The position numbers and the translations under genes are program-made. This document shows, one piece after another, positions 1-64,000 of a stretch of 64,000 bases of DNA. Every line of letters starts with the position of its first letter. Positions within the stretch are counted from its first letter, which is position 1. The stretch is taken from contig CAIKOA010000006.1 in the NCBI GenBank assembly GCA_903828955.1, positions 1 to 64,000 of the forward strand, written 5' to 3'. The notes beneath the pieces are model-generated. The model was not told where the DNA came from, searched no databases, and worked only from the letters and a program-made list of their open reading frames with translations. Source of the DNA: an uncultured Microcaldota archaeon (GTDB taxonomy: Archaea; Micrarchaeota; Micrarchaeia; Anstonellales; Bilamarchaeaceae).

Positions 1-728
1 CAGACCTTATTCAGGGTTTCATATCTCCGCACCTCTTCCATTAAGTATTTACCGAGCATATCGTCCGTTGCAGTAATGCTCCACCTAGTCGGAACCATTA
101 TTCTATTTTCAACTACCCCCAATTTCCCGACCGAAAGCACATTCGTAATATAGTAATTGTCCAGCCCGTGCGAATACATCAAGACCGCCGCATCCTTTGC
201 CTTCATTCCTTCCGCAATAACCTCATCTGCAATCTTCGGTATTTTCGGGTTATCGCAAACCCTTACCTTTTGCATTGGAGCGGAAGCCCCGACCGGAGAA
301 GTAATCGAGGAAAATTTCATGTCATAAACCGGCTTCTTTGAAAAATTCACTTCCAAATCCACAGGTTTCACTGAAAGCGCAGCCTCCTGCGTCTCTTCCA
401 CGAGCCTTTTCTCAGGTTTTATCCCCCCAAACCTCTTCCCCCTCACCATCGCCGCCCTATACTCAATTACAGTGGAATACCCCTTCTCGTAGAGCGTTCT
501 TGCCCCAAAATGGTCCCCCAAAGACAATACGGGCCCCCAGGACACATCCGGCCAGCCCGAAGAGCCCACAAAAGGCTCATTGGAGAGCCCGAAGAGGTGC
601 TCCTTCAATTCCCCCTTGCTCCGGTGCTGGGCATCAATCCTGCTGAGAATAGGGCAATATTCAAGCCCGCAGAGCTTTTTGGTGCCTTTGCAATAAATGC
701 AGTAATTGTCCGGCTTCGTTCCCAACAC
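1..728 (-). CDS. nreA: Archaeal Nre-family DNA repair protein (NreA-like), C-terminus beyond window
   Basis: Reverse-strand translation from GTG at 728 gives MLGTKPDNYCIYCKGTKKLCGLEYCPIL...; N-terminal Cys cluster and following sequence typical of Nre proteins; runs off the left edge so absent from ORF track. Confidence 0.75.
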   Translation of the reverse strand, partial: MLGTKPDNYCIYCKGTKKLCGLEYCPILSRIDAQHRSKGELKEHLFGLSNEPFVGSSGWPDVSWGPVLSLGDHFGARTLYEKGYSTVIEYRAAMVRGKRFGGIKPEKRLVEETQEAALSVKPVDLEVNFSKKPVYDMKFSSITSPVGASAPMQKVRVCDNPKIPKIADEVIAEGMKAKDAAVLMYSHGLDNYYITNVLSVGKLGVVENRIMVPTRWSITATDDMLGKYLMEEVRRYETLNKV

Positions 729-857
729 CCACACCTATTTAGTTTTATCCCTTATATTACCTTTTCCCTTCTTCTCCCACCCTGCCCCCACGCAGCAGCA
801 AACCTTTATATACTACTTCCACCCCAATTATAGCACGTGTTAGATGGGTGAATCAGG

Positions 858-1685
858 ATGGCCAAGAAAATAAACTCCGCTCAGAGGAAAACAGTTAAAA
901 TTTCCAAAAAACCCTCTAAACTCAAAACTGCGAGGAGATCCGCCCGCAAGGCCCCTTCGCTTAAATTAAAATCCAAATTCAAGAAAGTTGCAAAAGCAAT
1001 CGCAAGGAAGGCGGTCCTGAAAGCAGTTGCAAAGAAAAAACTCGCCAAACACTCAAAAATCCAGAAAAAACAATCCAAGATACTTCTCAAAAAGGCAGCC
1101 ACGCCCATAAAAATGGCTCCAAGAAGGCCAAAAATAAAAGAAGAGAAGGAAGACATCCCGCAAATCATAAAGAACTACGCAGATGTAAACCAGAGGGAGG
1201 TCTCCCAGATCCTTTCCGAGGCATATTCGCGCCACATCATAATCGAAGCGGCAGGGGAACACGCCCTTGAAATCGTGCGCAGGTTCACCAACAACTCCAG
1301 CGACGAAGACATTTCCAAAAAACTCAAAATCAAGATTAGCGATGTCCGTGCCGCGCTCAACAAATTGCACTCCTTAGGAATAGTGGAATACTCACGGCAG
1401 AAGAATTCCGAAACCGGCTGGTTCCATTATTTCTGGTACCTTAATGTAGACAAGATGAACAACTGGGTAAATGCGCGCATTGAGCAAGAAAGCCACGCAA
1501 ACGATTACAAGGAAGGCGAACATTACTTCTGCCCGCGCTGCGGAGGCGCTTCAATTTTTGAGTTCGCTTCTGCAACGGATTTAGGTTTCCGCTGCCCGGC
1601 CTGCACAACCCCCCTAGAGTTCCTTTCCGAAGAAAAATCCAAGGAGCTTTTCCCGGTCCGGCCGTTCCGCAAACCAACCCTTTGA
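858..1685 (+). CDS. tfe: Transcription factor E (TFE) alpha-type with Lys/Ala-rich N-terminal extension
   Basis: Winged-helix region (IIIEAAGEHALEIVRRFTNNSSDEDISKKLKIKISDVRAALNKLHSLGIVEYSR) and zinc ribbon CPRCGG...CPAC; about 100-aa basic leader. Confidence 0.85.
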   Translation: MAKKINSAQRKTVKISKKPSKLKTARRSARKAPSLKLKSKFKKVAKAIARKAVLKAVAKKKLAKHSKIQKKQSKILLKKAATPIKMAPRRPKIKEEKEDIPQIIKNYADVNQREVSQILSEAYSRHIIIEAAGEHALEIVRRFTNNSSDEDISKKLKIKISDVRAALNKLHSLGIVEYSRQKNSETGWFHYFWYLNVDKMNNWVNARIEQESHANDYKEGEHYFCPRCGGASIFEFASATDLGFRCPACTTPLEFLSEEKSKELFPVRPFRKPTL

Positions 1686-1784
1686 AGAGCCCCCCAGGGG
1701 AGCGCCCACAAAGAGTGCTTCACCCCCAGCAACCCCCCATGATTATTAATTCCAGTTATTACAAATCTGTTTGATGGTATCCGC

Positions 1785-2435
1785 ATGAAAGAAATTTTCG
1801 AAAACATATTCGAAGAAGAAGGCCGCATCCTTACGCGCAACATGCTCCCGGGCAAGAAGGTCTACGGGGAAAACCTGCTCAAAATCCAGGGAACCGAATA
1901 CCGCGCCTGGAACCCGACGCGCTCAAAGCTCTGCGCTGCCATAAAAAAAGGCCTAGTCCACAACCCAATCAAGCACAATTCCGCAGTCCTTTACCTTGGC
2001 GCGGCAACCGGCACGACTATTTCGCACCTTTCCGACATTCTCACGAACGGAGGCGCATTTGCAGTGGAAATTTCCGCCCACTCGATGAAAACCCTCCTCC
2101 AACTTTGCGAAAAAAGGGAAAACATAATCCCAATTCTCGCAGATGCTAGACAGCCAGATAAATACCGCGACGTTGGCGAAGTGGATGTTGTTTACGAAGA
2201 CGTCGCCTCCCCGGAGCAGGCAGACATTCTCCTAAAGAATTGCCGCATGTTCCTGAAAAGAGGCGGCTACGCAATGATTGCGATCAAATCCCAAAGCATA
2301 GACGTCACCAGAAAACCCGCGGAAATTTACGCAGAAGTTGAAAGGGAGCTATCAACGGAATTGGAAATCGTTGAGCGCATAAACCTGGAGCCCTTTGAGA
2401 TGGACCATCTATTTCTTGTCCTTAAGAAAAAGTGA
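1785..2435 (+). CDS. flpA: Fibrillarin-like rRNA/tRNA 2'-O-methyltransferase
   Basis: YRAWNPTRSKLCAAI, VLYLGAATGTTISHLSDI, VYEDVASPEQADILLKN motifs of archaeal fibrillarin. Confidence 0.92.
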   Translation: MKEIFENIFEEEGRILTRNMLPGKKVYGENLLKIQGTEYRAWNPTRSKLCAAIKKGLVHNPIKHNSAVLYLGAATGTTISHLSDILTNGGAFAVEISAHSMKTLLQLCEKRENIIPILADARQPDKYRDVGEVDVVYEDVASPEQADILLKNCRMFLKRGGYAMIAIKSQSIDVTRKPAEIYAEVERELSTELEIVERINLEPFEMDHLFLVLKKK

Positions 2436-3794
2436 ATACTCCGTAAACTTCTTCAGCGCCCTTATCGCAGTCTCCGGAGAACCATAAGTGGGAATTCCAT
2501 AGCTATCCAAAGTCTTCCTGTTCTGCCGTGTATATTCCCCCCCAACCCCAACAACCAAAATGGGCTTCTTCTTCTTATCCGATGCCCGGACAAGCACATC
2601 CACTATTCTAGAATCCACAGCAGGGGCCTGGAACAAAATAATCACAACGATCGAATCAACATTTTCATCTTCAATCATCGCATTTATCGCCTTCTCGTAA
2701 ATATCCACGCCAGAATCCGCAATCACATCCAATGGATTTGCAATCGGAATCCGCGCAGGAAGCATTTCCCTGAGCCTCTGCCTCCCAATATCGCTCATCT
2801 TCGCAACATCCAGCCCCTCTTTCTCCACCGCATCCGCGGTAAGAACCCCAAGCCCGCCCCCATCCGTAATAATCCCAACCCTGTTCCCGGTGGGCCGGAC
2901 CTGGCTGAACATATTCGCCACATAGAAAAGCTCCACAACTGAATCCACTTCGATTGCCTTGCTCTGCCTGAATGCGGCCTGGTAAGCGGTATAATTTCCG
3001 GCAAGGTTCCCGGTATGCGACATCGCCGCCGCGCCCGCAACAATCCCCTTTCCAGCCTTCAAAACAATAATTGGCTTTTTCGGATTTACTTTCTTAAGCG
3101 CGGAAAGCAGCCCTTTCCCGTCCTTTGTCCCTTCAAGGTAAAGCATAATCTGCTTTGTTTTCGCATCTGCACCCAGATACTCGAGCAGGTCAACTTCGTT
3201 AATTGTTGCCCCATTTCCATAGGAAACGAATTTTGCAAAACCGACCTTATAATATGCAGCAAGGTCCGCAATGCAGGAGCCAACCGCCCCGCTCTGCGTA
3301 ATGATCGAAATATCCCCAACCCCAGGCCTCCCGAACTTATAGAACGGGAAGAAAATACTGTCCACCCTGCTCTCCGGGTTCATCACCCCCAAGCAGTTTG
3401 GGCCAATGAGCGCAATTCCATACTTCAATACAACAGATTTCAATTTCTCTTCCAGTTCCACATTCCCGGATTCCCCAAAACCCGCAGAAAGAACTACGAT
3501 TGCCTTTACCCCTTTCTTTCCGCACTCTTCCGCAACATCCGGCACAAGAGGCGCGGGGATTGCAAAAATAGCCAAATCAACTTTCCCAGAGATGCTCTTC
3601 AAATCAGCATAACATTTCTTCCCAAGCAATTCAGGGTATTTCGGGTTCACCGGATAAATGCCACCCTCATACCCCCCATCAACCAGATTCTTCAAAATCA
3701 CATTCCCCAATTTCTCCGGATTGTCCGAAGCCCCGACTATCGCAATCGATTTCGGCTCAAAAACATACTTCAGGTTTGCAATGTCCGCCCTCAT
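2409..3794 (-). CDS. acdA: Acetate/acyl-CoA ligase (ADP-forming) alpha subunit
   Basis: CoA-binding N-term (PKSIAIVGASDNPEKLGNVILKNL), GPNCLGVMNP, ITQSGAVG; next to beta subunit. Confidence 0.88.
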   Translation of the reverse strand: MRADIANLKYVFEPKSIAIVGASDNPEKLGNVILKNLVDGGYEGGIYPVNPKYPELLGKKCYADLKSISGKVDLAIFAIPAPLVPDVAEECGKKGVKAIVVLSAGFGESGNVELEEKLKSVVLKYGIALIGPNCLGVMNPESRVDSIFFPFYKFGRPGVGDISIITQSGAVGSCIADLAAYYKVGFAKFVSYGNGATINEVDLLEYLGADAKTKQIMLYLEGTKDGKGLLSALKKVNPKKPIIVLKAGKGIVAGAAAMSHTGNLAGNYTAYQAAFRQSKAIEVDSVVELFYVANMFSQVRPTGNRVGIITDGGGLGVLTADAVEKEGLDVAKMSDIGRQRLREMLPARIPIANPLDVIADSGVDIYEKAINAMIEDENVDSIVVIILFQAPAVDSRIVDVLVRASDKKKKPILVVGVGGEYTRQNRKTLDSYGIPTYGSPETAIRALKKFTEYSLFLKDKK

Positions 3795-4438
3795 CTCACA
3801 AACCTCACATCAACAATATCAAACCCCAACTCATCGAATATTACAGGGTTCAAATCCAGTTCCTTCATATCCTCCTTAACCATCATCTTGGAAACAGTAA
3901 GCAAAAGCGAATACAATTTATCCAGGTTCACCGGCTTCATCCCGCGCACCCCGGTAAGAAGAGGGTGCGACCTGAGCTCCATCACCATCTCCTGCGCGTC
4001 CTCTTTTGTAATCGGGCAGATTCGAGCCGAAACATCCTTGAATACTTCCACATAGACCCCGCCGAGGCCAAGCACAATCATGTGCCCGAACTGCGAGTCC
4101 TTCTTCCCTCCAATAATTAGTTCAACTCCTTTCCTAGCCATCTTTTGCACAAGTATCCCATGCACCCTGTATTCCCGGGCGCCTTCCAGGATATCCTCGT
4201 ATGCATGGCGAAGCCGTGTCTCATCCTTTATTCCTATTTTGACCCCGCCTACATCCGTCTTGTGCGTAACATCCGGGGAAATCAGTTTTAGCGCAACCGG
4301 ATACCCTATTTTAGAAGCGAGCTTTGCAGCCTCATCCGGAGTAGCCGCAAGCCCATAAGGCAAAACAGCTATTTTGTAGTTTTCAAGCACGCAGAATTCT
4401 GGAATTGCGCAGATGGGCTTCCTTGCCATAAGGCGCAT
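3791..4438 (-). CDS. acdB: Acetate/acyl-CoA ligase (ADP-forming) beta subunit (ATP-grasp)
   Basis: ATP-grasp-type sequence (YPVALKLISPDVTHKTDVGGVKIGI), 4-nt overlap with alpha subunit gene. Confidence 0.87.
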   Translation of the reverse strand: MRLMARKPICAIPEFCVLENYKIAVLPYGLAATPDEAAKLASKIGYPVALKLISPDVTHKTDVGGVKIGIKDETRLRHAYEDILEGAREYRVHGILVQKMARKGVELIIGGKKDSQFGHMIVLGLGGVYVEVFKDVSARICPITKEDAQEMVMELRSHPLLTGVRGMKPVNLDKLYSLLLTVSKMMVKEDMKELDLNPVIFDELGFDIVDVRFVR

Positions 4439-4496
4439 TTTCCACTATTATCTATTTTAACCTTAGCCTGCCGTTGCGGCGCAACCAGCCATCAAA

Positions 4497-4826
4497 TTAT
4501 TTCCAATTTGTTCCGAATTCATTCTGATTTTTAGGGATTACCACCAGCCCAGCAAGAGAAGCAAGAACGAATGCAGTGCCGCAGCAATGGTAAGTGTTCT
4601 CAGGGCTTACCGGGCCAGGCCCGACCGGCCCCGAATTATACACAGCTGCCTCGCAATCGCTCACGCACGCATTGAATCCCGCATCCGGAGAGCCGCCGCA
4701 ATCATCAAAATCAGTATCCCAATTTCCGTTATACGTCCTGCAGCAGGTATGTTCACAATCGCTTGCCGCATAAACCGGCAGCGCAAAAGCCATCAGAACC
4801 CCCAGGAAAAACAATATGCCCTTCAT
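4497..4826 (-). CDS. Small exported Cys-rich protein of unknown function
   Basis: Signal peptide MKGILFFLGVLMAFALPVYA followed by CEHTCC...C...C...C pattern; start chosen at internal Met of ORF 4497..4898. Confidence 0.6.
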   Translation of the reverse strand: MKGILFFLGVLMAFALPVYAASDCEHTCCRTYNGNWDTDFDDCGGSPDAGFNACVSDCEAAVYNSGPVGPGPVSPENTYHCCGTAFVLASLAGLVVIPKNQNEFGTNWK

Positions 4827-4887
4827 AAGCTGCCCTTCATCATCAAATTTTATAAATTTGTGCATGCTTACCTCATTAGTGATAATT

Positions 4888-5160
4888 ATGTACTGCATCT
4901 CTTGCGGAATGCCAATGGAAAAACCAGAACATCACGGAGGGAATAACTCCAAAAACGAATGGTGCATCCATTGCTGCAAGCCTGGCGGGACCCACAAAAC
5001 AAAAAAGGAAGTCCGTGAAGGATTGCTCAAATTCGCCCTTTCCGATGAGGGAAAGGCCATGCTCTCAGGAATGGGAATTAAAATAGACTCAAAGGCAGAA
5101 GCTGAAAAATACGTGGATTCCCTCATGGCAACGCTTCCAGCCTGGAAAAAACCAAAATAG
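4888..5160 (+). CDS. Small zinc-ribbon protein
   Basis: MYCISCGMPME...NEWCIHCCKPGG: CxxC pairs; start chosen at internal ATG. Confidence 0.65.
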   Translation: MYCISCGMPMEKPEHHGGNNSKNEWCIHCCKPGGTHKTKKEVREGLLKFALSDEGKAMLSGMGIKIDSKAEAEKYVDSLMATLPAWKKPK

Positions 5161-5211
5161 CCGAAATAGCGCACAATTCCCTTTTTAATTTTCCCGTCCC
5201 TATCCCCCACC

Positions 5212-6456
5212 ATGCAACTCCATTGCCTTGGCGCAGGAAGGGAAGTCGGGAGAAGCTGCTTCCTCCTTGAAACCGACCAGAGGGTCCTTTTCGACTACGG
5301 ATTGAAAATATTCAACTACGGCAGCTCAAAGGAAAACATGTACCCGGTCCCCTACCAGGGCTCGATAGATGCAATGTTCCTTTCGCATGCGCACCTTGAC
5401 CACAGCGGCTTCCTCCCCGAACTCTATTCACGGGGGCACGTAAACTGGTTTGCCACCCCGCCCACCTACGACATCGCCGCACTCCTTTGGGAAGACTCGA
5501 TGAAAATAATGGGTGAAAATATTCCTTACACTGAGCAGCAATACCAGAAGGCCCTCAAGAATCATGTTCCGGTTCTTTATGGCCAATCCGTTACTCTGGG
5601 CCAGACAAAATTCAAATTCTACGATGCAGGCCACATAATCGGCTCCGCAATGATTGAGGCAAAATACAAGGGAAAGAAGATAGTCTACTCAGGGGATTTC
5701 AAGATGGAAGACACCCGCATGCACAAAGGCGCAGAGGCAATCGAAGATGTGGATGTCCTAATTCTCGAAAGCACCTACAGCAACCGCGAACACCCGGATA
5801 GAGACGAGAATGAAGACAAGCTTGCAGACCTCGTTTCCGATACGCTTGATGACGAGGGCACCGTCCTCTTCCCATCTTTTGCAGTTGGCCGCTCGCAGGA
5901 ATTAATTTCCATTCTCCACGAAAACGTAAAGGACATCCAGATCTACCTGGATGGAATGTCCAAGGAGGTAACCAGAACCTACCTCAAATACGGGGAATAT
6001 TTGCGCGATTTCGACGAATTCGAGAAATCCCTGGAATCCGTAATTTTCGTTGAAGGGGCCAGGGACAGGAAGGACGCAACCACAACCCCTTCCGTAATAG
6101 TTTCCACAGCAGGAATGATGGAAGGCGGGCCCGCTCTAAGTTATATGCTCAACCTCAACCCCGCCTCAAGGCTGATCTTCACAGGATATTGCGTGGAAGG
6201 CACAAACGGCTGGAGGATCCAGAAGGAAAACAAGGTGATGATAGATAAGAACATCCTGGACGTTTCGCTTCCCGTTTCTTACTTTGATTTCAGCGCGCAC
6301 GCAGGAAGGAGCGACCTCCTGAAATTCGTAAAAGCGGCGAACCCGGGAAAAATCGTCCTCAACCACGGAGACCGCACACCCGAATTTGCGCAGGAATTGA
6401 AAGAGATGGGCTTCAACGCAGTCGCCCCCAAAAACGGGGATTCAATAGACATCTGA
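5212..6456 (+). CDS. Beta-CASP metallo-beta-lactamase ribonuclease (mRNA 3'-end processing factor-like)
   Basis: FLSHAHLDHSG, YSGDFKMED, beta-CASP segment (LFPSFAVGRSQELISIL, STAGMMEGGPALSYM). Confidence 0.88.
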   Translation: MQLHCLGAGREVGRSCFLLETDQRVLFDYGLKIFNYGSSKENMYPVPYQGSIDAMFLSHAHLDHSGFLPELYSRGHVNWFATPPTYDIAALLWEDSMKIMGENIPYTEQQYQKALKNHVPVLYGQSVTLGQTKFKFYDAGHIIGSAMIEAKYKGKKIVYSGDFKMEDTRMHKGAEAIEDVDVLILESTYSNREHPDRDENEDKLADLVSDTLDDEGTVLFPSFAVGRSQELISILHENVKDIQIYLDGMSKEVTRTYLKYGEYLRDFDEFEKSLESVIFVEGARDRKDATTTPSVIVSTAGMMEGGPALSYMLNLNPASRLIFTGYCVEGTNGWRIQKENKVMIDKNILDVSLPVSYFDFSAHAGRSDLLKFVKAANPGKIVLNHGDRTPEFAQELKEMGFNAVAPKNGDSIDI

Positions 6457-9000
6457 CTAATTCCGAATGCTCCAATATTTTTTGTTCTTTATGAATTTTT
6501 TCTGCTCCTCAATCAGGTCCAGATAGAATGAATCTTCGTCCCGGTGCAATTTTCTCAGAACCCGGTCCGCGGTTTTTGCGCCCACCCCATACACAAGCAA
6601 TGCAACCAGCCCCCTCCTCCCATAGGAGCGGAGAATCCCAGCCATATATTTCTCCTCCTCAGGAGTTGCCTTGGTTGATACAAGGGTGAGCGCTTCCCTC
6701 CCGCACCTGTGGCATTTCAATTTGCTCGCGTCCACATTCTTCAGAATTGCTTTCCTGGCCGCCCCGCAATTCAGGCATTTAAAAGAAACGTGCTTCTTCT
6801 CAATTTCTTCCCTGAACATCCTCAAAATGGATTCGCGCGGCTCAAACTCCCCGGCAACTCCTCCCCCCTTCATGCGCGCAATTCCCAATAATGCAATATC
6901 CGAAAGCTTCCCCCTCTTCTCTATAATTACCCGCAATTTTCCAGAGCGCACCCCCTCCGCAACTTTTTTAGCTCCATCCGCATTCATTCTCTTCCTGAAA
7001 ATAGTATTCAAAGTTTCCTCGTAAACCGGAGTCCCCCGCATAAACCTCACAAACCTGTCCGAGATTTCCGCGCCCTCCCCAAACATCCCAAACAACCTTC
7101 CCACGTGCAGGAAGTTCGCCCTTAGAAGCGAAGAACCTTCGAGCGCCTGCTCAGCCTCCAATTCCACATCATGGATTTGGAAAACCCCCTCAAACCATTC
7201 TTCCCTTATAGGATATGAAAACTTGAACATAATCCTGTACGGGTCCGCAACCGCGCGCACTTCAAACCTAAGTTTCTCCGAGAGCCTCATCGAGAACACG
7301 CGCGCAAGCAAATCGTTCACCCTGTTCCCAAATGGCGCATGCATCACTGCGATTTCCCCGGAAATTTCAACCTTGATTTCGTTCTCCGCGGGCGCGTCCT
7401 TGATTTCTTTTTTCCTGATTCGCGCAGCCTCCTGTGCGACCTCCCACTCGACCGGAATCTCCTCGCCCACCCAGTCCGGCACAATGAAGTCCGCCTGCGT
7501 TGCCGGCTCTGCAATCAATTCCTCCCCGATCTCAACAACGTTCCAGACCTTTCCTTTTGAAGAAAATGCGTCCCCAGGGGTAAGCGTAGCCACAAAAACC
7601 TCATCCAAATTCGCGATTATCCTGTTCGTGATCCGGTCCCGCAAAGCGAATTTCCTCTCTTTCGGAATCGTAGTCAAATTGTAGAAGTAGTATTCCCTCC
7701 CGTTCTTCCCAAACGAAAGTTCCTCTCCATTTACAAAAATAATCCTCTCTTTCTCAAGCTGCAAAAGCACCCTCTCGAATTCCGGATAAGTGATTCCAAA
7801 CGAATAAGCCTTTGAAAGAACCTCATAAATTTTCTTTCTCTCCATCCTTCCGCAATCCATCAGCAGCCCGACAACCTGGTGCGCAATCACATCCATCGCC
7901 CCGCGCACCGCCTTCCTCTCTTCTAGATATCCCTCGTTGAACTTATTCACAATCGCAAGCGATTCAAAATAATCATCCAAATCCGGGGCAAGAATAACCC
8001 CGCGCGGAATCCTATCCACCCCATGGCCGCTCCTCCCAACCCTTTGCACCATCCGGGCGACCTGCCGCGGGGACCCAAACTGTATTATCTCATCTATTCC
8101 CCCTATATCCATTCCCAATTCCAAAGAAGAGGTTGCCACAAGGGTATGGATTTTTCCTTCCTTGAATTCCTTTTCCGTATTAATCCTGAGCGCAGCAGCC
8201 AAAGACCCATGGTGGATATCAATATTCTCCGCATCCTCTGCCTTCAAATTCAAATAAGTCGCAAGGGATTCCGCGGTGCTCCTCGTATTCACAAAAAGAA
8301 TCCTCTGCTTTCCTCCAAGCATCCCCGCAATTTTCTCAAACGCTTTCTCTCCGCTTCCAGAAACCTTCAAAATCGATATGTCCATTTCCCTTTTCTTCCC
8401 AGCGCTCGCAATCGAAAACTCGCGCCCAATTCCGCACAGAAGCTTCCCCGCCTCTTCTTCATTCGAAATCGTGGCGCTAATCCCAATCCGTTGAAAATCC
8501 GCAATCAGCGCAAGCCTTTCCAATGCAAGCGAAAGCTGCGCCCCCCTCTTGCTATCCACAAGCTCATGCAGTTCATCCACAATCACGTATTTCACATTCG
8601 CTAAATGCGTGCGCAATACTTTCCCCACAAGCACTGCCTGCAAGGTCTCCGGGGTCAAAACCAGGAGCTGCGGCGGGTTCCTGCTCTGCTTCCCCCGCTC
8701 AAACTGCGTTGTGTCCCCATGCCGGACAGCATGCGTAATCCCCGCGCGGTCGCACCACCACTCCAGCCTTTTAGCAATATCCCGGTTTAATGCACGCAGC
8801 GGAGTAATATACAGCGCCGCAATCCCTCTTTCCCCATGAATTTTCTCCAATACAGGAAGAATCGCAGCCTCGGTTTTCCCACTGCCGGTGGGTGCAATCA
8901 CAACAGTGTTCCTTCCAGAAAGAATGAGCGGGATTGCCTCCTTTTGAACTAAAGTTGGAGAGGGAAACCTCTCCTTGTACAATTCGGCTATGCTCTTCAT
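6457..9000 (-). CDS. lhr: Lhr-type DEAD/DEAH-box superfamily 2 helicase
   Basis: APTGSGKTEAAILP, VDELHEL (DExH), GISATISN, SSLELGMDIGGIDEIIQFGSPRQVARMVQRVGRSGH; C-terminal CxxC zinc pairs. Confidence 0.88.
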   Translation of the reverse strand: MKSIAELYKERFPSPTLVQKEAIPLILSGRNTVVIAPTGSGKTEAAILPVLEKIHGERGIAALYITPLRALNRDIAKRLEWWCDRAGITHAVRHGDTTQFERGKQSRNPPQLLVLTPETLQAVLVGKVLRTHLANVKYVIVDELHELVDSKRGAQLSLALERLALIADFQRIGISATISNEEEAGKLLCGIGREFSIASAGKKREMDISILKVSGSGEKAFEKIAGMLGGKQRILFVNTRSTAESLATYLNLKAEDAENIDIHHGSLAAALRINTEKEFKEGKIHTLVATSSLELGMDIGGIDEIIQFGSPRQVARMVQRVGRSGHGVDRIPRGVILAPDLDDYFESLAIVNKFNEGYLEERKAVRGAMDVIAHQVVGLLMDCGRMERKKIYEVLSKAYSFGITYPEFERVLLQLEKERIIFVNGEELSFGKNGREYYFYNLTTIPKERKFALRDRITNRIIANLDEVFVATLTPGDAFSSKGKVWNVVEIGEELIAEPATQADFIVPDWVGEEIPVEWEVAQEAARIRKKEIKDAPAENEIKVEISGEIAVMHAPFGNRVNDLLARVFSMRLSEKLRFEVRAVADPYRIMFKFSYPIREEWFEGVFQIHDVELEAEQALEGSSLLRANFLHVGRLFGMFGEGAEISDRFVRFMRGTPVYEETLNTIFRKRMNADGAKKVAEGVRSGKLRVIIEKRGKLSDIALLGIARMKGGGVAGEFEPRESILRMFREEIEKKHVSFKCLNCGAARKAILKNVDASKLKCHRCGREALTLVSTKATPEEEKYMAGILRSYGRRGLVALLVYGVGAKTADRVLRKLHRDEDSFYLDLIEEQKKFIKNKKYWSIRN

Positions 9001-9013
9001 TTGTTCCTCTTCC

Positions 9014-9724
9014 CTATGCCCTTTTTGGGATATCTTTCAAAGACGGAAGGTCCAGCATTGCAACCTTTCCGCTGGGCCGCAATAAAATGGACATCTCAGG
9101 TTCCCCCTCACCAAGGCCCGTGCCTTCAGGGAAGTGCACCACGAACTCAATTCCGGCTTCTTTGAGAATTGGGGATAATTCTTTATTCAATTCCCGGACA
9201 AGGCCATTATTGAAACTAACCGCTCCCTTTTCATCGAATCCCACAAGCAGGGGGCTCACCCTTACATTTTCTGCCCCTATCTCGTCCGCCATGCGCTTTA
9301 TTGTTTTCGCAGTCTTATTCAGGTCCTCTATGGCTCTGCTTACTACTTTTGCAATTTGCCCCCTCAATTTGTCCCTGTCCAAAATAGTCTCGTCTCCTTC
9401 ATCTGCTTTTGCTTTAAGGGTTTTTTGGCCAAGGTCAATGCTCTTCAATTGCGCAAATGGATAGTTATCTTTAAGCTCTGCCATAAAAGCATCTTGGGCT
9501 TTTTTGAATGCCTTCCTGTCATTTCCAGCTTCTAAAAGTTTTGTCTGGTAATCGCTTTCCATTGCTGCGAGATCGCTCTTAGGCCCGCAATACTTCTCCA
9601 TTAATCTATCTGTGATAGCGGATACCATGCCCGCCCGCTCTCCTTCTTTTGTGGAAGGCGTAGGAACTACCCTTGCAACTCCCGTTTCTTCCTTCACTTT
9701 AGTAGCCGTTGCGCCCATAATCAC
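9014..9724 (-). CDS. Hypothetical protein
   Basis: 236-aa ORF with its own upstream spacer; no recognised motif. Confidence 0.55.
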   Translation of the reverse strand: MIMGATATKVKEETGVARVVPTPSTKEGERAGMVSAITDRLMEKYCGPKSDLAAMESDYQTKLLEAGNDRKAFKKAQDAFMAELKDNYPFAQLKSIDLGQKTLKAKADEGDETILDRDKLRGQIAKVVSRAIEDLNKTAKTIKRMADEIGAENVRVSPLLVGFDEKGAVSFNNGLVRELNKELSPILKEAGIEFVVHFPEGTGLGEGEPEMSILLRPSGKVAMLDLPSLKDIPKRA

Positions 9725-9795
9725 AATCCTCCTTCTTTTCTAACTCTAATTATGCCACAACTAATTTATAAATATTATAGGGATTAATTCCCTTT

Positions 9796-11357
9796 ATGAG
9801 GAAACTCCTGCTAGTGCTCCTCCTACTAGCTTCCTTGTCGCATTCAGAGATCTACGTGAGCGAAGGAGGCAACGTAAGCGCCCTAAGCATTAATGGCACA
9901 GAAAGGACAATCTACTGGGCAGGAATAACCGGCTGGATGAACGCAGCCGCCCCCTTCAATCCAAACTACCCAATTGGCTATGAATCCATCGGGGTTTCAG
10001 ACATTAATTCAACTTATGCAAACGGCACCTGGTACGGGCTCCCGATGATAGTCACCAGATTGGGTTTCAAGCCCGAACTAAGCGACATCCGCCCGCCCAC
10101 CCTCGCGGACATCTCCACTGGAGGAATGTTTGATAATTTCACAAAGTTCTACGGCCTCGATTTCCTAAACTTCACAGACAGCCCCCTCTTCACTTTCCTG
10201 GGCGCCCTCAGCGCAACCTGCCAGCTAGGCAACCAGAACTTTAGTTGCGCCCAAATAACCCTCACAGGCCCGACCCCGCTCTGGCTCCTTGTCTACGACA
10301 ACGGAACCCACCAGGAGCCCATCTTCATAGCAAACGTAACCAACACAACGGGCTACAACGGCACCACATTCGCTTTCCAGTACATGGTCCCTGTGCAGGA
10401 CAACTATTTCTTCTACATTTACCCGGAGGAATGCAACATAACTGTGTTTATAGACGGCACCAAGACCACCACCTACCCGAAGACCGGGGTTCCCTACGAT
10501 GTTGAGTTCCTTGTCACTTACAACGATTCCCTAATCCCCATCCCCCACGCATTGGTCCGCGTTACCGAGAACAATGGAAGAACCCTCCTCTATCCAAACC
10601 TTTATGCAGGAAGAAATTACTCCGGAATGGGCTACATGTTCACAAACCCCTCCGGAAATGCGGCCTTTGCCCTTTCCCCGACCCGCTACAACATTCCGGA
10701 TTCCTACGATTACGAAGTATACGCAGAAGTAATTTATCCCGCCTACTGCAGAACGAATATGTCCCTCACGAACTATCATTACCTTGAACCCACCTACCGC
10801 TCCTCGCTTGTAAACCCAAGCTACGGCAGCCAGGTAAAAACTTCAGTCCAGAACATGAACTCGATTGCAAGCACCGCTTCCAAATGGATAACCGCCGGAA
10901 AGGCAAGGGACGCAACCTTCACAGTAAGAACCGATGGAACCGTTGTGGGGTTCTTCCAACCCTTAAAGTGGGCGCCCCGAACGTCTTCAATGTCACAATC
11001 CTTGATTCAGGAAATCCAGTAAATGGAAACATAACCGTCCAGGAACTCAATGGACTGATAATCTACGTTCCGGCGCAACCCGAAAAAGAGCTCTACAACA
11101 ACACGGGCCCCCTCCCAAGCAACGAAACCTTCATGCTGATGCCGACCCGCTATAACAACAACGCAAACCTCACCTTCCTCATGTATTACAATGATACTAA
11201 TTTCGCAAACCTCACATTCACAATTGACTCAGTTCTCGAGGACCCCCAGCCCTCGGAAATGACGATGGACAATCCTACAAATGCTTTAATAGGTTCTGCT
11301 CTACAGAACATAAACCAGGTCCTTTCCAACATCGGAAAGTCAATATCCACGGTGTAA
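9796..11357 (+). pseudogene. Exported N-glycosylation-sequon-rich protein, interrupted by a frameshift (ORFs 9796..11022 and 10884..11357)
   Basis: Signal peptide MRKLLLVLLLLASLSHS; sensible sequence passes from frame 1 (...TFTVRTDGTVVG) to another frame (LPTLKVGAPNVFNVTILDSGNPVNG...) near 10946-10962. Confidence 0.75.
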
Positions 11358-13054
11358 TGATGAAAAAAGAAATGTTCTTTATCGTGTTGTGCCTTTCCCT
11401 CGTTTTCGCAGCGACCGGAAGAATAACCGACACGACCGGAACAACCCAGAACGTGCTGGACTCCTCCGCATACAGGGTGTATGTGGACACATTCGGCGCA
11501 AACCCTGACTTCGGCTTAGAGCTCTGCAACGCGGGCCAGAAGTATGCCGCAGCAACATACCTTGCAAACATAAGCGGAACGCTTTCTTACCTCACAATAA
11601 GCAAGGACCTCACCACCGGGTCCACGAATACGCTTGTATACACCTCAAACGGCGCAGGCCCGTGCTACACAACGCCAATCGACAAGTTCGCATTTTCCCA
11701 ATTCAGGGATTTCACAAGAACCCCGATCGTTTTCTCATCCGCATTCCCCGGGAGAATCCACGCCCTCTATTCAAGCAGCGCAGACGGCTCATCCCCAAGC
11801 GCGGCATTCCTCAATTACTCCAGCGGATGGCTGAGGGGCTCCTTCGCAACAACCCGCACCTTTTCACAGGCAACCGGAAAAGTCAGCGCAAACGTAAACA
11901 CAATCACCTTTGAAACGGATTTCGGGAGCATCACCAAGAACCCCAATGATCCGCAATGGGGCCTGAATTCTTCCACCGGGAGAAGCCTCTTCATCGCCCT
12001 CTGCTCTGATGATTACGGAGGAGCCTGCTCAGACGCAAAAATCATAAACTCTTCAGCCCAGCTCCCCACGGATCTCGGCATGGGTGGGGTCACCATCAAC
12101 GACCAGCACGCCTACAACCGCTTCGTGGTTGTTGACGGCCTTGGCGACCCAATCTGCGTGGGCGCGGACCTGGCCCCAGGGATTTCCGCAAATCCAAGCG
12201 CAATCAGCAACAACGAAAGCAGCAACATCACAATCACCGCAACCAACAACGGAAATGTAAACATCACAACTGATTTCAACATCACTTTGAACATTACAGG
12301 CCCCGGCGGCTATTTCCGCACCACTTCCTGGCTGGTTACAACCGACCTTGCCCCGGGCAGCTCCGTGAGCCGCTCCTACCTCTGGAACCACACGGGCTTA
12401 AGCGGCACCTACACCTTCACCACAAACGTAGATGCGAACAACAACATCGTCGAATGCAACGAGAACGACATCGCATCCACAACCGTGCTCGTTTCCCCCG
12501 CCTTCTACCTCCACGTTTGGATAGATGGGAACTATACGAATGTCTTCCCGGTATGGGGAAGGCCCTACAACATCACCCTCTACATAAACGACTCGGACGG
12601 AAACCCGGTTTCCAATGCCCGCTATATGCTCACCGAAACGAACGGCCTCAACCCCTTCACCCCCACCCAGGTCTGGAACAACTCCGGGCTTGAACGCGGC
12701 CTCGTAAGCTCTTCAGTTGGCCGCATCCAGGGAAACGGGACCGGCTATGTCCAGTTCACGATGGTCCCAACCTGCAACAAACTCTTTACCGATTTCTCCT
12801 ATCTCGGAGTTGACACCTATGTAGGAAACTACTCCATAATCGTGAATGGCTACACCGCTGGCGGAAGCCCGATTGCCTTCTCATACAATGGCACAAAAAC
12901 CCCGGACTATCCGCTCCTCATAGGAAACTGGACATGCGCAGACCCGGGCTGGGTGAACAACAAGGAAATCATCAACAAGAACCAGTATGTGCTTCACGTC
13001 TACGACTGGCTGTATGAGGTTTACTCTATCACCAAGAAGCTGGTGGTTCCGTAG
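11357..13054 (+). CDS. Exported protein with CARDB-like domain
   Basis: Signal peptide MMKKEMFFIVLCLSLVFA; DLAPGISANPSAISNNESSNITITATNNGNVNITTDFNITL... CARDB-like; overlaps preceding stop. Confidence 0.7.
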   Translation: MMKKEMFFIVLCLSLVFAATGRITDTTGTTQNVLDSSAYRVYVDTFGANPDFGLELCNAGQKYAAATYLANISGTLSYLTISKDLTTGSTNTLVYTSNGAGPCYTTPIDKFAFSQFRDFTRTPIVFSSAFPGRIHALYSSSADGSSPSAAFLNYSSGWLRGSFATTRTFSQATGKVSANVNTITFETDFGSITKNPNDPQWGLNSSTGRSLFIALCSDDYGGACSDAKIINSSAQLPTDLGMGGVTINDQHAYNRFVVVDGLGDPICVGADLAPGISANPSAISNNESSNITITATNNGNVNITTDFNITLNITGPGGYFRTTSWLVTTDLAPGSSVSRSYLWNHTGLSGTYTFTTNVDANNNIVECNENDIASTTVLVSPAFYLHVWIDGNYTNVFPVWGRPYNITLYINDSDGNPVSNARYMLTETNGLNPFTPTQVWNNSGLERGLVSSSVGRIQGNGTGYVQFTMVPTCNKLFTDFSYLGVDTYVGNYSIIVNGYTAGGSPIAFSYNGTKTPDYPLLIGNWTCADPGWVNNKEIINKNQYVLHVYDWLYEVYSITKKLVVP

Positions 13055-15133
13055 ATGAAGCGCGCACTCTTTCTTTTCCTGATTATTTTTTCCCTTTCCT
13101 TTGCCCAATTCTACCAGTTCTACATCGTGAAGGCGAGCGACCACACCACGATGAACCTTATTTACGATAACAATTCCACTTCTTACAAGGACAACTCCAT
13201 TGAAAACCCGGATGCGCAGCTCAGGATTTGCGCATTGAGTTCAGCCGAACTCCAGAACAAATGGGTTTCCCTTGCTTATGCAGACGGGATGAATCCAGGG
13301 GATTATATCGAGATAACTCATTTCCCAATCCAGATAACCCGCGTCCCCCCTAACAATTGCGTCTACCTCCCCCTTGAGATCTCAAGCTTCAAGGCATGGT
13401 ATCCCTCCATCCCCTTCCTCTTCATATCTAACACCACCGACCTTTCCACTGCAGAGCGGATAAAATTCCCCCCAATCTGGGGCTGGCTCAAGGGAAATTA
13501 CACAGTTGTTTCCGCCAAGACCGGGAACAACGTAAACATAACAGTTACCCGGGCAGTCGATGAAAATAACATAACAATAATCCCGGATGTCAATTTCCTC
13601 GTAGTCGGCCTGATGCAGGAAGGAATCCTTCTGACAACCGATACCGCAATTACTTCAATAGGCGACCCGGTGGTTCTTTCCCTGGGCTCCTATAGCGGCA
13701 ATTATACAATTCACGTAAACGGAATCGGCCCCGGCCAGTTTGGGCCCAATGTAACGATAATAACGCCCCAGCCAATCACTTACAATACAAACATGGTTCC
13801 ATTCACCTATTCAATACTAAGTTATTACCCCCTTGATTCCTGCTGGTATGTTCTCGATGGCAAGAGGGTTGACATGCCCGATTGCACAATTTCCTATATA
13901 CTGCGTTTGCAAAACGGCACCCACACGCTTGTGCTCTATGCAAATGACACCGCGGGGCAGAACGGCTCGGATTCCGTAAAATTCAAGGTGGGGATTGTTA
14001 CGCCGCCTTATTACCCAGGAGGCCCGGGAGGCCCCCATGTGCCACAGCCCACCCCCGAAGTGCCCCCGGTCATCCCTCCGGCATACGACTATTTCACGAT
14101 AAGCCCAGAAGACATCCACATAACAATTGATTACCCGAGCTCAGGTGAATCCTCATTTTTCCTTTATTCAAAATACAAAATGGTCGACATCCAATGCACG
14201 GTGAAAGGGGACTTCGCGCAATATTCCACGGTGGACCTTGTTTCCAACGAGGTTGGCGAAGGCGGAACGATAGACGGCACAGTTACCGTGGAAATCCCCC
14301 CGGAAATCCTTATCGATTACAAAGGGAGCAAGGAGGGCCTTCTCCAATGCATCGGGAGGAGCACGATGAACTCCAGCCTCTTCCTTTCCACTTCAGCAAA
14401 CGTATACCTGGAAATAAACGAACCACTCATAACCGTTGAAAACATAACCGTGGAGCTCTACCCGGGCCAAACGGTAAACACAACGATCCTTCTCAACAAC
14501 ACCGGCCAGGGAAACGCATCCACTTATGCGTTTGACGCGCAATTCGAAGGCAAAGAATCCGGCCTCATAACGATAACCCAGCTTCCCGGGATGATAGGCC
14601 ACGGGCAGGAAGGGATTCTCCCGATTTCCATTTTTGTAGCGCCCGGATTCCCAACCGGAGAATACACAATCCCCATCGTGATCTATGAAAACGGAAAGCT
14701 AATTGGAAGCGGCAACATCAAAATAAAGGTAAAGGAAGGCCTCTACCTCCCGCTTGGGGTCTGCGCCTTCCCAGTGCTCACCAGCTTCTACATATTTTAT
14801 GATACGGTGCCCATGTGGGTATTCCTCATAATTCTTCTGATCGCAAATTACGCGCTCCTGGAATGGAGGAAGAGGCACATCTGGCAGAGAAGGCTTCTCA
14901 TGGCCTCCCTCCCAACCCTGCTTTCATTGCCCGGAATCTGGCTGTTCGCGCCCTGCTTTATGATGAACCTTGCCCTTGCGCAGTTCATCTCCACTTTCCT
15001 CTGGAAGCTCCTGCATGAAAAAGAAAGGGAAGAACTCTATTCAGGAAGGAGACAGAAGAGGAAGCCTTACCGCAGCGAAGAAAAAGCAGAGGAAGGGAAG
15101 GACCGCAAAATGGCAAAAGAAGAGGAGAAATAG
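13055..15133 (+). CDS. Exported/membrane protein with C-terminal TM segments and Pro-rich linker
   Basis: Signal peptide; YYPGGPGGPHVPQPTPEVPPVIPP linker; hydrophobic C-terminal segments followed by basic/acidic tail. Confidence 0.7.
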   Translation: MKRALFLFLIIFSLSFAQFYQFYIVKASDHTTMNLIYDNNSTSYKDNSIENPDAQLRICALSSAELQNKWVSLAYADGMNPGDYIEITHFPIQITRVPPNNCVYLPLEISSFKAWYPSIPFLFISNTTDLSTAERIKFPPIWGWLKGNYTVVSAKTGNNVNITVTRAVDENNITIIPDVNFLVVGLMQEGILLTTDTAITSIGDPVVLSLGSYSGNYTIHVNGIGPGQFGPNVTIITPQPITYNTNMVPFTYSILSYYPLDSCWYVLDGKRVDMPDCTISYILRLQNGTHTLVLYANDTAGQNGSDSVKFKVGIVTPPYYPGGPGGPHVPQPTPEVPPVIPPAYDYFTISPEDIHITIDYPSSGESSFFLYSKYKMVDIQCTVKGDFAQYSTVDLVSNEVGEGGTIDGTVTVEIPPEILIDYKGSKEGLLQCIGRSTMNSSLFLSTSANVYLEINEPLITVENITVELYPGQTVNTTILLNNTGQGNASTYAFDAQFEGKESGLITITQLPGMIGHGQEGILPISIFVAPGFPTGEYTIPIVIYENGKLIGSGNIKIKVKEGLYLPLGVCAFPVLTSFYIFYDTVPMWVFLIILLIANYALLEWRKRHIWQRRLLMASLPTLLSLPGIWLFAPCFMMNLALAQFISTFLWKLLHEKEREELYSGRRQKRKPYRSEEKAEEGKDRKMAKEEEK

Positions 15134-15155
15134 GAAGTGTAATTATCCAAGGCAC

Positions 15156-16073
15156 CTATTCTTTAGTAAGTATTCTCGCCCCAGTTTCTTCCACAACAAT
15201 CGTATGTTCAGCCTGGGAAACAAGCCCCCCGCCCATCTCTTTAAGCACCGGGTATGCCTTAAGCACCTGCATTCTCAGCATTTCCTTTAGAGCATTCTTG
15301 AGCAAGAGGCGCGATTTGAAATCCTGTGCAAGCCACCTTTCCGCAAACGGGAGCAGTCCATACCTATCTATTACATTCTGGAGTATTTTCCTGGATTCCC
15401 TGAGCCTGAGCGCCCCAGGCATATATAGGCTGAATATCTCCACCTGGTCAGAATCCGAAACAAACCCCTTTCCATTTGTTGCGAAAGGCTCAATCGCATA
15501 AATCTCCCCGACCTGGAATTGGTATGGGTCCTCGCTTTTCACGCAGGGCACATCTATCCCCGTATGCAGCATCCCCGTGCTTATCCTGTGCCCGGTAAGG
15601 TTTGCAACCGGCCTATACCCATATCCTTTGATGGTATCCTCAATAACCCCACCAATGCTGCCCACGGTAACTCCCGGCTTTATCGCGGCAATTGCAGCTT
15701 CCAGCGCCTTTTCCGAGGCCTCAACAAGCGTTGCGTAATTTCCGCTCAAATCCACAGTATATGCAGTATCCGCAATCGCCCCGTTCCTCTCAACCCCCAA
15801 ATCAACCTTTACAATATCCTTTTCCCCAAGCAGGGTCTTGTCCCCCGCTTCCGGGGTATAGTGCGCAGCAATATCATTTACGGAAACGTTCGTTGGGAAT
15901 GCGGGGTCGCATCCCTGCTCCCTAACCATTCCTTCGATGGTTTCCGCAATGTCCAGCAACCCCTCGCCCACGTTCACAAGCTGCCTGCTCTCCTCCCTTA
16001 TTTTTGCAGCTATCCTCCCCACCTCGGCGAACTCTTCGATGGTTGCTTCTGCCGGCATTTCTTCCATACGCAA
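15156..16073 (-). CDS. map: Methionine aminopeptidase type II
   Basis: KVDLGVERNGAIADTAYTVDL, NLTGHRIS, YAIEPFAT, SQAEHTIVV motifs. Confidence 0.92.
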   Translation of the reverse strand: MRMEEMPAEATIEEFAEVGRIAAKIREESRQLVNVGEGLLDIAETIEGMVREQGCDPAFPTNVSVNDIAAHYTPEAGDKTLLGEKDIVKVDLGVERNGAIADTAYTVDLSGNYATLVEASEKALEAAIAAIKPGVTVGSIGGVIEDTIKGYGYRPVANLTGHRISTGMLHTGIDVPCVKSEDPYQFQVGEIYAIEPFATNGKGFVSDSDQVEIFSLYMPGALRLRESRKILQNVIDRYGLLPFAERWLAQDFKSRLLLKNALKEMLRMQVLKAYPVLKEMGGGLVSQAEHTIVVEETGARILTKE

Positions 16074-16152
16074 AGATTAGCCAAAACCCTTTAAATTCCC
16101 TTTCGCCCCTCTGCCGGTAGCATTTATATCCTTTTCTTGCGAAACGCAACCC

Positions 16153-17907
16153 ATGGGGAGGTATTCAGTATTACTAGGGTTATTGGTACTCATATGCTCT
16201 TTTTCCAGTGCATACATCGTGGTGAATTCCCTTGATTACAAGGACGTCGCCTCAGCCGCATTCTACGCAAACCTGAAAGGCGAGGAGATCTACTATATCA
16301 CCCCATCCACAGATTTGCACACGGCCGTATTGAAAGTGGGCCCAAGGACGCTGGAACTTTTCGAATCCGGCCCCACCCCGGTTGTTTCAGGCTACCAGAA
16401 CGCCCTTGAATCAAATGGATGCACGGTAACAAAAACGATCTCCCAGGACCCCTTTGCATTCAACCTTGAACTTGCAGGCAAATCGGGCGCCTCTTCCTAC
16501 ATAATCATGGACCCCGCATACTCCTACAACACAGTTTCCCTTTTTGCCTACGCAAAATCCGCAAAGGCATATGTCCTCTTTGCGGACAAGGCCCACGCTG
16601 ATTCGGTCTCCGCTTTCCTTTCCTCCAAATCCGCAAGCGGGATTATCGTTTTCGGAATGGTGGACCAGGCAGTGAAGGATTCGCTCGTCTCAAAGAATAT
16701 AAAGTTCGACCAGATAGACAATGGAGACAAATACCTTGACAATGTCGAAATCCTCAATAGATACTATTCCAAATTTGATTCCCAAAAGCAAATCCTGATG
16801 GCAGACGGCGCTTTCTACGACCCGGCAATAACCCTCGGCCAGCAGCCAACAATGCTCGTTTCCAACACCGTCCCCAAGGAAACCAAGGATTTCCTTTCCG
16901 GGCAGGTTCGAGACGGAAAAATCAAGGTCGCAGTTTTGATTAAGCCTGATTACACCGGAATGGCCTATGATTTGATGAAGTCAATCAATTCCGAATACAC
17001 AGAAAAGAAATTCTCGGTTTTCGTAAAGATGGGGCAGGCTTCCGCAAAACAGGAAACCCCGGGCGCCCTGGACGTCTATGCGCTTCCCCCGATAGTCCTG
17101 AACGTGGGCTTCATAGGGGTCCAATACAACACTGCAACAAAGCAGCTTGAACTCATACTTGAAAACAAGGGGTCCATTTCCACTTACACAACCTCCTCCA
17201 TAAAAGTTTATTCGAATGGGGAAATAATCGCAACCGTAGGGGACAAGGAAGCCCAGATACTCCAGAAAGGGCAAAAGCAGGGCTTCTCCTACCCGCTCAC
17301 ACTCTCAAACCCGGGCAACCTCTCCGCAAATGTCACCACTTACTACAGTTCTTCCAAACTTGCCTATGAAAAAGGCTTCAATGTATTCGTAACCCTTGGA
17401 AAAGTCGATTTCACCGATGGCTCAAAAATGGAAATAACAAAGGCAACCTACGACCAGGGCGCAGACAAGGTTTCCATTAAAGTAACCAACACCGGAAACC
17501 AGGACGTCTATTTCCGCGCAGGCGTAAACTACACAAGCGATGCGGGAAGCTCTTCAATGGACAACCCCGAAGTAAAGGTGCTCCCCTCGGGCCAATCCAC
17601 GGTAATGCAGATTTCCGGCCTCCTCATCGAAGCGAAAGAGATTCCTTCCCTGCAAATGAAGGCAATAGCCGCATACGGAGGCAGGGAATCCTTCCTTGTA
17701 AACCAGGCAGTCGCTCCGGTTGAAATCGTTTCAGGCCCGGACTGGCTCCTGATAGCCCTTGGAGTGATTATACTATTGATACTCCTGCTGATCATTTACT
17801 GGTTCTTCATCAGGAAGAAAGGGCCCAGGCCAACCCCGGTCGCAGCGGCTCCGCCTTCGGCTCCTCCAGAAACAGCCAAGCCGGCCCGCGCAGGCAGGAA
17901 AAAATAA
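16153..17907 (+). CDS. Exported membrane-anchored protein, cell-wall-binding/S-layer-like
   Basis: Signal peptide, putative-cell-wall-binding-type region (AKAYVLFADKAHADSVSAFLSSKSASGIIVFGMVDQAV), C-terminal TM plus basic tail. Confidence 0.6.
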   Translation: MGRYSVLLGLLVLICSFSSAYIVVNSLDYKDVASAAFYANLKGEEIYYITPSTDLHTAVLKVGPRTLELFESGPTPVVSGYQNALESNGCTVTKTISQDPFAFNLELAGKSGASSYIIMDPAYSYNTVSLFAYAKSAKAYVLFADKAHADSVSAFLSSKSASGIIVFGMVDQAVKDSLVSKNIKFDQIDNGDKYLDNVEILNRYYSKFDSQKQILMADGAFYDPAITLGQQPTMLVSNTVPKETKDFLSGQVRDGKIKVAVLIKPDYTGMAYDLMKSINSEYTEKKFSVFVKMGQASAKQETPGALDVYALPPIVLNVGFIGVQYNTATKQLELILENKGSISTYTTSSIKVYSNGEIIATVGDKEAQILQKGQKQGFSYPLTLSNPGNLSANVTTYYSSSKLAYEKGFNVFVTLGKVDFTDGSKMEITKATYDQGADKVSIKVTNTGNQDVYFRAGVNYTSDAGSSSMDNPEVKVLPSGQSTVMQISGLLIEAKEIPSLQMKAIAAYGGRESFLVNQAVAPVEIVSGPDWLLIALGVIILLILLLIIYWFFIRKKGPRPTPVAAAPPSAPPETAKPARAGRKK

Positions 17908-18095
17908 TCGGCAGGCGGGGGAAGGTCCCCCTCCTCCCGTTAACCAACCCCCCGCGATATTCCCACATCCTTAGATAACTTTGCAACTCTTCGCGCTTTC
18001 CCTTAAGGAACAGTGGCGTAAGGAGACGGACAAAGAGCCGCAAAAATATAAGAAAAAGTAATATCTGATGCTGTTTTTTCTTTGGGTGAACCGCA

Positions 18096-18121
18096 CCTTT
18101 CTTTTTTACAAAAAAGAAAGG
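18096..18121. repeat. Perfect 12-bp inverted repeat with 2-nt loop, 5 nt from the tRNA-Arg 3' end
   Basis: cctttctttttt-ac-aaaaaagaaagg read directly. Confidence 0.85.
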
Positions 18122-18126
18122 GGAGA

Positions 18127-18225
18127 CGGGCCCGACGGGATTTGAACCCATACTCCGAGGTTTCCCCTGCAATCAGGAGAAGGCATTCGAAGCCTCGTCG
18201 GCTATCCAGGTTACCAAACGGGCCC
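18127..18225 (-). tRNA. tRNA-Arg(TCG) with about 25-nt intron
   Basis: GGGCCCG/CGGGCCC acceptor; T-arm ATGGG-TTCAAAT-CCCGT; anticodon stem CGAGG/CCTCG enclosing CTTCGAA plus extra nucleotides. Confidence 0.82.
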
Positions 18226-18296
18226 ATTTGCTAGGTATTCCCAGCATAAGTTTATTTATGGCTTCCACTACGCGGAAATAAAACAAAAAATAAAAA

Positions 18297-21200
18297 TTAG
18301 TATCGGACCGGCCCGTGCGGAGCCTTGGAGGCGGAGCCCGCTTCCTTGCCCTTCTTTGGCGCATGCATCTTCTTGTCTCCGATTTTCGCAGCTTCCTCCA
18401 GCTTCTTCTGGTTCTGCTCACTTACGCAGGAGAAATAGTTCAGCCCCTGCTTTCCCGCGCACGGAGACGCCTTCTTCGCCTTTTTCACATTCGCTTTTGG
18501 AGCATTCGTCCCCTTCGGAGCCGGCCCTATTATGGAATCCACCTCTTTTTGGTGCTTCTCGATCTTCGCCTTTGCCCTCTGGTGGCTTGCTTCCCACTTC
18601 GGAAGCACGAAGTTGAGCGCCCTCTCAAGGGCCGCAGAGCCGCGTTTGCCTCCAGTAAGAGCCTTGCAGGCGCCCTCCCTTTCCTCCTGGTTTGCCTGGT
18701 AGTTCGAGCTGTCGTAAAGCTTCATTATTCTTTCTGCGTTCTTTCCAAGCACTTCGGAGACGGCCGCCCTGAATTCCTTCTTGCTCATTCCGGATTCAAG
18801 CGCTTCCTTCTCTATCTGCGCCATCCTCACCGTTACGGTCTCGTGGTATGCGGCAAAGAGGCACCGTTCCCCGCTTTTTGCGCTCTCGATTTTTCCCATA
18901 TGGGATTCCTTGTCAAGCGGAGGAAGGGAAACCCCCTTCGCATTCGACTCCTTAATCGTGGTCGGGAAGGTCCTCGGGTTTCCCGCCCTGTCCCCAAGCA
19001 CTATCGAAAGGCGCATCAATGCGGCATATTTTTCAATCGCATCAATCTCGCTTCTTGCAAGGTCAGACATAACTGAAAGCTCAATCATCCTGTTTGGGAA
19101 CTTCATCTTGAGCATCAGCGGGACCCATTCCACATCCTCAGGAAGGACCTTTCCGTCAAGCCCTCCTTCTACCGACGCATAGGCCGCCCTGAGCATTTCC
19201 TTGCTCACAAGCAACCCGTGGCCTTCCCGGCACCAGTCATCCAGAGCAGCTTTCAGCCCGGTTTTATCCCTGGCGTGTTTCTCAACAGCCACCGGGGGCT
19301 GAACTGGCTGGGCTTCCCTCACCGCCTTTATAACCCGGTCCACTCCGGAGTCCGGAGCAAATCCTGAATCCGCATTTGCCCCCGCATCCTTCTTGGAAAT
19401 GGGTGCAACTGCCGCCTTATTTCCCGCGTCCTTCTTTGCAGAAGCCTTCCCGGCATCAACAAGCCCTGCAGGAAGTTCCACCGAACTCTCTTCTGCAACC
19501 TTCTCAACCTGCGCCGCAACCGGCTTCTGCGCAGCCTCATCTGCGCGTGTCCCAAGCGTAATTATTCCGTTCTGGCCAAGCCATAGCCCTGTAGCAAGCA
19601 CACCTGCTCCAACCGCCATCGTTATCGCGGTCCCGATGCTTCTTGCAACCGGCCCATGCTGCTTAGGGGCAGCCCTTTGCGCAGGAACTGCATGCGCCTG
19701 CGGTCTCCTTCTCGGATCAGTCCCATATAGTGCTTCCCTGAGCTGATCCGGAGTCAGTGCTGATGGCCTCCCAATCGGAGTTGCCGGGCCGGGCTTAGGC
19801 TGGGCAGCTACCCTGCCTGCTTCAGCCTTTATTCTTGCAGCTTCTTCAGGAGGAATATCCACCGTTGCAGCAGCTTTCTCTGCAGCTTTGCGGATATCCT
19901 TTCCGGCTTCTCCTCCTGCCCCTGCCTGCGCGTCCTTTATGAGGTCCATGTACTTGCTTCTCTCGAACGGGTCGTCCGGAGCAAGCGCCATTATCGCCTC
20001 CTTCACCCTCGCCTTCGTCTTGGCAGAATCAAGCTCCGCGTTCCTGCTGGAAACAAGCACTTCCGCAAGCACCTTCGCCATCATGTCGCGCTTTAATTCG
20101 TATTCCGCAGCAGTAATCTTGTATTTTTCAAGGTCCTGCTCGAGCTGCCTTACCCTTGCCCTTTCCTGCTTTGTTGCAAATCCCACAATCATCTCATGGA
20201 CGTTATCCGCAGCAAGCACCGGCTCGTATAAATCTGTTCCCCCCCGGTCTACCGGCTCGAGCATTTCCCTTAGCTGCTCAACTCTTCCCGTTTCATTATC
20301 GTCAAGCGTTCCGCTCTTGATTGCAGCATTGCAGAGCCTCATTAGCGCAACTCTGCCATATTCTCCAGGAGAAATCCCGCGTGCGTTTTCCTTTGTGAAG
20401 TCTCCTGCAAGCGCCTTACTTAAAAGCTCATGCACGTCGCTTATCTGCGAATATTCGCGCTTCTTTTCAGCAAGCCATTGCGTGTACGCCAAGAAGCTCC
20501 TCTCAGGCCCATCCTTCCCTTTCGGAATCTCGAAAAAGTCAGCATTGAACTTTTCCAGCCTCGCAACCCTTGCCCTTTCCGCGCTTGCAACGAGGGTCTC
20601 GCCCTTCTTATTTTTTGGAACCGACGGAGGCGCCCCCGCCCCCTCTCCATCTGCAACGAGGGTCTCGCCCCTCTTCTCCGTTGCAACCGATGGAAGCTTT
20701 CTCGCCTTCTCTATCGCATCAGGAAGCAGCTTTGCGAAGTTGTTCAGTTCATTAAGTTCCGCAGGAATCCCTGAGCTTTCCATGTATACCTTCTCAACAG
20801 CATAGAAAATATCCCCATAAATGCTGAAGTCCTCCTCGGGCTTCTCGTTTTTAGTGGCGCCAAGCTTCCCTTCTCCGCGCACTGCCCCTCCAGACGCAGC
20901 TGCCTCAGGAGATATGTGTGTTTCCGCAAAAGCACGTTCTCCCCAGACTTTCTGCTTTCCATCCACTGCGCTAACCGCTTCGGGCGCCACAACCTTGGTT
21001 TTGCCCAAATCCTCACCTGCTGCAGGTTCCGCAGCCGCTCTTGCAGCCGCCGCCTGCACTGCCCTCAATTCATCACTCATCTGTCCAGGGCTAACGCTTC
21101 CGGTCCCTTCAAGAACCCCCGCAAGTTCCCTCACAGCCCTCAGCTGCCCGGTAGGAATCCTCTGTGAAACAGGATCAGTTATGGGCTTTGCACCGCTCAA

Positions 21201-23006
21201 TTCTTCGATATGGCGTATGTTCAAAGCCCCGCTTCCCTCTTGCTTGATTTGTGCTGTTTCCGGATCCCTGTTGAACTGGCCAAAAAGGCTGGTGTCGCTA
21301 AGCCCGGGTTTCGAACCAGTGCCTTCGCCTTGGTTTCCTGCAACTCCCAATCCAACCGGGCGCTCATCGCTCCCAATTGCTCCGGAAGCAATTATTTGGG
21401 TTCCATCCCGTTTTACAGCGGGGGTTTCCCCTCTAGCAACATCATCCAACCCAGCTTCAGGGTCTGCAGCCCGAAGCCCAAGTGCGGTTCTTTCCCTGGT
21501 TCTTGCACCCTTCCTGCCGGTCCCCATTACGTGGGCCGCCCCCCTTTCCTCACTTCTATAGAACCTAGCCACATCAACTCTTCCATCCGGCCTTGAGAAT
21601 GGAGCAAATGCGCCCCTATCCCCCTGCTCGAAGAACACATCTTCTGGCCGGGCGCTCTCGCCTTCGCCTTCTGCACCCCCCTCCTCAGATGAGGAAGGAC
21701 CCGGCGTGCGCGGAAGCGCGCTCGGCCTTTTCGGCTGGATTGGCTCCTTTGCGGGCTGCGCAGTTGCCTCAGCCTCTCTGTTTGCTGCAAGAAGATCGAG
21801 ATGGGTCGCCTGTATCATAAGATCCATCTTCGCGCCAGTCAGTGCCCTGAGCCCTTCTTCATCACTAAGCCCCGCCTGCCTAAGTTTAACGAGGTATTCC
21901 AAATACCATTTTCCCATCTCTGTTCTCTTTGACCTGTCTTTGGTGGACATGGTGTCTGCCTGCTCACTTCTTTCCTTCGCCATCGTCCTGAGCTCATCCG
22001 GAGAGAGTTCGTCCAGCCTTGCAATCTTTTCCCTTTCCTCATCCCCAAGCGGAGTGAGCAAAAGCCCTCCGGCTGCGATTTTTTCAAGCTCAGTATCCGG
22101 CGCGCGAGCAACAGGCTCAGGCTTTGCCGTGGGCCTTCCATCAATAGAATCATTCTCTGCCCCCCCTTCCCTCGGAAGCGGAGGCGGCTCTGCATCAGTA
22201 TCTGCCTTTTCCCCGCCAAGATGCTCTGCCATCCATTCAGGCTCTTCAAGCGCAGTATCATCAAGTTGCGCCCTTGCAACCACATCACTTTCTTCAACCA
22301 CTACTTCTTCATCTTGTTCTGGAGCGTGCGCTTCCCCTTCAACACCATCCACTTCTGCAGGAGCACCGAACTCTTTGTCTATTTCGCTTCCAATATCCCT
22401 GTCCTGTTCAGCCGCACCCAAAAGCGCTGCTGAAAGTGAGTCAGAATCCATCTCTACCGTTGGCCTTTCCCCATGCGCCCTCATTGCACTTGCAACAACT
22501 TCCGCATCCATCACAACGGAGAGTTCATTCACTTCTTCTTCACGAATCAGTTCAACCACGTCAGGATCTTCAGAAAGCCCTTCCTTTGTAAGCGCTTCAA
22601 CATACCGGACAAGCCTTGCCCCGTGCATTGCCATGTCACTCTTCTTTCCCGCATCCCTTGCTTCGAAATATTTTTCCCTCGCAGCCCTTGCCGCATCGAT
22701 AATTCTCTGCTGGTAAACGGTCCTTGCGGCCCCTTCCCCATCCATGAACACTTCGCTGTCCCCTTCCCTGCGCGCAAGTATCTCCGAAACTTCGCTTGTC
22801 CCCTGGCTTCCGCTAAGGATGAAAGTACTGGATATCGCCTCTCCCCTCCCGCTTTCGCTATCCTCTTTTCCATCTCCGCCGAAATCTTCCATCATCAAGC
22901 TTCCGAAAGAGACTGGTTTCTCGCCGCCGCTAGCCGCCTCATCGTTAAGAGTTCCGCCTGCTGCATCGGCACCTGTTTTCTTGCGCTGATCCTCCATAAA
23001 TATCAC
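18297..23006 (-). CDS. Giant 1569-aa protein of unknown function with one central/C-proximal hydrophobic segment
   Basis: Uninterrupted ORF; Ala/Glu-rich low complexity; TM-like IGTAITMAVGAGVLATGLWLGQNGIITLG; Cys-containing C-terminal region. M4 (22997) also a possible start. Confidence 0.75.
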   Translation of the reverse strand: MIFMEDQRKKTGADAAGGTLNDEAASGGEKPVSFGSLMMEDFGGDGKEDSESGRGEAISSTFILSGSQGTSEVSEILARREGDSEVFMDGEGAARTVYQQRIIDAARAAREKYFEARDAGKKSDMAMHGARLVRYVEALTKEGLSEDPDVVELIREEEVNELSVVMDAEVVASAMRAHGERPTVEMDSDSLSAALLGAAEQDRDIGSEIDKEFGAPAEVDGVEGEAHAPEQDEEVVVEESDVVARAQLDDTALEEPEWMAEHLGGEKADTDAEPPPLPREGGAENDSIDGRPTAKPEPVARAPDTELEKIAAGGLLLTPLGDEEREKIARLDELSPDELRTMAKERSEQADTMSTKDRSKRTEMGKWYLEYLVKLRQAGLSDEEGLRALTGAKMDLMIQATHLDLLAANREAEATAQPAKEPIQPKRPSALPRTPGPSSSEEGGAEGEGESARPEDVFFEQGDRGAFAPFSRPDGRVDVARFYRSEERGAAHVMGTGRKGARTRERTALGLRAADPEAGLDDVARGETPAVKRDGTQIIASGAIGSDERPVGLGVAGNQGEGTGSKPGLSDTSLFGQFNRDPETAQIKQEGSGALNIRHIEELSGAKPITDPVSQRIPTGQLRAVRELAGVLEGTGSVSPGQMSDELRAVQAAAARAAAEPAAGEDLGKTKVVAPEAVSAVDGKQKVWGERAFAETHISPEAAASGGAVRGEGKLGATKNEKPEEDFSIYGDIFYAVEKVYMESSGIPAELNELNNFAKLLPDAIEKARKLPSVATEKRGETLVADGEGAGAPPSVPKNKKGETLVASAERARVARLEKFNADFFEIPKGKDGPERSFLAYTQWLAEKKREYSQISDVHELLSKALAGDFTKENARGISPGEYGRVALMRLCNAAIKSGTLDDNETGRVEQLREMLEPVDRGGTDLYEPVLAADNVHEMIVGFATKQERARVRQLEQDLEKYKITAAEYELKRDMMAKVLAEVLVSSRNAELDSAKTKARVKEAIMALAPDDPFERSKYMDLIKDAQAGAGGEAGKDIRKAAEKAAATVDIPPEEAARIKAEAGRVAAQPKPGPATPIGRPSALTPDQLREALYGTDPRRRPQAHAVPAQRAAPKQHGPVARSIGTAITMAVGAGVLATGLWLGQNGIITLGTRADEAAQKPVAAQVEKVAEESSVELPAGLVDAGKASAKKDAGNKAAVAPISKKDAGANADSGFAPDSGVDRVIKAVREAQPVQPPVAVEKHARDKTGLKAALDDWCREGHGLLVSKEMLRAAYASVEGGLDGKVLPEDVEWVPLMLKMKFPNRMIELSVMSDLARSEIDAIEKYAALMRLSIVLGDRAGNPRTFPTTIKESNAKGVSLPPLDKESHMGKIESAKSGERCLFAAYHETVTVRMAQIEKEALESGMSKKEFRAAVSEVLGKNAERIMKLYDSSNYQANQEEREGACKALTGGKRGSAALERALNFVLPKWEASHQRAKAKIEKHQKEVDSIIGPAPKGTNAPKANVKKAKKASPCAGKQGLNYFSCVSEQNQKKLEEAAKIGDKKMHAPKKGKEAGSASKAPHGPVRY

Positions 23007-23167
23007 TATTTTACTAGTATATTATAGGTAGGAAACATTTATAAACGCTTTCTCACACACTTTTAGCCCTCCCACCGCCATAAACCCCCCTCTTTTTCAA
23101 TTTCCACACCTATTCATTCTCTACATCTATAATAGAGATATAAGGCTTTGCCCGCATTTTATTCCCC

Positions 23168-23422
23168 ATGGAAAAGCGGGAAAAAGAGCGCTCCGAAAAG
23201 AGCCTCCTCAAGCTTGAGCAGCGCCTGCAGGATGCGGAAAAACTAGGCTTCAAACTGAAATATTCCAAAATATTCTCCCTTGCCTCCCAATATGCAAAGG
23301 ATTCCCGCCACTATTTTGAAAAGGGCGATTTCTTCACCTCCTTTGGCTGCTCGGATTATGCCTACGGGCTCATAGACGCCCTCCTCATATTTGAAGGAAA
23401 GAAAGGTGAATTCCCGGAATGA
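23168..23422 (+). CDS. DUF357-like small protein
   Basis: AKDSRHYFEKGDFFTSFGCSDYAYGLIDALLIF resembles DUF357. Confidence 0.7.
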   Translation: MEKREKERSEKSLLKLEQRLQDAEKLGFKLKYSKIFSLASQYAKDSRHYFEKGDFFTSFGCSDYAYGLIDALLIFEGKKGEFPE

Positions 23423-24156
23423 TTCTCAAAAAGCGCCTTGGCCAGCATTTCCTAAACAGCCCCCACCTCTTGGAATACGAGGCAGCCCTCGCAAACCCAA
23501 AAGGGAGAAAAACCTTGGAAATCGGCCCCGGGGACGGAAGGCTCACAAAATTCCTCCTTGCGCAAAAACCCTCCTCGCTCACCGTGGTTGAAAAGGATTC
23601 CCGCTTCGCAGAGCACATCCGGCAAACCCTCCCGGAAGTTAAGGTAATTGAGGGAGATTTCCTTGAGCAGGAAAACCTAAACGCAGAAGTAATAGTTGGA
23701 AATATCCCTTACTACATCTCATCTCCCATCCTCTTCAAGATTGCTGAAATGGATTTCCGCCACGCAGTCCTCATGGTCCAATTGGAATTCGCAAAAAGAA
23801 TGGTCGCAAGGCCCAAAACAAGCGAATACGGCCGCCTTTCCGTAACAACGCAACTCTATTTCGACATAAAGCTCCTAAAAAAAGTAAGCAAGGGCGCCTT
23901 CACCCCTCCTCCCGAAGTGGATTCCGCAATCATCCTTCTCCGCAAAAAGCAGTTCAAAATGGAAAAAGGCCTGGATAAATTCATCCAGATAATTTTCCAG
24001 CACAAAAACCAGAATATAAAAAAAGCGCTCAAGCACGGAGGAATAGAAATTCCCGCAGAGCTCGAGCTCCCGCAAAGGCGCGCAAGGGAACTAAGCAAGG
24101 AAGAAATACTCACTTTATACGAAAACAAAAAGCTCAGGGCTTTGCTTCAACCGTAA
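23419..24156 (+). CDS. rsmA: 16S rRNA dimethyladenosine transferase (KsgA/Dim1)
   Basis: KKRLGQHFLNSPHLLEYE, EIGPGDGRLTKFLL, VGNIPYYISSPILFKI. Confidence 0.92.
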   Translation: MILKKRLGQHFLNSPHLLEYEAALANPKGRKTLEIGPGDGRLTKFLLAQKPSSLTVVEKDSRFAEHIRQTLPEVKVIEGDFLEQENLNAEVIVGNIPYYISSPILFKIAEMDFRHAVLMVQLEFAKRMVARPKTSEYGRLSVTTQLYFDIKLLKKVSKGAFTPPPEVDSAIILLRKKQFKMEKGLDKFIQIIFQHKNQNIKKALKHGGIEIPAELELPQRRARELSKEEILTLYENKKLRALLQP

Positions 24157-24466
24157 TGTTTGCCCCGCCTTCAGTAGTAAGCCGGGCAGGCGTATTGGAA
24201 GCTGCGTACTCAAAAGTAATCCTCTGGTTGGACGGCACATTCTCCCTCACAAATACAAGGTTTTCCCCTCCCGCCTTATCCTGCACCATTATCCTTTTCA
24301 GATTCACAAACGGCTCAACAATAACTACGCTTTTTCCATCCTTTATCTTCTTCTCGAATTTAACCGAGCTTGCGCCCTTCCCGAAGAAAAGGTAGAATGC
24401 AAAAATCGCAACCACTAATGCAAAAAGAAGGAACGCGCCTATAAGCAAAATCCCGACTATGTCCAT
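24134..24466 (-). CDS. Hypothetical membrane-anchored protein
   Basis: N-terminal TM helix MDIVGILLIGAFLLFALVVAIFAFYLFF. Confidence 0.6.
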   Translation of the reverse strand: MDIVGILLIGAFLLFALVVAIFAFYLFFGKGASSVKFEKKIKDGKSVVIVEPFVNLKRIMVQDKAGGENLVFVRENVPSNQRITFEYAASNTPARLTTEGGANITVEAKP

Positions 24467-24850
24467 TCATACCACCCCAATCCCGCTTCGGGAGCGGAGC
24501 GATATCACTTTCACGCGCCTGTTTTTTAACCTATTCCTGAGCGCCCGGTCGTTTGTGGCAACCAATGCCTCTTCCCTCACCGCATACTCAAATATCCAGT
24601 TGTCCACATTTCCTTCGCCCGGAACAACCGTGCACTTATTCTTTCCAATAAGCTTTTTCGCAAACCTCGCAGCCGCGCCTTCCTTCCCTTTCCCCTTTCC
24701 GAGCCTCTCCAGTTCCCCAATTACCCCGCTAGGAATGATGAACTCGTGCGGAACCTCCAGCACTCTTTCTATCTCCACAAAAACATCAATCCCGAACTGA
24801 TAGGGCACAAGCAGAAAATTCGTATCCAATACCACTTTCTTTGCGCTCAT
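24467..24850 (-). CDS. PIN-domain nuclease (Fcf1/VapC9-like)
   Basis: VVLDTNFLLVP, LVATNDRALRNRLKNRRVKVISLRSR. Confidence 0.82.
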   Translation of the reverse strand: MSAKKVVLDTNFLLVPYQFGIDVFVEIERVLEVPHEFIIPSGVIGELERLGKGKGKEGAAARFAKKLIGKNKCTVVPGEGNVDNWIFEYAVREEALVATNDRALRNRLKNRRVKVISLRSRSGIGVV

Positions 24851-26457
24851 GAGAGTATTTCCCCCACAATTTTTTCCGCATCAAACCTTTCAATGTCCCC
24901 ATAGCCCTGCCCGGTCCCCACATACAATATGGGAAGCCCGGTAACCCTTGTCACGGAAACAACAGTTCCGCCCTTTGCGTCGCAATCCAGTTTGGTGAGC
25001 ACAACCCCATCCAACTTAATCTCATTGTGGAATGCGGAGATCTGCTCCACCATCGCGTTTCCCGCAATGCTTTCTCCCACGTAAATTTTCAATTCCGGAG
25101 CGATTACCCTGTCCATTTTCTTCAATTGGTTGAGCAGGTTCACATTCGTTTCCTGCCTTCCCGCAGTATCTATCAAAACAATATCCATCCCATGCGTTTT
25201 TGCATGGTTCACCGCATCAAACGCAATGGATGCCGGGTCCGCCCCATAAGCCCCGTGCACAACGTTTATCCCCAATTTCTTCCCGTGGTGCACCATCTGC
25301 TCAACCGCGGCAGCCCTGAAAGTGTCCGCAGCTGCGATGCAAACCCTGAACCCATTTTGCTGCAATAGGTACGCAATCTTCGCAATGCTCGTGGTTTTCC
25401 CTGACCCGTTCGGGCCCATCACCATTATCTTCACCGGCTTCTGCATTCCGCGCAGCTTCTCAACCAAATCAAATCCCGGGCTCTCATTGAACATATTGAT
25501 TAGTATCTCCTGGAGGTTGTCGCGCACAAAGACCGCGGTCTGCCCGCGCTTCACCTTTGCGCCAACAATCCTCTTCTGCAGTTCCACCTTTATCTCTTCG
25601 GCAACCGAGAGCGCCACATCGCTTTCCAGCATTCCCAGCTCCAATTCATCCAGGAGCTCGGCAATCTCCTCTTCCTTGATCTGGCTTTCCCCGGTAATCG
25701 TTTCCGCAACCGCAGCAAAAATGCTCTTCTTAACTTTCTTGTCCAGCTCTTTCTTCCGCTCCGCCTCCCTCTCTTCCAAATCCTCTTCCCTTCGCGCCTC
25801 CTTTTTCTCAACAAGTGGAATAATCGGTTTTGGTGGAGCAGGCTTCGGAGCCGCCTGCACCGGTTTTTCCTGAACTCTAATTTCAGGTTTTACTTCTACT
25901 TCAGGGGCAGGTTTGCTAATCTGAGGGGGGATTGGCTTGCTAATTTGCGCAGGAGCAACCGGCTTTTTTTCAGGCTCAGCCGCCTTAGGCGCCGCCCATA
26001 CCTCCTTCTCCTTTCTCAGGGGGGTCGGCTCTTCCTTCACTTCCACTGCTTTTTTCGGAGCCTCAATTTTAAGCGGGATTTCCTTTTTCAGTGGAGGCGC
26101 AGCCTTCTCCACAGGCCTTTCCTCCCCCCTAACATGCTTGATTTCAATTTGAACCGGCTTCTCTTTTTTCTCTTCCGGCTTTTTTTCTTCTAAAATTTCA
26201 ACTTTCTCCGTTTCTTTTTTCTGCGGGGCCCCAGCCTTTTCTTCAAACGTTTCAATTTCCGGCTCTTCCCCCGCAACAATCTCTTCATTTTCAGGAGAAA
26301 CCGAAATCTCCGGCTCCTCTTCCTCAAACTGAGCCTCAACCTCTTTCTCAACAACCAGTTCCTCTTCCGGGGCGGCCTCTTTCTTCTCGCTCTCCGGGCC
26401 TTTCCCGCTGAGCTTATCGACAAAACCGCTTATTTTTTTCCGAAGGAGGTCAAACAC
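24847..26457 (-). CDS. ftsY: Signal recognition particle receptor FtsY, with long charged N-terminal region
   Basis: GPNGSGKTTSIAKIAY, AADTFRAAAVEQM, DTAGRQETNVNLL, TKLDCDAKGG. Confidence 0.93.
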   Translation of the reverse strand: MFDLLRKKISGFVDKLSGKGPESEKKEAAPEEELVVEKEVEAQFEEEEPEISVSPENEEIVAGEEPEIETFEEKAGAPQKKETEKVEILEEKKPEEKKEKPVQIEIKHVRGEERPVEKAAPPLKKEIPLKIEAPKKAVEVKEEPTPLRKEKEVWAAPKAAEPEKKPVAPAQISKPIPPQISKPAPEVEVKPEIRVQEKPVQAAPKPAPPKPIIPLVEKKEARREEDLEEREAERKKELDKKVKKSIFAAVAETITGESQIKEEEIAELLDELELGMLESDVALSVAEEIKVELQKRIVGAKVKRGQTAVFVRDNLQEILINMFNESPGFDLVEKLRGMQKPVKIMVMGPNGSGKTTSIAKIAYLLQQNGFRVCIAAADTFRAAAVEQMVHHGKKLGINVVHGAYGADPASIAFDAVNHAKTHGMDIVLIDTAGRQETNVNLLNQLKKMDRVIAPELKIYVGESIAGNAMVEQISAFHNEIKLDGVVLTKLDCDAKGGTVVSVTRVTGLPILYVGTGQGYGDIERFDAEKIVGEILS

Positions 26458-26463
26458 AGAACC

Positions 26464-26844
26464 TCAACCCTTCAACTTCCTATATTCTTCCTCAAGATGG
26501 GCCATCTCGTGGTCTATTTTCCCTAGCTCTTCCCTGAGCCTGGTAATCGCCTTCTCGGTGAGCACGACTCTTTTCGCAATTTCCTCCCCTGCTTCTTTGA
26601 GGGGGTATTCCGCATGGTAGCCCGCGCCTATCGGAACAAACACCTTGTCCCCTTCCATTTTTGCCTTCACGAACGCCCCGCCTCCAATAGGCACAAGCGA
26701 ACTCTCGCCCTTCATACCCGTTATCGTCATCACTGAATTATTCAATTCAATGAGGGAATACATGAGCTTCTCGAGCTCTCTCTCCACAAGCTGCCTCTGC
26801 TGGTTGTAGAGCCTTGCGTTTGCAAGAATTTCCTCCTGCTTCAT
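26464..26844 (-). CDS. pfdA: Prefoldin alpha subunit
   Basis: Coiled coil ends around PIGGGAFVKAKMEGDKVFVPIGAGYHAE. Confidence 0.88.
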   Translation of the reverse strand: MKQEEILANARLYNQQRQLVERELEKLMYSLIELNNSVMTITGMKGESSLVPIGGGAFVKAKMEGDKVFVPIGAGYHAEYPLKEAGEEIAKRVVLTEKAITRLREELGKIDHEMAHLEEEYRKLKG

Positions 26845-26846
26845 GT

Positions 26847-27023
26847 TCAGGCCACCTTGGAGATTTCAGCTATCTTCACGTTTCTCCTTTTGGTTCCGTT
26901 CTGCGCGCCGAGGAGCTTGTAGAGCATCTCGACCGCGTGCCCTTCGCTTTCCGCTTCCACTTCCTTGGCAAATTTCCTTTTTTGCGCGCCAAGCTTGATT
27001 TCCCCGCTCATCTTAAATTTCAT
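26847..27023 (-). CDS. rpl18a: Ribosomal protein LX (L18Ae)
   Basis: MKFKMSGEIKLGAQKRKFAKEVEAESEGHAVEMLYKLLGAQNGTKRRNVKIAEI; start at internal Met; conserved neighbourhood. Confidence 0.82.
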   Translation of the reverse strand: MKFKMSGEIKLGAQKRKFAKEVEAESEGHAVEMLYKLLGAQNGTKRRNVKIAEISKVA

Positions 27024-27045
27024 AGTTCTCACCAATATTTTAACA

Positions 27046-27726
27046 TCAATCCAGGAACCCGAGCGCCTCCTCAACCCTTCCGAGTTCAAACGCGCTCGTC
27101 TTGTCCCCTGCAAAATACCCATTGTCCGTTGCAAGCATCCCTACGCGCACAAACCCGTTTCCAAGGTTTACCGAGCCGGGCATTCCCTTCACTTTGAGGG
27201 CTCCCCCTATTTCCCGAAGTTCCTTCTCGCTTGCCGCATAGTGCACAAGGAATCCCTTGTTGTTTGCAATGCAAAGGGAGCCCACCGTAGTAAAGCCCGC
27301 AATCCCCATTGGAACCAATTCAATCCCGAGGCACTCTTCCATCGCCTTCTTCTCCGCCTCATGCACGCGCGGGCTGATTATCCCGCCCATGTCGTTCAAC
27401 GCAATATTATTCCCGTGCGCATTGAGTTTTTCTTTTGAAGCATAAACCGAAATCCCGGTTTCCTTCTCAAGCCTCCTTTGTTCATCAGCGGATACAAACT
27501 TGGGGACGACCATTCCGTTCGCATTCATCGCAATGTACAATCCGTTCAAGTTCGTCCCCTCGATGTTTGCAATCACCGGGTTGGTGCCCAGGCTTTTGCA
27601 TACATTCTCAACCAGTTTCTCAGGAGTATCGTTAGGGAAGAGGGTGGACTTTCCGTTTGTGCGGAAGAAAAGCCCGATGAAGGGATTCCCGAAGTATGCC
27701 GCCCTCTTAAGATGCTCCATCTTCAA
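27046..27726 (-). CDS. eif6: Translation initiation factor 6
   Basis: AYFGNPFIGLFFRTN, NLNGLYIAMNANGMVVP, NDMGGIISPRVHEAE. Confidence 0.93.
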   Translation of the reverse strand: MKMEHLKRAAYFGNPFIGLFFRTNGKSTLFPNDTPEKLVENVCKSLGTNPVIANIEGTNLNGLYIAMNANGMVVPKFVSADEQRRLEKETGISVYASKEKLNAHGNNIALNDMGGIISPRVHEAEKKAMEECLGIELVPMGIAGFTTVGSLCIANNKGFLVHYAASEKELREIGGALKVKGMPGSVNLGNGFVRVGMLATDNGYFAGDKTSAFELGRVEEALGFLD

Positions 27727-28160
27727 TCCGCCATGCGCTGGGGCTGGTGCATTTGTTTTGGCGCAGGTGCAGGCCTTGGGGCCTCTTTCCTCTCAGGGGC
27801 AGGAGCCGCTTTCTCTGCGGGTTTCTCCTTCTCTTCCTTCTTCTCCCCTTTCTTTTCAGCCCCGCCTTTCTGCACTACTGTTTTCGCAACATCCTCAGGT
27901 TTCTCTTCCATGAGCATTACAAGCGTGCGGCCGTCCTTCTTGAGCGCCCTCACCTTGATTTTCCTTGGCGGCTTCTGCATCCCACGCGCCCAGATAAGCT
28001 CGTTCACTCCGGTGCTTATCGCGACGTCATCGGGCTCGGACTTCATGTGCCTGCACATGAATTCGCGCAGAAGCTTTACCGCCTTCCTGCTCCTTACACT
28101 TCTGCTGCCGTGGTAAGCCTTTGCAAAAGGCACTGTGTATATCCTTTCAAGGTCCGCCAT
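27723..28160 (-). CDS. rpl31e: Ribosomal protein L31e with K/E/A/P-rich C-terminal extension
   Basis: LERIYTVPFAKAYHGSRSVRSRKAVKLLREFMCRHMK...INELIWARGMQKPPRKIKVRA-like region. Confidence 0.9.
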   Translation of the reverse strand: MADLERIYTVPFAKAYHGSRSVRSRKAVKLLREFMCRHMKSEPDDVAISTGVNELIWARGMQKPPRKIKVRALKKDGRTLVMLMEEKPEDVAKTVVQKGGAEKKGEKKEEKEKPAEKAAPAPERKEAPRPAPAPKQMHQPQRMAD

Positions 28161-28161
28161 T

Positions 28162-28341
28162 TTATTCACCGTCACCTTTTTTCTCGCTTGCCTTTATCTT
28201 GTCCGTTCTCCAGTTCCTGTTCTTGTTGTTCCAGACAACTTTCCTCTTCGTCCTTACAGTCACGAATACAGGAAGCCTCTTGTTCTGCTTGGTCTTTTTC
28301 CCAAGCCGTTTCTTTTTTGCCAGGCTCTTGTGTTTTGCCAT
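28162..28341 (-). CDS. rpl39e: Ribosomal protein L39e (59 aa; below ORF-track cutoff)
   Basis: Hand translation MAKHKSLAKKKRLGKKTKQNKRLPVFVTVRTKRKVVWNNKNRNWRTDKIKASEKKGDGE*; matches L39e. Confidence 0.9.
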   Translation of the reverse strand: MAKHKSLAKKKRLGKKTKQNKRLPVFVTVRTKRKVVWNNKNRNWRTDKIKASEKKGDGE

Positions 28342-28362
28342 TCTAGAATCACCGTTTTTTCT

Positions 28363-28668
28363 TCATTTGAATGTTATCTTTGTTTCCCGCCCCTTTCCCC
28401 GGACGGCGCTCAGGAGCGAAAGCAATTCTTCCTCGCTTATCTGCCTCCTTACCTTTCCATACGCCCCGAGCACCTGCCGTGCCGCGGCCGCATAGAGCTG
28501 CGGGCTTGCGATGCGCACGTTCATCATGCGCGCATACGCCTTATCCGAAAGCGCAATCCGAAGCGCGCTTTTAAGCTGCCCCTCGATCTTTTTCGTTTCG
28601 TTAGCCTGCTGCGCCTCTTCTAGCTTTTTCCTTCGAGCTTCTTCAAGCTCTTCATCCACCGTTTTCAC
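28363..28668 (-). CDS. PDCD5-like DNA-binding protein
   Basis: VDEELEEARRKKLEEAQQANETKKIEGQLKSALRIALSDKAYARMMNVRIASPQLYAAAARQVLGA; GTG start after S19e preferred over ORF Met. Confidence 0.82.
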   Translation of the reverse strand: MKTVDEELEEARRKKLEEAQQANETKKIEGQLKSALRIALSDKAYARMMNVRIASPQLYAAAARQVLGAYGKVRRQISEEELLSLLSAVRGKGRETKITFK

Positions 28669-28675
28669 CGAAAAA

Positions 28676-29086
28676 TTATTTGGCGAGTTCCCCCGCGCTC
28701 TTATCCATGAGTGATTTTCCCTTTGCGGTAAGCTTTCTCCCCTTAGCGCTCTTATCCATGAGGCCTGCCCCTTCAAGGGCCTGGAATGCCTTCCTTATCG
28801 TGGAGCCTCCCGCCGGCACGTGGTGGCTGGGCCGTACTCCCCTGTCCTTGCTCCCTCCGTAGTGCCTCCTCATCCGTTGCGTTCCCACCGCGTCGTTCAC
28901 ATATGCCTGCCTCATCAGCGAGGCGCACCTGACAAACCAGAAATCCGGGCTTTCCGGGGGCCGCTCTGCATGCGCCCCGCTCTTTACAATCCCGACGAAT
29001 GCGGGCTTTTGTATTCCCATTCCCTTGAGCTTGCCTGCTACTTTTGCGATGAGGGCATTTGCCCCAACATCAAACGTCCTGACCAT
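28676..29086 (-). CDS. rps19e: Ribosomal protein S19e
   Basis: DFWFVRCASLMRQAYVNDAVGTQRMRRHYGGSKDRGVRPSHHVPAGGSTIRKAFQALE. Confidence 0.93.
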   Translation of the reverse strand: MVRTFDVGANALIAKVAGKLKGMGIQKPAFVGIVKSGAHAERPPESPDFWFVRCASLMRQAYVNDAVGTQRMRRHYGGSKDRGVRPSHHVPAGGSTIRKAFQALEGAGLMDKSAKGRKLTAKGKSLMDKSAGELAK

Positions 29087-29205
29087 TTTTTCACCTATCT
29101 TTGTTGCTTTTCAACTAAAAAGCTGAATACTCTAGTTCTGGATATTTAGTTTATTTATATTTATAAAGATTGCTCCCAGCCTGCTTTCCGCCCAAAACCC
29201 CCCAT

Positions 29206-30504
29206 TTAGCGGGAAGTCCCCCATCTTTTATAGTACCAAAAGGATCCCAGTGCAAGAAGCAAAACCATCATCCCGATCGCCGCAGGGGGCAATATCTTGT
29301 GTGCAAGGGTTTCCTCTTCCGGTGCGGGCTTCCCCGGCCGGTAATACTCAGGATTCCCCGCAGGCTCCCCGGTCTCGCTTAGGCCCCACCGTGTCACTTT
29401 CCTGCTGTATATCTCCCTTCCATACTCATGCTTCCCAAGGAAGAAATCCGTCCCCTCTACAGTTAGGTTGTGCGGCCCCCATCCGGAGTATGTATGGTTT
29501 ATTTCGTATAGGCGCGAAAAGGGCATGTTCCCCCCAACTACCGGATTCGCCCAATACGAAAGGTTGTACCCAGCCATGCTCGCATTCCTGAAATCCACAG
29601 TCGGGCTTGAGAATATGTGCCAAACCCCCACCGGGTCCTCCAAAACCGTGAAGTTGTAAATCTGCGCAGTTGCGGTTTTGTTTCCATCCATGCTTATTTC
29701 CGCCTTGTAGATGCTCTTCCTGGAAAACACAAGCGTATCAAAATGGTTATCCTCATACCATTGCTCCCCGAGCACCGGCTTTGCAAGGAAAAAGCTCGCA
29801 TTCCCGCTCTCAATTATGAAATTCTTGCTGGAATTCCCCTGCACCAGTATGTTCCAGTACTGCAGCGGCTCGAAAGTCTCGCTTACGCAGGTGCAGGTTT
29901 GCCCCCCATGCCCATCGTCTTCGCATTTAAGGTACTGGTTTGAAACCACCACCTCGAAATAGTAGGCATATCTCCACTGCAATTCTACAGTGAGGTTCTC
30001 AGTCCCGTTCGCGGTTTCCAGTTCCTCATAGGTGAACGGAATCCCCACAAGAGGCTCCGGGTTCATATGCTGGCCGTTTGCCTCATCAATCCAGCCATAA
30101 TCAATCAGCGTTTTGGACCGGGTTGCGTTCCTGAAAGTGAAGCTCATTATCGCGCTCCGCGAATAGTTGATTAATGCAGGATAATAATAGTCCGTGCACC
30201 CGTCGCTGTCCTCTTCGGTCAGGGTTTCGCCGTCCGCATTCCTTTCGTTCCACGCCCAGAGGATTCCCTGCGCATCACTTGGAATCCGGTCATCCACCTG
30301 CGGCATTGCCGCCACTATGCTCATATTCACCTTCGCAGGCTGTTCCGGGGTGGGCACCCCCAGCGAAATCTTAGGAGTCCCCATCAATCCATTCTCAATC
30401 CCCGCATTGTGCGCGTTTACCTCATTTATCGGAGGGTCAGCGTATGCAAACAAATAGGAAAAAAAGACCAAAAGAAGAACGAAGAGGCATTTCCCTCCCA
30501 TCAC
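29206..30504 (-). CDS. Exported membrane-anchored protein, many N-glycosylation sequons
   Basis: Signal peptide MMGGKCLFVLLLVFFSYLFAYA; C-terminal TM ILPPAAIGMMVLLLALGSFWYY. Confidence 0.7.
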   Translation of the reverse strand: MMGGKCLFVLLLVFFSYLFAYADPPINEVNAHNAGIENGLMGTPKISLGVPTPEQPAKVNMSIVAAMPQVDDRIPSDAQGILWAWNERNADGETLTEEDSDGCTDYYYPALINYSRSAIMSFTFRNATRSKTLIDYGWIDEANGQHMNPEPLVGIPFTYEELETANGTENLTVELQWRYAYYFEVVVSNQYLKCEDDGHGGQTCTCVSETFEPLQYWNILVQGNSSKNFIIESGNASFFLAKPVLGEQWYEDNHFDTLVFSRKSIYKAEISMDGNKTATAQIYNFTVLEDPVGVWHIFSSPTVDFRNASMAGYNLSYWANPVVGGNMPFSRLYEINHTYSGWGPHNLTVEGTDFFLGKHEYGREIYSRKVTRWGLSETGEPAGNPEYYRPGKPAPEEETLAHKILPPAAIGMMVLLLALGSFWYYKRWGTSR

Positions 30505-32405
30505 AACATCTCTTCAAGCTGTTCAACCGTCGCAAGCGAAACAAGGCCGTTTGCCCGCTTCACTTCCAGCATCGCGTGCTCATCCCCGCTCAGGGATTTA
30601 GTGAATTTCCTCTTGTCCTCCTCGTCTTCGAATACAAGTATGAGCTTCTTCTGTATTTCCGCATACTGGATTGAAATCAATGCAGACCCAATGTCGAACC
30701 CGTCCTTCTTCTCGTTGAATTCAACCCCGTTCACTACGAGCGCATCCCTTATCTGCCGCTTCAGCACGTTGTTGCGCACATCGCCCCAGCCCGTAAGCTG
30801 GTAGTGCTCCCCATACCTCTCCACAAGCCCCCTATTTTCAAGCTTCTTGAGGACGGCTTCCAAATCCCCGTCGAACATGTCCGCGCCGTCGGTTATGTCC
30901 CGCCTTGCTTCGTATGCGATTTCCGCAGCCGTCACCGGAACCTTTTCCCACCCAAACCTTTCCTGCGCCCTTTCTATGCACTCGACAATCTGCACGGCCG
31001 TAACTTCCAGCGGCCTTCTTTCCTGCCTCGCCATTTTCTCTATTTTCAGCACGTACACAGGCTTCCTTCTCATTGTTGCAAGCACGTATACGACCACGAT
31101 CAGGACGACCACGAACGGCCCGTACCTGATGTACGCTTCGAATGTGCTTTCCTGTGTGCGCGTATAAGTGATGTCCTGCTTGTACTCAAGATATTGTATC
31201 CTGAAGATGTTGTCCCCGCTCCTCAGTTTTTCATTCACCGAGGCGGTACCGTCAATTATCGAGTAGTCCTTGGGTTCCCCGTCATTTACGGAAACCGTGA
31301 TCTTTCCCTCTTTCAGGGGCTCCCCATCCACATTCACGCTGAAAACAGTCCTTATGTCCCAGGCCTCCTCCAGCTTCACATCCACCTTTTTCACATGTAT
31401 GTAAGTGGAGCCGAGCATCCCCGAGCTGTCATACACCTTTACAATGTAATCTCCGGGCTCCTCAAATGAATATGTATAATAGAACGCCTTTTCCACCCCA
31501 ATTCTCCCGAGCTCTTCGCCCTGGAGCACCTTCCCGTCCTTTTCAACAGTGTAGAACGCCTTCCCGCTCGTATTGCTAAGGGTAAAGGAAACCGCAGCCC
31601 TTTCCCATGGATACACTTCCCCATCCGTTTCCATTTTTACGGGCTCCTTGGGAAGAAGCCCGGAATTCACAACCGCCATCTGGTTGTTCGTGGTATAGAC
31701 CGCCCTCAGGTACCCGTTTTCCGCGAGCGGCACAAACAGGCTATTGTCCCCGTCATACTCTGCAAACGGCCGTGACACCTCGGAAACAACCGCCCACCTG
31801 TTTTCAAGCAATTCCCTTTTGAGCGCATCAACCTTTGTTTTGTCATCCATGAATTCATCAAGGGTGTATTCCTTCACGAGTATCTTGCTTTTTGTGGCCT
31901 CATCCAGGTTGGTATACCAGTAGTCCTTCCTGAGGCTGCTCGCCATCTTCATGTCCGTTTTTCCGATGTAAATAAGCGTATTGAAACTTCCGGTGGAGCC
32001 AATCGTATTCAGGATATAATCCGGAATCGCCCCTGTAGGGACAATGATTATTGCGTCCCTCTCTTTGAGCACTTCCGTGCCATGCACCACCTCCACTTCC
32101 ATCCCGTAGTCGCGGAGAGTTTGCATTTCCGTGACAAAAGAATCAAAGGTGTCCATCCCGATCCCGGTTTCGCTCAGAATCACGACCCTGTCCCTTGGCT
32201 TTTCACCAAGCGCAAGAAGCGAGATGTTCCCAGTTCCGTTTGCATGGTAGAGGCAATATCCGTATCCCCCGGCCCTTCCCTGCGAAGTTATGTCCACATA
32301 ACCCGCGGGGGCGGATTCTTTCGGAGCCTGGAAAAGCGCGAGCAGAAGGGTCCCTGCAAGGAACGCAAAAACAACGAACCCCACTATGAACAATGTCCTA
32401 TTCAT
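30501..32405 (-). CDS. Membrane protein: large extracytoplasmic domain, TM, cytoplasmic winged-helix-like domain
   Basis: N-terminal MNRTLFIVGFVVFAFLAGTLLLALF; TM FVVVLIVVVYVLATM; then VPVTAAEIAYEARRDITDG...LEAVLKKLENRGLVERYGEHYQLTGWG. Confidence 0.75.
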   Translation of the reverse strand: MNRTLFIVGFVVFAFLAGTLLLALFQAPKESAPAGYVDITSQGRAGGYGYCLYHANGTGNISLLALGEKPRDRVVILSETGIGMDTFDSFVTEMQTLRDYGMEVEVVHGTEVLKERDAIIIVPTGAIPDYILNTIGSTGSFNTLIYIGKTDMKMASSLRKDYWYTNLDEATKSKILVKEYTLDEFMDDKTKVDALKRELLENRWAVVSEVSRPFAEYDGDNSLFVPLAENGYLRAVYTTNNQMAVVNSGLLPKEPVKMETDGEVYPWERAAVSFTLSNTSGKAFYTVEKDGKVLQGEELGRIGVEKAFYYTYSFEEPGDYIVKVYDSSGMLGSTYIHVKKVDVKLEEAWDIRTVFSVNVDGEPLKEGKITVSVNDGEPKDYSIIDGTASVNEKLRSGDNIFRIQYLEYKQDITYTRTQESTFEAYIRYGPFVVVLIVVVYVLATMRRKPVYVLKIEKMARQERRPLEVTAVQIVECIERAQERFGWEKVPVTAAEIAYEARRDITDGADMFDGDLEAVLKKLENRGLVERYGEHYQLTGWGDVRNNVLKRQIRDALVVNGVEFNEKKDGFDIGSALISIQYAEIQKKLILVFEDEEDKRKFTKSLSGDEHAMLEVKRANGLVSLATVEQLEEML

Positions 32406-33790
32406 TACTTCACTCCTTCGCCCCGGAGCCAGTCGAGGTCGTTTCTGTAAAACGTCCTTATATCTTTTAAGCCTTCCATCAGCATCAGGGGCCTTTCCAA
32501 GCTCAATCCCCATGCGAGAACGGGATAAACTTCGCAGATCGGTTTTGTCATTTCAGGCCTTAAAATCCCCGCGCCTCCGATTTCCATCCATTCCTTCCGC
32601 TCTTCGTAGAATACTTCCACTTCCACGCTCGGTTCAGTATATGGGAAGTAGCTCGGCCTGAACCTCACTTTCTCAAAGCCGAATCTTGAATAGAATTCCT
32701 TGATTAATCCGAATAAATCCCTTAGAGTTGCCTTATCCCAGGCAACTATCCCCTCCACCTGGTGGAATTCCGCCAAATGCTTGAAATCCGTTGCCTCATT
32801 CCTGAATACCCTCCCAATCGCAAAATATTTCTTCCCCTCATTCCCCTTCAGTTTATTCAGGTACCTTGCGCTGAGCGCGGTTGTATGCGTGCGGAGCACC
32901 CTTCTCTTTGCCTCCCCCTCGCTCCACTTATATTTCCACCCTTTCTCATGCGCCTTCTTAACTTTCTCCACAATTTCTTTTTCCGGGAGCTCCTCTTCCC
33001 CTTCCAAATAGAAAGTATCCGCCATCTCGCGCGCAGGGTGGTCCTGCGGCTGGAAGAGCGCATCGAAATTCCAGAACGCGCTCTCCACCATGTTCCCTTC
33101 CATCTCCTCAAAACCCAAATCCTCGAAAACCCTCCTTACTTTCTGGGTCATTTTCGTAATCGGGTGCGCCTTTCCAATCGGCGCATCTTTAGTAGGCGCA
33201 ATCGCATAAGGCCGGAATTCCGCGTTCTTCCACGCGCCGCTAGTAATTATTTGCGAAGTGAGTTCCCCAATTTCTTCTTTTATTTCCCCAATTCCCTTCG
33301 CTTCCTTTTTTCCCGCCTCGGTAAGGGAAACGATAGTCTCCTTCCCCCTCTCTTCCTTCAATAATTTTCTTTTAAGCAGTATTTCCAAATCCGCCTTTGC
33401 CGCCTTTTCCGGGGAAGCAGCTGCCTTTGCAAGCGAATAGTCTCCGGGCTCTTTCAGCTTTTTTACCTTCCCATCAACGACTTCTATCCATCCATTCCTC
33501 TTTGCCCATTGCAGCCCGATTTTCCCTTCCCCATCCAGTTCTGAAACCATGCTCCCGTCTTTCCAGAGAAGGTTCACTTCCGGGAACCCGTCTTTTATAT
33601 ATTTTTCGCATTCAGGGGTTCTTGAAAATCCGGAGCTCTCCCTTTCCTCTACTTTTGCAAGCCCCTTTTCCTGCAGCCAGAACGCCGCCCTCCTTGCGCT
33701 GTCCGGGTTCAGCCCGAGCCCCTCAACCCCGGACTTCCCAATCCGTTCAAGCGCCTTTAGCAGTTCCTTCTCTGTCCTGTGAAGTATCAT
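32405..33790 (-). CDS. pheS: Phenylalanyl-tRNA synthetase alpha subunit
   Basis: HPAREMADTFYL, LRTHTTALSARYL, FHQVEGIV, RFRPSYFPYTEPSVEV. Confidence 0.95.
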   Translation of the reverse strand: MILHRTEKELLKALERIGKSGVEGLGLNPDSARRAAFWLQEKGLAKVEERESSGFSRTPECEKYIKDGFPEVNLLWKDGSMVSELDGEGKIGLQWAKRNGWIEVVDGKVKKLKEPGDYSLAKAAASPEKAAKADLEILLKRKLLKEERGKETIVSLTEAGKKEAKGIGEIKEEIGELTSQIITSGAWKNAEFRPYAIAPTKDAPIGKAHPITKMTQKVRRVFEDLGFEEMEGNMVESAFWNFDALFQPQDHPAREMADTFYLEGEEELPEKEIVEKVKKAHEKGWKYKWSEGEAKRRVLRTHTTALSARYLNKLKGNEGKKYFAIGRVFRNEATDFKHLAEFHQVEGIVAWDKATLRDLFGLIKEFYSRFGFEKVRFRPSYFPYTEPSVEVEVFYEERKEWMEIGGAGILRPEMTKPICEVYPVLAWGLSLERPLMLMEGLKDIRTFYRNDLDWLRGEGVK

Positions 33791-34605
33791 TTCACTACCT
33801 TCCTTACCCTTGTTTGCAGGTGGAGGTATCCGCCCACAATAATTACGATTAATATGATAAGCGCAATCCCCTCAGGCCCTGAGAAAACCTGCATGATCGC
33901 ATCCTTTGAGTCCGTGAAGAAAGCCAGCACCTCATCATCAAGCCCCTCCTCCCTCTCAAAAACAATGCTGAACCTTGCAAGGACCGTATTCTTCCAGCTC
34001 ATTTCCTTCAGGTTCTTCATGTCCGCCCGCGCAACGCCTTCAGGGAGCGGGTTCACTTCAATTGCTTTCGCATCGTCCGGAAGAATCACGCTCAGCCTTT
34101 CGTTTTCCCCAAGGATCACATCCCCAAGGCCGCTCTCCTCAAAACCGAGCGCAGAAGGGTTCAATGAATACCTGGTGGTCCTCGGCTTGTAGTTATCCAG
34201 TATGAAAATCCCGGTATCGTTCACGATTTTCCCATTCTTGTCCAGATAACCGTCCACATGGTAGGTTATCTTCAATTGGCCGTGGCAGAGGTCCGCAAGC
34301 GGGTTGCACTGGTATACGGGCTGCGGCCTCACCACCACGTTGCTTATATCCACATATCTATTATCCACGTGGCACCTTGCATCCTGCAGGCCGGTGAGCT
34401 CGCTCCAGCTTGCCAGATTGTTTTGCGACAAGCCGCTCTTATACAGGTCAATGCTGTTCTGGGTGGTTATCAGGAGGCCCAGGTTCTCGGTTATCTCCGC
34501 GCTCCCGTCCGGATTCACATCGATTGCTACATCCATTGAGGTGAGCGTGATCGCGGAATGCGAGAATGACAGGCACAGAAGCAAAACCAGCAATAGGTTG
34601 CGCAT
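33787..34605 (-). CDS. Exported membrane-anchored protein
   Basis: Signal peptide MRNLLLVLLLCLSFSHS; C-terminal TM IALIILIVIIVGGYLHL. Confidence 0.68.
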   Translation of the reverse strand: MRNLLLVLLLCLSFSHSAITLTSMDVAIDVNPDGSAEITENLGLLITTQNSIDLYKSGLSQNNLASWSELTGLQDARCHVDNRYVDISNVVVRPQPVYQCNPLADLCHGQLKITYHVDGYLDKNGKIVNDTGIFILDNYKPRTTRYSLNPSALGFEESGLGDVILGENERLSVILPDDAKAIEVNPLPEGVARADMKNLKEMSWKNTVLARFSIVFEREEGLDDEVLAFFTDSKDAIMQVFSGPEGIALIILIVIIVGGYLHLQTRVRKVVK

Positions 34606-34774
34606 AAGGCGGTTTTCCCGCTTTTATATTTAAATATTGCCCCTATGCGGGTTTTTTGCCGTTTCCTTTTCCCATTTGCCTATCTTCGCAGGAAACCTTA
34701 GAAACATTTATAAAGATTATCGGAGAGTTCGGAGCTACAATCCTACCTAAAATACGGATAAAAAAAGTGATGAT

Positions 34775-35455
34775 ATGAATAAAACCATATGGGCAATTGC
34801 CTTCGTGGTGTTGGCGTGCGGCGTAAGCTTCGCTATGGATAATGCCTCGATAACTCCAGGCACTCAATCCGAGTATGAGCAGGCAGTATCCGCAGGCAAC
34901 ATAACTACTGAAGGAGGGAATGTAACTGCAGTGAATATCGACGCGAACACGTCCACTGAGAAGTGGGCTGGTTTCTTCGGAAATGTTACGGGTACAATTG
35001 TGCTCGCTCAGTCAGGCGACACGAGCTTCCTGTACAACTGGACCGCAAATGGGACCACCGGTGAAGTTTGCGTAAGTGCTACTCCAAATTGGGGAACGCT
35101 TCACGAACTAACCACTGCAGTAGGAGGACTCATTGATACGGCTTGGGGCTTCAACGCAACCGAGGCGGACTCCGGAACTAACACAGTCAACGGCAGCACC
35201 AATGTCTACAACATCGAGGCTAAGGATTATACCACGGACGCTATAACGACTGGCGGGGGCTTCATGACAGGAATCTTTGGCTTTAATACAGCTACGCCAA
35301 CAGTACCGACTGACTTTGCGTTCTGCGTGAACACTACTGCTTCAGGGAAGTACTACAAGGGCACCGATGCGAACTACGAGCTTATGGCTCCGACTCCGGA
35401 CTCAGAAGACGGGTCTCAGACTCAGACCTACTACTTCTTCGTGGAGTTAGTCTGA
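34775..35455 (+). CDS. Small secreted Thr/Asn-rich protein (no C-terminal anchor seen)
   Basis: Signal peptide MNKTIWAIAFVVLACGVSFA; upstream TATA-like acatttataaag. Confidence 0.68.
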   Translation: MNKTIWAIAFVVLACGVSFAMDNASITPGTQSEYEQAVSAGNITTEGGNVTAVNIDANTSTEKWAGFFGNVTGTIVLAQSGDTSFLYNWTANGTTGEVCVSATPNWGTLHELTTAVGGLIDTAWGFNATEADSGTNTVNGSTNVYNIEAKDYTTDAITTGGGFMTGIFGFNTATPTVPTDFAFCVNTTASGKYYKGTDANYELMAPTPDSEDGSQTQTYYFFVELV

Positions 35456-35633
35456 AGGAATCCTTTCCTTCTTTTTTCTTTTATTTTCTAAAACCAAACC
35501 TCTAATCGCTGAAAAATAAAAACCAGAATCAGTCTATTTCGTTTGCATTTTATGTTACTTTCAATTAACGCAAAGTGGATTTTGTGTCAAGTAAGTTTAA
35601 CATAAACTGGAATAGGCCTTACTCACAAAGCGC

Positions 35634-35669
35634 GTTTAGTTTTAGTGTCATAACTCACCAAAACTAAAC
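35634..35669. promoter_or_regulatory. 10-bp perfect inverted repeat (candidate operator) upstream of Fic gene
   Basis: GTTTAGTTTT - 16 nt - AAAACTAAAC; additional TTTA/TAAA half motifs nearby; TATA-like catttataaac downstream. Confidence 0.55.
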
Positions 35670-35731
35670 TACAGTTTATTTTTGATATAAAATGATACCA
35701 TTTATAAACTCTTTTGTCCAGCCTATTACTC

Positions 35732-36949
35732 ATGAAAACTAAATGGGACTGCCTTTTCGCCCTTTTTGAACTCAAGGAGGCAAAATTAAGCGCAATCGCA
35801 AAAAAAGCCGGCACGTCAAACTCCAGCGCGCGGCAGAAACTAGTCTCCCTCATGAAGGATTCCCTAATCAGCGAAGAAAAGGAAACCTACCGGCCGACCA
35901 AGAACCCAAATTCCTGGAACGCCTTCAACATAATGAAATTCTGCAGGGCCAAAGGAATAAACTACAACCTCTTCCTGAATGAAGAGTTTGCAAAAATACT
36001 CGAAACCGGCTTAGGCAAAAACGAAGCCACATTGGAAGATTTCAAAGGAAGCCCCCAGACAACGAGAAAATACCTCGCCCACCTGTCACGCTTAAACCTG
36101 CTCTTCGTCATTTCAAAAAAACCGCTCAAAGTAAAATTCATAAACGACCCGGTGTTCAGCGAAGTGCTCGCTTTCTTCAAAATCCCGGAAAAACCCCAAA
36201 AAGAATCCAAAACCCCGCCGCAGGAATACCGGGAGATTGAAGCGCTGCTCAAAAAATTCAAAAGGGAAAAAACGAACCCGGGCCTCTCAGCAATGGAAGA
36301 AGAGCAAAAAATCGAATTCACCTCAGCCTCAACCCAATTGGAGGGGAATACGTTCACTTTGGAGGAATCGAAAGAGCTCCTCCTCCACGACATCATCCCC
36401 CCGGATAAAAAACTAAAGGAAGCCAACGAAGTGAAAAATTACTACGCCGCGGTCAATTACCTGTTCAACCACCTTGATGAGCCATTATCCATAGATTACG
36501 TCCTGGACCTGCACCGGATAGTGGTTTTCAACCTCGGAGTAAAAGAAGGGGTGAGGAACTCCCAGGTTTCAATACGGGGCAATCCTTTCTACAAGGTTTC
36601 TCCTTTCCCGGAGATTTTCCCGAAGCTGGATTCCCTCTGCAAAAAAATCAATGAATTCCTCAAAGAAAAAAGAACCGCCGGGGAAACAATCGAATTTGCA
36701 ACGTACGCCCATAACGAGTTCCAGCATATCCATCCATTTGAGGATGGGAACAGCCGCGTAACTCGCCTCCTCTGGAATTACGTTCTGATGCGAAACGGGT
36801 TCCCGCTTATCAATATCTACTCAAATGCGCGGGAAGAATACATTTCATTGACCAAACTTGCAAGGCAAAGGGACGATAAGAGATTGAATGCATTCCTTGC
36901 AAAAATAATCCAGAATAATTTGTATAAAATAATGCGCGCCCCAGGGTAG
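35732..36949 (+). CDS. Fic-domain protein with N-terminal winged-helix-like region
   Basis: Fic motif HIHPFEDGNSRVTR; inhibitory-type motif STQLEGN; N-term LSAIAKKAGTSNSSARQKLVSLMKDSLI. Confidence 0.88.
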   Translation: MKTKWDCLFALFELKEAKLSAIAKKAGTSNSSARQKLVSLMKDSLISEEKETYRPTKNPNSWNAFNIMKFCRAKGINYNLFLNEEFAKILETGLGKNEATLEDFKGSPQTTRKYLAHLSRLNLLFVISKKPLKVKFINDPVFSEVLAFFKIPEKPQKESKTPPQEYREIEALLKKFKREKTNPGLSAMEEEQKIEFTSASTQLEGNTFTLEESKELLLHDIIPPDKKLKEANEVKNYYAAVNYLFNHLDEPLSIDYVLDLHRIVVFNLGVKEGVRNSQVSIRGNPFYKVSPFPEIFPKLDSLCKKINEFLKEKRTAGETIEFATYAHNEFQHIHPFEDGNSRVTRLLWNYVLMRNGFPLINIYSNAREEYISLTKLARQRDDKRLNAFLAKIIQNNLYKIMRAPG

Positions 36950-36997
36950 AACGGGCTCGCCAAACGCGCCATATACCAAACGCACTAAGCGCCCATT

Positions 36998-37390
36998 CTA
37001 CTTCTGCAGCATCTTAGGTATGTCCTCGCAATTCAATGCGAGTTTCATAAACCCAATCTCAGATAGCGATACCCATCTCCCAAGGGAATGCTCAGGCCCC
37101 AGAAAGAACTGGGAACCATTAACCTCTCCAGAGAACACCAGATAGACGGAGTGCTTCTCCACCCCATTCTTCTCATAAGTAGCAGAAGTAACCCCTAAGT
37201 ATTCGCAAGTAGTTGCAGAAAGCCCGGTCTCTTCCCGCAATTCCCTTTTCGCAGACACTTCTGGCATCTCGCCCCAGTCCACTCCGCCCCCGGGGAATTC
37301 CCACACCTCATTATCCTTTCTTTTAAGCAGCAGTACCTTTCCCTCAAAGAAAGGCACAAAGCAAGCGTTCAGTTCCTGTATTCTTTCCAT
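36998..37390 (-). CDS. NUDIX hydrolase
   Basis: Nudix box GGGVDWGEMPEVSAKRELREETGLSA. Confidence 0.9.
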   Translation of the reverse strand: MERIQELNACFVPFFEGKVLLLKRKDNEVWEFPGGGVDWGEMPEVSAKRELREETGLSATTCEYLGVTSATYEKNGVEKHSVYLVFSGEVNGSQFFLGPEHSLGRWVSLSEIGFMKLALNCEDIPKMLQK

Positions 37391-37401
37391 TATTATCCCC
37401 T

Positions 37402-37998
37402 TCAGCAGGCCCCGTTAGAGCACTGGCATATATACCCATAAGAGCGGTAGTTCCCATTCTCTGTGCAGAAGTATTCCTTCAGATTGTTCACATCTATGCA
37501 CGTATCCTCAAACGGATACTCATCCACAACGCTTCCATCCGTATAATGCTTTATGAGGTGGATTTTCCCCTTTTGGTACTTATTGTCCCCCCCATCCGAA
37601 TCTATGCACTCCGTATAATTGATCATGGGCGCGCAAACCCCGTTTGTGCACGCGCACTTCACCGCCTCGTGCATCAACGCCCCGCCTTCGCAATAATACT
37701 CATATAATGTATTGGAATCATAGCAGAAATCATCCTTCTCTTCCTTAACAACCCCATTCTCGGTAAGTTTGGCGGTCCCCTTTTTGCTGATTTCAAAACC
37801 AAAATCCGAATCGCTGCATTCTTCAATTACTGAAATCTGGTTTGGAGGAGTTTTAGGCTCCGGATTGGTATAAGTCGTAGGGGTTGCAGGAGGCTGGGAG
37901 GCATTCTTTGTAGTCGTGTCCCCTTCGTGCCCGTTCTTTTCCATGCACCCAAAAGAAAGAGCAAGCAGGATTCCAACTAATAGAAATTTCAGATCCAT
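37402..37998 (-). CDS. Putative Cys-rich lipoprotein
   Basis: Lipobox-like LALSFGCMEK; multiple Cys (CACTNGVCAP, CQCSNGAC). Confidence 0.6.
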   Translation of the reverse strand: MDLKFLLVGILLALSFGCMEKNGHEGDTTTKNASQPPATPTTYTNPEPKTPPNQISVIEECSDSDFGFEISKKGTAKLTENGVVKEEKDDFCYDSNTLYEYYCEGGALMHEAVKCACTNGVCAPMINYTECIDSDGGDNKYQKGKIHLIKHYTDGSVVDEYPFEDTCIDVNNLKEYFCTENGNYRSYGYICQCSNGAC

Positions 37999-38065
37999 AT
38001 GGTTCTCTTGTATGTAAATAATTAAAACAGCAGCGGCTATTTCCGGAACTCTGAAAAAAGAAATA

Positions 38066-38137
38066 TAGCCCCGCCCGGATTCGAACCGGGGTCAGAGGAT
38101 CCAGAGTCCCCTATCCTTGCCGCTAGACTACGGGGCT
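38066..38137 (-). tRNA. tRNA-Gln(CTG)
   Basis: AGCCCCG...CGGGGCT acceptor; loop CTCTGGA; T-arm CCCGG-TTCGAAT-CCGGG. Confidence 0.9.
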
Positions 38138-38339
38138 ATGCAAACTTCTCAAGCCTGGCAAGCTTGCAGGGGTTATTAGAGCCGATTTCTTTATAATATT
38201 TTACCAAAGGCATTCCAGTCCGCCGCGCCCGTTTTTCCAATGCAACCAGTGGCGCCCGTTGCGCAGCGGAACAATCCCCTCAGAAGCACCCCATCCCCAA
38301 ACAAAATGATTATTAACTATATATACAATTGGTATCCTT

Positions 38340-39083
38340 ATGGCAACTAAAAAAAAGATACCTTACATTCCAGCCAGCAAGATCGAAAGAGTGCCTAGCG
38401 GCATCCCGGGCCTCGACGGCATGATCTGCGGGGGCTTCGTGGAAAACAGCACCGTCCTAGTGCAGGGCGGAACCGGCTCAGGGAAAACCCTCCTCTGCCT
38501 CCAGTACCTCTGCAAAGGCGCCACTGATTATAATGAACCAGGGGTCTACATGAGCTTTGCGGAATCCGAGTCCCTCATATACCAGCACGGCGCGCAATTC
38601 GGCTGGGATTTTGAGAAGCTTGAAAAAGAGGGGAAGTTCAAGGTGATACGCTACCAGCCCCACGAAATCGTGAAAATCATAGATGAAGGAGGGGGCGTAA
38701 TCCGCGATACGGTCGAAGCAATGGGCGCAAAGCGGCTCGTAATAGATTCGCTGAGCGCATACGAGATGCTCTTTGAAAACAAATACCGGGCAAACGAATC
38801 CGTCCTCACCCTGCTTGAAATACTCCGCAAATGGAACACCACTTCTCTCGTCACTTCCGAGAAGGCGATAAGCCTGGCAAGGGGCGGGAAAGACCGGCTC
38901 GGCTTCCTCACCGACGGAATCGTCAATCTTTATTATCTGAGGTCGGGCATGCACCGCTTGCGCGCGGTTGAAATCCTCAAAATGAGGGACACGCAACACA
39001 GCGACGAGGTGCACATCTTCAATCTTGACCGCAATGGGCTTAGCGTTACCAAGAAGGTGGGAGATGTCCGCAAGCAGCAGTAA
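38340..39083 (+). CDS. KaiC-domain RecA-like ATPase (ArlH-like position)
   Basis: VPSGIPGLDGMICGGFVENSTVLVQGGTGSGKTLLCLQYLCKGA; VIDSLSAYEML. Confidence 0.88.
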   Translation: MATKKKIPYIPASKIERVPSGIPGLDGMICGGFVENSTVLVQGGTGSGKTLLCLQYLCKGATDYNEPGVYMSFAESESLIYQHGAQFGWDFEKLEKEGKFKVIRYQPHEIVKIIDEGGGVIRDTVEAMGAKRLVIDSLSAYEMLFENKYRANESVLTLLEILRKWNTTSLVTSEKAISLARGGKDRLGFLTDGIVNLYYLRSGMHRLRAVEILKMRDTQHSDEVHIFNLDRNGLSVTKKVGDVRKQQ

Positions 39084-41364
39084 AGCGCAGGCCAGCACGG
39101 AGTTTACCCTGATTCTCGGGGTTTCCCTAGTCGCAATAACGATCATAATAATCCTTGCCCAGCAGCAGGTAGCATTGGTGCAGAACCAGAAGGACACATC
39201 TGATACGCAGAACGCGATTCTGGACCTAAGTGCGGCAGCAAAAGAGGTATATGCCCAGGGGGAGGGCTCAAAGAAGCTTGTTTTCATCAGGCTGCCAAAC
39301 AGCTACGAGCCCGGCAATTCATATGTCGGCAATAAATCCATAGACATACGGGTCGCGGGCACCGACCATATCGCAATCGAGGACTTCAACGTCCACGGCT
39401 ACCTTCCGAATACGCCCGGCGCCCATCAGGTGTGGGTGGTCTCCGAAGGCAACCGGGTGCGAATAGGCCTTGCCATGATGGAGATGGACAGGAACAGGAT
39501 TTACGTCATAATGCCGAGCGATTCTTCGGCCTCCCAATCCTTCTCGGTGAAGAACATCTGGGGCAGGGGCATCAACATCACCAGCACCGCTTCCTGGTAC
39601 GCTTCGGACGTTTCGCTGGGCTGGTCGCCGCATTCATTCTCGCTCAGCCCCGGTGATTCCGAGGAAATCACCGCCAGCTTCGTCTCCAGCCCTTCTTCAG
39701 GCGGGACTTACCAGGGGGAACTTTCCCTCACTGCGAGCGACGGGGCTGGCTCATCTGAAACCACTTCGGTCCCGATAACGGTGGAGGTAATCCGCCCCGA
39801 GGAAGAGATCCCCAGTGAAGACACCCTCGGCCCCATAATAACCCTTATTTACCAGGACCCGGTCCCCGCGGTAAAGCTCAAGCCGCTCGTGATTCTTGCA
39901 ACCGCAACCGATTCCATGACCGGAAACAGCACAATTTCCGGATGCATCCTTGACGCGGACAATTCCGGCAACTGGAAGAACATGACCCCGGCGGATGGCG
40001 CATACGACAGCCCGACGGAAAACGCATATTACACCTATGCGGGCGGTTTTTCACTCGGCGGCCACACAATACGGGCCGCATGCACCGATTCGGCCGGCAA
40101 CACCGGCCCAACCGCGTACTATTATTTCAATGTGAGCGAAGCGGACCAGCTCGGCCCGATTGTTGTGGAGATGCAACACTCCGAATACCCCACGACGCTT
40201 TCCAATGTTTCTGTATGGGGGGTTGCGACCGATTCATACACGGGAAACAGCAACCTCGCCGGATGCAACTATAAATTGGACTCCGGGAACTGGCATGCGC
40301 TTTCCGCTTCCGACGGCGCATGGGATTCCCCGACCGAGAATTTCACCGCCAGCCTCGGCGCGCTTACGGTCGGCTACCACAATGTATATTACCAATGCAC
40401 CGATGTGATAGGCAACATCGGAGGGGTATACAACGACACCTTCGGGGTCGTGGATGTTGACCTGATGCTTGTCCTTGACCGCTCAGGCTCCATGGCCTGG
40501 AACGTGACCAACGCCACAAACGGAGCCGTGAATTCCACCTCCAGCACCGGCTGGTCCTGGGTAAAGAACATGACAGTTGCCGCAAAGAACGGGAACACTG
40601 CGAACCTTACCGTTGAATTGCGCTCGAGCGTGGCAAATTGCCTTTCGTCTTACGAGGCAAGGATAAACGGGGTGCCGGTCAGCAACGGAAGCACTAACTC
40701 TACATCAAGTTCATATGTAGCCCTCTATAGCTCCATAAACATTTCTTCAATCGAGCCGCCGTATACAGTCTCGCTCTGGCTGAAGCGAAACGCAACCTCC
40801 GGCTGCAGCGCATACACCCGCCTCCTTTCCGTCCAACAGCTCCCGGCAAAGATGTCCGCAGCCCAGAGCGCCGCAAAGACTTTCCTGGAGATATCCGGCC
40901 ACGCGACATACGCCGGGCTCGTTTCGTTCAGCACCACCTCGAATAAGGACAAGTCTATCGCGGAGATGACGCCTGCAAACCTCGCATCGCTGGAATCCGC
41001 AATCAATGGCCTTTCCGCCTCAGGAAGCACATGCATCGAGTGCGGGCTTGACAGCGCTGCGGATGAGCTGACCTCCTCAAGAGCCAGGCCGACAGCCAAC
41101 AAGGTCATAGTAATGCTCACGGACGGAGTCGGCAATTACGCCAAGGACGGCAGCTCATGCAGCACCCCCTCCTGCGGCATCGCCTGGTCGGTCGCCGCGG
41201 CGGAGTACTGCAGGGACCGCAACATCACCGTTTACACAATCGGGTTCGGGGACGATGTGAACGACGAGGAACTCACGGACATCGCCCTGCTCACGCACGG
41301 GGATTATTATTTCGCCCCGAATGTCGAAACCCTGAACGACATATTCATGAACATAGGAAGGTGA
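39064..41364 (+). CDS. VWA-domain protein with prepilin-like N-terminus and tandem Ig-like repeats
   Basis: KAQASTEFTLILGVSLVAITIIIIL N-term; MIDAS DRSGSMA; VIVMLTDGVGNYA; two repeats with TDSxTGNS...DGAxDSPTEN. Confidence 0.82.
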   Translation: MSASSSKAQASTEFTLILGVSLVAITIIIILAQQQVALVQNQKDTSDTQNAILDLSAAAKEVYAQGEGSKKLVFIRLPNSYEPGNSYVGNKSIDIRVAGTDHIAIEDFNVHGYLPNTPGAHQVWVVSEGNRVRIGLAMMEMDRNRIYVIMPSDSSASQSFSVKNIWGRGINITSTASWYASDVSLGWSPHSFSLSPGDSEEITASFVSSPSSGGTYQGELSLTASDGAGSSETTSVPITVEVIRPEEEIPSEDTLGPIITLIYQDPVPAVKLKPLVILATATDSMTGNSTISGCILDADNSGNWKNMTPADGAYDSPTENAYYTYAGGFSLGGHTIRAACTDSAGNTGPTAYYYFNVSEADQLGPIVVEMQHSEYPTTLSNVSVWGVATDSYTGNSNLAGCNYKLDSGNWHALSASDGAWDSPTENFTASLGALTVGYHNVYYQCTDVIGNIGGVYNDTFGVVDVDLMLVLDRSGSMAWNVTNATNGAVNSTSSTGWSWVKNMTVAAKNGNTANLTVELRSSVANCLSSYEARINGVPVSNGSTNSTSSSYVALYSSINISSIEPPYTVSLWLKRNATSGCSAYTRLLSVQQLPAKMSAAQSAAKTFLEISGHATYAGLVSFSTTSNKDKSIAEMTPANLASLESAINGLSASGSTCIECGLDSAADELTSSRARPTANKVIVMLTDGVGNYAKDGSSCSTPSCGIAWSVAAAEYCRDRNITVYTIGFGDDVNDEELTDIALLTHGDYYFAPNVETLNDIFMNIGR

Positions 41365-41762
41365 TGGCGTTGTCCCATATGAGAGCGCAGGCATCCCTTG
41401 AATTCATGATTGTCTTCTCTGCCCTGCTGGCGATATTCTTAGTAGTGTTCGCGCTCTCTTTCGGGGGAAGTGGGAACTTGCTGCAAATCCAGGATTCGGC
41501 CGCATCACTGCGCAATGCCCAAACAATCGCCGCCGCGATAAACTACGTTTACCTTGCCGGGGACGGGGCGAGCTACAACCTTACCCTTTCGAATGTCCTG
41601 GAAGGGGAGAACCTCACGATCTCCGGCCAGACCGTGGCATCAAATCGGCGCAATGCATATTCCAGCGCTTCGCTTCTTGATGTAAAAATGGATTTCAGTT
41701 CCTTGGGGAGGGGAAGCGTAATACTGACAAACAGAGGGGGGGAAATAGATGCGGGCGGCTGA
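41364..41762 (+). CDS. Pseudopilin-like small protein
   Basis: MALSHMRAQASLEFMIVFSALLAIFLVVFALSF class-III-like signal/helix. Confidence 0.72.
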   Translation: MALSHMRAQASLEFMIVFSALLAIFLVVFALSFGGSGNLLQIQDSAASLRNAQTIAAAINYVYLAGDGASYNLTLSNVLEGENLTISGQTVASNRRNAYSSASLLDVKMDFSSLGRGSVILTNRGGEIDAGG

Positions 41763-42297
41763 ATGCGCGAATAGGCGCCGCCGCGCATCTGCAAGGCGCG
41801 GCCAGATATGGTCAATGGACCTCACGATAGGGCTCGTCGCCCTCGCATTCATAATAATGCTTTTCATGCTCACATGGGACAATCTCTCGATGCGCTGGGG
41901 CTCGGCTTCCGAACACACCAGGATGGAGGCAAGCGCGTTCTTCGCAGCCGAATCCCTTGCCGCAACTCCGGGAGAGCCGGAAAGCTGGGAGATGCTTCCG
42001 CACATTGACGGGAATGTCAGCGCAATCGGGCTCGCAAACGGAAGGGACGAACTGAACAGGATGAAAATCGAGAAGCTCATTTCGGAGAATTCAACCAAGT
42101 ATTCGCTAATCAAGGAAAAGCTCGGGTTGCAGCGCTATGAGTTCGGCATGCGCATCACGAGCCTCACCGGGGAGCAAACCTACTACGAGTTCGGGCGCTT
42201 CTCTGGAGGCGCCCTCAAAAATTCACTCACTTTCGACCGCATGGGAATTCTTGATGGCGAGCCGGTAATAATGCACATGGAGGTGTGGAAAGGATGA
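41749..42297 (+). CDS. Pseudopilin-like small protein
   Basis: RRGQIWSMDLTIGLVALAFIIMLFML N-term; overlaps neighbour. Confidence 0.68.
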   Translation: MRAAECANRRRRASARRGQIWSMDLTIGLVALAFIIMLFMLTWDNLSMRWGSASEHTRMEASAFFAAESLAATPGEPESWEMLPHIDGNVSAIGLANGRDELNRMKIEKLISENSTKYSLIKEKLGLQRYEFGMRITSLTGEQTYYEFGRFSGGALKNSLTFDRMGILDGEPVIMHMEVWKG

Positions 42298-42701
42298 AGG
42301 GATTCGCGGTCACCCTGGATTCGGTCGTTGCGATATCGTTTTTCTTTTTCGCATTGGTGCTGATTGCAACCCAGACCTACGAGCCCCGCGCCCCCGGCGG
42401 GACATACCTCAAGCAGCTCACGCTCGACGTATTGACAGTTATGGAAAAAACAGGAAGGATGAACCAGGCGATTGAAGGCAACACCACCTCGATGCAGGAC
42501 ATCCTGGAGGCGACGCCGCACCTTGCATGCTTCAACATTTCCATATTGAATTCAACCGGGGAAACAGTGATAACTTCTGCAAAAAGCGGATGCAATGACA
42601 CCGAAGGGCTGGACATGCAGGTAGCGTACCGCCCATTGGTTTACAAGGAAGGGAAGTACGTCGCAAAGTGCGAATCCTGGTTCACGAAGGAGACAACTTA
42701 G
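42294..42701 (+). CDS. Pseudopilin-like small protein
   Basis: MKGFAVTLDSVVAISFFFFALVLIA N-term; 4-nt overlap with upstream gene. Confidence 0.68.
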   Translation: MKGFAVTLDSVVAISFFFFALVLIATQTYEPRAPGGTYLKQLTLDVLTVMEKTGRMNQAIEGNTTSMQDILEATPHLACFNISILNSTGETVITSAKSGCNDTEGLDMQVAYRPLVYKEGKYVAKCESWFTKETT

Positions 42702-42745
42702 CGGAGGGATGGAAACAGGTGTTCACGCTTAAAAAAGGGGGGCAT

Positions 42746-43576
42746 ATGCGCGGTTTCATAATCACCATGCTTTCCGTAGGCCTCATATTGCTGCTGGTTA
42801 CGCTTGCATTGTCATTCCGCAACGCGCAATTAAGCACGGAAAGGGCGCTCCTCGAGCCGCTCCCCCTCATCTACGCATCAACCCTGGTTGACGACATCGC
42901 TTTCGAATTGAACTCAATCGTCGGGCCAGATATAACAATCAACGAGGCGAACAGCAGCATGGAAATCGGAATAAAGGACACCCTCCACGGAGTTAACCAT
43001 TCCGCGCAAATTTCCTCCTATAAATCATTCATCAGCGATGAAGTGGCCAGCATGGCGGCGAGCAACATAACCCTCAACCTCACCAACATGAGCAACGGGA
43101 TGGTGGCGGTTTTCATAAATGGGGATTACGAGTATTCCAACAACCACACCAGCAATGAATCGGTATTTACGCGCAAAGGCGGGACCGGAGCTACTTTATA
43201 TGAAATCAACCTCACCACCACCGCAGTCCGGGCGAACACCACGGACATGGAATTCGATACGGGCGGAACCCTCAACGTCACAATCCGCTATACCGACCTT
43301 AACGGGACCGTTATAGAGGAAGGGGCGGTTTTCCCAAATCACGCGCATCTTCTCCGGGTGGAGTATGCAAGCGGCAGCAGCCTCGAAGTTGAAGTGGGCC
43401 CGCAAAGCGGCAATGACGGCTCGCTGAGGATACAAAGCAAAGGAATCAGCACGGAGGTTTCCTGGGCGGCGGTTCTTCCCCCTATTAATGAAACCATGAA
43501 AATGGGGTATGAATACGACGCAACGATAGAATACGTGCAAGGAAAGGCGGCCAAGCGCTGCCGCATCGGGAAATAA
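42746..43576 (+). CDS. Pilus-locus membrane-anchored protein
   Basis: MRGFIITMLSVGLILLLVTLALSF N-term, sequon-rich ectodomain, co-directional in locus. Confidence 0.65.
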   Translation: MRGFIITMLSVGLILLLVTLALSFRNAQLSTERALLEPLPLIYASTLVDDIAFELNSIVGPDITINEANSSMEIGIKDTLHGVNHSAQISSYKSFISDEVASMAASNITLNLTNMSNGMVAVFINGDYEYSNNHTSNESVFTRKGGTGATLYEINLTTTAVRANTTDMEFDTGGTLNVTIRYTDLNGTVIEEGAVFPNHAHLLRVEYASGSSLEVEVGPQSGNDGSLRIQSKGISTEVSWAAVLPPINETMKMGYEYDATIEYVQGKAAKRCRIGK

Positions 43577-43589
43577 TATTTAAATTGCA

Positions 43590-45338
43590 TTGGAGAAGGG
43601 GTTGTGCATGGCCACGGAAACCAAAATAGACAGGATGGTAGCACTGCTTCAGGCCAACCGGAAAATGAGCTACAGGGCGCTTGCCCGCGAGCTTTCCATC
43701 CCAGAGGGGGTTATTGAGAAATTTGCGCTATGCCTGGAGGGCGCCGGGTTTGCCACATTGCATTACTCCATCAACATGATCTCAAACCCCACGATAACAC
43801 TTATCCCTTCGCTGGCAGAAGGGGAGGAGAAGCCCCACTTCGGCAAGCTGCTCAACCGATATGACATCATAAAGGAAGGCTCCACATTGGGAAAGGTGGA
43901 GATATTCGATTCACCCCAGGAACGCCGCCCGCTTTACATAATCACGCTTCCGGAGGCGACCCGCGCAACCCGCGCTTACCTGGAAGCCGTGAAGCTGGAA
44001 GTGGCCAAGACCTTCCAGGCATGGGTGGATGATAGCGACCCGGAGGAAAACCGCCGCCTTTTCGAAGGCCGCCAGAAACTCATCCGGAGCATAATACGCA
44101 GGGACCTTGCGCCTTCTTCCCACGCACTCGAGCAGCTCTCAAGAATCGTGCTTAACGAGATGTACGGCCTGGGGGAAATAGAAGCCCTCATAGAGGACAA
44201 GCATCTTGAGGAAGTCGCAATCAACACCTCCAAGCAGCCGGTTTCGGTATACCACAAGGTGTTCGGGTGGCTCAGGACCAACATCCTGATAAAGAACGAG
44301 GCTGAAACCGAGAACTTCTCGCAGCAGATTGCACGGAGGGTGGGAAGGCAGATAAGCACGCTTAACCCGATTCTGGATGCGCACCTTGGCTCAGGGGAGC
44401 GTGTGAATGCGACCCTCAGCCCCGTATCCGCCTACGGGAACACAATCACCATGCGCCTTTTTGCGAAGAACCCATGGACAATCATCAGCTTCATCAAGAA
44501 GGAGACCAACTGCATGTCGGTTGAGATGGCGGCGCTCCTATGGCAGGCAATGCACTACGAAATGAACATCCTCACCGCCGGAGGAACCGCAAGCGGAAAG
44601 ACCAGCGCCCTGAATGCGCTGCTTGCGTTGATACCTCCTTACCAGCGGATAGTCACCATCGAAGACACCCGCGAGCTCTATCTTCCAAGCTACCAGTGGA
44701 ACTGGGTTCCCCTCGTTACGCGGCTTCCAAACCCTGAAGGCATGGGGGAAGTCACGATGCTTGACCTGATGGTCAATTCATTGCGCATGCGGCCGGACAG
44801 GATCGTGCTCGGGGAAATCCGCCGCAAAAGGGAGGCGGAAGTATTCTTCGAGGCGATGCACACCGGGCACAGCGTTTATTCCACCGTCCATGCCGATAAC
44901 GGCCAGCAGGTCCTCACAAGGCTCCTGGAACCCCCCATCGAGATTCCGGCTTCCGAAGTAGAGGATGTGCATCTTCTCCTTGTGCAGTACCGCGACCGCA
45001 GGAAGAACATCCGCAGGACGCACGAAATATCCGAAGTAATTTGCGGGGTATCAGGCCCGGAACTGAACAGGGTATTCACCTGGAAGCCGCGCACCGACGG
45101 CTTCGAATCCGCCAAGGTTCCGCACCGATACATGGAAGAGCTCAACCAGCGCACCGGAATGACCGAATCGGAAGTCGTTTCGGACCAGAAGGACAAGATG
45201 AAGGTGCTGGAGTGGATGCTGAAGAACGGCCTCGAGGACATTGAGAGCGTCGGAAGGGTCATGAAGGCGTATTATTCGGATGTCCCCGGGATAGTGGCTG
45301 CCGCGGAAAAAGGCGTTTCGCCGCAGAAGGTGCTCTGA
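43590..45338 (+). CDS. Type II/IV secretion (pilus/archaellum) ATPase, GspE/ArlI family
   Basis: ILTAGGTASGKTSALNALLALIP; TIEDTRELYLP; LRMRPDRIVLGEIRRKREAEVFFEAMHTGHSVYSTVHAD. Confidence 0.92.
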   Translation: MEKGLCMATETKIDRMVALLQANRKMSYRALARELSIPEGVIEKFALCLEGAGFATLHYSINMISNPTITLIPSLAEGEEKPHFGKLLNRYDIIKEGSTLGKVEIFDSPQERRPLYIITLPEATRATRAYLEAVKLEVAKTFQAWVDDSDPEENRRLFEGRQKLIRSIIRRDLAPSSHALEQLSRIVLNEMYGLGEIEALIEDKHLEEVAINTSKQPVSVYHKVFGWLRTNILIKNEAETENFSQQIARRVGRQISTLNPILDAHLGSGERVNATLSPVSAYGNTITMRLFAKNPWTIISFIKKETNCMSVEMAALLWQAMHYEMNILTAGGTASGKTSALNALLALIPPYQRIVTIEDTRELYLPSYQWNWVPLVTRLPNPEGMGEVTMLDLMVNSLRMRPDRIVLGEIRRKREAEVFFEAMHTGHSVYSTVHADNGQQVLTRLLEPPIEIPASEVEDVHLLLVQYRDRRKNIRRTHEISEVICGVSGPELNRVFTWKPRTDGFESAKVPHRYMEELNQRTGMTESEVVSDQKDKMKVLEWMLKNGLEDIESVGRVMKAYYSDVPGIVAAAEKGVSPQKVL

Positions 45339-45339
45339 C

Positions 45340-46230
45340 ATGCCAGACCGCATTCCGATAATGCTGCTTCCCCCGCAAACGGTGAAAAAACTCGGAAAAA
45401 GAACATTCCCCCCGGTAATGCTTCTTACCCCATTCTTCCCTTCGCTGAACAAAACCCTGCAGGAGATAAAGGCAGAATTTGGCGCCGATTCCTACATAGC
45501 CGCATCCCTTTTTTCATCCTTAATTTATGGGTTCATGTTTTTTCTGCTCGCATTTGCGCTGCTTTCATTCCGCAATCCGGCCGAGGGCGCAGTTGTTCCT
45601 GCGCTTGCGATGGGGTTTGCGTTCTGGCTGGCCTTCTTCTTCCTGCATATTTACTACCCAAACATCATCGTGAAGAAAATCGCGGCAACGGAGAACAAGG
45701 AATTGCTGTATGCGCTCCGCGAGATAATAATCGACGTTGAAGGGGGGGTGCCGCTTTTTGATTCCCTGAGGAATATTTCGGAAGCCGGCTACGGGTACAT
45801 TTCGCTTGATTTTGAAAGGGTGGTGCGCCAGATAGAAAGCGGCACTCCGGAACGAGAGGCATTGAAAGGGCTTGCGCTGCGGACCGAAAGCGAATTCCTC
45901 AAACGCGCCGCATGGCAGATGGTTAATGCGCTGGAATCCGGGGCAAAGATGAGCGACGCCCTGGAAGGGATTGCGATTTCCGTGGAGAACAACATCTTCA
46001 GGGAGATAAAGAACTACTCCACTAACCTGAACTTCCTGCTGTTGATTTACATGCTGGTGGGAGTGGTCGCACCCTCGCTCGGAATAACCTTCATGATTCT
46101 CCTTTCCGCTTTCAGCGGGCTTGGCGTGACAATGGAGTCCGTGCTATTGTCGGTGGTATGCACTTCGTTCATCCAGATAGCCCTTATAGGGTACATGGCC
46201 TCAACACGGCCGGACATTTTCGGGGGCTGA
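45340..46230 (+). CDS. T2SSF/TadC-ArlJ-like membrane protein
   Basis: LLYALREIIIDVEGGVPLFDSLRNIS...REALKGLALRTESEFLKRAAWQMVNALESGAKMSDALEGIA; TM segments. Confidence 0.82.
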   Translation: MPDRIPIMLLPPQTVKKLGKRTFPPVMLLTPFFPSLNKTLQEIKAEFGADSYIAASLFSSLIYGFMFFLLAFALLSFRNPAEGAVVPALAMGFAFWLAFFFLHIYYPNIIVKKIAATENKELLYALREIIIDVEGGVPLFDSLRNISEAGYGYISLDFERVVRQIESGTPEREALKGLALRTESEFLKRAAWQMVNALESGAKMSDALEGIAISVENNIFREIKNYSTNLNFLLLIYMLVGVVAPSLGITFMILLSAFSGLGVTMESVLLSVVCTSFIQIALIGYMASTRPDIFGG

Positions 46231-46237
46231 GAAAAAA

Positions 46238-47269
46238 ATGGAAAAACAATCCGGCATCATGCGGAAAAGGCCTTTCCGGAGGGTTGGGGAGATACTTCCA
46301 GGGTTCGTCATGGGCCATTTCAGGCTTAAGCTCCAGCACGCCGGAATACGGGAGGACGTGCGGGTGTGGGTCGGAGAGAGGGCGCTGCTTGCGTTCCTGT
46401 GCGGGGCCCTTTTCCTCAGCCTGTATATTACGGTTACAGATCCACTAGTGGATTACGGCACCCTTGCGATTTGCGCGGGCCTGTTCCTGTGCGGCAACCT
46501 CCTGGTAATCTCGCTTGCGTACCTCCAGCTCTATTACCGCATGGCCGACCGCACAAGCACGATGGAGAGGATACTGCCTGATTTTCTTCTCCTCACTGTT
46601 TCCAACCTCAGGGCGGGCATGAGCCCCTTTGCGGCATTCGTGCAGGCCGCGCTGCCCGACTTTGGCGCCTTCTATGAGGAAGTGAAGCTGAGCACCGCCA
46701 AAACCGGAGGGAAAAGCTCGCTGGAAGACACGCTGAGCGAAATATCCGGCCATTTTGATTCCCACATCCTTCAGCGGACCGTGAGCCTCTTCACAAAGGG
46801 CCTGCGTTCAGGGGGGCACCTTGCACGGCTGCTCAATTCAATCGCGCAGGAAGTGCGCCGCATACAGGACCTGCGCGCCGAACTTGCGTCCTCAACGCGC
46901 GCTTACACGATATTCCTCACTTTCATCCTGGTTCTGGTAATGCCTTTCCTGCTTTCGGTCTCCACCCTCTTCGTCACGGTTTTCCTTAAGATCAATGCGG
47001 AGAATTCCTCCAGCACCGACATTTCAACGATATCCAACCTCCCCGCATTTTCCGGCGCCATACTGATAAGCGAGCAGGACATGGTGCTGATTTCCCTGAT
47101 AGTTGCGATCTCCACTTCCTTTTTCATGTCGGTCCTTGTAGGGGTCATACTCAAGGGGCGCGCGACGTACGGTATAAAGTATTTCCCGTTTTTTGCATGC
47201 GCAGCGGTGCTCATGTATCTTGCCTCCAAGCTATTCCTCGGCGCATTCCTTTCGGGCTTTGCCTCATGA
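46238..47269 (+). CDS. T2SSF/TadC-ArlJ-like membrane protein (second)
   Basis: ILPDFLLLTVSNLRAGMSPFAAFVQAA...LFTKGLRSGGHLARLLNSIAQEVRRIQDLRAE; TM segments. Confidence 0.82.
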   Translation: MEKQSGIMRKRPFRRVGEILPGFVMGHFRLKLQHAGIREDVRVWVGERALLAFLCGALFLSLYITVTDPLVDYGTLAICAGLFLCGNLLVISLAYLQLYYRMADRTSTMERILPDFLLLTVSNLRAGMSPFAAFVQAALPDFGAFYEEVKLSTAKTGGKSSLEDTLSEISGHFDSHILQRTVSLFTKGLRSGGHLARLLNSIAQEVRRIQDLRAELASSTRAYTIFLTFILVLVMPFLLSVSTLFVTVFLKINAENSSSTDISTISNLPAFSGAILISEQDMVLISLIVAISTSFFMSVLVGVILKGRATYGIKYFPFFACAAVLMYLASKLFLGAFLSGFAS

Positions 47270-47406
47270 ATTCTTTCAATTGCATGGGCAGGGAGGGGTT
47301 CCTCAGGGGCCAAATGGCACCCTGGCAATGCCGATTTTCCCCATCCCAGAAAGGTTTTAAACCTCACTTTCCAAGCTATATTTAACAAAATAAAAGGTGT
47401 TATACA

Positions 47407-47853
47407 ATGAAAGGACAAGTTTCGACTGAATATCTGGTCATCCTGGCCGTTGTGCTCGTAGTGGCACTGGTCGTGGTGTACCTAGTAGGGGGTTTCTCCG
47501 GGCTCGGCGCGGGTTCGCTTGAAACGCAGAGCAAGAGCTATTGGGGCTCTACCTCTCCGTTTGCGGTCACGACCGTGCGTGTGGCAGGCACCAACATGGA
47601 GCTGCAGATGGCCAACAATGACCTCGAGCAGCTCATCCTGACGGACATCTCGATAAACGGGGCATCCGTCTATACCGGCACCAGCACCTTCACAAGCGGC
47701 GAGAGCAAGGTCATAAACGCGACAATTGCGGCCGACTGCGGAAATGCAGGGGTTCCCTACACCTATAACAACGTAGTGATTACCTACACAAAGGGCGGAA
47801 TCTCCGGGATTAAGCAGTCTGGGAACAAGCCCTTAGTGGGCAAGTGCTCCTGA
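47407..47853 (+). CDS. Type IV pilin-like protein (candidate major pilin)
   Basis: MKGQVSTEYLVILAVVLVVALVVVYLVGGF class III signal; own upstream TATA-like tatatttaa. Confidence 0.8.
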   Translation: MKGQVSTEYLVILAVVLVVALVVVYLVGGFSGLGAGSLETQSKSYWGSTSPFAVTTVRVAGTNMELQMANNDLEQLILTDISINGASVYTGTSTFTSGESKVINATIAADCGNAGVPYTYNNVVITYTKGGISGIKQSGNKPLVGKCS

Positions 47854-47995
47854 ATTGTTTTTTCTTTTCCTTTTTTTATTTTTAATTTTCTAATTCCCTG
47901 CCACCAGTTGATCCTTTATCCTAACTTTGGACATGCCTTCAAAATTAGCTGTTTTTAGCGATATGCCCTTTCCGGGCAGAGAAGAAGTTCCACTT

Positions 47996-48574
47996 CTAGA
48001 GAAAAGCCCCAAATAGCGTTATATCCAGCTTTCCGGGCTTTATTATGAACGTCTTCACTCCGGCCGCAACCCCTGCCTCCTTGTCCCAGAAGCCGTCCCC
48101 GGTCATGAAGGTTTTGTTTTTGGGCATTTTGAACTCCTTCATAAGCGAGATGAGCATATCCGGAGAAGGCTTTGGATGTAAAACCGAATCCCTTCCCCTA
48201 ATCGCATCAACCGGAATATGCCCGGCCTCAACAACCTCTTTTATGGAAATTGTATTGTTATTGGAAGAAATCGCAACCTCGTGCCCCATCTTTCGTAGTG
48301 CAGCAAGAGTGGGAACGGTTGAAGGATACACAACAAAGTTCTTCTTCTGGATGCATTCCTTCTCATATTTCCTGAAAATCTGGTCTATGTGCGCCTTCCT
48401 TTCCGGGGTATTCCCAACCAGATTCGAAAGCGGGACAATGTGCATGGAATTGTCCAATTCCATTCCCTGCGCTTTTCCATACTGGAAAACCTCTTCCTTC
48501 ACCCCAGTATCCCAAGGGATCCCCCGCAGTTCCGCAAGAGTAGAATCAAAATCGAATACAAATAGCATAGGCAT
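47996..48574 (-). CDS. HAD-superfamily hydrolase
   Basis: MPMLFVFDFDSTLAEL, AISSNN, MTGDGFWDKEAGVAAG; ORF upstream extension overlaps tRNA-Cys so internal start chosen. Confidence 0.85.
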   Translation of the reverse strand: MPMLFVFDFDSTLAELRGIPWDTGVKEEVFQYGKAQGMELDNSMHIVPLSNLVGNTPERKAHIDQIFRKYEKECIQKKNFVVYPSTVPTLAALRKMGHEVAISSNNNTISIKEVVEAGHIPVDAIRGRDSVLHPKPSPDMLISLMKEFKMPKNKTFMTGDGFWDKEAGVAAGVKTFIIKPGKLDITLFGAFL

Positions 48575-48601
48575 TCCCAATCCAGTACAAACTTCAGAAA
48601 A

Positions 48602-48672
48602 AGCCGAGATAGGGAATCGAACCCCACTATCCCGGTCTGCAGCCGGGTGCATAGCCACTCTGCCATCTCGGC
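48602..48672 (-). tRNA. tRNA-Cys(GCA)
   Basis: GCCGAGA/TCTCGGC acceptor; anticodon arm CCCGG-CTGCAGA-CCGGG. Confidence 0.92.
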
Positions 48673-48714
48673 ACCTAAACTGGAAATAAAATATCAAAGA
48701 AAGAATTTAAGGAG

Positions 48715-49743
48715 TTACTGCTTGTTCAGGAAAGAAGCGAAGTCCCTCCTCTTCCTTCCCTTCCAGTTTCCCTTGTGGTAGGCGTAAGAAGCCATTATGG
48801 GCATCCCGATCGTCGCTTCGCAGTAAACCATCTGCTCATTCCCCTGGTCTACCTTTCCCCAGGAGTTCGCCTCTTTCAATGTGGAGCCTGAAAGCGCGCC
48901 ATCACGTTCATCCGCAACCGTAAGCTGGATTGCATACTTGTGCATAGGAGCTTCTTTTCCAAGAATATCCGTAGCGACTACCGTATCCTGCGTAAAGTTC
49001 TTCGGAACCCCGCCTCCAATCATTAAAATTCCGGTTTCCTTCGCCTCCAATTTAACTTTGGTAAGCTCAAGGAAATCCTTCGCCGAATCAAGCGAAACAT
49101 GCTTCTTCGGGTTGTGCCACTGGTGGTAAAGCAATCCAAAGCCCGCAGAGCAGTCCGAGAACGCAGGCACGAATATGGGCACTCCGTGCTTGTATGCGGA
49201 ATAAACCACCGAAGTGCGCTTAGGCCCGCCGTTCTTCTCAAGGTACTTTCCCATCTCAAAAATAAATTCCCTTGAAGAATAGGGTTTAGGCTCAAGCGAA
49301 TCCGCAATCTTCGCAGTCGTCATGTCGCAGATTCGGAGCTCGTCTTCGTCTATATAAGTATCATAAATCCTGTCTATGTGCTTCACGCGCAGATCATTGT
49401 CATCAACCATCGGAGTCCCCTTGTAGTGCTTGAATCCAAGGGCCTCAAAGAAGTCCTGGTCAACCATTATTGCGCCAGTGGAAACAATCGCATCCACCAT
49501 ATTGTTCTCAACCATGTCCACTACAACGTCCTTCAACCCGGCGGAAAATAGCGAGCCCGCAAGGCAAAGGATTACCGAGCAATCTTTATCCGCAAGCATC
49601 TGGTCGTAGATTTTTGCGGCGCGCGCCAGATTCCGTGCCTGGAACGCCATATTGGAGAAATCCTCAACCATCGCAACCGTATTGTATTTCTTTATGTCAA
49701 TGTGCTTTATTTCCTTGCTCAAATATTCTTTTTTAGAATTCAT
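48715..49743 (-). CDS. dys: Deoxyhypusine synthase
   Basis: CLAGSLFSAGLKDVVVDMVENNMVDAIVSTGA; PIFVPAFSDCSAGFGL; GGGVPKNF. Confidence 0.93.
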   Translation of the reverse strand: MNSKKEYLSKEIKHIDIKKYNTVAMVEDFSNMAFQARNLARAAKIYDQMLADKDCSVILCLAGSLFSAGLKDVVVDMVENNMVDAIVSTGAIMVDQDFFEALGFKHYKGTPMVDDNDLRVKHIDRIYDTYIDEDELRICDMTTAKIADSLEPKPYSSREFIFEMGKYLEKNGGPKRTSVVYSAYKHGVPIFVPAFSDCSAGFGLLYHQWHNPKKHVSLDSAKDFLELTKVKLEAKETGILMIGGGVPKNFTQDTVVATDILGKEAPMHKYAIQLTVADERDGALSGSTLKEANSWGKVDQGNEQMVYCEATIGMPIMASYAYHKGNWKGRKRRDFASFLNKQ

Positions 49744-49797
49744 AGGGATAAAGATATTTCGAAGTCTTTTTATGTTTTGTTTTTCTTAAGTTCCCTT

Positions 49798-50307
49798 ATG
49801 AAGGCAATTTTTGCCCTTTTCGGGCTTTTCCTGATATTTGCGGGGATTTCCTTTGCAGAGGACAACGTCACAAACTATACGCACTACTGCTTTCGCACCT
49901 GCTGCCTGGATGCGGATGCGATCTACAGCGAAGGGCCCCCCCAGAAATGCACAAACCCCGGGCCGGATTTCGAACAAAGCCAGCAAAGGTGCATGGAAAG
50001 ATGCATGCACGATTTAGGCTTCTATTACAATGGAAGCGATTACATCCCCCCAGGCATCTCCAGCCCGCCTCCTGAAGAAAATGCAAGTGCGCAAGTCCAG
50101 CCAAATGAAAGCGCCCTTCCTAAAGAAGAGCCTCTTTTACCAGCCAATGTTTCCGCCCCAGAGCCCATCCCTTCCAATTTGAGCAGCGTGCCGCTTCCAC
50201 AAAAAGGCGATTACCCGGAGAAGGAAAAAACAGGGGGCCTCTGCACTTTAGGTTTTGCGCTTTTATTTCCACTGTTCTTCCGAAAATATGGCACCAATAA
50301 TATTTAG
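49798..50307 (+). CDS. Exported Cys-rich protein with C-terminal TM, related in pattern to 4497..4826
   Basis: Signal peptide MKAIFALFGLFLIFAGISFA; CFRTCC...C...CMERC; C-terminal LCTLGFALLFPLFFRKYG. Confidence 0.65.
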   Translation: MKAIFALFGLFLIFAGISFAEDNVTNYTHYCFRTCCLDADAIYSEGPPQKCTNPGPDFEQSQQRCMERCMHDLGFYYNGSDYIPPGISSPPPEENASAQVQPNESALPKEEPLLPANVSAPEPIPSNLSSVPLPQKGDYPEKEKTGGLCTLGFALLFPLFFRKYGTNNI

Positions 50308-50327
50308 ATAAATCGCAAGAAGCAGAA

Positions 50328-50392
50328 GGAACCTCTAAGGGTTTTTGGATACCCGTTTTTGCCGTGAATAATACAGGCAGCCAAAAACGGGA
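50328..50392 (-). repeat. tRNA-3'-abutting repeat, copy A
   Basis: ggaacctctaagggtttttggatacccgtttttgccgtgaataatacaggcagccaaaaacggga; similar to 56094..56203. Confidence 0.65.
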
Positions 50393-50427
50393 CGGGCTTG
50401 GGGGGATTTGAACCCCCGGCCTCCGGA
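50393..50427 (-). other. Orphan 3' half of a tRNA-Lys-like gene (T-arm plus 3' acceptor strand only)
   Basis: 35 nt matching the intact tRNA-Lys 50569..50603 with one mismatch; no matching 5' GGGCTTG half found in the window. Confidence 0.8.
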
Positions 50428-50462
50428 CACCAGGCAAGGGGGGGCGTCCCCCTCGCCTAGTG
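50428..50462 (-). ncRNA. 15-bp hairpin directly 5' of the orphan tRNA half
   Basis: Minus strand: CACTAGGCGAGGGGG-loop-CCCCCTTGCCTGGTG; two non-WC positions are G-U on the minus strand only. Confidence 0.6.
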
Positions 50463-50568
50463 GAACCTACTCCCCCTCAACTTCGGATGCCATTCTTCAT
50501 TCTGTCTAAGCGGCGCATGGTTCTGATGCAACATGCGAAATCCAAAAATACAAATTCAGGAATAGAAT

Positions 50569-50643
50569 CGGGCTTGGGGGGATTTGAACCCCCGGCCTAC
50601 GGATTAAAAGTCCGCCGCTCTGACCAAGCTGAGCTACAAGCCC
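50569..50643 (-). tRNA. tRNA-Lys(TTT)
   Basis: GGGCTTG/CAAGCCC acceptor; loop CTTTTAA; T-arm GGGGG-TTCAAAT-CCCCC. Confidence 0.93.
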
Positions 50644-50701
50644 GTAAAAAGTGCAGCTATATTAGGATAGCATAAAGGATAAAAAGCACTCTCCTTCCCT
50701 T

Positions 50702-51478
50702 TCAGTATTTCTCTATCTCCGCCCCATACTCCTTTGCAAGCGCCTCAACAATATCTTTCTGCCATCTATTGGTGCCCTTCTTCTCTATCAAAATCCCCTG
50801 CGTCTTCTCCGCGCTTTTCTCCATTGCCTGCTTGAAAGTATCCATCTTCAGCGTTTCAATATGGTATTTCGGGAGAATGTGCCCGGCAGCCCTCTCTTCG
50901 CGCAAGCCCATCTTCGTAAATTCCTGCGAATAGTGCCCGCCCCCAATGCAGAAGTAAGTTTCAAAGGAAGCATCCGATTCCAGCATCCTCATCACCGCCT
51001 CCGCAACGATTTTAGCGGCAGTCAGATTCACCCATTCCTTTTCAGAGCTCCCGATTTCCACATACATTATGGGTGCGGAGCAGGTCGGCCCGTGGTGGTC
51101 CACCTCCATGTTCACGTTCCAGCCAAGCCCATATTTCCTGTTCCCATCATCCAGCCCAAGGAGAACCTCCTTCATTTTGGAAGCCCAGACCGTATTCAGG
51201 GTGCGCGGAACCCCGCCTAATTCCGCCTTATCCCAGTTCCCGGGCACATGCACCGTTAAAGTAGGATATTCCTTCTCGCTCCTGTGCGTAGAGAGCACAA
51301 CGATGCAATCCGTTTCAAATTCATAGGGGATTTCCAGCATTCCATTTACTTTTGTATCCAGAAGAAGGTGCTTCCCGTACTTCCACCCCTCCCCAGTATC
51401 TTCGGAGAACCAGTTCTCAATGAGCACCTGCGCCGGATTTCCGCTTGCAGGCACTTTTGAGCTGAAAAGCAAGTGCAT
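50702..51478 (-). CDS. dtdA: D-aminoacyl-tRNA deacylase, archaeal/plant type (DtdA)
   Basis: NMEVDHHGPTCSAPIMYVEIGSSEKEW; CIGGGHYSQEFTKM. Confidence 0.9.
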   Translation of the reverse strand: MHLLFSSKVPASGNPAQVLIENWFSEDTGEGWKYGKHLLLDTKVNGMLEIPYEFETDCIVVLSTHRSEKEYPTLTVHVPGNWDKAELGGVPRTLNTVWASKMKEVLLGLDDGNRKYGLGWNVNMEVDHHGPTCSAPIMYVEIGSSEKEWVNLTAAKIVAEAVMRMLESDASFETYFCIGGGHYSQEFTKMGLREERAAGHILPKYHIETLKMDTFKQAMEKSAEKTQGILIEKKGTNRWQKDIVEALAKEYGAEIEKY

Positions 51479-51580
51479 ATGTTAAAACCCGCCAAAACAA
51501 TTATAATAACGTTAGCGCCCATCTATATTTATATGATGGGGAAGTTCGCAGCATATTTCTACTTCAGGGGTGGCTTCTAG

Positions 51581-51874
51581 ATGGACGACCGCCCGGATTA
51601 CGTAATCCTCGCCCCATGCACTACCGCGCGCACAATGGAGATGCGCACAAAGAACAAAATCAGCCTTTCAAAATCCGAAGCCGAGCTTGCAAAGGATCAT
51701 GAAGTTCTTGCAAGGACCCCGGTATTCCTCTCCTTTTTGCACGGAGGGAAGCAATTCTCCCTCTTTGAAAGCGGAAAAATCGTAATCAAGGACTCTGATG
51801 CAAAGGAAGGGAAACCCCTTCTGGTTGAGGTTTTCGAATTGCTTAAAGGGAGGGGATGCTTTGCTGAAGGTTGA
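51581..51874 (+). CDS. Small conserved-looking protein, possible TBP-repeat-like half-domain
   Basis: LFESGKIVIKDSDAKEGKPLLVEVFELLK resembles a TBP-type repeat; weak. Confidence 0.45.
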   Translation: MDDRPDYVILAPCTTARTMEMRTKNKISLSKSEAELAKDHEVLARTPVFLSFLHGGKQFSLFESGKIVIKDSDAKEGKPLLVEVFELLKGRGCFAEG

Positions 51875-52514
51875 TTTCCACGTGCATACCACCTATTCAG
51901 GAGATGCGCTCATCCCCGCAAAATCCCTGATAAAAATGGCAAAACTCCATTTCATTGTCCCCGCAATCACCGACCACTGGTCAATGGGCGCGATCCCCGA
52001 ATTCGAACGCGCAAAAATCCCATTCATCCCGGGCGAAGAACTCCGCGTTGTTCTCCCGGACGGAAGGTTTTCAGATTTAATTGGCTATTTCCTTACAGAA
52101 GAAATCCCGAAAGGAATTCCTTTCGAGGAAGGTTTAGACCTGATAAAAGAGCAGGGGGGGATTTCCTGCGCCCCGCACCCCTTCGATGTGATGCGCGACG
52201 GAATGGGGAATCCGAAATTTCTCAAAAAGGTCCAACTGATCGAAGTTTTCAATGCGCATGCGCTTCCCCGTTTTGACAATCAGGCAGAGGAGTTTGCAAA
52301 CAAGGAAAAAAAGCTGAAAACCGCAGGGAGCGATGCGCACTTCCTCCATGAATTCGGCCCCACTTACGTGGAATTAGACCTCACCCCGGACGAATTGGAG
52401 CCCAAAGCGGTCCTGAAAGCCCTCAAGAATGGAAAAATAGTCGGAAAAAGAAGCTCAAAAATACGCAGAGCAGTGCACCGGATCGGTTCCGCTTTCCTAA
52501 AACCATTCATCTGA
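51861..52514 (+). CDS. PHP-domain metal-dependent phosphoesterase
   Basis: VDFHVHTTYSGDA, ITDHWSM, CAPHPFD, GSDAHFL; TTG start inferred because no nearby ATG in frame. Confidence 0.85.
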   Translation: MLKVDFHVHTTYSGDALIPAKSLIKMAKLHFIVPAITDHWSMGAIPEFERAKIPFIPGEELRVVLPDGRFSDLIGYFLTEEIPKGIPFEEGLDLIKEQGGISCAPHPFDVMRDGMGNPKFLKKVQLIEVFNAHALPRFDNQAEEFANKEKKLKTAGSDAHFLHEFGPTYVELDLTPDELEPKAVLKALKNGKIVGKRSSKIRRAVHRIGSAFLKPFI

Positions 52515-52525
52515 ACAAGCGAAAT

Positions 52526-53572
52526 TCAGAACCACTTGTCCAGCGTTCTCTGGGTGGAGTGCTCCTTAATCACCCCTTCCATCTCAGTGAGTATCTTCTC
52601 CACTCTTTCATGGGAGAAATCGTGCTCATCCACAAGCAATTTTATCACGGAAGCAGAGTCCATCGTCCCCCATTGCAGTTTTCCCGCTTTCTCCGTAGGC
52701 GGGTTCAGGAAGAACCTGAACACCTCTTCCGCATTCTCAGGAAATTCCTCCCCGTATTTTCCCTTTACGAATTCCGAAACCTTCTCAAGGGTTTTGTGTT
52801 CCTTCACAATTTTCAATCCGGTTTTCGGCCCAACTCCTCGAATCCCATCGTTGAAGTCCGTTCCGCAGAGCATTCCAACAACTATTAGTTCTTCCCTGCT
52901 CACTCCAAGTGCAGAAAGCGTTTCCTCCAGTTCAATTCTTTCCGGCTCCACCGTTATGTATCTATTCTGCCGGGGCACCTTCCTTTTTCCAGTAATTGAT
53001 AAGTTCCTAAGAAGCACTGGAGACCCAAAAAGAAGCGAATCGTAATCCTGCGACGCGGACGCATAGCAAAGCCCTTCCCGGACTAAAAAAGCCGCTTCCG
53101 CCTCCCCTTCGCTTGGGGCCTGAACCCATGGAATTCCCATCCCGGAAAGAAGCCGTTTACTCTCCTCAACCATTTCCGAAGTTAATCTGGAGGTCGCCTG
53201 CGCATACACCTTCGCATCCTCCATCCTTTCCTCTGCGACCGCCTTCTCCCATTTCAATTCAGCATCCTTCTTCACATCCATTCTTGCCTGGATGGTTTTT
53301 TCCTTAAGTTTAGGCGGCTTCCCATCAAATACGTAAACCGGCTTCAAACCGGTGGAAGAAAGCTTTGCAGTCCTATAAAATAACCCGGATAAATGCCCGG
53401 TGACCCTTCCCTTAAAATCTTTCAAAGGCGTTCCGTCCTCCTGCCGTATAGAAGCAAGAAACTGGTAAAGCATATTCATTGCATCAATCGCAATCGGCTT
53501 TCCCGAAAGCTCCTCAATCGAAAGTTTATGCTTTACCGCAAGGTCCCCAAGGTCTACTCCCAAACCGCTCAA
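52526..53572 (-). CDS. fen: Flap endonuclease 1
   Basis: IAIDAMNMLYQFLASI, YVFDGKPPKLK, APSEGEAEAAFLV, ASQDYDSLLFGS, GTDFNDGIRGVGPKTGLKIV; C-terminal QRTLDKWF PIP-like box. Confidence 0.95.
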   Translation of the reverse strand: MSGLGVDLGDLAVKHKLSIEELSGKPIAIDAMNMLYQFLASIRQEDGTPLKDFKGRVTGHLSGLFYRTAKLSSTGLKPVYVFDGKPPKLKEKTIQARMDVKKDAELKWEKAVAEERMEDAKVYAQATSRLTSEMVEESKRLLSGMGIPWVQAPSEGEAEAAFLVREGLCYASASQDYDSLLFGSPVLLRNLSITGKRKVPRQNRYITVEPERIELEETLSALGVSREELIVVGMLCGTDFNDGIRGVGPKTGLKIVKEHKTLEKVSEFVKGKYGEEFPENAEEVFRFFLNPPTEKAGKLQWGTMDSASVIKLLVDEHDFSHERVEKILTEMEGVIKEHSTQRTLDKWF

Positions 53573-54069
53573 CCCTTTTTATCCTTCTTCTTATTCTGCA
53601 TCTCCAGCATATCCAATAAACTCATGTCGCCCGTTCCTTTTTTTGCAATGGCAGCACCAATGCCTTCCTCCTCTTTCTCTACGAGCCTTATCCCGAGCGC
53701 CTTCTCAATTTTTTTTGCAAGCTCAATGGAAGGCCTCGTCCCTTCCCTCTCAATCATGTCCAGGTAGTTCGCCTTCTGGCTTATCTGCCGTGCAAAATCC
53801 TCAATTTTAAGCCCCTTCCTCTCCCTTGCGGTCTTTATCCGCATTCCGTAGCCTTCCACAAGGTCTTCCTCTGCCCGGGGCGCCCTTGGAGCATGAGCCC
53901 TTATCTCCCGGTGAGCCCCCTTTGCCCCGGAACCCTTTTCCTCCCCTTCTTCCTCCAGTGCCAGAAGTATCTTTCCGTGGTATGCGCACCCTTTGCACGC
54001 AGCCATCCTTGCGCCCTCAACCTGTATTATGAACGAAGCATCCTTCTTCCCACAAATATCGCAGTCCAT
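53569..54069 (-). CDS. MBF1-like transcription factor (zinc finger plus HTH_3)
   Basis: MDCDICGKKD...CKGCA; HTH RIKTARERKGLKIEDFARQISQKANYLDMIERE. Confidence 0.88.
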   Translation of the reverse strand: MDCDICGKKDASFIIQVEGARMAACKGCAYHGKILLALEEEGEEKGSGAKGAHREIRAHAPRAPRAEEDLVEGYGMRIKTARERKGLKIEDFARQISQKANYLDMIEREGTRPSIELAKKIEKALGIRLVEKEEEGIGAAIAKKGTGDMSLLDMLEMQNKKKDKKG

Positions 54070-54124
54070 GATGGAAGAATTCCAGCAATCTATTTTTATA
54101 TTATTAGTGTAAATCTCCCCCCAT

Positions 54125-55492
54125 ATGGGTGACCTTAGGAAGCCTCTTGCGCTTTTAGGGCTCGTGCTGCTCGTCTTTGCGGCAATCTACTTGCTGATAG
54201 GCGCAAATATGTCTGCCCCGGCCAAATTCCTTGCCGCCTTGGCAATTCTCGCAATTTCCGCAGAAGGGGTCTCCCGCCTCACCGGCCTGCGTTCCGAATG
54301 GGGGATAATCCTCCTCCGCACGAAAAAGGGAATGCAAATCATAAAGGACGTTGCAAAACACGAAGAGCTCTGGAAACTCTTTGCGGATATTGGAATCGGC
54401 CTCTCATTCGGATTGCTCGGCTTCTTTGCAATAAAAAGAAGCGTTCTCGGAAGAATAGGGGTCCTCATCGTTTCTTCGGTTCTCCTCACAATCCTGCTCG
54501 CAGTGGTATTCCCGTTCGTGCTCCCATTCCTTTCAATTTCCTTTGGAATCGCGGTAGGCAATGCAGGAAACGGCTCCGCAGGCACCGCAATGCACGTGAT
54601 GGATGGCTGGATTCTCGTCGGATTGATCTACCTGGGAGGAATTACTACGATGGTAACCATGTCCCTGGTAATTTATGCAGGCACAATTCTCTTTGCATTC
54701 GTAAATGCGGTTTTCCTTGGAAACGGGGTGGTTTCCAATACTTCCCCGGGAGTGACCCTTCTTCTCCCAGGAATAAACCTTCCGCTAGTGGAAGGAATAA
54801 TCGCCCTCTTCATAATTTTGCTTGTGCATGAAGGCTCGCATGCGATACTTTCCGTAATCGGAAAAGTTCCGCTCATTTCTTCCGGAATTGCGCTTTTTGG
54901 AGTAATCCCGGTAGGCGCATTCGTAGAGCCCGATGAGAAGCGGCTCGCGGCCAAATCCACGGAGGTGCAAACCCGCGTAATCGTCGCAGGCTCCACCGCA
55001 AACCTTCTTGCATCCCTCGCCTTCTTCATCCTTCTCCTCGCCTTCGTATACCTTAGCGGCCCATTCCGCATCCACGGCTGGGAAGTAGTGAGCGGAATGC
55101 AGAACGGGACGATAATCACTTCAATAAACGGAATTCCTGTAGAAACCGGAAACATAACGCTCGAGCCCAATTCCACCGCCCTTGTGCAAACCAATTATGG
55201 AGAAATTAAAATGCCCGTAAGCGAGAAAGGCGGCCTCGGCATAACCTACATGAGGCTTTCCAGCCTCCCAATGATTCAATATGAGTTCTTCCCCTTCAAT
55301 TTCATATTCAGGGCGCTTGCGCTCACCTTCTGCCTCAATTTCATCATCGGTACCGTAAACCTCCTCCCGCTTCCCTTCTTCGACGGGTACAAATTGGTCG
55401 AATTGAACGTTCCCTGGAAAATAGTCCCGAAAATAATCATGTACGTCTGCGTTCTTGCATTCCTGATGAATCTCCTCCCCTGGCTGTTTTGA
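54125..55492 (+). CDS. M50/site-2-protease-like intramembrane metalloprotease
   Basis: LLVHEGSHAILS (HExxH), NLLPLPFFDGYKL, multiple TMs, PDZ-like insertion. Confidence 0.83.
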   Translation: MGDLRKPLALLGLVLLVFAAIYLLIGANMSAPAKFLAALAILAISAEGVSRLTGLRSEWGIILLRTKKGMQIIKDVAKHEELWKLFADIGIGLSFGLLGFFAIKRSVLGRIGVLIVSSVLLTILLAVVFPFVLPFLSISFGIAVGNAGNGSAGTAMHVMDGWILVGLIYLGGITTMVTMSLVIYAGTILFAFVNAVFLGNGVVSNTSPGVTLLLPGINLPLVEGIIALFIILLVHEGSHAILSVIGKVPLISSGIALFGVIPVGAFVEPDEKRLAAKSTEVQTRVIVAGSTANLLASLAFFILLLAFVYLSGPFRIHGWEVVSGMQNGTIITSINGIPVETGNITLEPNSTALVQTNYGEIKMPVSEKGGLGITYMRLSSLPMIQYEFFPFNFIFRALALTFCLNFIIGTVNLLPLPFFDGYKLVELNVPWKIVPKIIMYVCVLAFLMNLLPWLF

Positions 55493-55575
55493 AGGGAAAG
55501 GCAAGCCACAAAAGAACACTTTGTTTTACATTTATAAATTCTTCCACCCTTAATTCCTCTTAAAGGTGTGCAATT

Positions 55576-56061
55576 ATGGAAACCCCAACCGAAGGGCTGG
55601 ATGTGCTAATAAAGAAATTCCTTCAAACAGAAGACGCGAAGGAGCAGTGTGCAATTGCTGAAAAGATTTTCCTGCTTTCCCCGAAAGATTTCAAGGACAT
55701 GCAGGCGCTCAACCGCGCCATAAAGGAGTATTGCAAGCGATATCCTGAAGTTTCCCGCGCCCTTGAGCAATTTAGTTCAGCATACAGGAGCATACCCCCT
55801 TCCCCTGAAGGGGGAGTTACCACTTATTTAAGGAGGGAAGCGGCCTGCGCCACCCTCAGCGAAACACGCACGAGGTGGTCCCTTGAATTCAGGGAGAGAA
55901 AGATCCGCAGCCAGGACAAGGGGAAGCACGAAGACCCCAAAAGGATAGCTGCCCTCGCCATCGCCAGGATGGAGCGCATGGGAAGGATAAACGCAGGAAA
56001 CCTGACCGGAAGAAAAAGCCTTTCCTCTTACCCGCCCAGGCCATTGAAGAGGAAAAACTGA
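55576..56061 (+). CDS. Hypothetical protein
   Basis: 161-aa ORF preceded by TATA-like tttataaatt. Confidence 0.5.
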   Translation: METPTEGLDVLIKKFLQTEDAKEQCAIAEKIFLLSPKDFKDMQALNRAIKEYCKRYPEVSRALEQFSSAYRSIPPSPEGGVTTYLRREAACATLSETRTRWSLEFRERKIRSQDKGKHEDPKRIAALAIARMERMGRINAGNLTGRKSLSSYPPRPLKRKN

Positions 56062-56093
56062 GTATTTTCTTTTTTCTAGATAATTAGTTGGCC

Positions 56094-56203
56094 GGAACCC
56101 CTAAGGCCTTTTTGGATATCTGATTCGCCGGAAGGGCGAATGCCCGTCAACTTCGTTGTCGGCCCGTTTTTGGCGTAAGTAATGCAAGTGGTCAAAAAAG
56201 GGA
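56094..56203 (-). repeat. tRNA-3'-abutting repeat, copy B (with about 44-nt hairpin-rich insertion)
   Basis: ggaacccctaaggcctttttggatat ... cccgtttttggcgtaagtaatgcaagtggtcaaaaaaggga. Confidence 0.65.
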
Positions 56204-56204
56204 A

Positions 56205-56277
56205 TGGACCTGCCCGGGATCGAACCGGGGATCTCTACCATGTCAAGGTAGCGTCTTAACCGCTGGACTACAGGTCC
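56205..56277 (-). tRNA. tRNA-Val(GAC)
   Basis: GGACCTG/CAGGTCC acceptor; CTACC-TTGACAT-GGTAG anticodon arm. Confidence 0.92.
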
Positions 56278-56342
56278 TGGATAAAGAGTATTCCTTTTTG
56301 TGGTCCATAACCTTTTTAATTCTCCTCTCCGTTTAGCTGCCC

Positions 56343-57317
56343 ATGGCGCCAGGCGACAGGCAGCCTTCCTCAGCAATCATCCAGAGGGAAATTCCATCGC
56401 TCGATGGAAAGGCCCCCAATGCAATGGATGAAGGCCCCGCAGGAATCGCAAAGCGGCAATCCAGGCTCGAAGCAACCCAGCTTGAGCTCCGCGGCCTGTT
56501 CCCTTCAATAAAAAAGAACACGATGTTCAATCCCGCCACCGGAGGGGACGAAGCAAAGTTCCTATTCAAACTGGTGGGCTCCTTCTGCTCCTCAAGAACG
56601 GTCCTTTTCGGGGACAGCGAAGTCACAATCCTTTCAGGGGAGCAATCCATCTACATCGAGCCGCCCAGCACCATCACTAGGGAAGGCAGGCTCCGCCCGC
56701 TCTACGTAAAGGATTTCATTTATGGGGAAATCTCCCCGAAAACAATGGCGCAGGACCAGAGGGTTTCCCCGGAAATACATGATGACTACGTAATTGAATT
56801 TTCAGAAGAAGGAAAGCGCCCAAAATTCCTTTTCCCGGCAGAGCCTAACATAATCAACACCCTCCAGAGGGTGAGCACCCCTCCTGCACCGAATGTAATA
56901 GAAACAAATCCTGCAGAAGCAACCTCACTTGACCTTTCCGCATTGGGGGTTTACCTTCCAAGAGACCCAGAAGAAGCAAGGGCAATCCTCCTGAGAGGGG
57001 TCCCCTTTCCTGAAAGCCACCTTGACCTGATAAAAATACACGATACGCTCGAAACCTCGACCCAGGTGCTCTTTTCCGGAGACGAGAAGAAAACAAACGT
57101 TCCATTCTCAATTCTCCAGGTTTCCGGAGGCCTGAAGTACTATCTATACCCCTATGGAATAAGCCCGCCAATGGGCGGAATCCCGCAGGGCTGCGCGCTT
57201 TTAGTTTTCCAGAGGAGCGAGGAGCAGAAAGTCCATTACCTTCTAATTCCTGAACTCAGGATTCCTGCATTAATCTCAAGGGGCCTACCGCCTCAACAAA
57301 ATGAAGGCAGGATTTGA
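56343..57317 (+). CDS. Hypothetical protein
   Basis: 324-aa ORF, convergent 33-nt overlap with the glycosyltransferase ORF. Confidence 0.55.
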   Translation: MAPGDRQPSSAIIQREIPSLDGKAPNAMDEGPAGIAKRQSRLEATQLELRGLFPSIKKNTMFNPATGGDEAKFLFKLVGSFCSSRTVLFGDSEVTILSGEQSIYIEPPSTITREGRLRPLYVKDFIYGEISPKTMAQDQRVSPEIHDDYVIEFSEEGKRPKFLFPAEPNIINTLQRVSTPPAPNVIETNPAEATSLDLSALGVYLPRDPEEARAILLRGVPFPESHLDLIKIHDTLETSTQVLFSGDEKKTNVPFSILQVSGGLKYYLYPYGISPPMGGIPQGCALLVFQRSEEQKVHYLLIPELRIPALISRGLPPQQNEGRI

Positions 57318-58661
57318 GAGGAACAGGATTCCCCACCAACCGCACGCAATGCTTCCAATTGAAATTAAATAGTAAATCAAAACCATCCCAATCCCCAATT
57401 GCAATATTCCGAAGAAGAATAGCGCCGTATTCCCGAAATTCCTAATTCCCAGAATTCTTGCAATGCTCGCCCCAATTCTTGGAATCAATATTGAGAAGTT
57501 CAATAGATACGCCATCATTCCAACTGAAATCGAGCCTCCATAGATCCTCGCAAGCAGAATAAGGGATGCAAAGGAGGAGAAGAGGTAAGCAATTGAAGCG
57601 ACCTCTCCCGCCTGCTGCCCGCCCAATGCAGCCAGAACCGCAACCATGCACGCCCCGATTTGCACCAAGGATACATAGTGCAGCCCGAGTGCGTGCACAA
57701 GCATAATCATTTTCTTTTCAAAATCGAATTTCCAGACATTTTTTGCATATTCAGGAAGAAGTTCCATCACTCCAGCAATGTACCTCATATGTTGCGATGC
57801 AAACCTCCCGAATTTCTTTACCGGAGCGCCTATTGCATAAACCTTTGCAACATGCTCCCCCTTCCATCCTTTCCAGAGAAGATGGAGGGAAACCGCAATA
57901 TCCTCGATTAGGGAATGCGGGAATCCCCCCACTTCCCTGAGCGCAGAAACCCGCAGAACCCCGCATGAGCCAGTGAACAATGCAACCCCCTTCCTTGCAT
58001 TCATTGGCTGCACCCTATTCAGGAAAACCGCATTTGTATAGTTGGAGGCCTTCTCGAAAACCCCGTCGCCCCTGCATTCCTTGTTGGTTTGCACAAATGC
58101 AATTTCCGGCTTTTCAAAATGCCCCATTGTTTCCAGGAGGAATTTCGAATCCACAATTTCCTCATCCGAATCAAAAACCGCAAAGAATTCCGCATCGGTT
58201 TCCGTCAGGAGCGCATTAAGCGCGCCCGCTTTCCCGCCTTCCCGGGTCCCTCTCTGGATTAGCCCCACCTTCTCTTCTTTGCAGAGCGCCGCAACCTCTT
58301 TTCCGTTTTCCGAATCATCCAATACAAAAATTTCCATCTTGCCCGGGTATTCCAGTTTCTTTATGGAACGCACCGTTCTCCTAAGCACTTCGATATCGGG
58401 TTTATACGCGGGGATTGCAACGGCCAATTTTCCAATTTTTGCATTTTTTCCAAGCATTTTCACATTAGGGTCCAGCCCTTCCCCCTCTGCAAGGTAAACC
58501 GCCCCGCTCACGTTGAAGAAAAGCGAAAGAATTGCAATCAGCAACGAAATTCCAGCTAAAATTTGCCAATTCCCCTGCGCAGAAAGCAGCCATTCCCCTG
58601 ATGCAACTGCCATGAGCAAGGAGAGCAGAAATACTGCAGCTATGACCGGAAATCCACGCAT
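57285..58661 (-). CDS. Membrane glycosyltransferase, GT2 family
   Basis: VAIPAYKPDIEVLRRTVRSI, VFDSDEEIV, TGSCGVLRVSALREVGGF, multiple TM segments. Confidence 0.85.
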   Translation of the reverse strand: MRGFPVIAAVFLLSLLMAVASGEWLLSAQGNWQILAGISLLIAILSLFFNVSGAVYLAEGEGLDPNVKMLGKNAKIGKLAVAIPAYKPDIEVLRRTVRSIKKLEYPGKMEIFVLDDSENGKEVAALCKEEKVGLIQRGTREGGKAGALNALLTETDAEFFAVFDSDEEIVDSKFLLETMGHFEKPEIAFVQTNKECRGDGVFEKASNYTNAVFLNRVQPMNARKGVALFTGSCGVLRVSALREVGGFPHSLIEDIAVSLHLLWKGWKGEHVAKVYAIGAPVKKFGRFASQHMRYIAGVMELLPEYAKNVWKFDFEKKMIMLVHALGLHYVSLVQIGACMVAVLAALGGQQAGEVASIAYLFSSFASLILLARIYGGSISVGMMAYLLNFSILIPRIGASIARILGIRNFGNTALFFFGILQLGIGMVLIYYLISIGSIACGWWGILFLSNPAFILLRR

Positions 58662-58747
58662 TTAGAATACCCTGTTCCTAAACCTTCCTCCCCACGTATT
58701 TAAATATTATCTAAACATCTTCTTAATTGTCTTTTATAGGTGGGAAT

Positions 58748-59749
58748 ATGCTGAGAGTGGGAATTTCAGGTTTTGGGAGAATCGGAAGGATGTTTTTGCG
58801 CGCCGCAGTTGACCAGAGCGCGCTGGGGCGGGACTTTGAAGTCGTAATGATAAACAACCGCAGCGACGAATTCGTAAACGCGCACTTATTCAAGTACGAT
58901 TCTGCCCACGGGCGCTTTAAAGGAACAGTCGAAGTGAAAAAAGGCCTCCTTACGGTAAACGGGCACCAGATAGAATGGACTTCGCAAACCGACCCCAAAA
59001 GAATCCCATGGGGGGAGAACAAAGTTGATGTGGTTATTGAATCCACAGGAAAATTCAAGGGGAAAGCGGACGCGAGCGCGCACCTGGAAGCAGGGGCAAA
59101 AAGAGTAATCATCTCCGCGCCCGCTGAAGGCTGCCCCATGATTGTTCCCGGAGTGAATATGCAGACCGCGGACAGGAACGAGACCGTATTTTCCCTTGCT
59201 TCCTGCACAACGAACTGCCTTGCCCCTGCGCTTAAAGTGCTTAATGATAATTTCGGGGTTGAACGCGGCTTCATGACGACCACGCACGCATATACGAACG
59301 ACCAGAACATTCTGGACGGCTCGCACAAGGATTTGAGGAGGGCGCGCGCAGCCGCAGTTTCAATCATTCCGACTTCCACCGGTGCCGCAAAGGCAATCGG
59401 CTCCGTAATTCCGGACCTTGCCGGGAAAATGGACGGCTTTGCCCTCCGCGTTCCGGTAGTTGACGGCTCGATTACGGACATTACCGTACAGGTGAAGAAG
59501 CCCGCAAAGAAGGAGGAAGTGAACGCAGCCCTCAAGAAGTCAGCGGAAGGCCCGCTCAAAGGAATTCTCCAATATACTGAAGAGCCGCTTGTTTCCGTTG
59601 ACATAATCGGAAACCCGCACTCTTCAATTATTGATGGGCAGCTTACAAACTCGCTAGGAAACATGGTAAAGGTCGTTTCCTGGTACGATAACGAGTACGG
59701 CTACTCAAACCGGCTCGTGGATTTCGTTAAATACATGAAGAGTTGGTGA
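58748..59749 (+). CDS. gap: Glyceraldehyde-3-phosphate dehydrogenase, class I (bacterial/eukaryotic type)
   Basis: GISGFGRIGRMFLRAA, SCTTNCLAPALKVL, WYDNEYGYSNRLVD. Confidence 0.93.
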   Translation: MLRVGISGFGRIGRMFLRAAVDQSALGRDFEVVMINNRSDEFVNAHLFKYDSAHGRFKGTVEVKKGLLTVNGHQIEWTSQTDPKRIPWGENKVDVVIESTGKFKGKADASAHLEAGAKRVIISAPAEGCPMIVPGVNMQTADRNETVFSLASCTTNCLAPALKVLNDNFGVERGFMTTTHAYTNDQNILDGSHKDLRRARAAAVSIIPTSTGAAKAIGSVIPDLAGKMDGFALRVPVVDGSITDITVQVKKPAKKEEVNAALKKSAEGPLKGILQYTEEPLVSVDIIGNPHSSIIDGQLTNSLGNMVKVVSWYDNEYGYSNRLVDFVKYMKSW

Positions 59750-59758
59750 AACGGAGAG

Positions 59759-60486
59759 GTGTCAGACATCCAAGAAGAAAGAATAAAGCCACAGCACATC
59801 GCCTTCATCCCTGATGGAAATTTGTGAAAACAACCATAAACAGGAGATGGGGCGAACTGCATGGCATTCCGCGCAAGGAGGCCTACGAAACCGGAATCCG
59901 CAAAATCAGCGACATCCTCGGCTGGTGCAGGGACGAGAACATAAGGAACGCGACCTTCTGGGGTTTTTCCACCGAGAATTTCGGCAGGGACCCGAACGAA
60001 ATCTCTTCCCTTTTCGAGCTTTTTGAAAAAGACCTGGTTGCAATCCTTACGCGCAAGAACGATGCCCTGCGGCAGAACGTGCGCGTGCGTTTCTTCGGAA
60101 GAATCAACCTTTTCCCGAAAAAGGTTTACGACCTCCTCCGCAAAGTGGAAGAGATGTCTGCCAACAATACGGATTACAACCTGAACATCCTCCTTGCTTA
60201 CGGAGGAAGGGCGGAAATAGTGGATGCAGCCAACGCCGCGCTTAAGGAAGGCAAAAAAGAGCTTTCTGAAGAAATCCTAAGCGCGCACATGTACACGCAC
60301 GGGCTCCCGGACCCGGACATGATAATCCGCACTTCCGGGGAAAGGCGCACAAGCGGCTTCTTGCCATGGCAAACGGTGTATAGCGAGCTCTATTTCAGCG
60401 AGAAGCTCTGGCCGGATTTTTCACGGGAGGATTTCATGGACGCGCTCCGTTTCTACGAGAAAACGCAAAGGAGATTCGGAAAATGA
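59759..60486 (+). pseudogene. uppS: Cis-prenyltransferase (undecaprenyl diphosphate synthase-like), reading frame interrupted in DGN/RRW motif
   Basis: GTG 59759: MSDIQEERIKPQHIAFIPDGNL*; then frame 59824: NRRWGELHGIPRKEAYETG...FSTENFGR...RTSGERRTSGFLPWQTVYSELYF. Confidence 0.8.
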
Positions 60487-60833
60487 TTGTGGAAAATTTG
60501 CAAAACGGAAAAATCGTAGAATGCAACTCTGCCACAACTTCCTTCCAAAGATTCCGGGGGCTGATGTTCCGCGGGAAAATAATCCCCATCCTCTTTGATT
60601 TCAAAAAGAACGGAATATTCCCAATCCACTCCTTCTTCGTATTCTCCAAATTCGTTGCATTCTATATCTCTTCTGAAGGGGAAATCCTGGAGGTTTACCC
60701 AGTGAACCCCTTCCAGCCTTACGTAAGCAATGTGGGCCCAGCCCGCTACCTTCTGGAAATAGACCATATGCGGGCGGCCTGGTTCAGGAAAGGAGACAAG
60801 GTGAAGATAACATGCTCGGGTGGAAAATCCTAA
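60483..60833 (+). CDS. DUF192-like protein
   Basis: SFQRFRGLMFRGKI...PIHSFFVFSKFVAFYISSEGEILEVYPVNPFQPYV. Confidence 0.75.
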   Translation: MIVENLQNGKIVECNSATTSFQRFRGLMFRGKIIPILFDFKKNGIFPIHSFFVFSKFVAFYISSEGEILEVYPVNPFQPYVSNVGPARYLLEIDHMRAAWFRKGDKVKITCSGGKS

Positions 60834-62143
60834 ACGAAGGCGAATATGAATTGCAGCTTCCCCGCTTAAGCGAAGAGGAAGAGCAGGTAATCTCGCTTGT
60901 TGAAGAGCGCTTCAAGGAGGAGGCGCGCAAAAGCGAATTCGCTTCGGATAAGGACGTTCTCTCGCTTCTGCGCAGTTTATTGGTTGAATATTCAGAAAAG
61001 GAAGGAATAATGCTCGACCACGACCAGATCGAATATCTTTCCGAAATGGCCCGCCTCCATATTTACGGATTTGCATTCCTCGACCCGATTCTCAAGGATG
61101 GAAATGTAGAAGAAATAAGCATAATCGGCCTGAACAAGCCCGCCTACGTATTCATCCGCAAAAAAGGCTGGCAGACCGTAAATGCAATGTTCACCGATGA
61201 GAAGGCGCTCACCGATGTAATCAACAAGATGGCCAAGCATCTGGGGAGGAGAATCACCCTCCAGAAGCCCAAACTGAATACGATTCTGCAGGATGGCTCC
61301 CGCCTCCATGCAACCCTCCCCCCTCTTTCAAACGGAGAACTCACCCTAAGAAAATTTACAGAAGAGCCTTTCTCCCCAACCGATTTAATTTCTCTCAAAA
61401 CAATGCCTGCGCGCGCACTTGCCGCCCTCTCCTTCATAATGCAGGCAGACATGTCGCTAATTGTTTCCGGGAACACCGGAAGCGGGAAAACAACCACCCT
61501 GAACACCCTTTTTTCTTTTGTTCCCGCAAACGAGCGCGTAGTTCTCGCAGAGGAAAGCCCGGAAATCCGCATTCCGCACGCACAGCAGGTCCGCCTCATT
61601 GCAAACGAGGAAATGGGGGTTTCCCTAAAGGATTTGGTTTACGATACGCTCAGGATGCGGCCGGACCGCTTCGTAGTTGGCGAAGTCCGAAATAAGCCGG
61701 AAACCGAGGCTCTTTTCGATTCCCTTCTCGGAGGCCAGGCACGCGGCTGCTATGCAACTTTCCATGCGCAAAGCAACGCAGAAACCTTCCGCAGGTTTGC
61801 GCTCTTTGGAGTAAGCGAACTGGATTTCAATTCCATAGATGCAGTCCTTGTGCAGAGGAGGATTCTCCGCTACGACCCGAAGAAGAAAACCAATTCCGAA
61901 ATAAGGAGGATGACCGAAATCTCCTTTGGCCACAACCACCAGGTTCTCTTTTCTTACGTTCCCTCTACAGATTCCTGGAAGGAATCCAGGCTCTCGGATT
62001 TCGCAGAAGGAATCTCCTCTTCCCTTGGAATCTCAGAAAAGGAATTCCAGAAGGAGTTTGCAGAAAGGGAGAAATTCCTCAAAAAGGGCAGGAAGTTCAG
62101 CGAGTTCTTCGCGGATTTCCAGAAAAAGTTCTATGGGTTGTGA
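60812..62143 (+). CDS. Type II/IV secretion ATPase (second), GspE/TadA/ArlI family
   Basis: IVSGNTGSGKTTTLNTLFSFVP; VLAEESPEIRIP; LRMRPDRFVVGEVRNKPETEALFDSLLGGQARGCYATFHAQ. Confidence 0.92.
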   Translation: MLGWKILNEGEYELQLPRLSEEEEQVISLVEERFKEEARKSEFASDKDVLSLLRSLLVEYSEKEGIMLDHDQIEYLSEMARLHIYGFAFLDPILKDGNVEEISIIGLNKPAYVFIRKKGWQTVNAMFTDEKALTDVINKMAKHLGRRITLQKPKLNTILQDGSRLHATLPPLSNGELTLRKFTEEPFSPTDLISLKTMPARALAALSFIMQADMSLIVSGNTGSGKTTTLNTLFSFVPANERVVLAEESPEIRIPHAQQVRLIANEEMGVSLKDLVYDTLRMRPDRFVVGEVRNKPETEALFDSLLGGQARGCYATFHAQSNAETFRRFALFGVSELDFNSIDAVLVQRRILRYDPKKKTNSEIRRMTEISFGHNHQVLFSYVPSTDSWKESRLSDFAEGISSSLGISEKEFQKEFAEREKFLKKGRKFSEFFADFQKKFYGL

Positions 62144-63741
62144 GAATGCTAAAATCTCTCTTCAAGCTCTCGGAAAGCCTTCCTCCCCTTCCCGTCAAAA
62201 CTTCTTCCGCAAAATATGCGCTTAAATTCGATGCAGACCCGGGGAAATACGCAACCCTCTGCCTTCTGCTCTCGTTTTTCCCATCCTTTCTTCTCTCGCT
62301 TATTTTCATACAGGAACTCCTCTTTATCTTTGCAGCCTTTTTCCTCTTCCTCGCCTTGTTCTTCATCCTTTTGCTCATGCTCCCCAAATCCGTATTCGAA
62401 AAGCACAGAAGGGAGGTGGAAGCAGAGCTCCCTCTTTTCCTGCGCACCCTCAGCATGCTCCTGGAATTGAAAATCCCCTTCCACACCGCGCTCGAAACCC
62501 TTTCCAGGGAGCAGTTTGCGATTTCCCCTGAGCTCCGGGCAGCAGTAAAAGAAATAAAAAGGGGCGCAACCGTTGAATCCGCGCTCGCAACCCTTGCAAA
62601 GGAGTTCGAATCCCTGGAAATAAAGCGCGCAATCGCCCAGGTCCTTTCTTCTTACGAAAGCGGAGGGGGCGCAGAGGCAATCCGCAAGATCTCCGACGAT
62701 TTATTTTCAGTCCAGCAATACCGGCTGAAGGAATTCTCCTCCAAACAATCCATTTTTGCGCTCCTTTTCATCGCGGTTTCCACAATTCTTCCAGCGGTAT
62801 TCCTCATTTTTTCCGTTCTTGGAAAAACCGTTTTCCAAACAGAAGTGGACCCGCTTACCTTTGCATTAACTTTCCTGGTTGGTTTCCCGCTTATTGCAGC
62901 CGGGATAATGTTCGCTTCTTCCCTCTTCTCCCCGGCGCACCTTCTTGAAGGAGAAAAGAAGAGAAGGGAACTTCTAATTCCGCTCGTGCTCTCAATTTTC
63001 TTAGTATTCCTATCCCTTTCTGATTTCAGCCAGCTCATAAAGATGGGGGCTCTCCTCATTTCTCTAGCAATTGCAGTAGTTCTCTTCCTTCCCTCATTCA
63101 GGAGAGGAAGGTACAAGGAAGCGGTTGAAGCGGGCCTCCCGGATGCCCTTCTTTCAGTTTCCGGAAACCCAAAGCTTGCCAGATTGGATTCCATCCTTTC
63201 CACAATGCGCGCATCCGCCTGCCCTCAGCTTGCAAACGAACTCTCAATTTCCATAAAGCAGGCGCACGCAAACATAAAAGCGGAAAAAGTCCTGGAGGAT
63301 TTATGGATGCGCAACTCTTCCCTTATTTTGCGCAGGGTTTGTATGTTCTTCACCTACCTCTTCAATGCAGGGGCGGATGCAGGCAAATACGTGAGCCTGA
63401 TGGCAGAGGATATTTTCCGCCTCTTCGAGTTGCGCAGAGAGCGGCAGAACGCCCTCTCAATCCAGAAGTACACACTCATGTTCGGAGCCATAATCCTCCC
63501 AGTAGTCCTTGGAAATTCCCTTTCCCTAATCGCAAACATTTCGCAATCCCTGGAAATGGGCACAGGAATACTAGAAATCGCCTCCTCCGTAATCCCTGCA
63601 TACATAGTGATCTATTCCCTTCTCGCCTCCTATTTCATTTCCGAAGCCGAAAGCAAGCCATCTTCCTTCCTTATTTACTTCGCTTCCCTCGCAACCGCAG
63701 GCACCATCATCTTTTATCTCTTTTTGGGCACAACCCTCTAG
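62140..63741 (+). CDS. T2SSF/TadC-ArlJ-like membrane protein (tandem halves)
   Basis: LPLFLRTLSMLLELKIPFHTALETLSRE... and second T2SSF-like half; 4-nt overlap with ATPase. Confidence 0.82.
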   Translation: MRMLKSLFKLSESLPPLPVKTSSAKYALKFDADPGKYATLCLLLSFFPSFLLSLIFIQELLFIFAAFFLFLALFFILLLMLPKSVFEKHRREVEAELPLFLRTLSMLLELKIPFHTALETLSREQFAISPELRAAVKEIKRGATVESALATLAKEFESLEIKRAIAQVLSSYESGGGAEAIRKISDDLFSVQQYRLKEFSSKQSIFALLFIAVSTILPAVFLIFSVLGKTVFQTEVDPLTFALTFLVGFPLIAAGIMFASSLFSPAHLLEGEKKRRELLIPLVLSIFLVFLSLSDFSQLIKMGALLISLAIAVVLFLPSFRRGRYKEAVEAGLPDALLSVSGNPKLARLDSILSTMRASACPQLANELSISIKQAHANIKAEKVLEDLWMRNSSLILRRVCMFFTYLFNAGADAGKYVSLMAEDIFRLFELRRERQNALSIQKYTLMFGAIILPVVLGNSLSLIANISQSLEMGTGILEIASSVIPAYIVIYSLLASYFISEAESKPSSFLIYFASLATAGTIIFYLFLGTTL

Positions 63742-63753
63742 AATAGTGATAAG

Positions 63754-64000
63754 ATGGACCCGCTAACTTCCATAATTACCTTCCTTTCCGTCCTCCTCAG
63801 CAACGAGTTCATCTTCTTTGCAGTAGTAGCCGCAATGGTTTTCCTCACTGAAAAAAGAAAAGACAAAAGGGCAAAGATAATCCTTGCAATGATAATCGCC
63901 TGCGTCATGGTGATTGGATTGAAAATGTTCTTTGCAGAGCCCCGCCCGTGCGAAGGCACGGTGGGAATCGTAGGATGCCCCTCCTTCCTTTTCTTCGGCT
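63754..64000 (+). CDS. PAP2-superfamily phosphatase-like membrane protein (partial)
   Basis: Hand translation MDPLTSIITFLSVLLSNEFIFFAVVAAMVFL...GLKMFFAEPRPC; KxxxxxxRP motif; runs off window. Confidence 0.6.
   Translation, partial: MDPLTSIITFLSVLLSNEFIFFAVVAAMVFLTEKRKDKRAKIILAMIIACVMVIGLKMFFAEPRPCEGTVGIVGCPSFLFFG

Follow-up and report, generated by a model that had tools for sequence, protein, structure and literature searches.

In the literature searched, the one BHB intron known within an archaeal coding sequence is that of cbf5 in the Crenarchaeota (PMC7714728, PMC2738675), where the bulge is cleaved between its second and third residues (PMC2738675). A search of open-access journal articles found no paper linking undecaprenyl synthases with BHB introns, and among archaeal coding sequences cbf5 was the only gene for which BHB introns were described. 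The epsilon2 endonuclease of ARMAN-2 has been solved structurally (PDB 4fz2, 9w2k), and a loop containing residues Y160 and K161 has been tied to its broad substrate specificity (2025 structure paper, PMC12397907). We describe here a candidate intron of the same kind as that of cbf5 in the cis-prenyltransferase gene of a Candidatus Micrarchaeota genome; this would be the second archaeal gene with a coding-sequence BHB intron in the literature searched, the kind having been a near-singleton.

A cis-prenyltransferase gene split within its catalytic motif

The window, the whole stretch of 64,000 nucleotides that was analysed, is contained in a 1.22 Mb genome (G000) that is 95.6% complete. Its cis-prenyltransferase gene is transcribed rightwards, with a GAPDH gene on one side and a DUF192 gene on the other, and is read in two frames. 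The upstream frame starts at GTG 59759, reads MSDIQEERIKPQHIAFIPDGNL in full, and ends ...KPQHIAFIPDGNL at a TGA (59825–59827, plus strand) that overlaps a GTG at 59824 and would truncate translation of an unspliced mRNA. The second frame ends at 60486 and reads ...NRRWGELHGIPRKEAYETG, with the NRRWGELHG... frame running from 59839 to 60486. The original prediction had described these frames, the overlap of TGA and GTG, and an interruption of about 20 nt inside the DGN-RRW motif, and the sequence agrees in each respect, with an insert of exactly 20 nt.

Exon 1 (59759–59819, plus strand) has a GTG start and encodes MSDIQEERIKPQHIAFIPDG together with one nucleotide of the Asn codon, as assigned from the window sequence and homologous N-termini in relatives; the predicted BHB intron (59820–59839, plus strand; ATTTGTGAAAACAACCATAA) follows, and exon 2 (59840–60486, plus strand) continues from NRRW to the stop codon. 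Exon 2 matches the cis-prenyltransferase family PF01255 (1.7e-68, 230.9 bits) and uppS TIGR00055 (198 bits). The predicted spliced coding sequence has 708 nt and encodes 235 aa, and only after the predicted splicing is DGN-RRW contiguous. A search across the genome for a second PF01255 gene, which the original prediction had proposed as a check, found none, and the cis-prenyltransferase is present in single copy.

Geometry of the insert

The insert and its flanks (all on the plus strand) form a BHB in which the exon-exon helix pairs CCTG (59810–59813) with CAGG (59841–59844), as seen from pairing and folding, and the central 4-bp helix pairs ATGG (59814–59817) with the intronic CCAT (59834–59837), as seen from the pairing pattern and covariation. 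The two bulges are both AAA, at 59818–59820 and 59838–59840, with predicted cuts at 59819/59820 and 59839/59840 by the rule described for cbf5 (PMC2738675), and the exon-exon pairing runs on imperfectly to about 14 bp (CGCC..CATCCCTG / CAGGAGATGGGGCG). The original prediction had drawn a hairpin, TTGT-GAAA-ACAA (59822–59833), enclosed by ATGG/CCAT; both this hairpin and the BHB as a whole belong to the minimum-free-energy structure (z = -5.0). The same prediction had placed the insert at 59821–59840, one nucleotide to the right of the position given by the BHB; because AAA is present at both ends, the two placements give an identical joined sequence.

The strict 4+4 BHB pattern by itself is not significant on a genome-wide scale, the window having 133 chance matches on one strand and 112 on the other, and the evidential weight lies in conservation, covariation, and frame restoration rather than in the pattern alone.

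Inserts at the same site in relatives

Relatives were found by searching with the downstream exon, and the DNA 5' of NRRW was then read directly. Seventy genes were read in this way, all from metagenome assemblies (MAGs), with an insert in 12 and none in 58. The interruption that the original prediction suggested looking for in relatives is thus present in 11 other genomes, and in 12/12 it falls at the same phosphate, between GGN and AAC of DGN. Six genomes of the window genus were searched, and five of them are carriers (G000, G002, G003, G004, G005); the remaining carriers are six genomes of the same family (G027, G011, G030, G033, G034, G064), in which several genera are thus represented, and one from another family of the class (G097); two are public records, JAUWMC010000073.1 and JACRGD010000010.1. 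The inserts are 15, 17, 20, 20, 20, 21, 28, 33, 35, 36, 41, and 69 nt long, and their interiors are mostly unlike in sequence, with an architecture common to all.

The 58 genes that are intronless at this point include that of a congener, G001, and the intact-site pattern is present in 259 of 301 genomes of the phylum. Among the genomes that have a match to the gene without an intact site, G191 and G250 have their contig end there, and G015 has the variant motif NRTW. The 12 carriers are a lower bound, because a stray match to the pattern elsewhere can hide an intron, as in G011.

Conserved architecture, covariation, and reading frame

All 12 genes have CCNG-AYGG-NA at the end of exon 1, CCRT-AA or a variant of it at the end of the insert, and A-CMGG at the beginning of exon 2, which together give an exon helix, a central helix of 4 bp, and a 3-nt bulge on each strand. 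The exon helix (CCTG/CAGG or CCGG/CCGG) has four of four pairs in every gene, and the central helix (AYGG/CCRT) has four of four in eight genes (one with a G-U), three of four in three, and two of four in one; the relaxed central helices, with one or two mismatches, are those of G011, G027, G034, and G097. The BHB is the minimum-free-energy fold in the window genome, in G004 (z = -5.1), and in several others, and the corresponding folds of G034, G097, and G027 show no clean BHB.

Covariation is seen in both helices, with a U-A pair replaced by G-C in the exon helix and a C-G pair by U-A in the central helix. Paired cells amount to 93.8%, compared with 84.6% in shuffled sequences, a level reached by 0 of 500 shuffles, and pairing in slid registers is 12–47%. 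All exon-helix pairs are present in 12/12 intron-containing genes and 8/58 intronless ones (Fisher p = 1.2e-8), and exon duplex energies are lower in the intron-containing genes (p = 7e-7), both values being uncorrected for relatedness. Synonymous codon constraint of this type is the trace that an RNA-folding requirement would leave in the coding sequence.

Cleavage of each bulge 3' of its second residue joins GAY-GGN-AAC-MGG and restores PDGNRRW in 12/12 genes. Each insert also closes the upstream frame with a stop codon (12/12; product of shuffle probabilities 0.0015). The excess is modest, because an insert of length 3n+2 can obtain its stop simply from the conserved CCRT-AA end, and the in-frame stops are suggestive evidence. 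Estimates of dN/dS for exon 2, which is under purifying selection, are 0.045–0.084 in those pairs where YN00 gave an estimate and 0.09–0.12 in a less saturated trio.

The original prediction had named five explanations and preferred none of them, one being a tiny BHB-like intron. The same-site inserts in 12 genomes, their geometry, the covariation, and the constraint on exon codons all favor that explanation, and we estimate a probability of about 0.93 that the 20 nt at 59820–59839 are a protein-coding (pre-mRNA) BHB intron of the cis-prenyltransferase. Removal by the tRNA-splicing machinery is indicated because the relatives' differing inserts at this one site can all be folded as a BHB.

Splicing enzymes and predicted processing

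The host genome encodes both enzymes that such processing would use. A 381-aa endonuclease can be aligned along its length with that of ARMAN-2 (PDB 4fz2; E = 2.3e-130), and the printed alignment to 4fz2 has conserved catalytic residues Y236, H251, and K282, as well as the ARMAN-specific loop residues Y160 and K161; judged by this similarity it is a tRNA splicing endonuclease of the epsilon2 type and closely resembles the ARMAN-2 enzyme. A broad-specificity loop would fit with the relaxed central helices of the four genomes noted above. The RtcB ligase is complete (1–426/426). The genome also encodes a second endonuclease-like protein of 160 aa (L033:1462–1944, minus strand, contig G000:C16), about 2.5 kb from the epsilon2 gene, which matches known endonucleases weakly and is possibly a structural or accessory subunit.

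In the predicted pathway, the flanking coding sequences of the transcript would pair with each other through CCUG and CAGG, extending to about 14 bp, and a 4-nt AUGG/CCAU helix would form between exon 1 and the 3' end of the intron, leaving the two AAA bulges. The epsilon2-type endonuclease would cut each bulge 3' of its second base, and RtcB would join the ends to give GAU GGA AAC AGG AGA UGG, encoding DGNRRW within the full 235-aa cis-prenyltransferase. Translation of the unspliced mRNA would stop at the in-frame UGA directly past the catalytic DG, so that expression of a functional enzyme would depend on splicing; this dependence is inferred, as are cleavage and ligation.

Alternative explanations

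Programmed translational bypass, in which ribosomes would leave the message at GGA and resume 3' of the insert with a hairpin promoting the hop, as in T4 gene 60, was among the options of the original prediction and would account for a stop codon directly past the take-off point and for the hairpin in most inserts. Bypass of the T4 type employs matched take-off and landing codons, but in 11/12 genes a codon other than GGN (ATA, GTA, GCA, ATT, TTA) precedes the landing site, and neither the two 3-nt bulges nor the exon-exon pairing maintained by codon choice is explained by it; we regard it as very unlikely.

The BHB could also be cleaved without ligation, as a processing element or off-switch that destroys or regulates the mRNA, and BHB cleavage in an mRNA 5' UTR is known from Haloferax HVO_1309 (PMC7714728). 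RtcB is present, however, the gene is conserved and single-copy, and the unspliced frame is always dead; because excision restores the catalytic motif exactly, twelve times out of twelve, there is only a very slight chance that the element acts by cleavage alone.

A two-subunit enzyme, with a short DG-containing peptide and a large subunit whose translation reinitiates at GTG 59824, was suggested by the overlap of TGA and GTG in the window genome, but this overlap is not conserved, the downstream frame of 9/12 genes has no ATG, GTG, or TTG ahead of RRW, and the large chain would lack the catalytic Asp, so that the suggestion can be set aside as scarcely credible. With sequences that all come from MAGs, one might suspect a mistake in assembly or sequencing, or else a pseudogene in decay, but unlike inserts lie at one site in independent assemblies of different species (including the two public records), exon 2 is under purifying selection with dN/dS of about 0.05–0.08 where estimable, and the gene is single-copy, leaving these explanations at the very bottom of the range.

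Gain and loss of the intron

When the BHB intron of the cis-prenyltransferase is placed on a quick protein tree built from the 70 genes, its distribution requires no fewer than eight changes, and well-supported branches force at least four; gain and loss are not distinguishable on this tree. In the intronless congener G001 (L007, G001:C47) the exon is strongly self-complementary (-22.8 kcal/mol) across the former splice site, and this complementarity is likely to be a fossil of recent, precise intron loss. BHB introns may be able to settle at the self-complementary coding motif ATCCCTG...CAGGAGAT. A broader proposal, to which we give slightly less than even odds, is that the conserved IPDG/NRRW motif is a self-complementary 'proto-splice site' at which BHB introns have been gained independently and repeatedly at one codon in the Micrarchaeota and are held by synonymous codons, all of them with an in-frame stop, such that lipid-carrier synthesis would be tied to the tRNA-splicing enzyme.

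Other introns and cbf5

The strict BHB scan of the window for a second intron gave matches at chance level, none convincing, and no other clear split gene was found in the window, where open reading frames tile about 96% of the sequence. A fifth tRNA gene (18127–18225, minus strand; Rfam 36.5 bits, missed by ARAGORN) has an anticodon-loop insert of about 25 nt and reads as a tRNA-Arg(UCG) whose intron occupies the canonical 37/38 position; a BHB that includes two G-U pairs can be drawn for it, though the minimum-free-energy fold differs.

The cbf5 gene of the window genome is one uninterrupted frame, and stop flags in cbf5 across the family lie outside the aligned body in most genomes checked. 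The cbf5 of G035 (L162, G035:C19) has a single in-frame TAG (TKL*RYI) and no insert, the surrounding region being conserved, and that of G014 (L157, G014:C126) has lost most of its C-terminal (PUA) region by deletion or frameshift; both were considered as BHB introns and neither resembles one.

Comparison with known systems

As a distant second case, and in an essential lipid gene, the cis-prenyltransferase intron would indicate that mRNA splicing of the tRNA type extends beyond cbf5 in archaea, and that split genes of this kind are mis-annotated by gene callers as truncated. The twelve-genome series, together with an intronless congener that has exon pairing, allows direct tests of gain, loss, and exon constraint, and for the partner enzyme the structure of a close homologue, that of ARMAN-2, is already solved.

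The closest described system is the cbf5 intron of the Desulfurococcales and Sulfolobales (Watanabe 2002; Yokobori 2009, PMC2738675), which likewise has its BHB inside the coding sequence and shares the tRNA splicing endonuclease cut (predicted here), patchy gain and loss, and a variable intron interior. The gene and host differ, cbf5 encoding an RNA pseudouridine synthase and the intron described here lying in a cis-prenyltransferase of a distant phylum, the Micrarchaeota. The BHBs described here are mostly canonical, whereas most of the cbf5 introns newly predicted in PMC2738675 have unconventional ones, and, unlike that of cbf5, the distribution of the cis-prenyltransferase intron calls for many gains or losses at a single codon. 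Archaeal tRNA introns and the ARMAN-2 endonuclease (PMC12397907) share the geometry and the cut rule, and the enzyme has a close homologue in the window genome, but the substrate here would be an mRNA, and the exon helix is formed from coding sequence rather than from the anticodon stem. The substrate of the BHB in Haloferax volcanii HVO_1309 (PMC7714728) is also an mRNA, as predicted here, but that BHB lies in the 5' UTR and this one in coding sequence. The mRNAs of yeast HAC1 and of XBP1 undergo tRNA-like splicing by a protein-only endonuclease and a ligase, as predicted here, but their endonuclease is Ire1, and their splicing is stress-regulated with unrelated recognition (PMC4090602 and general background).
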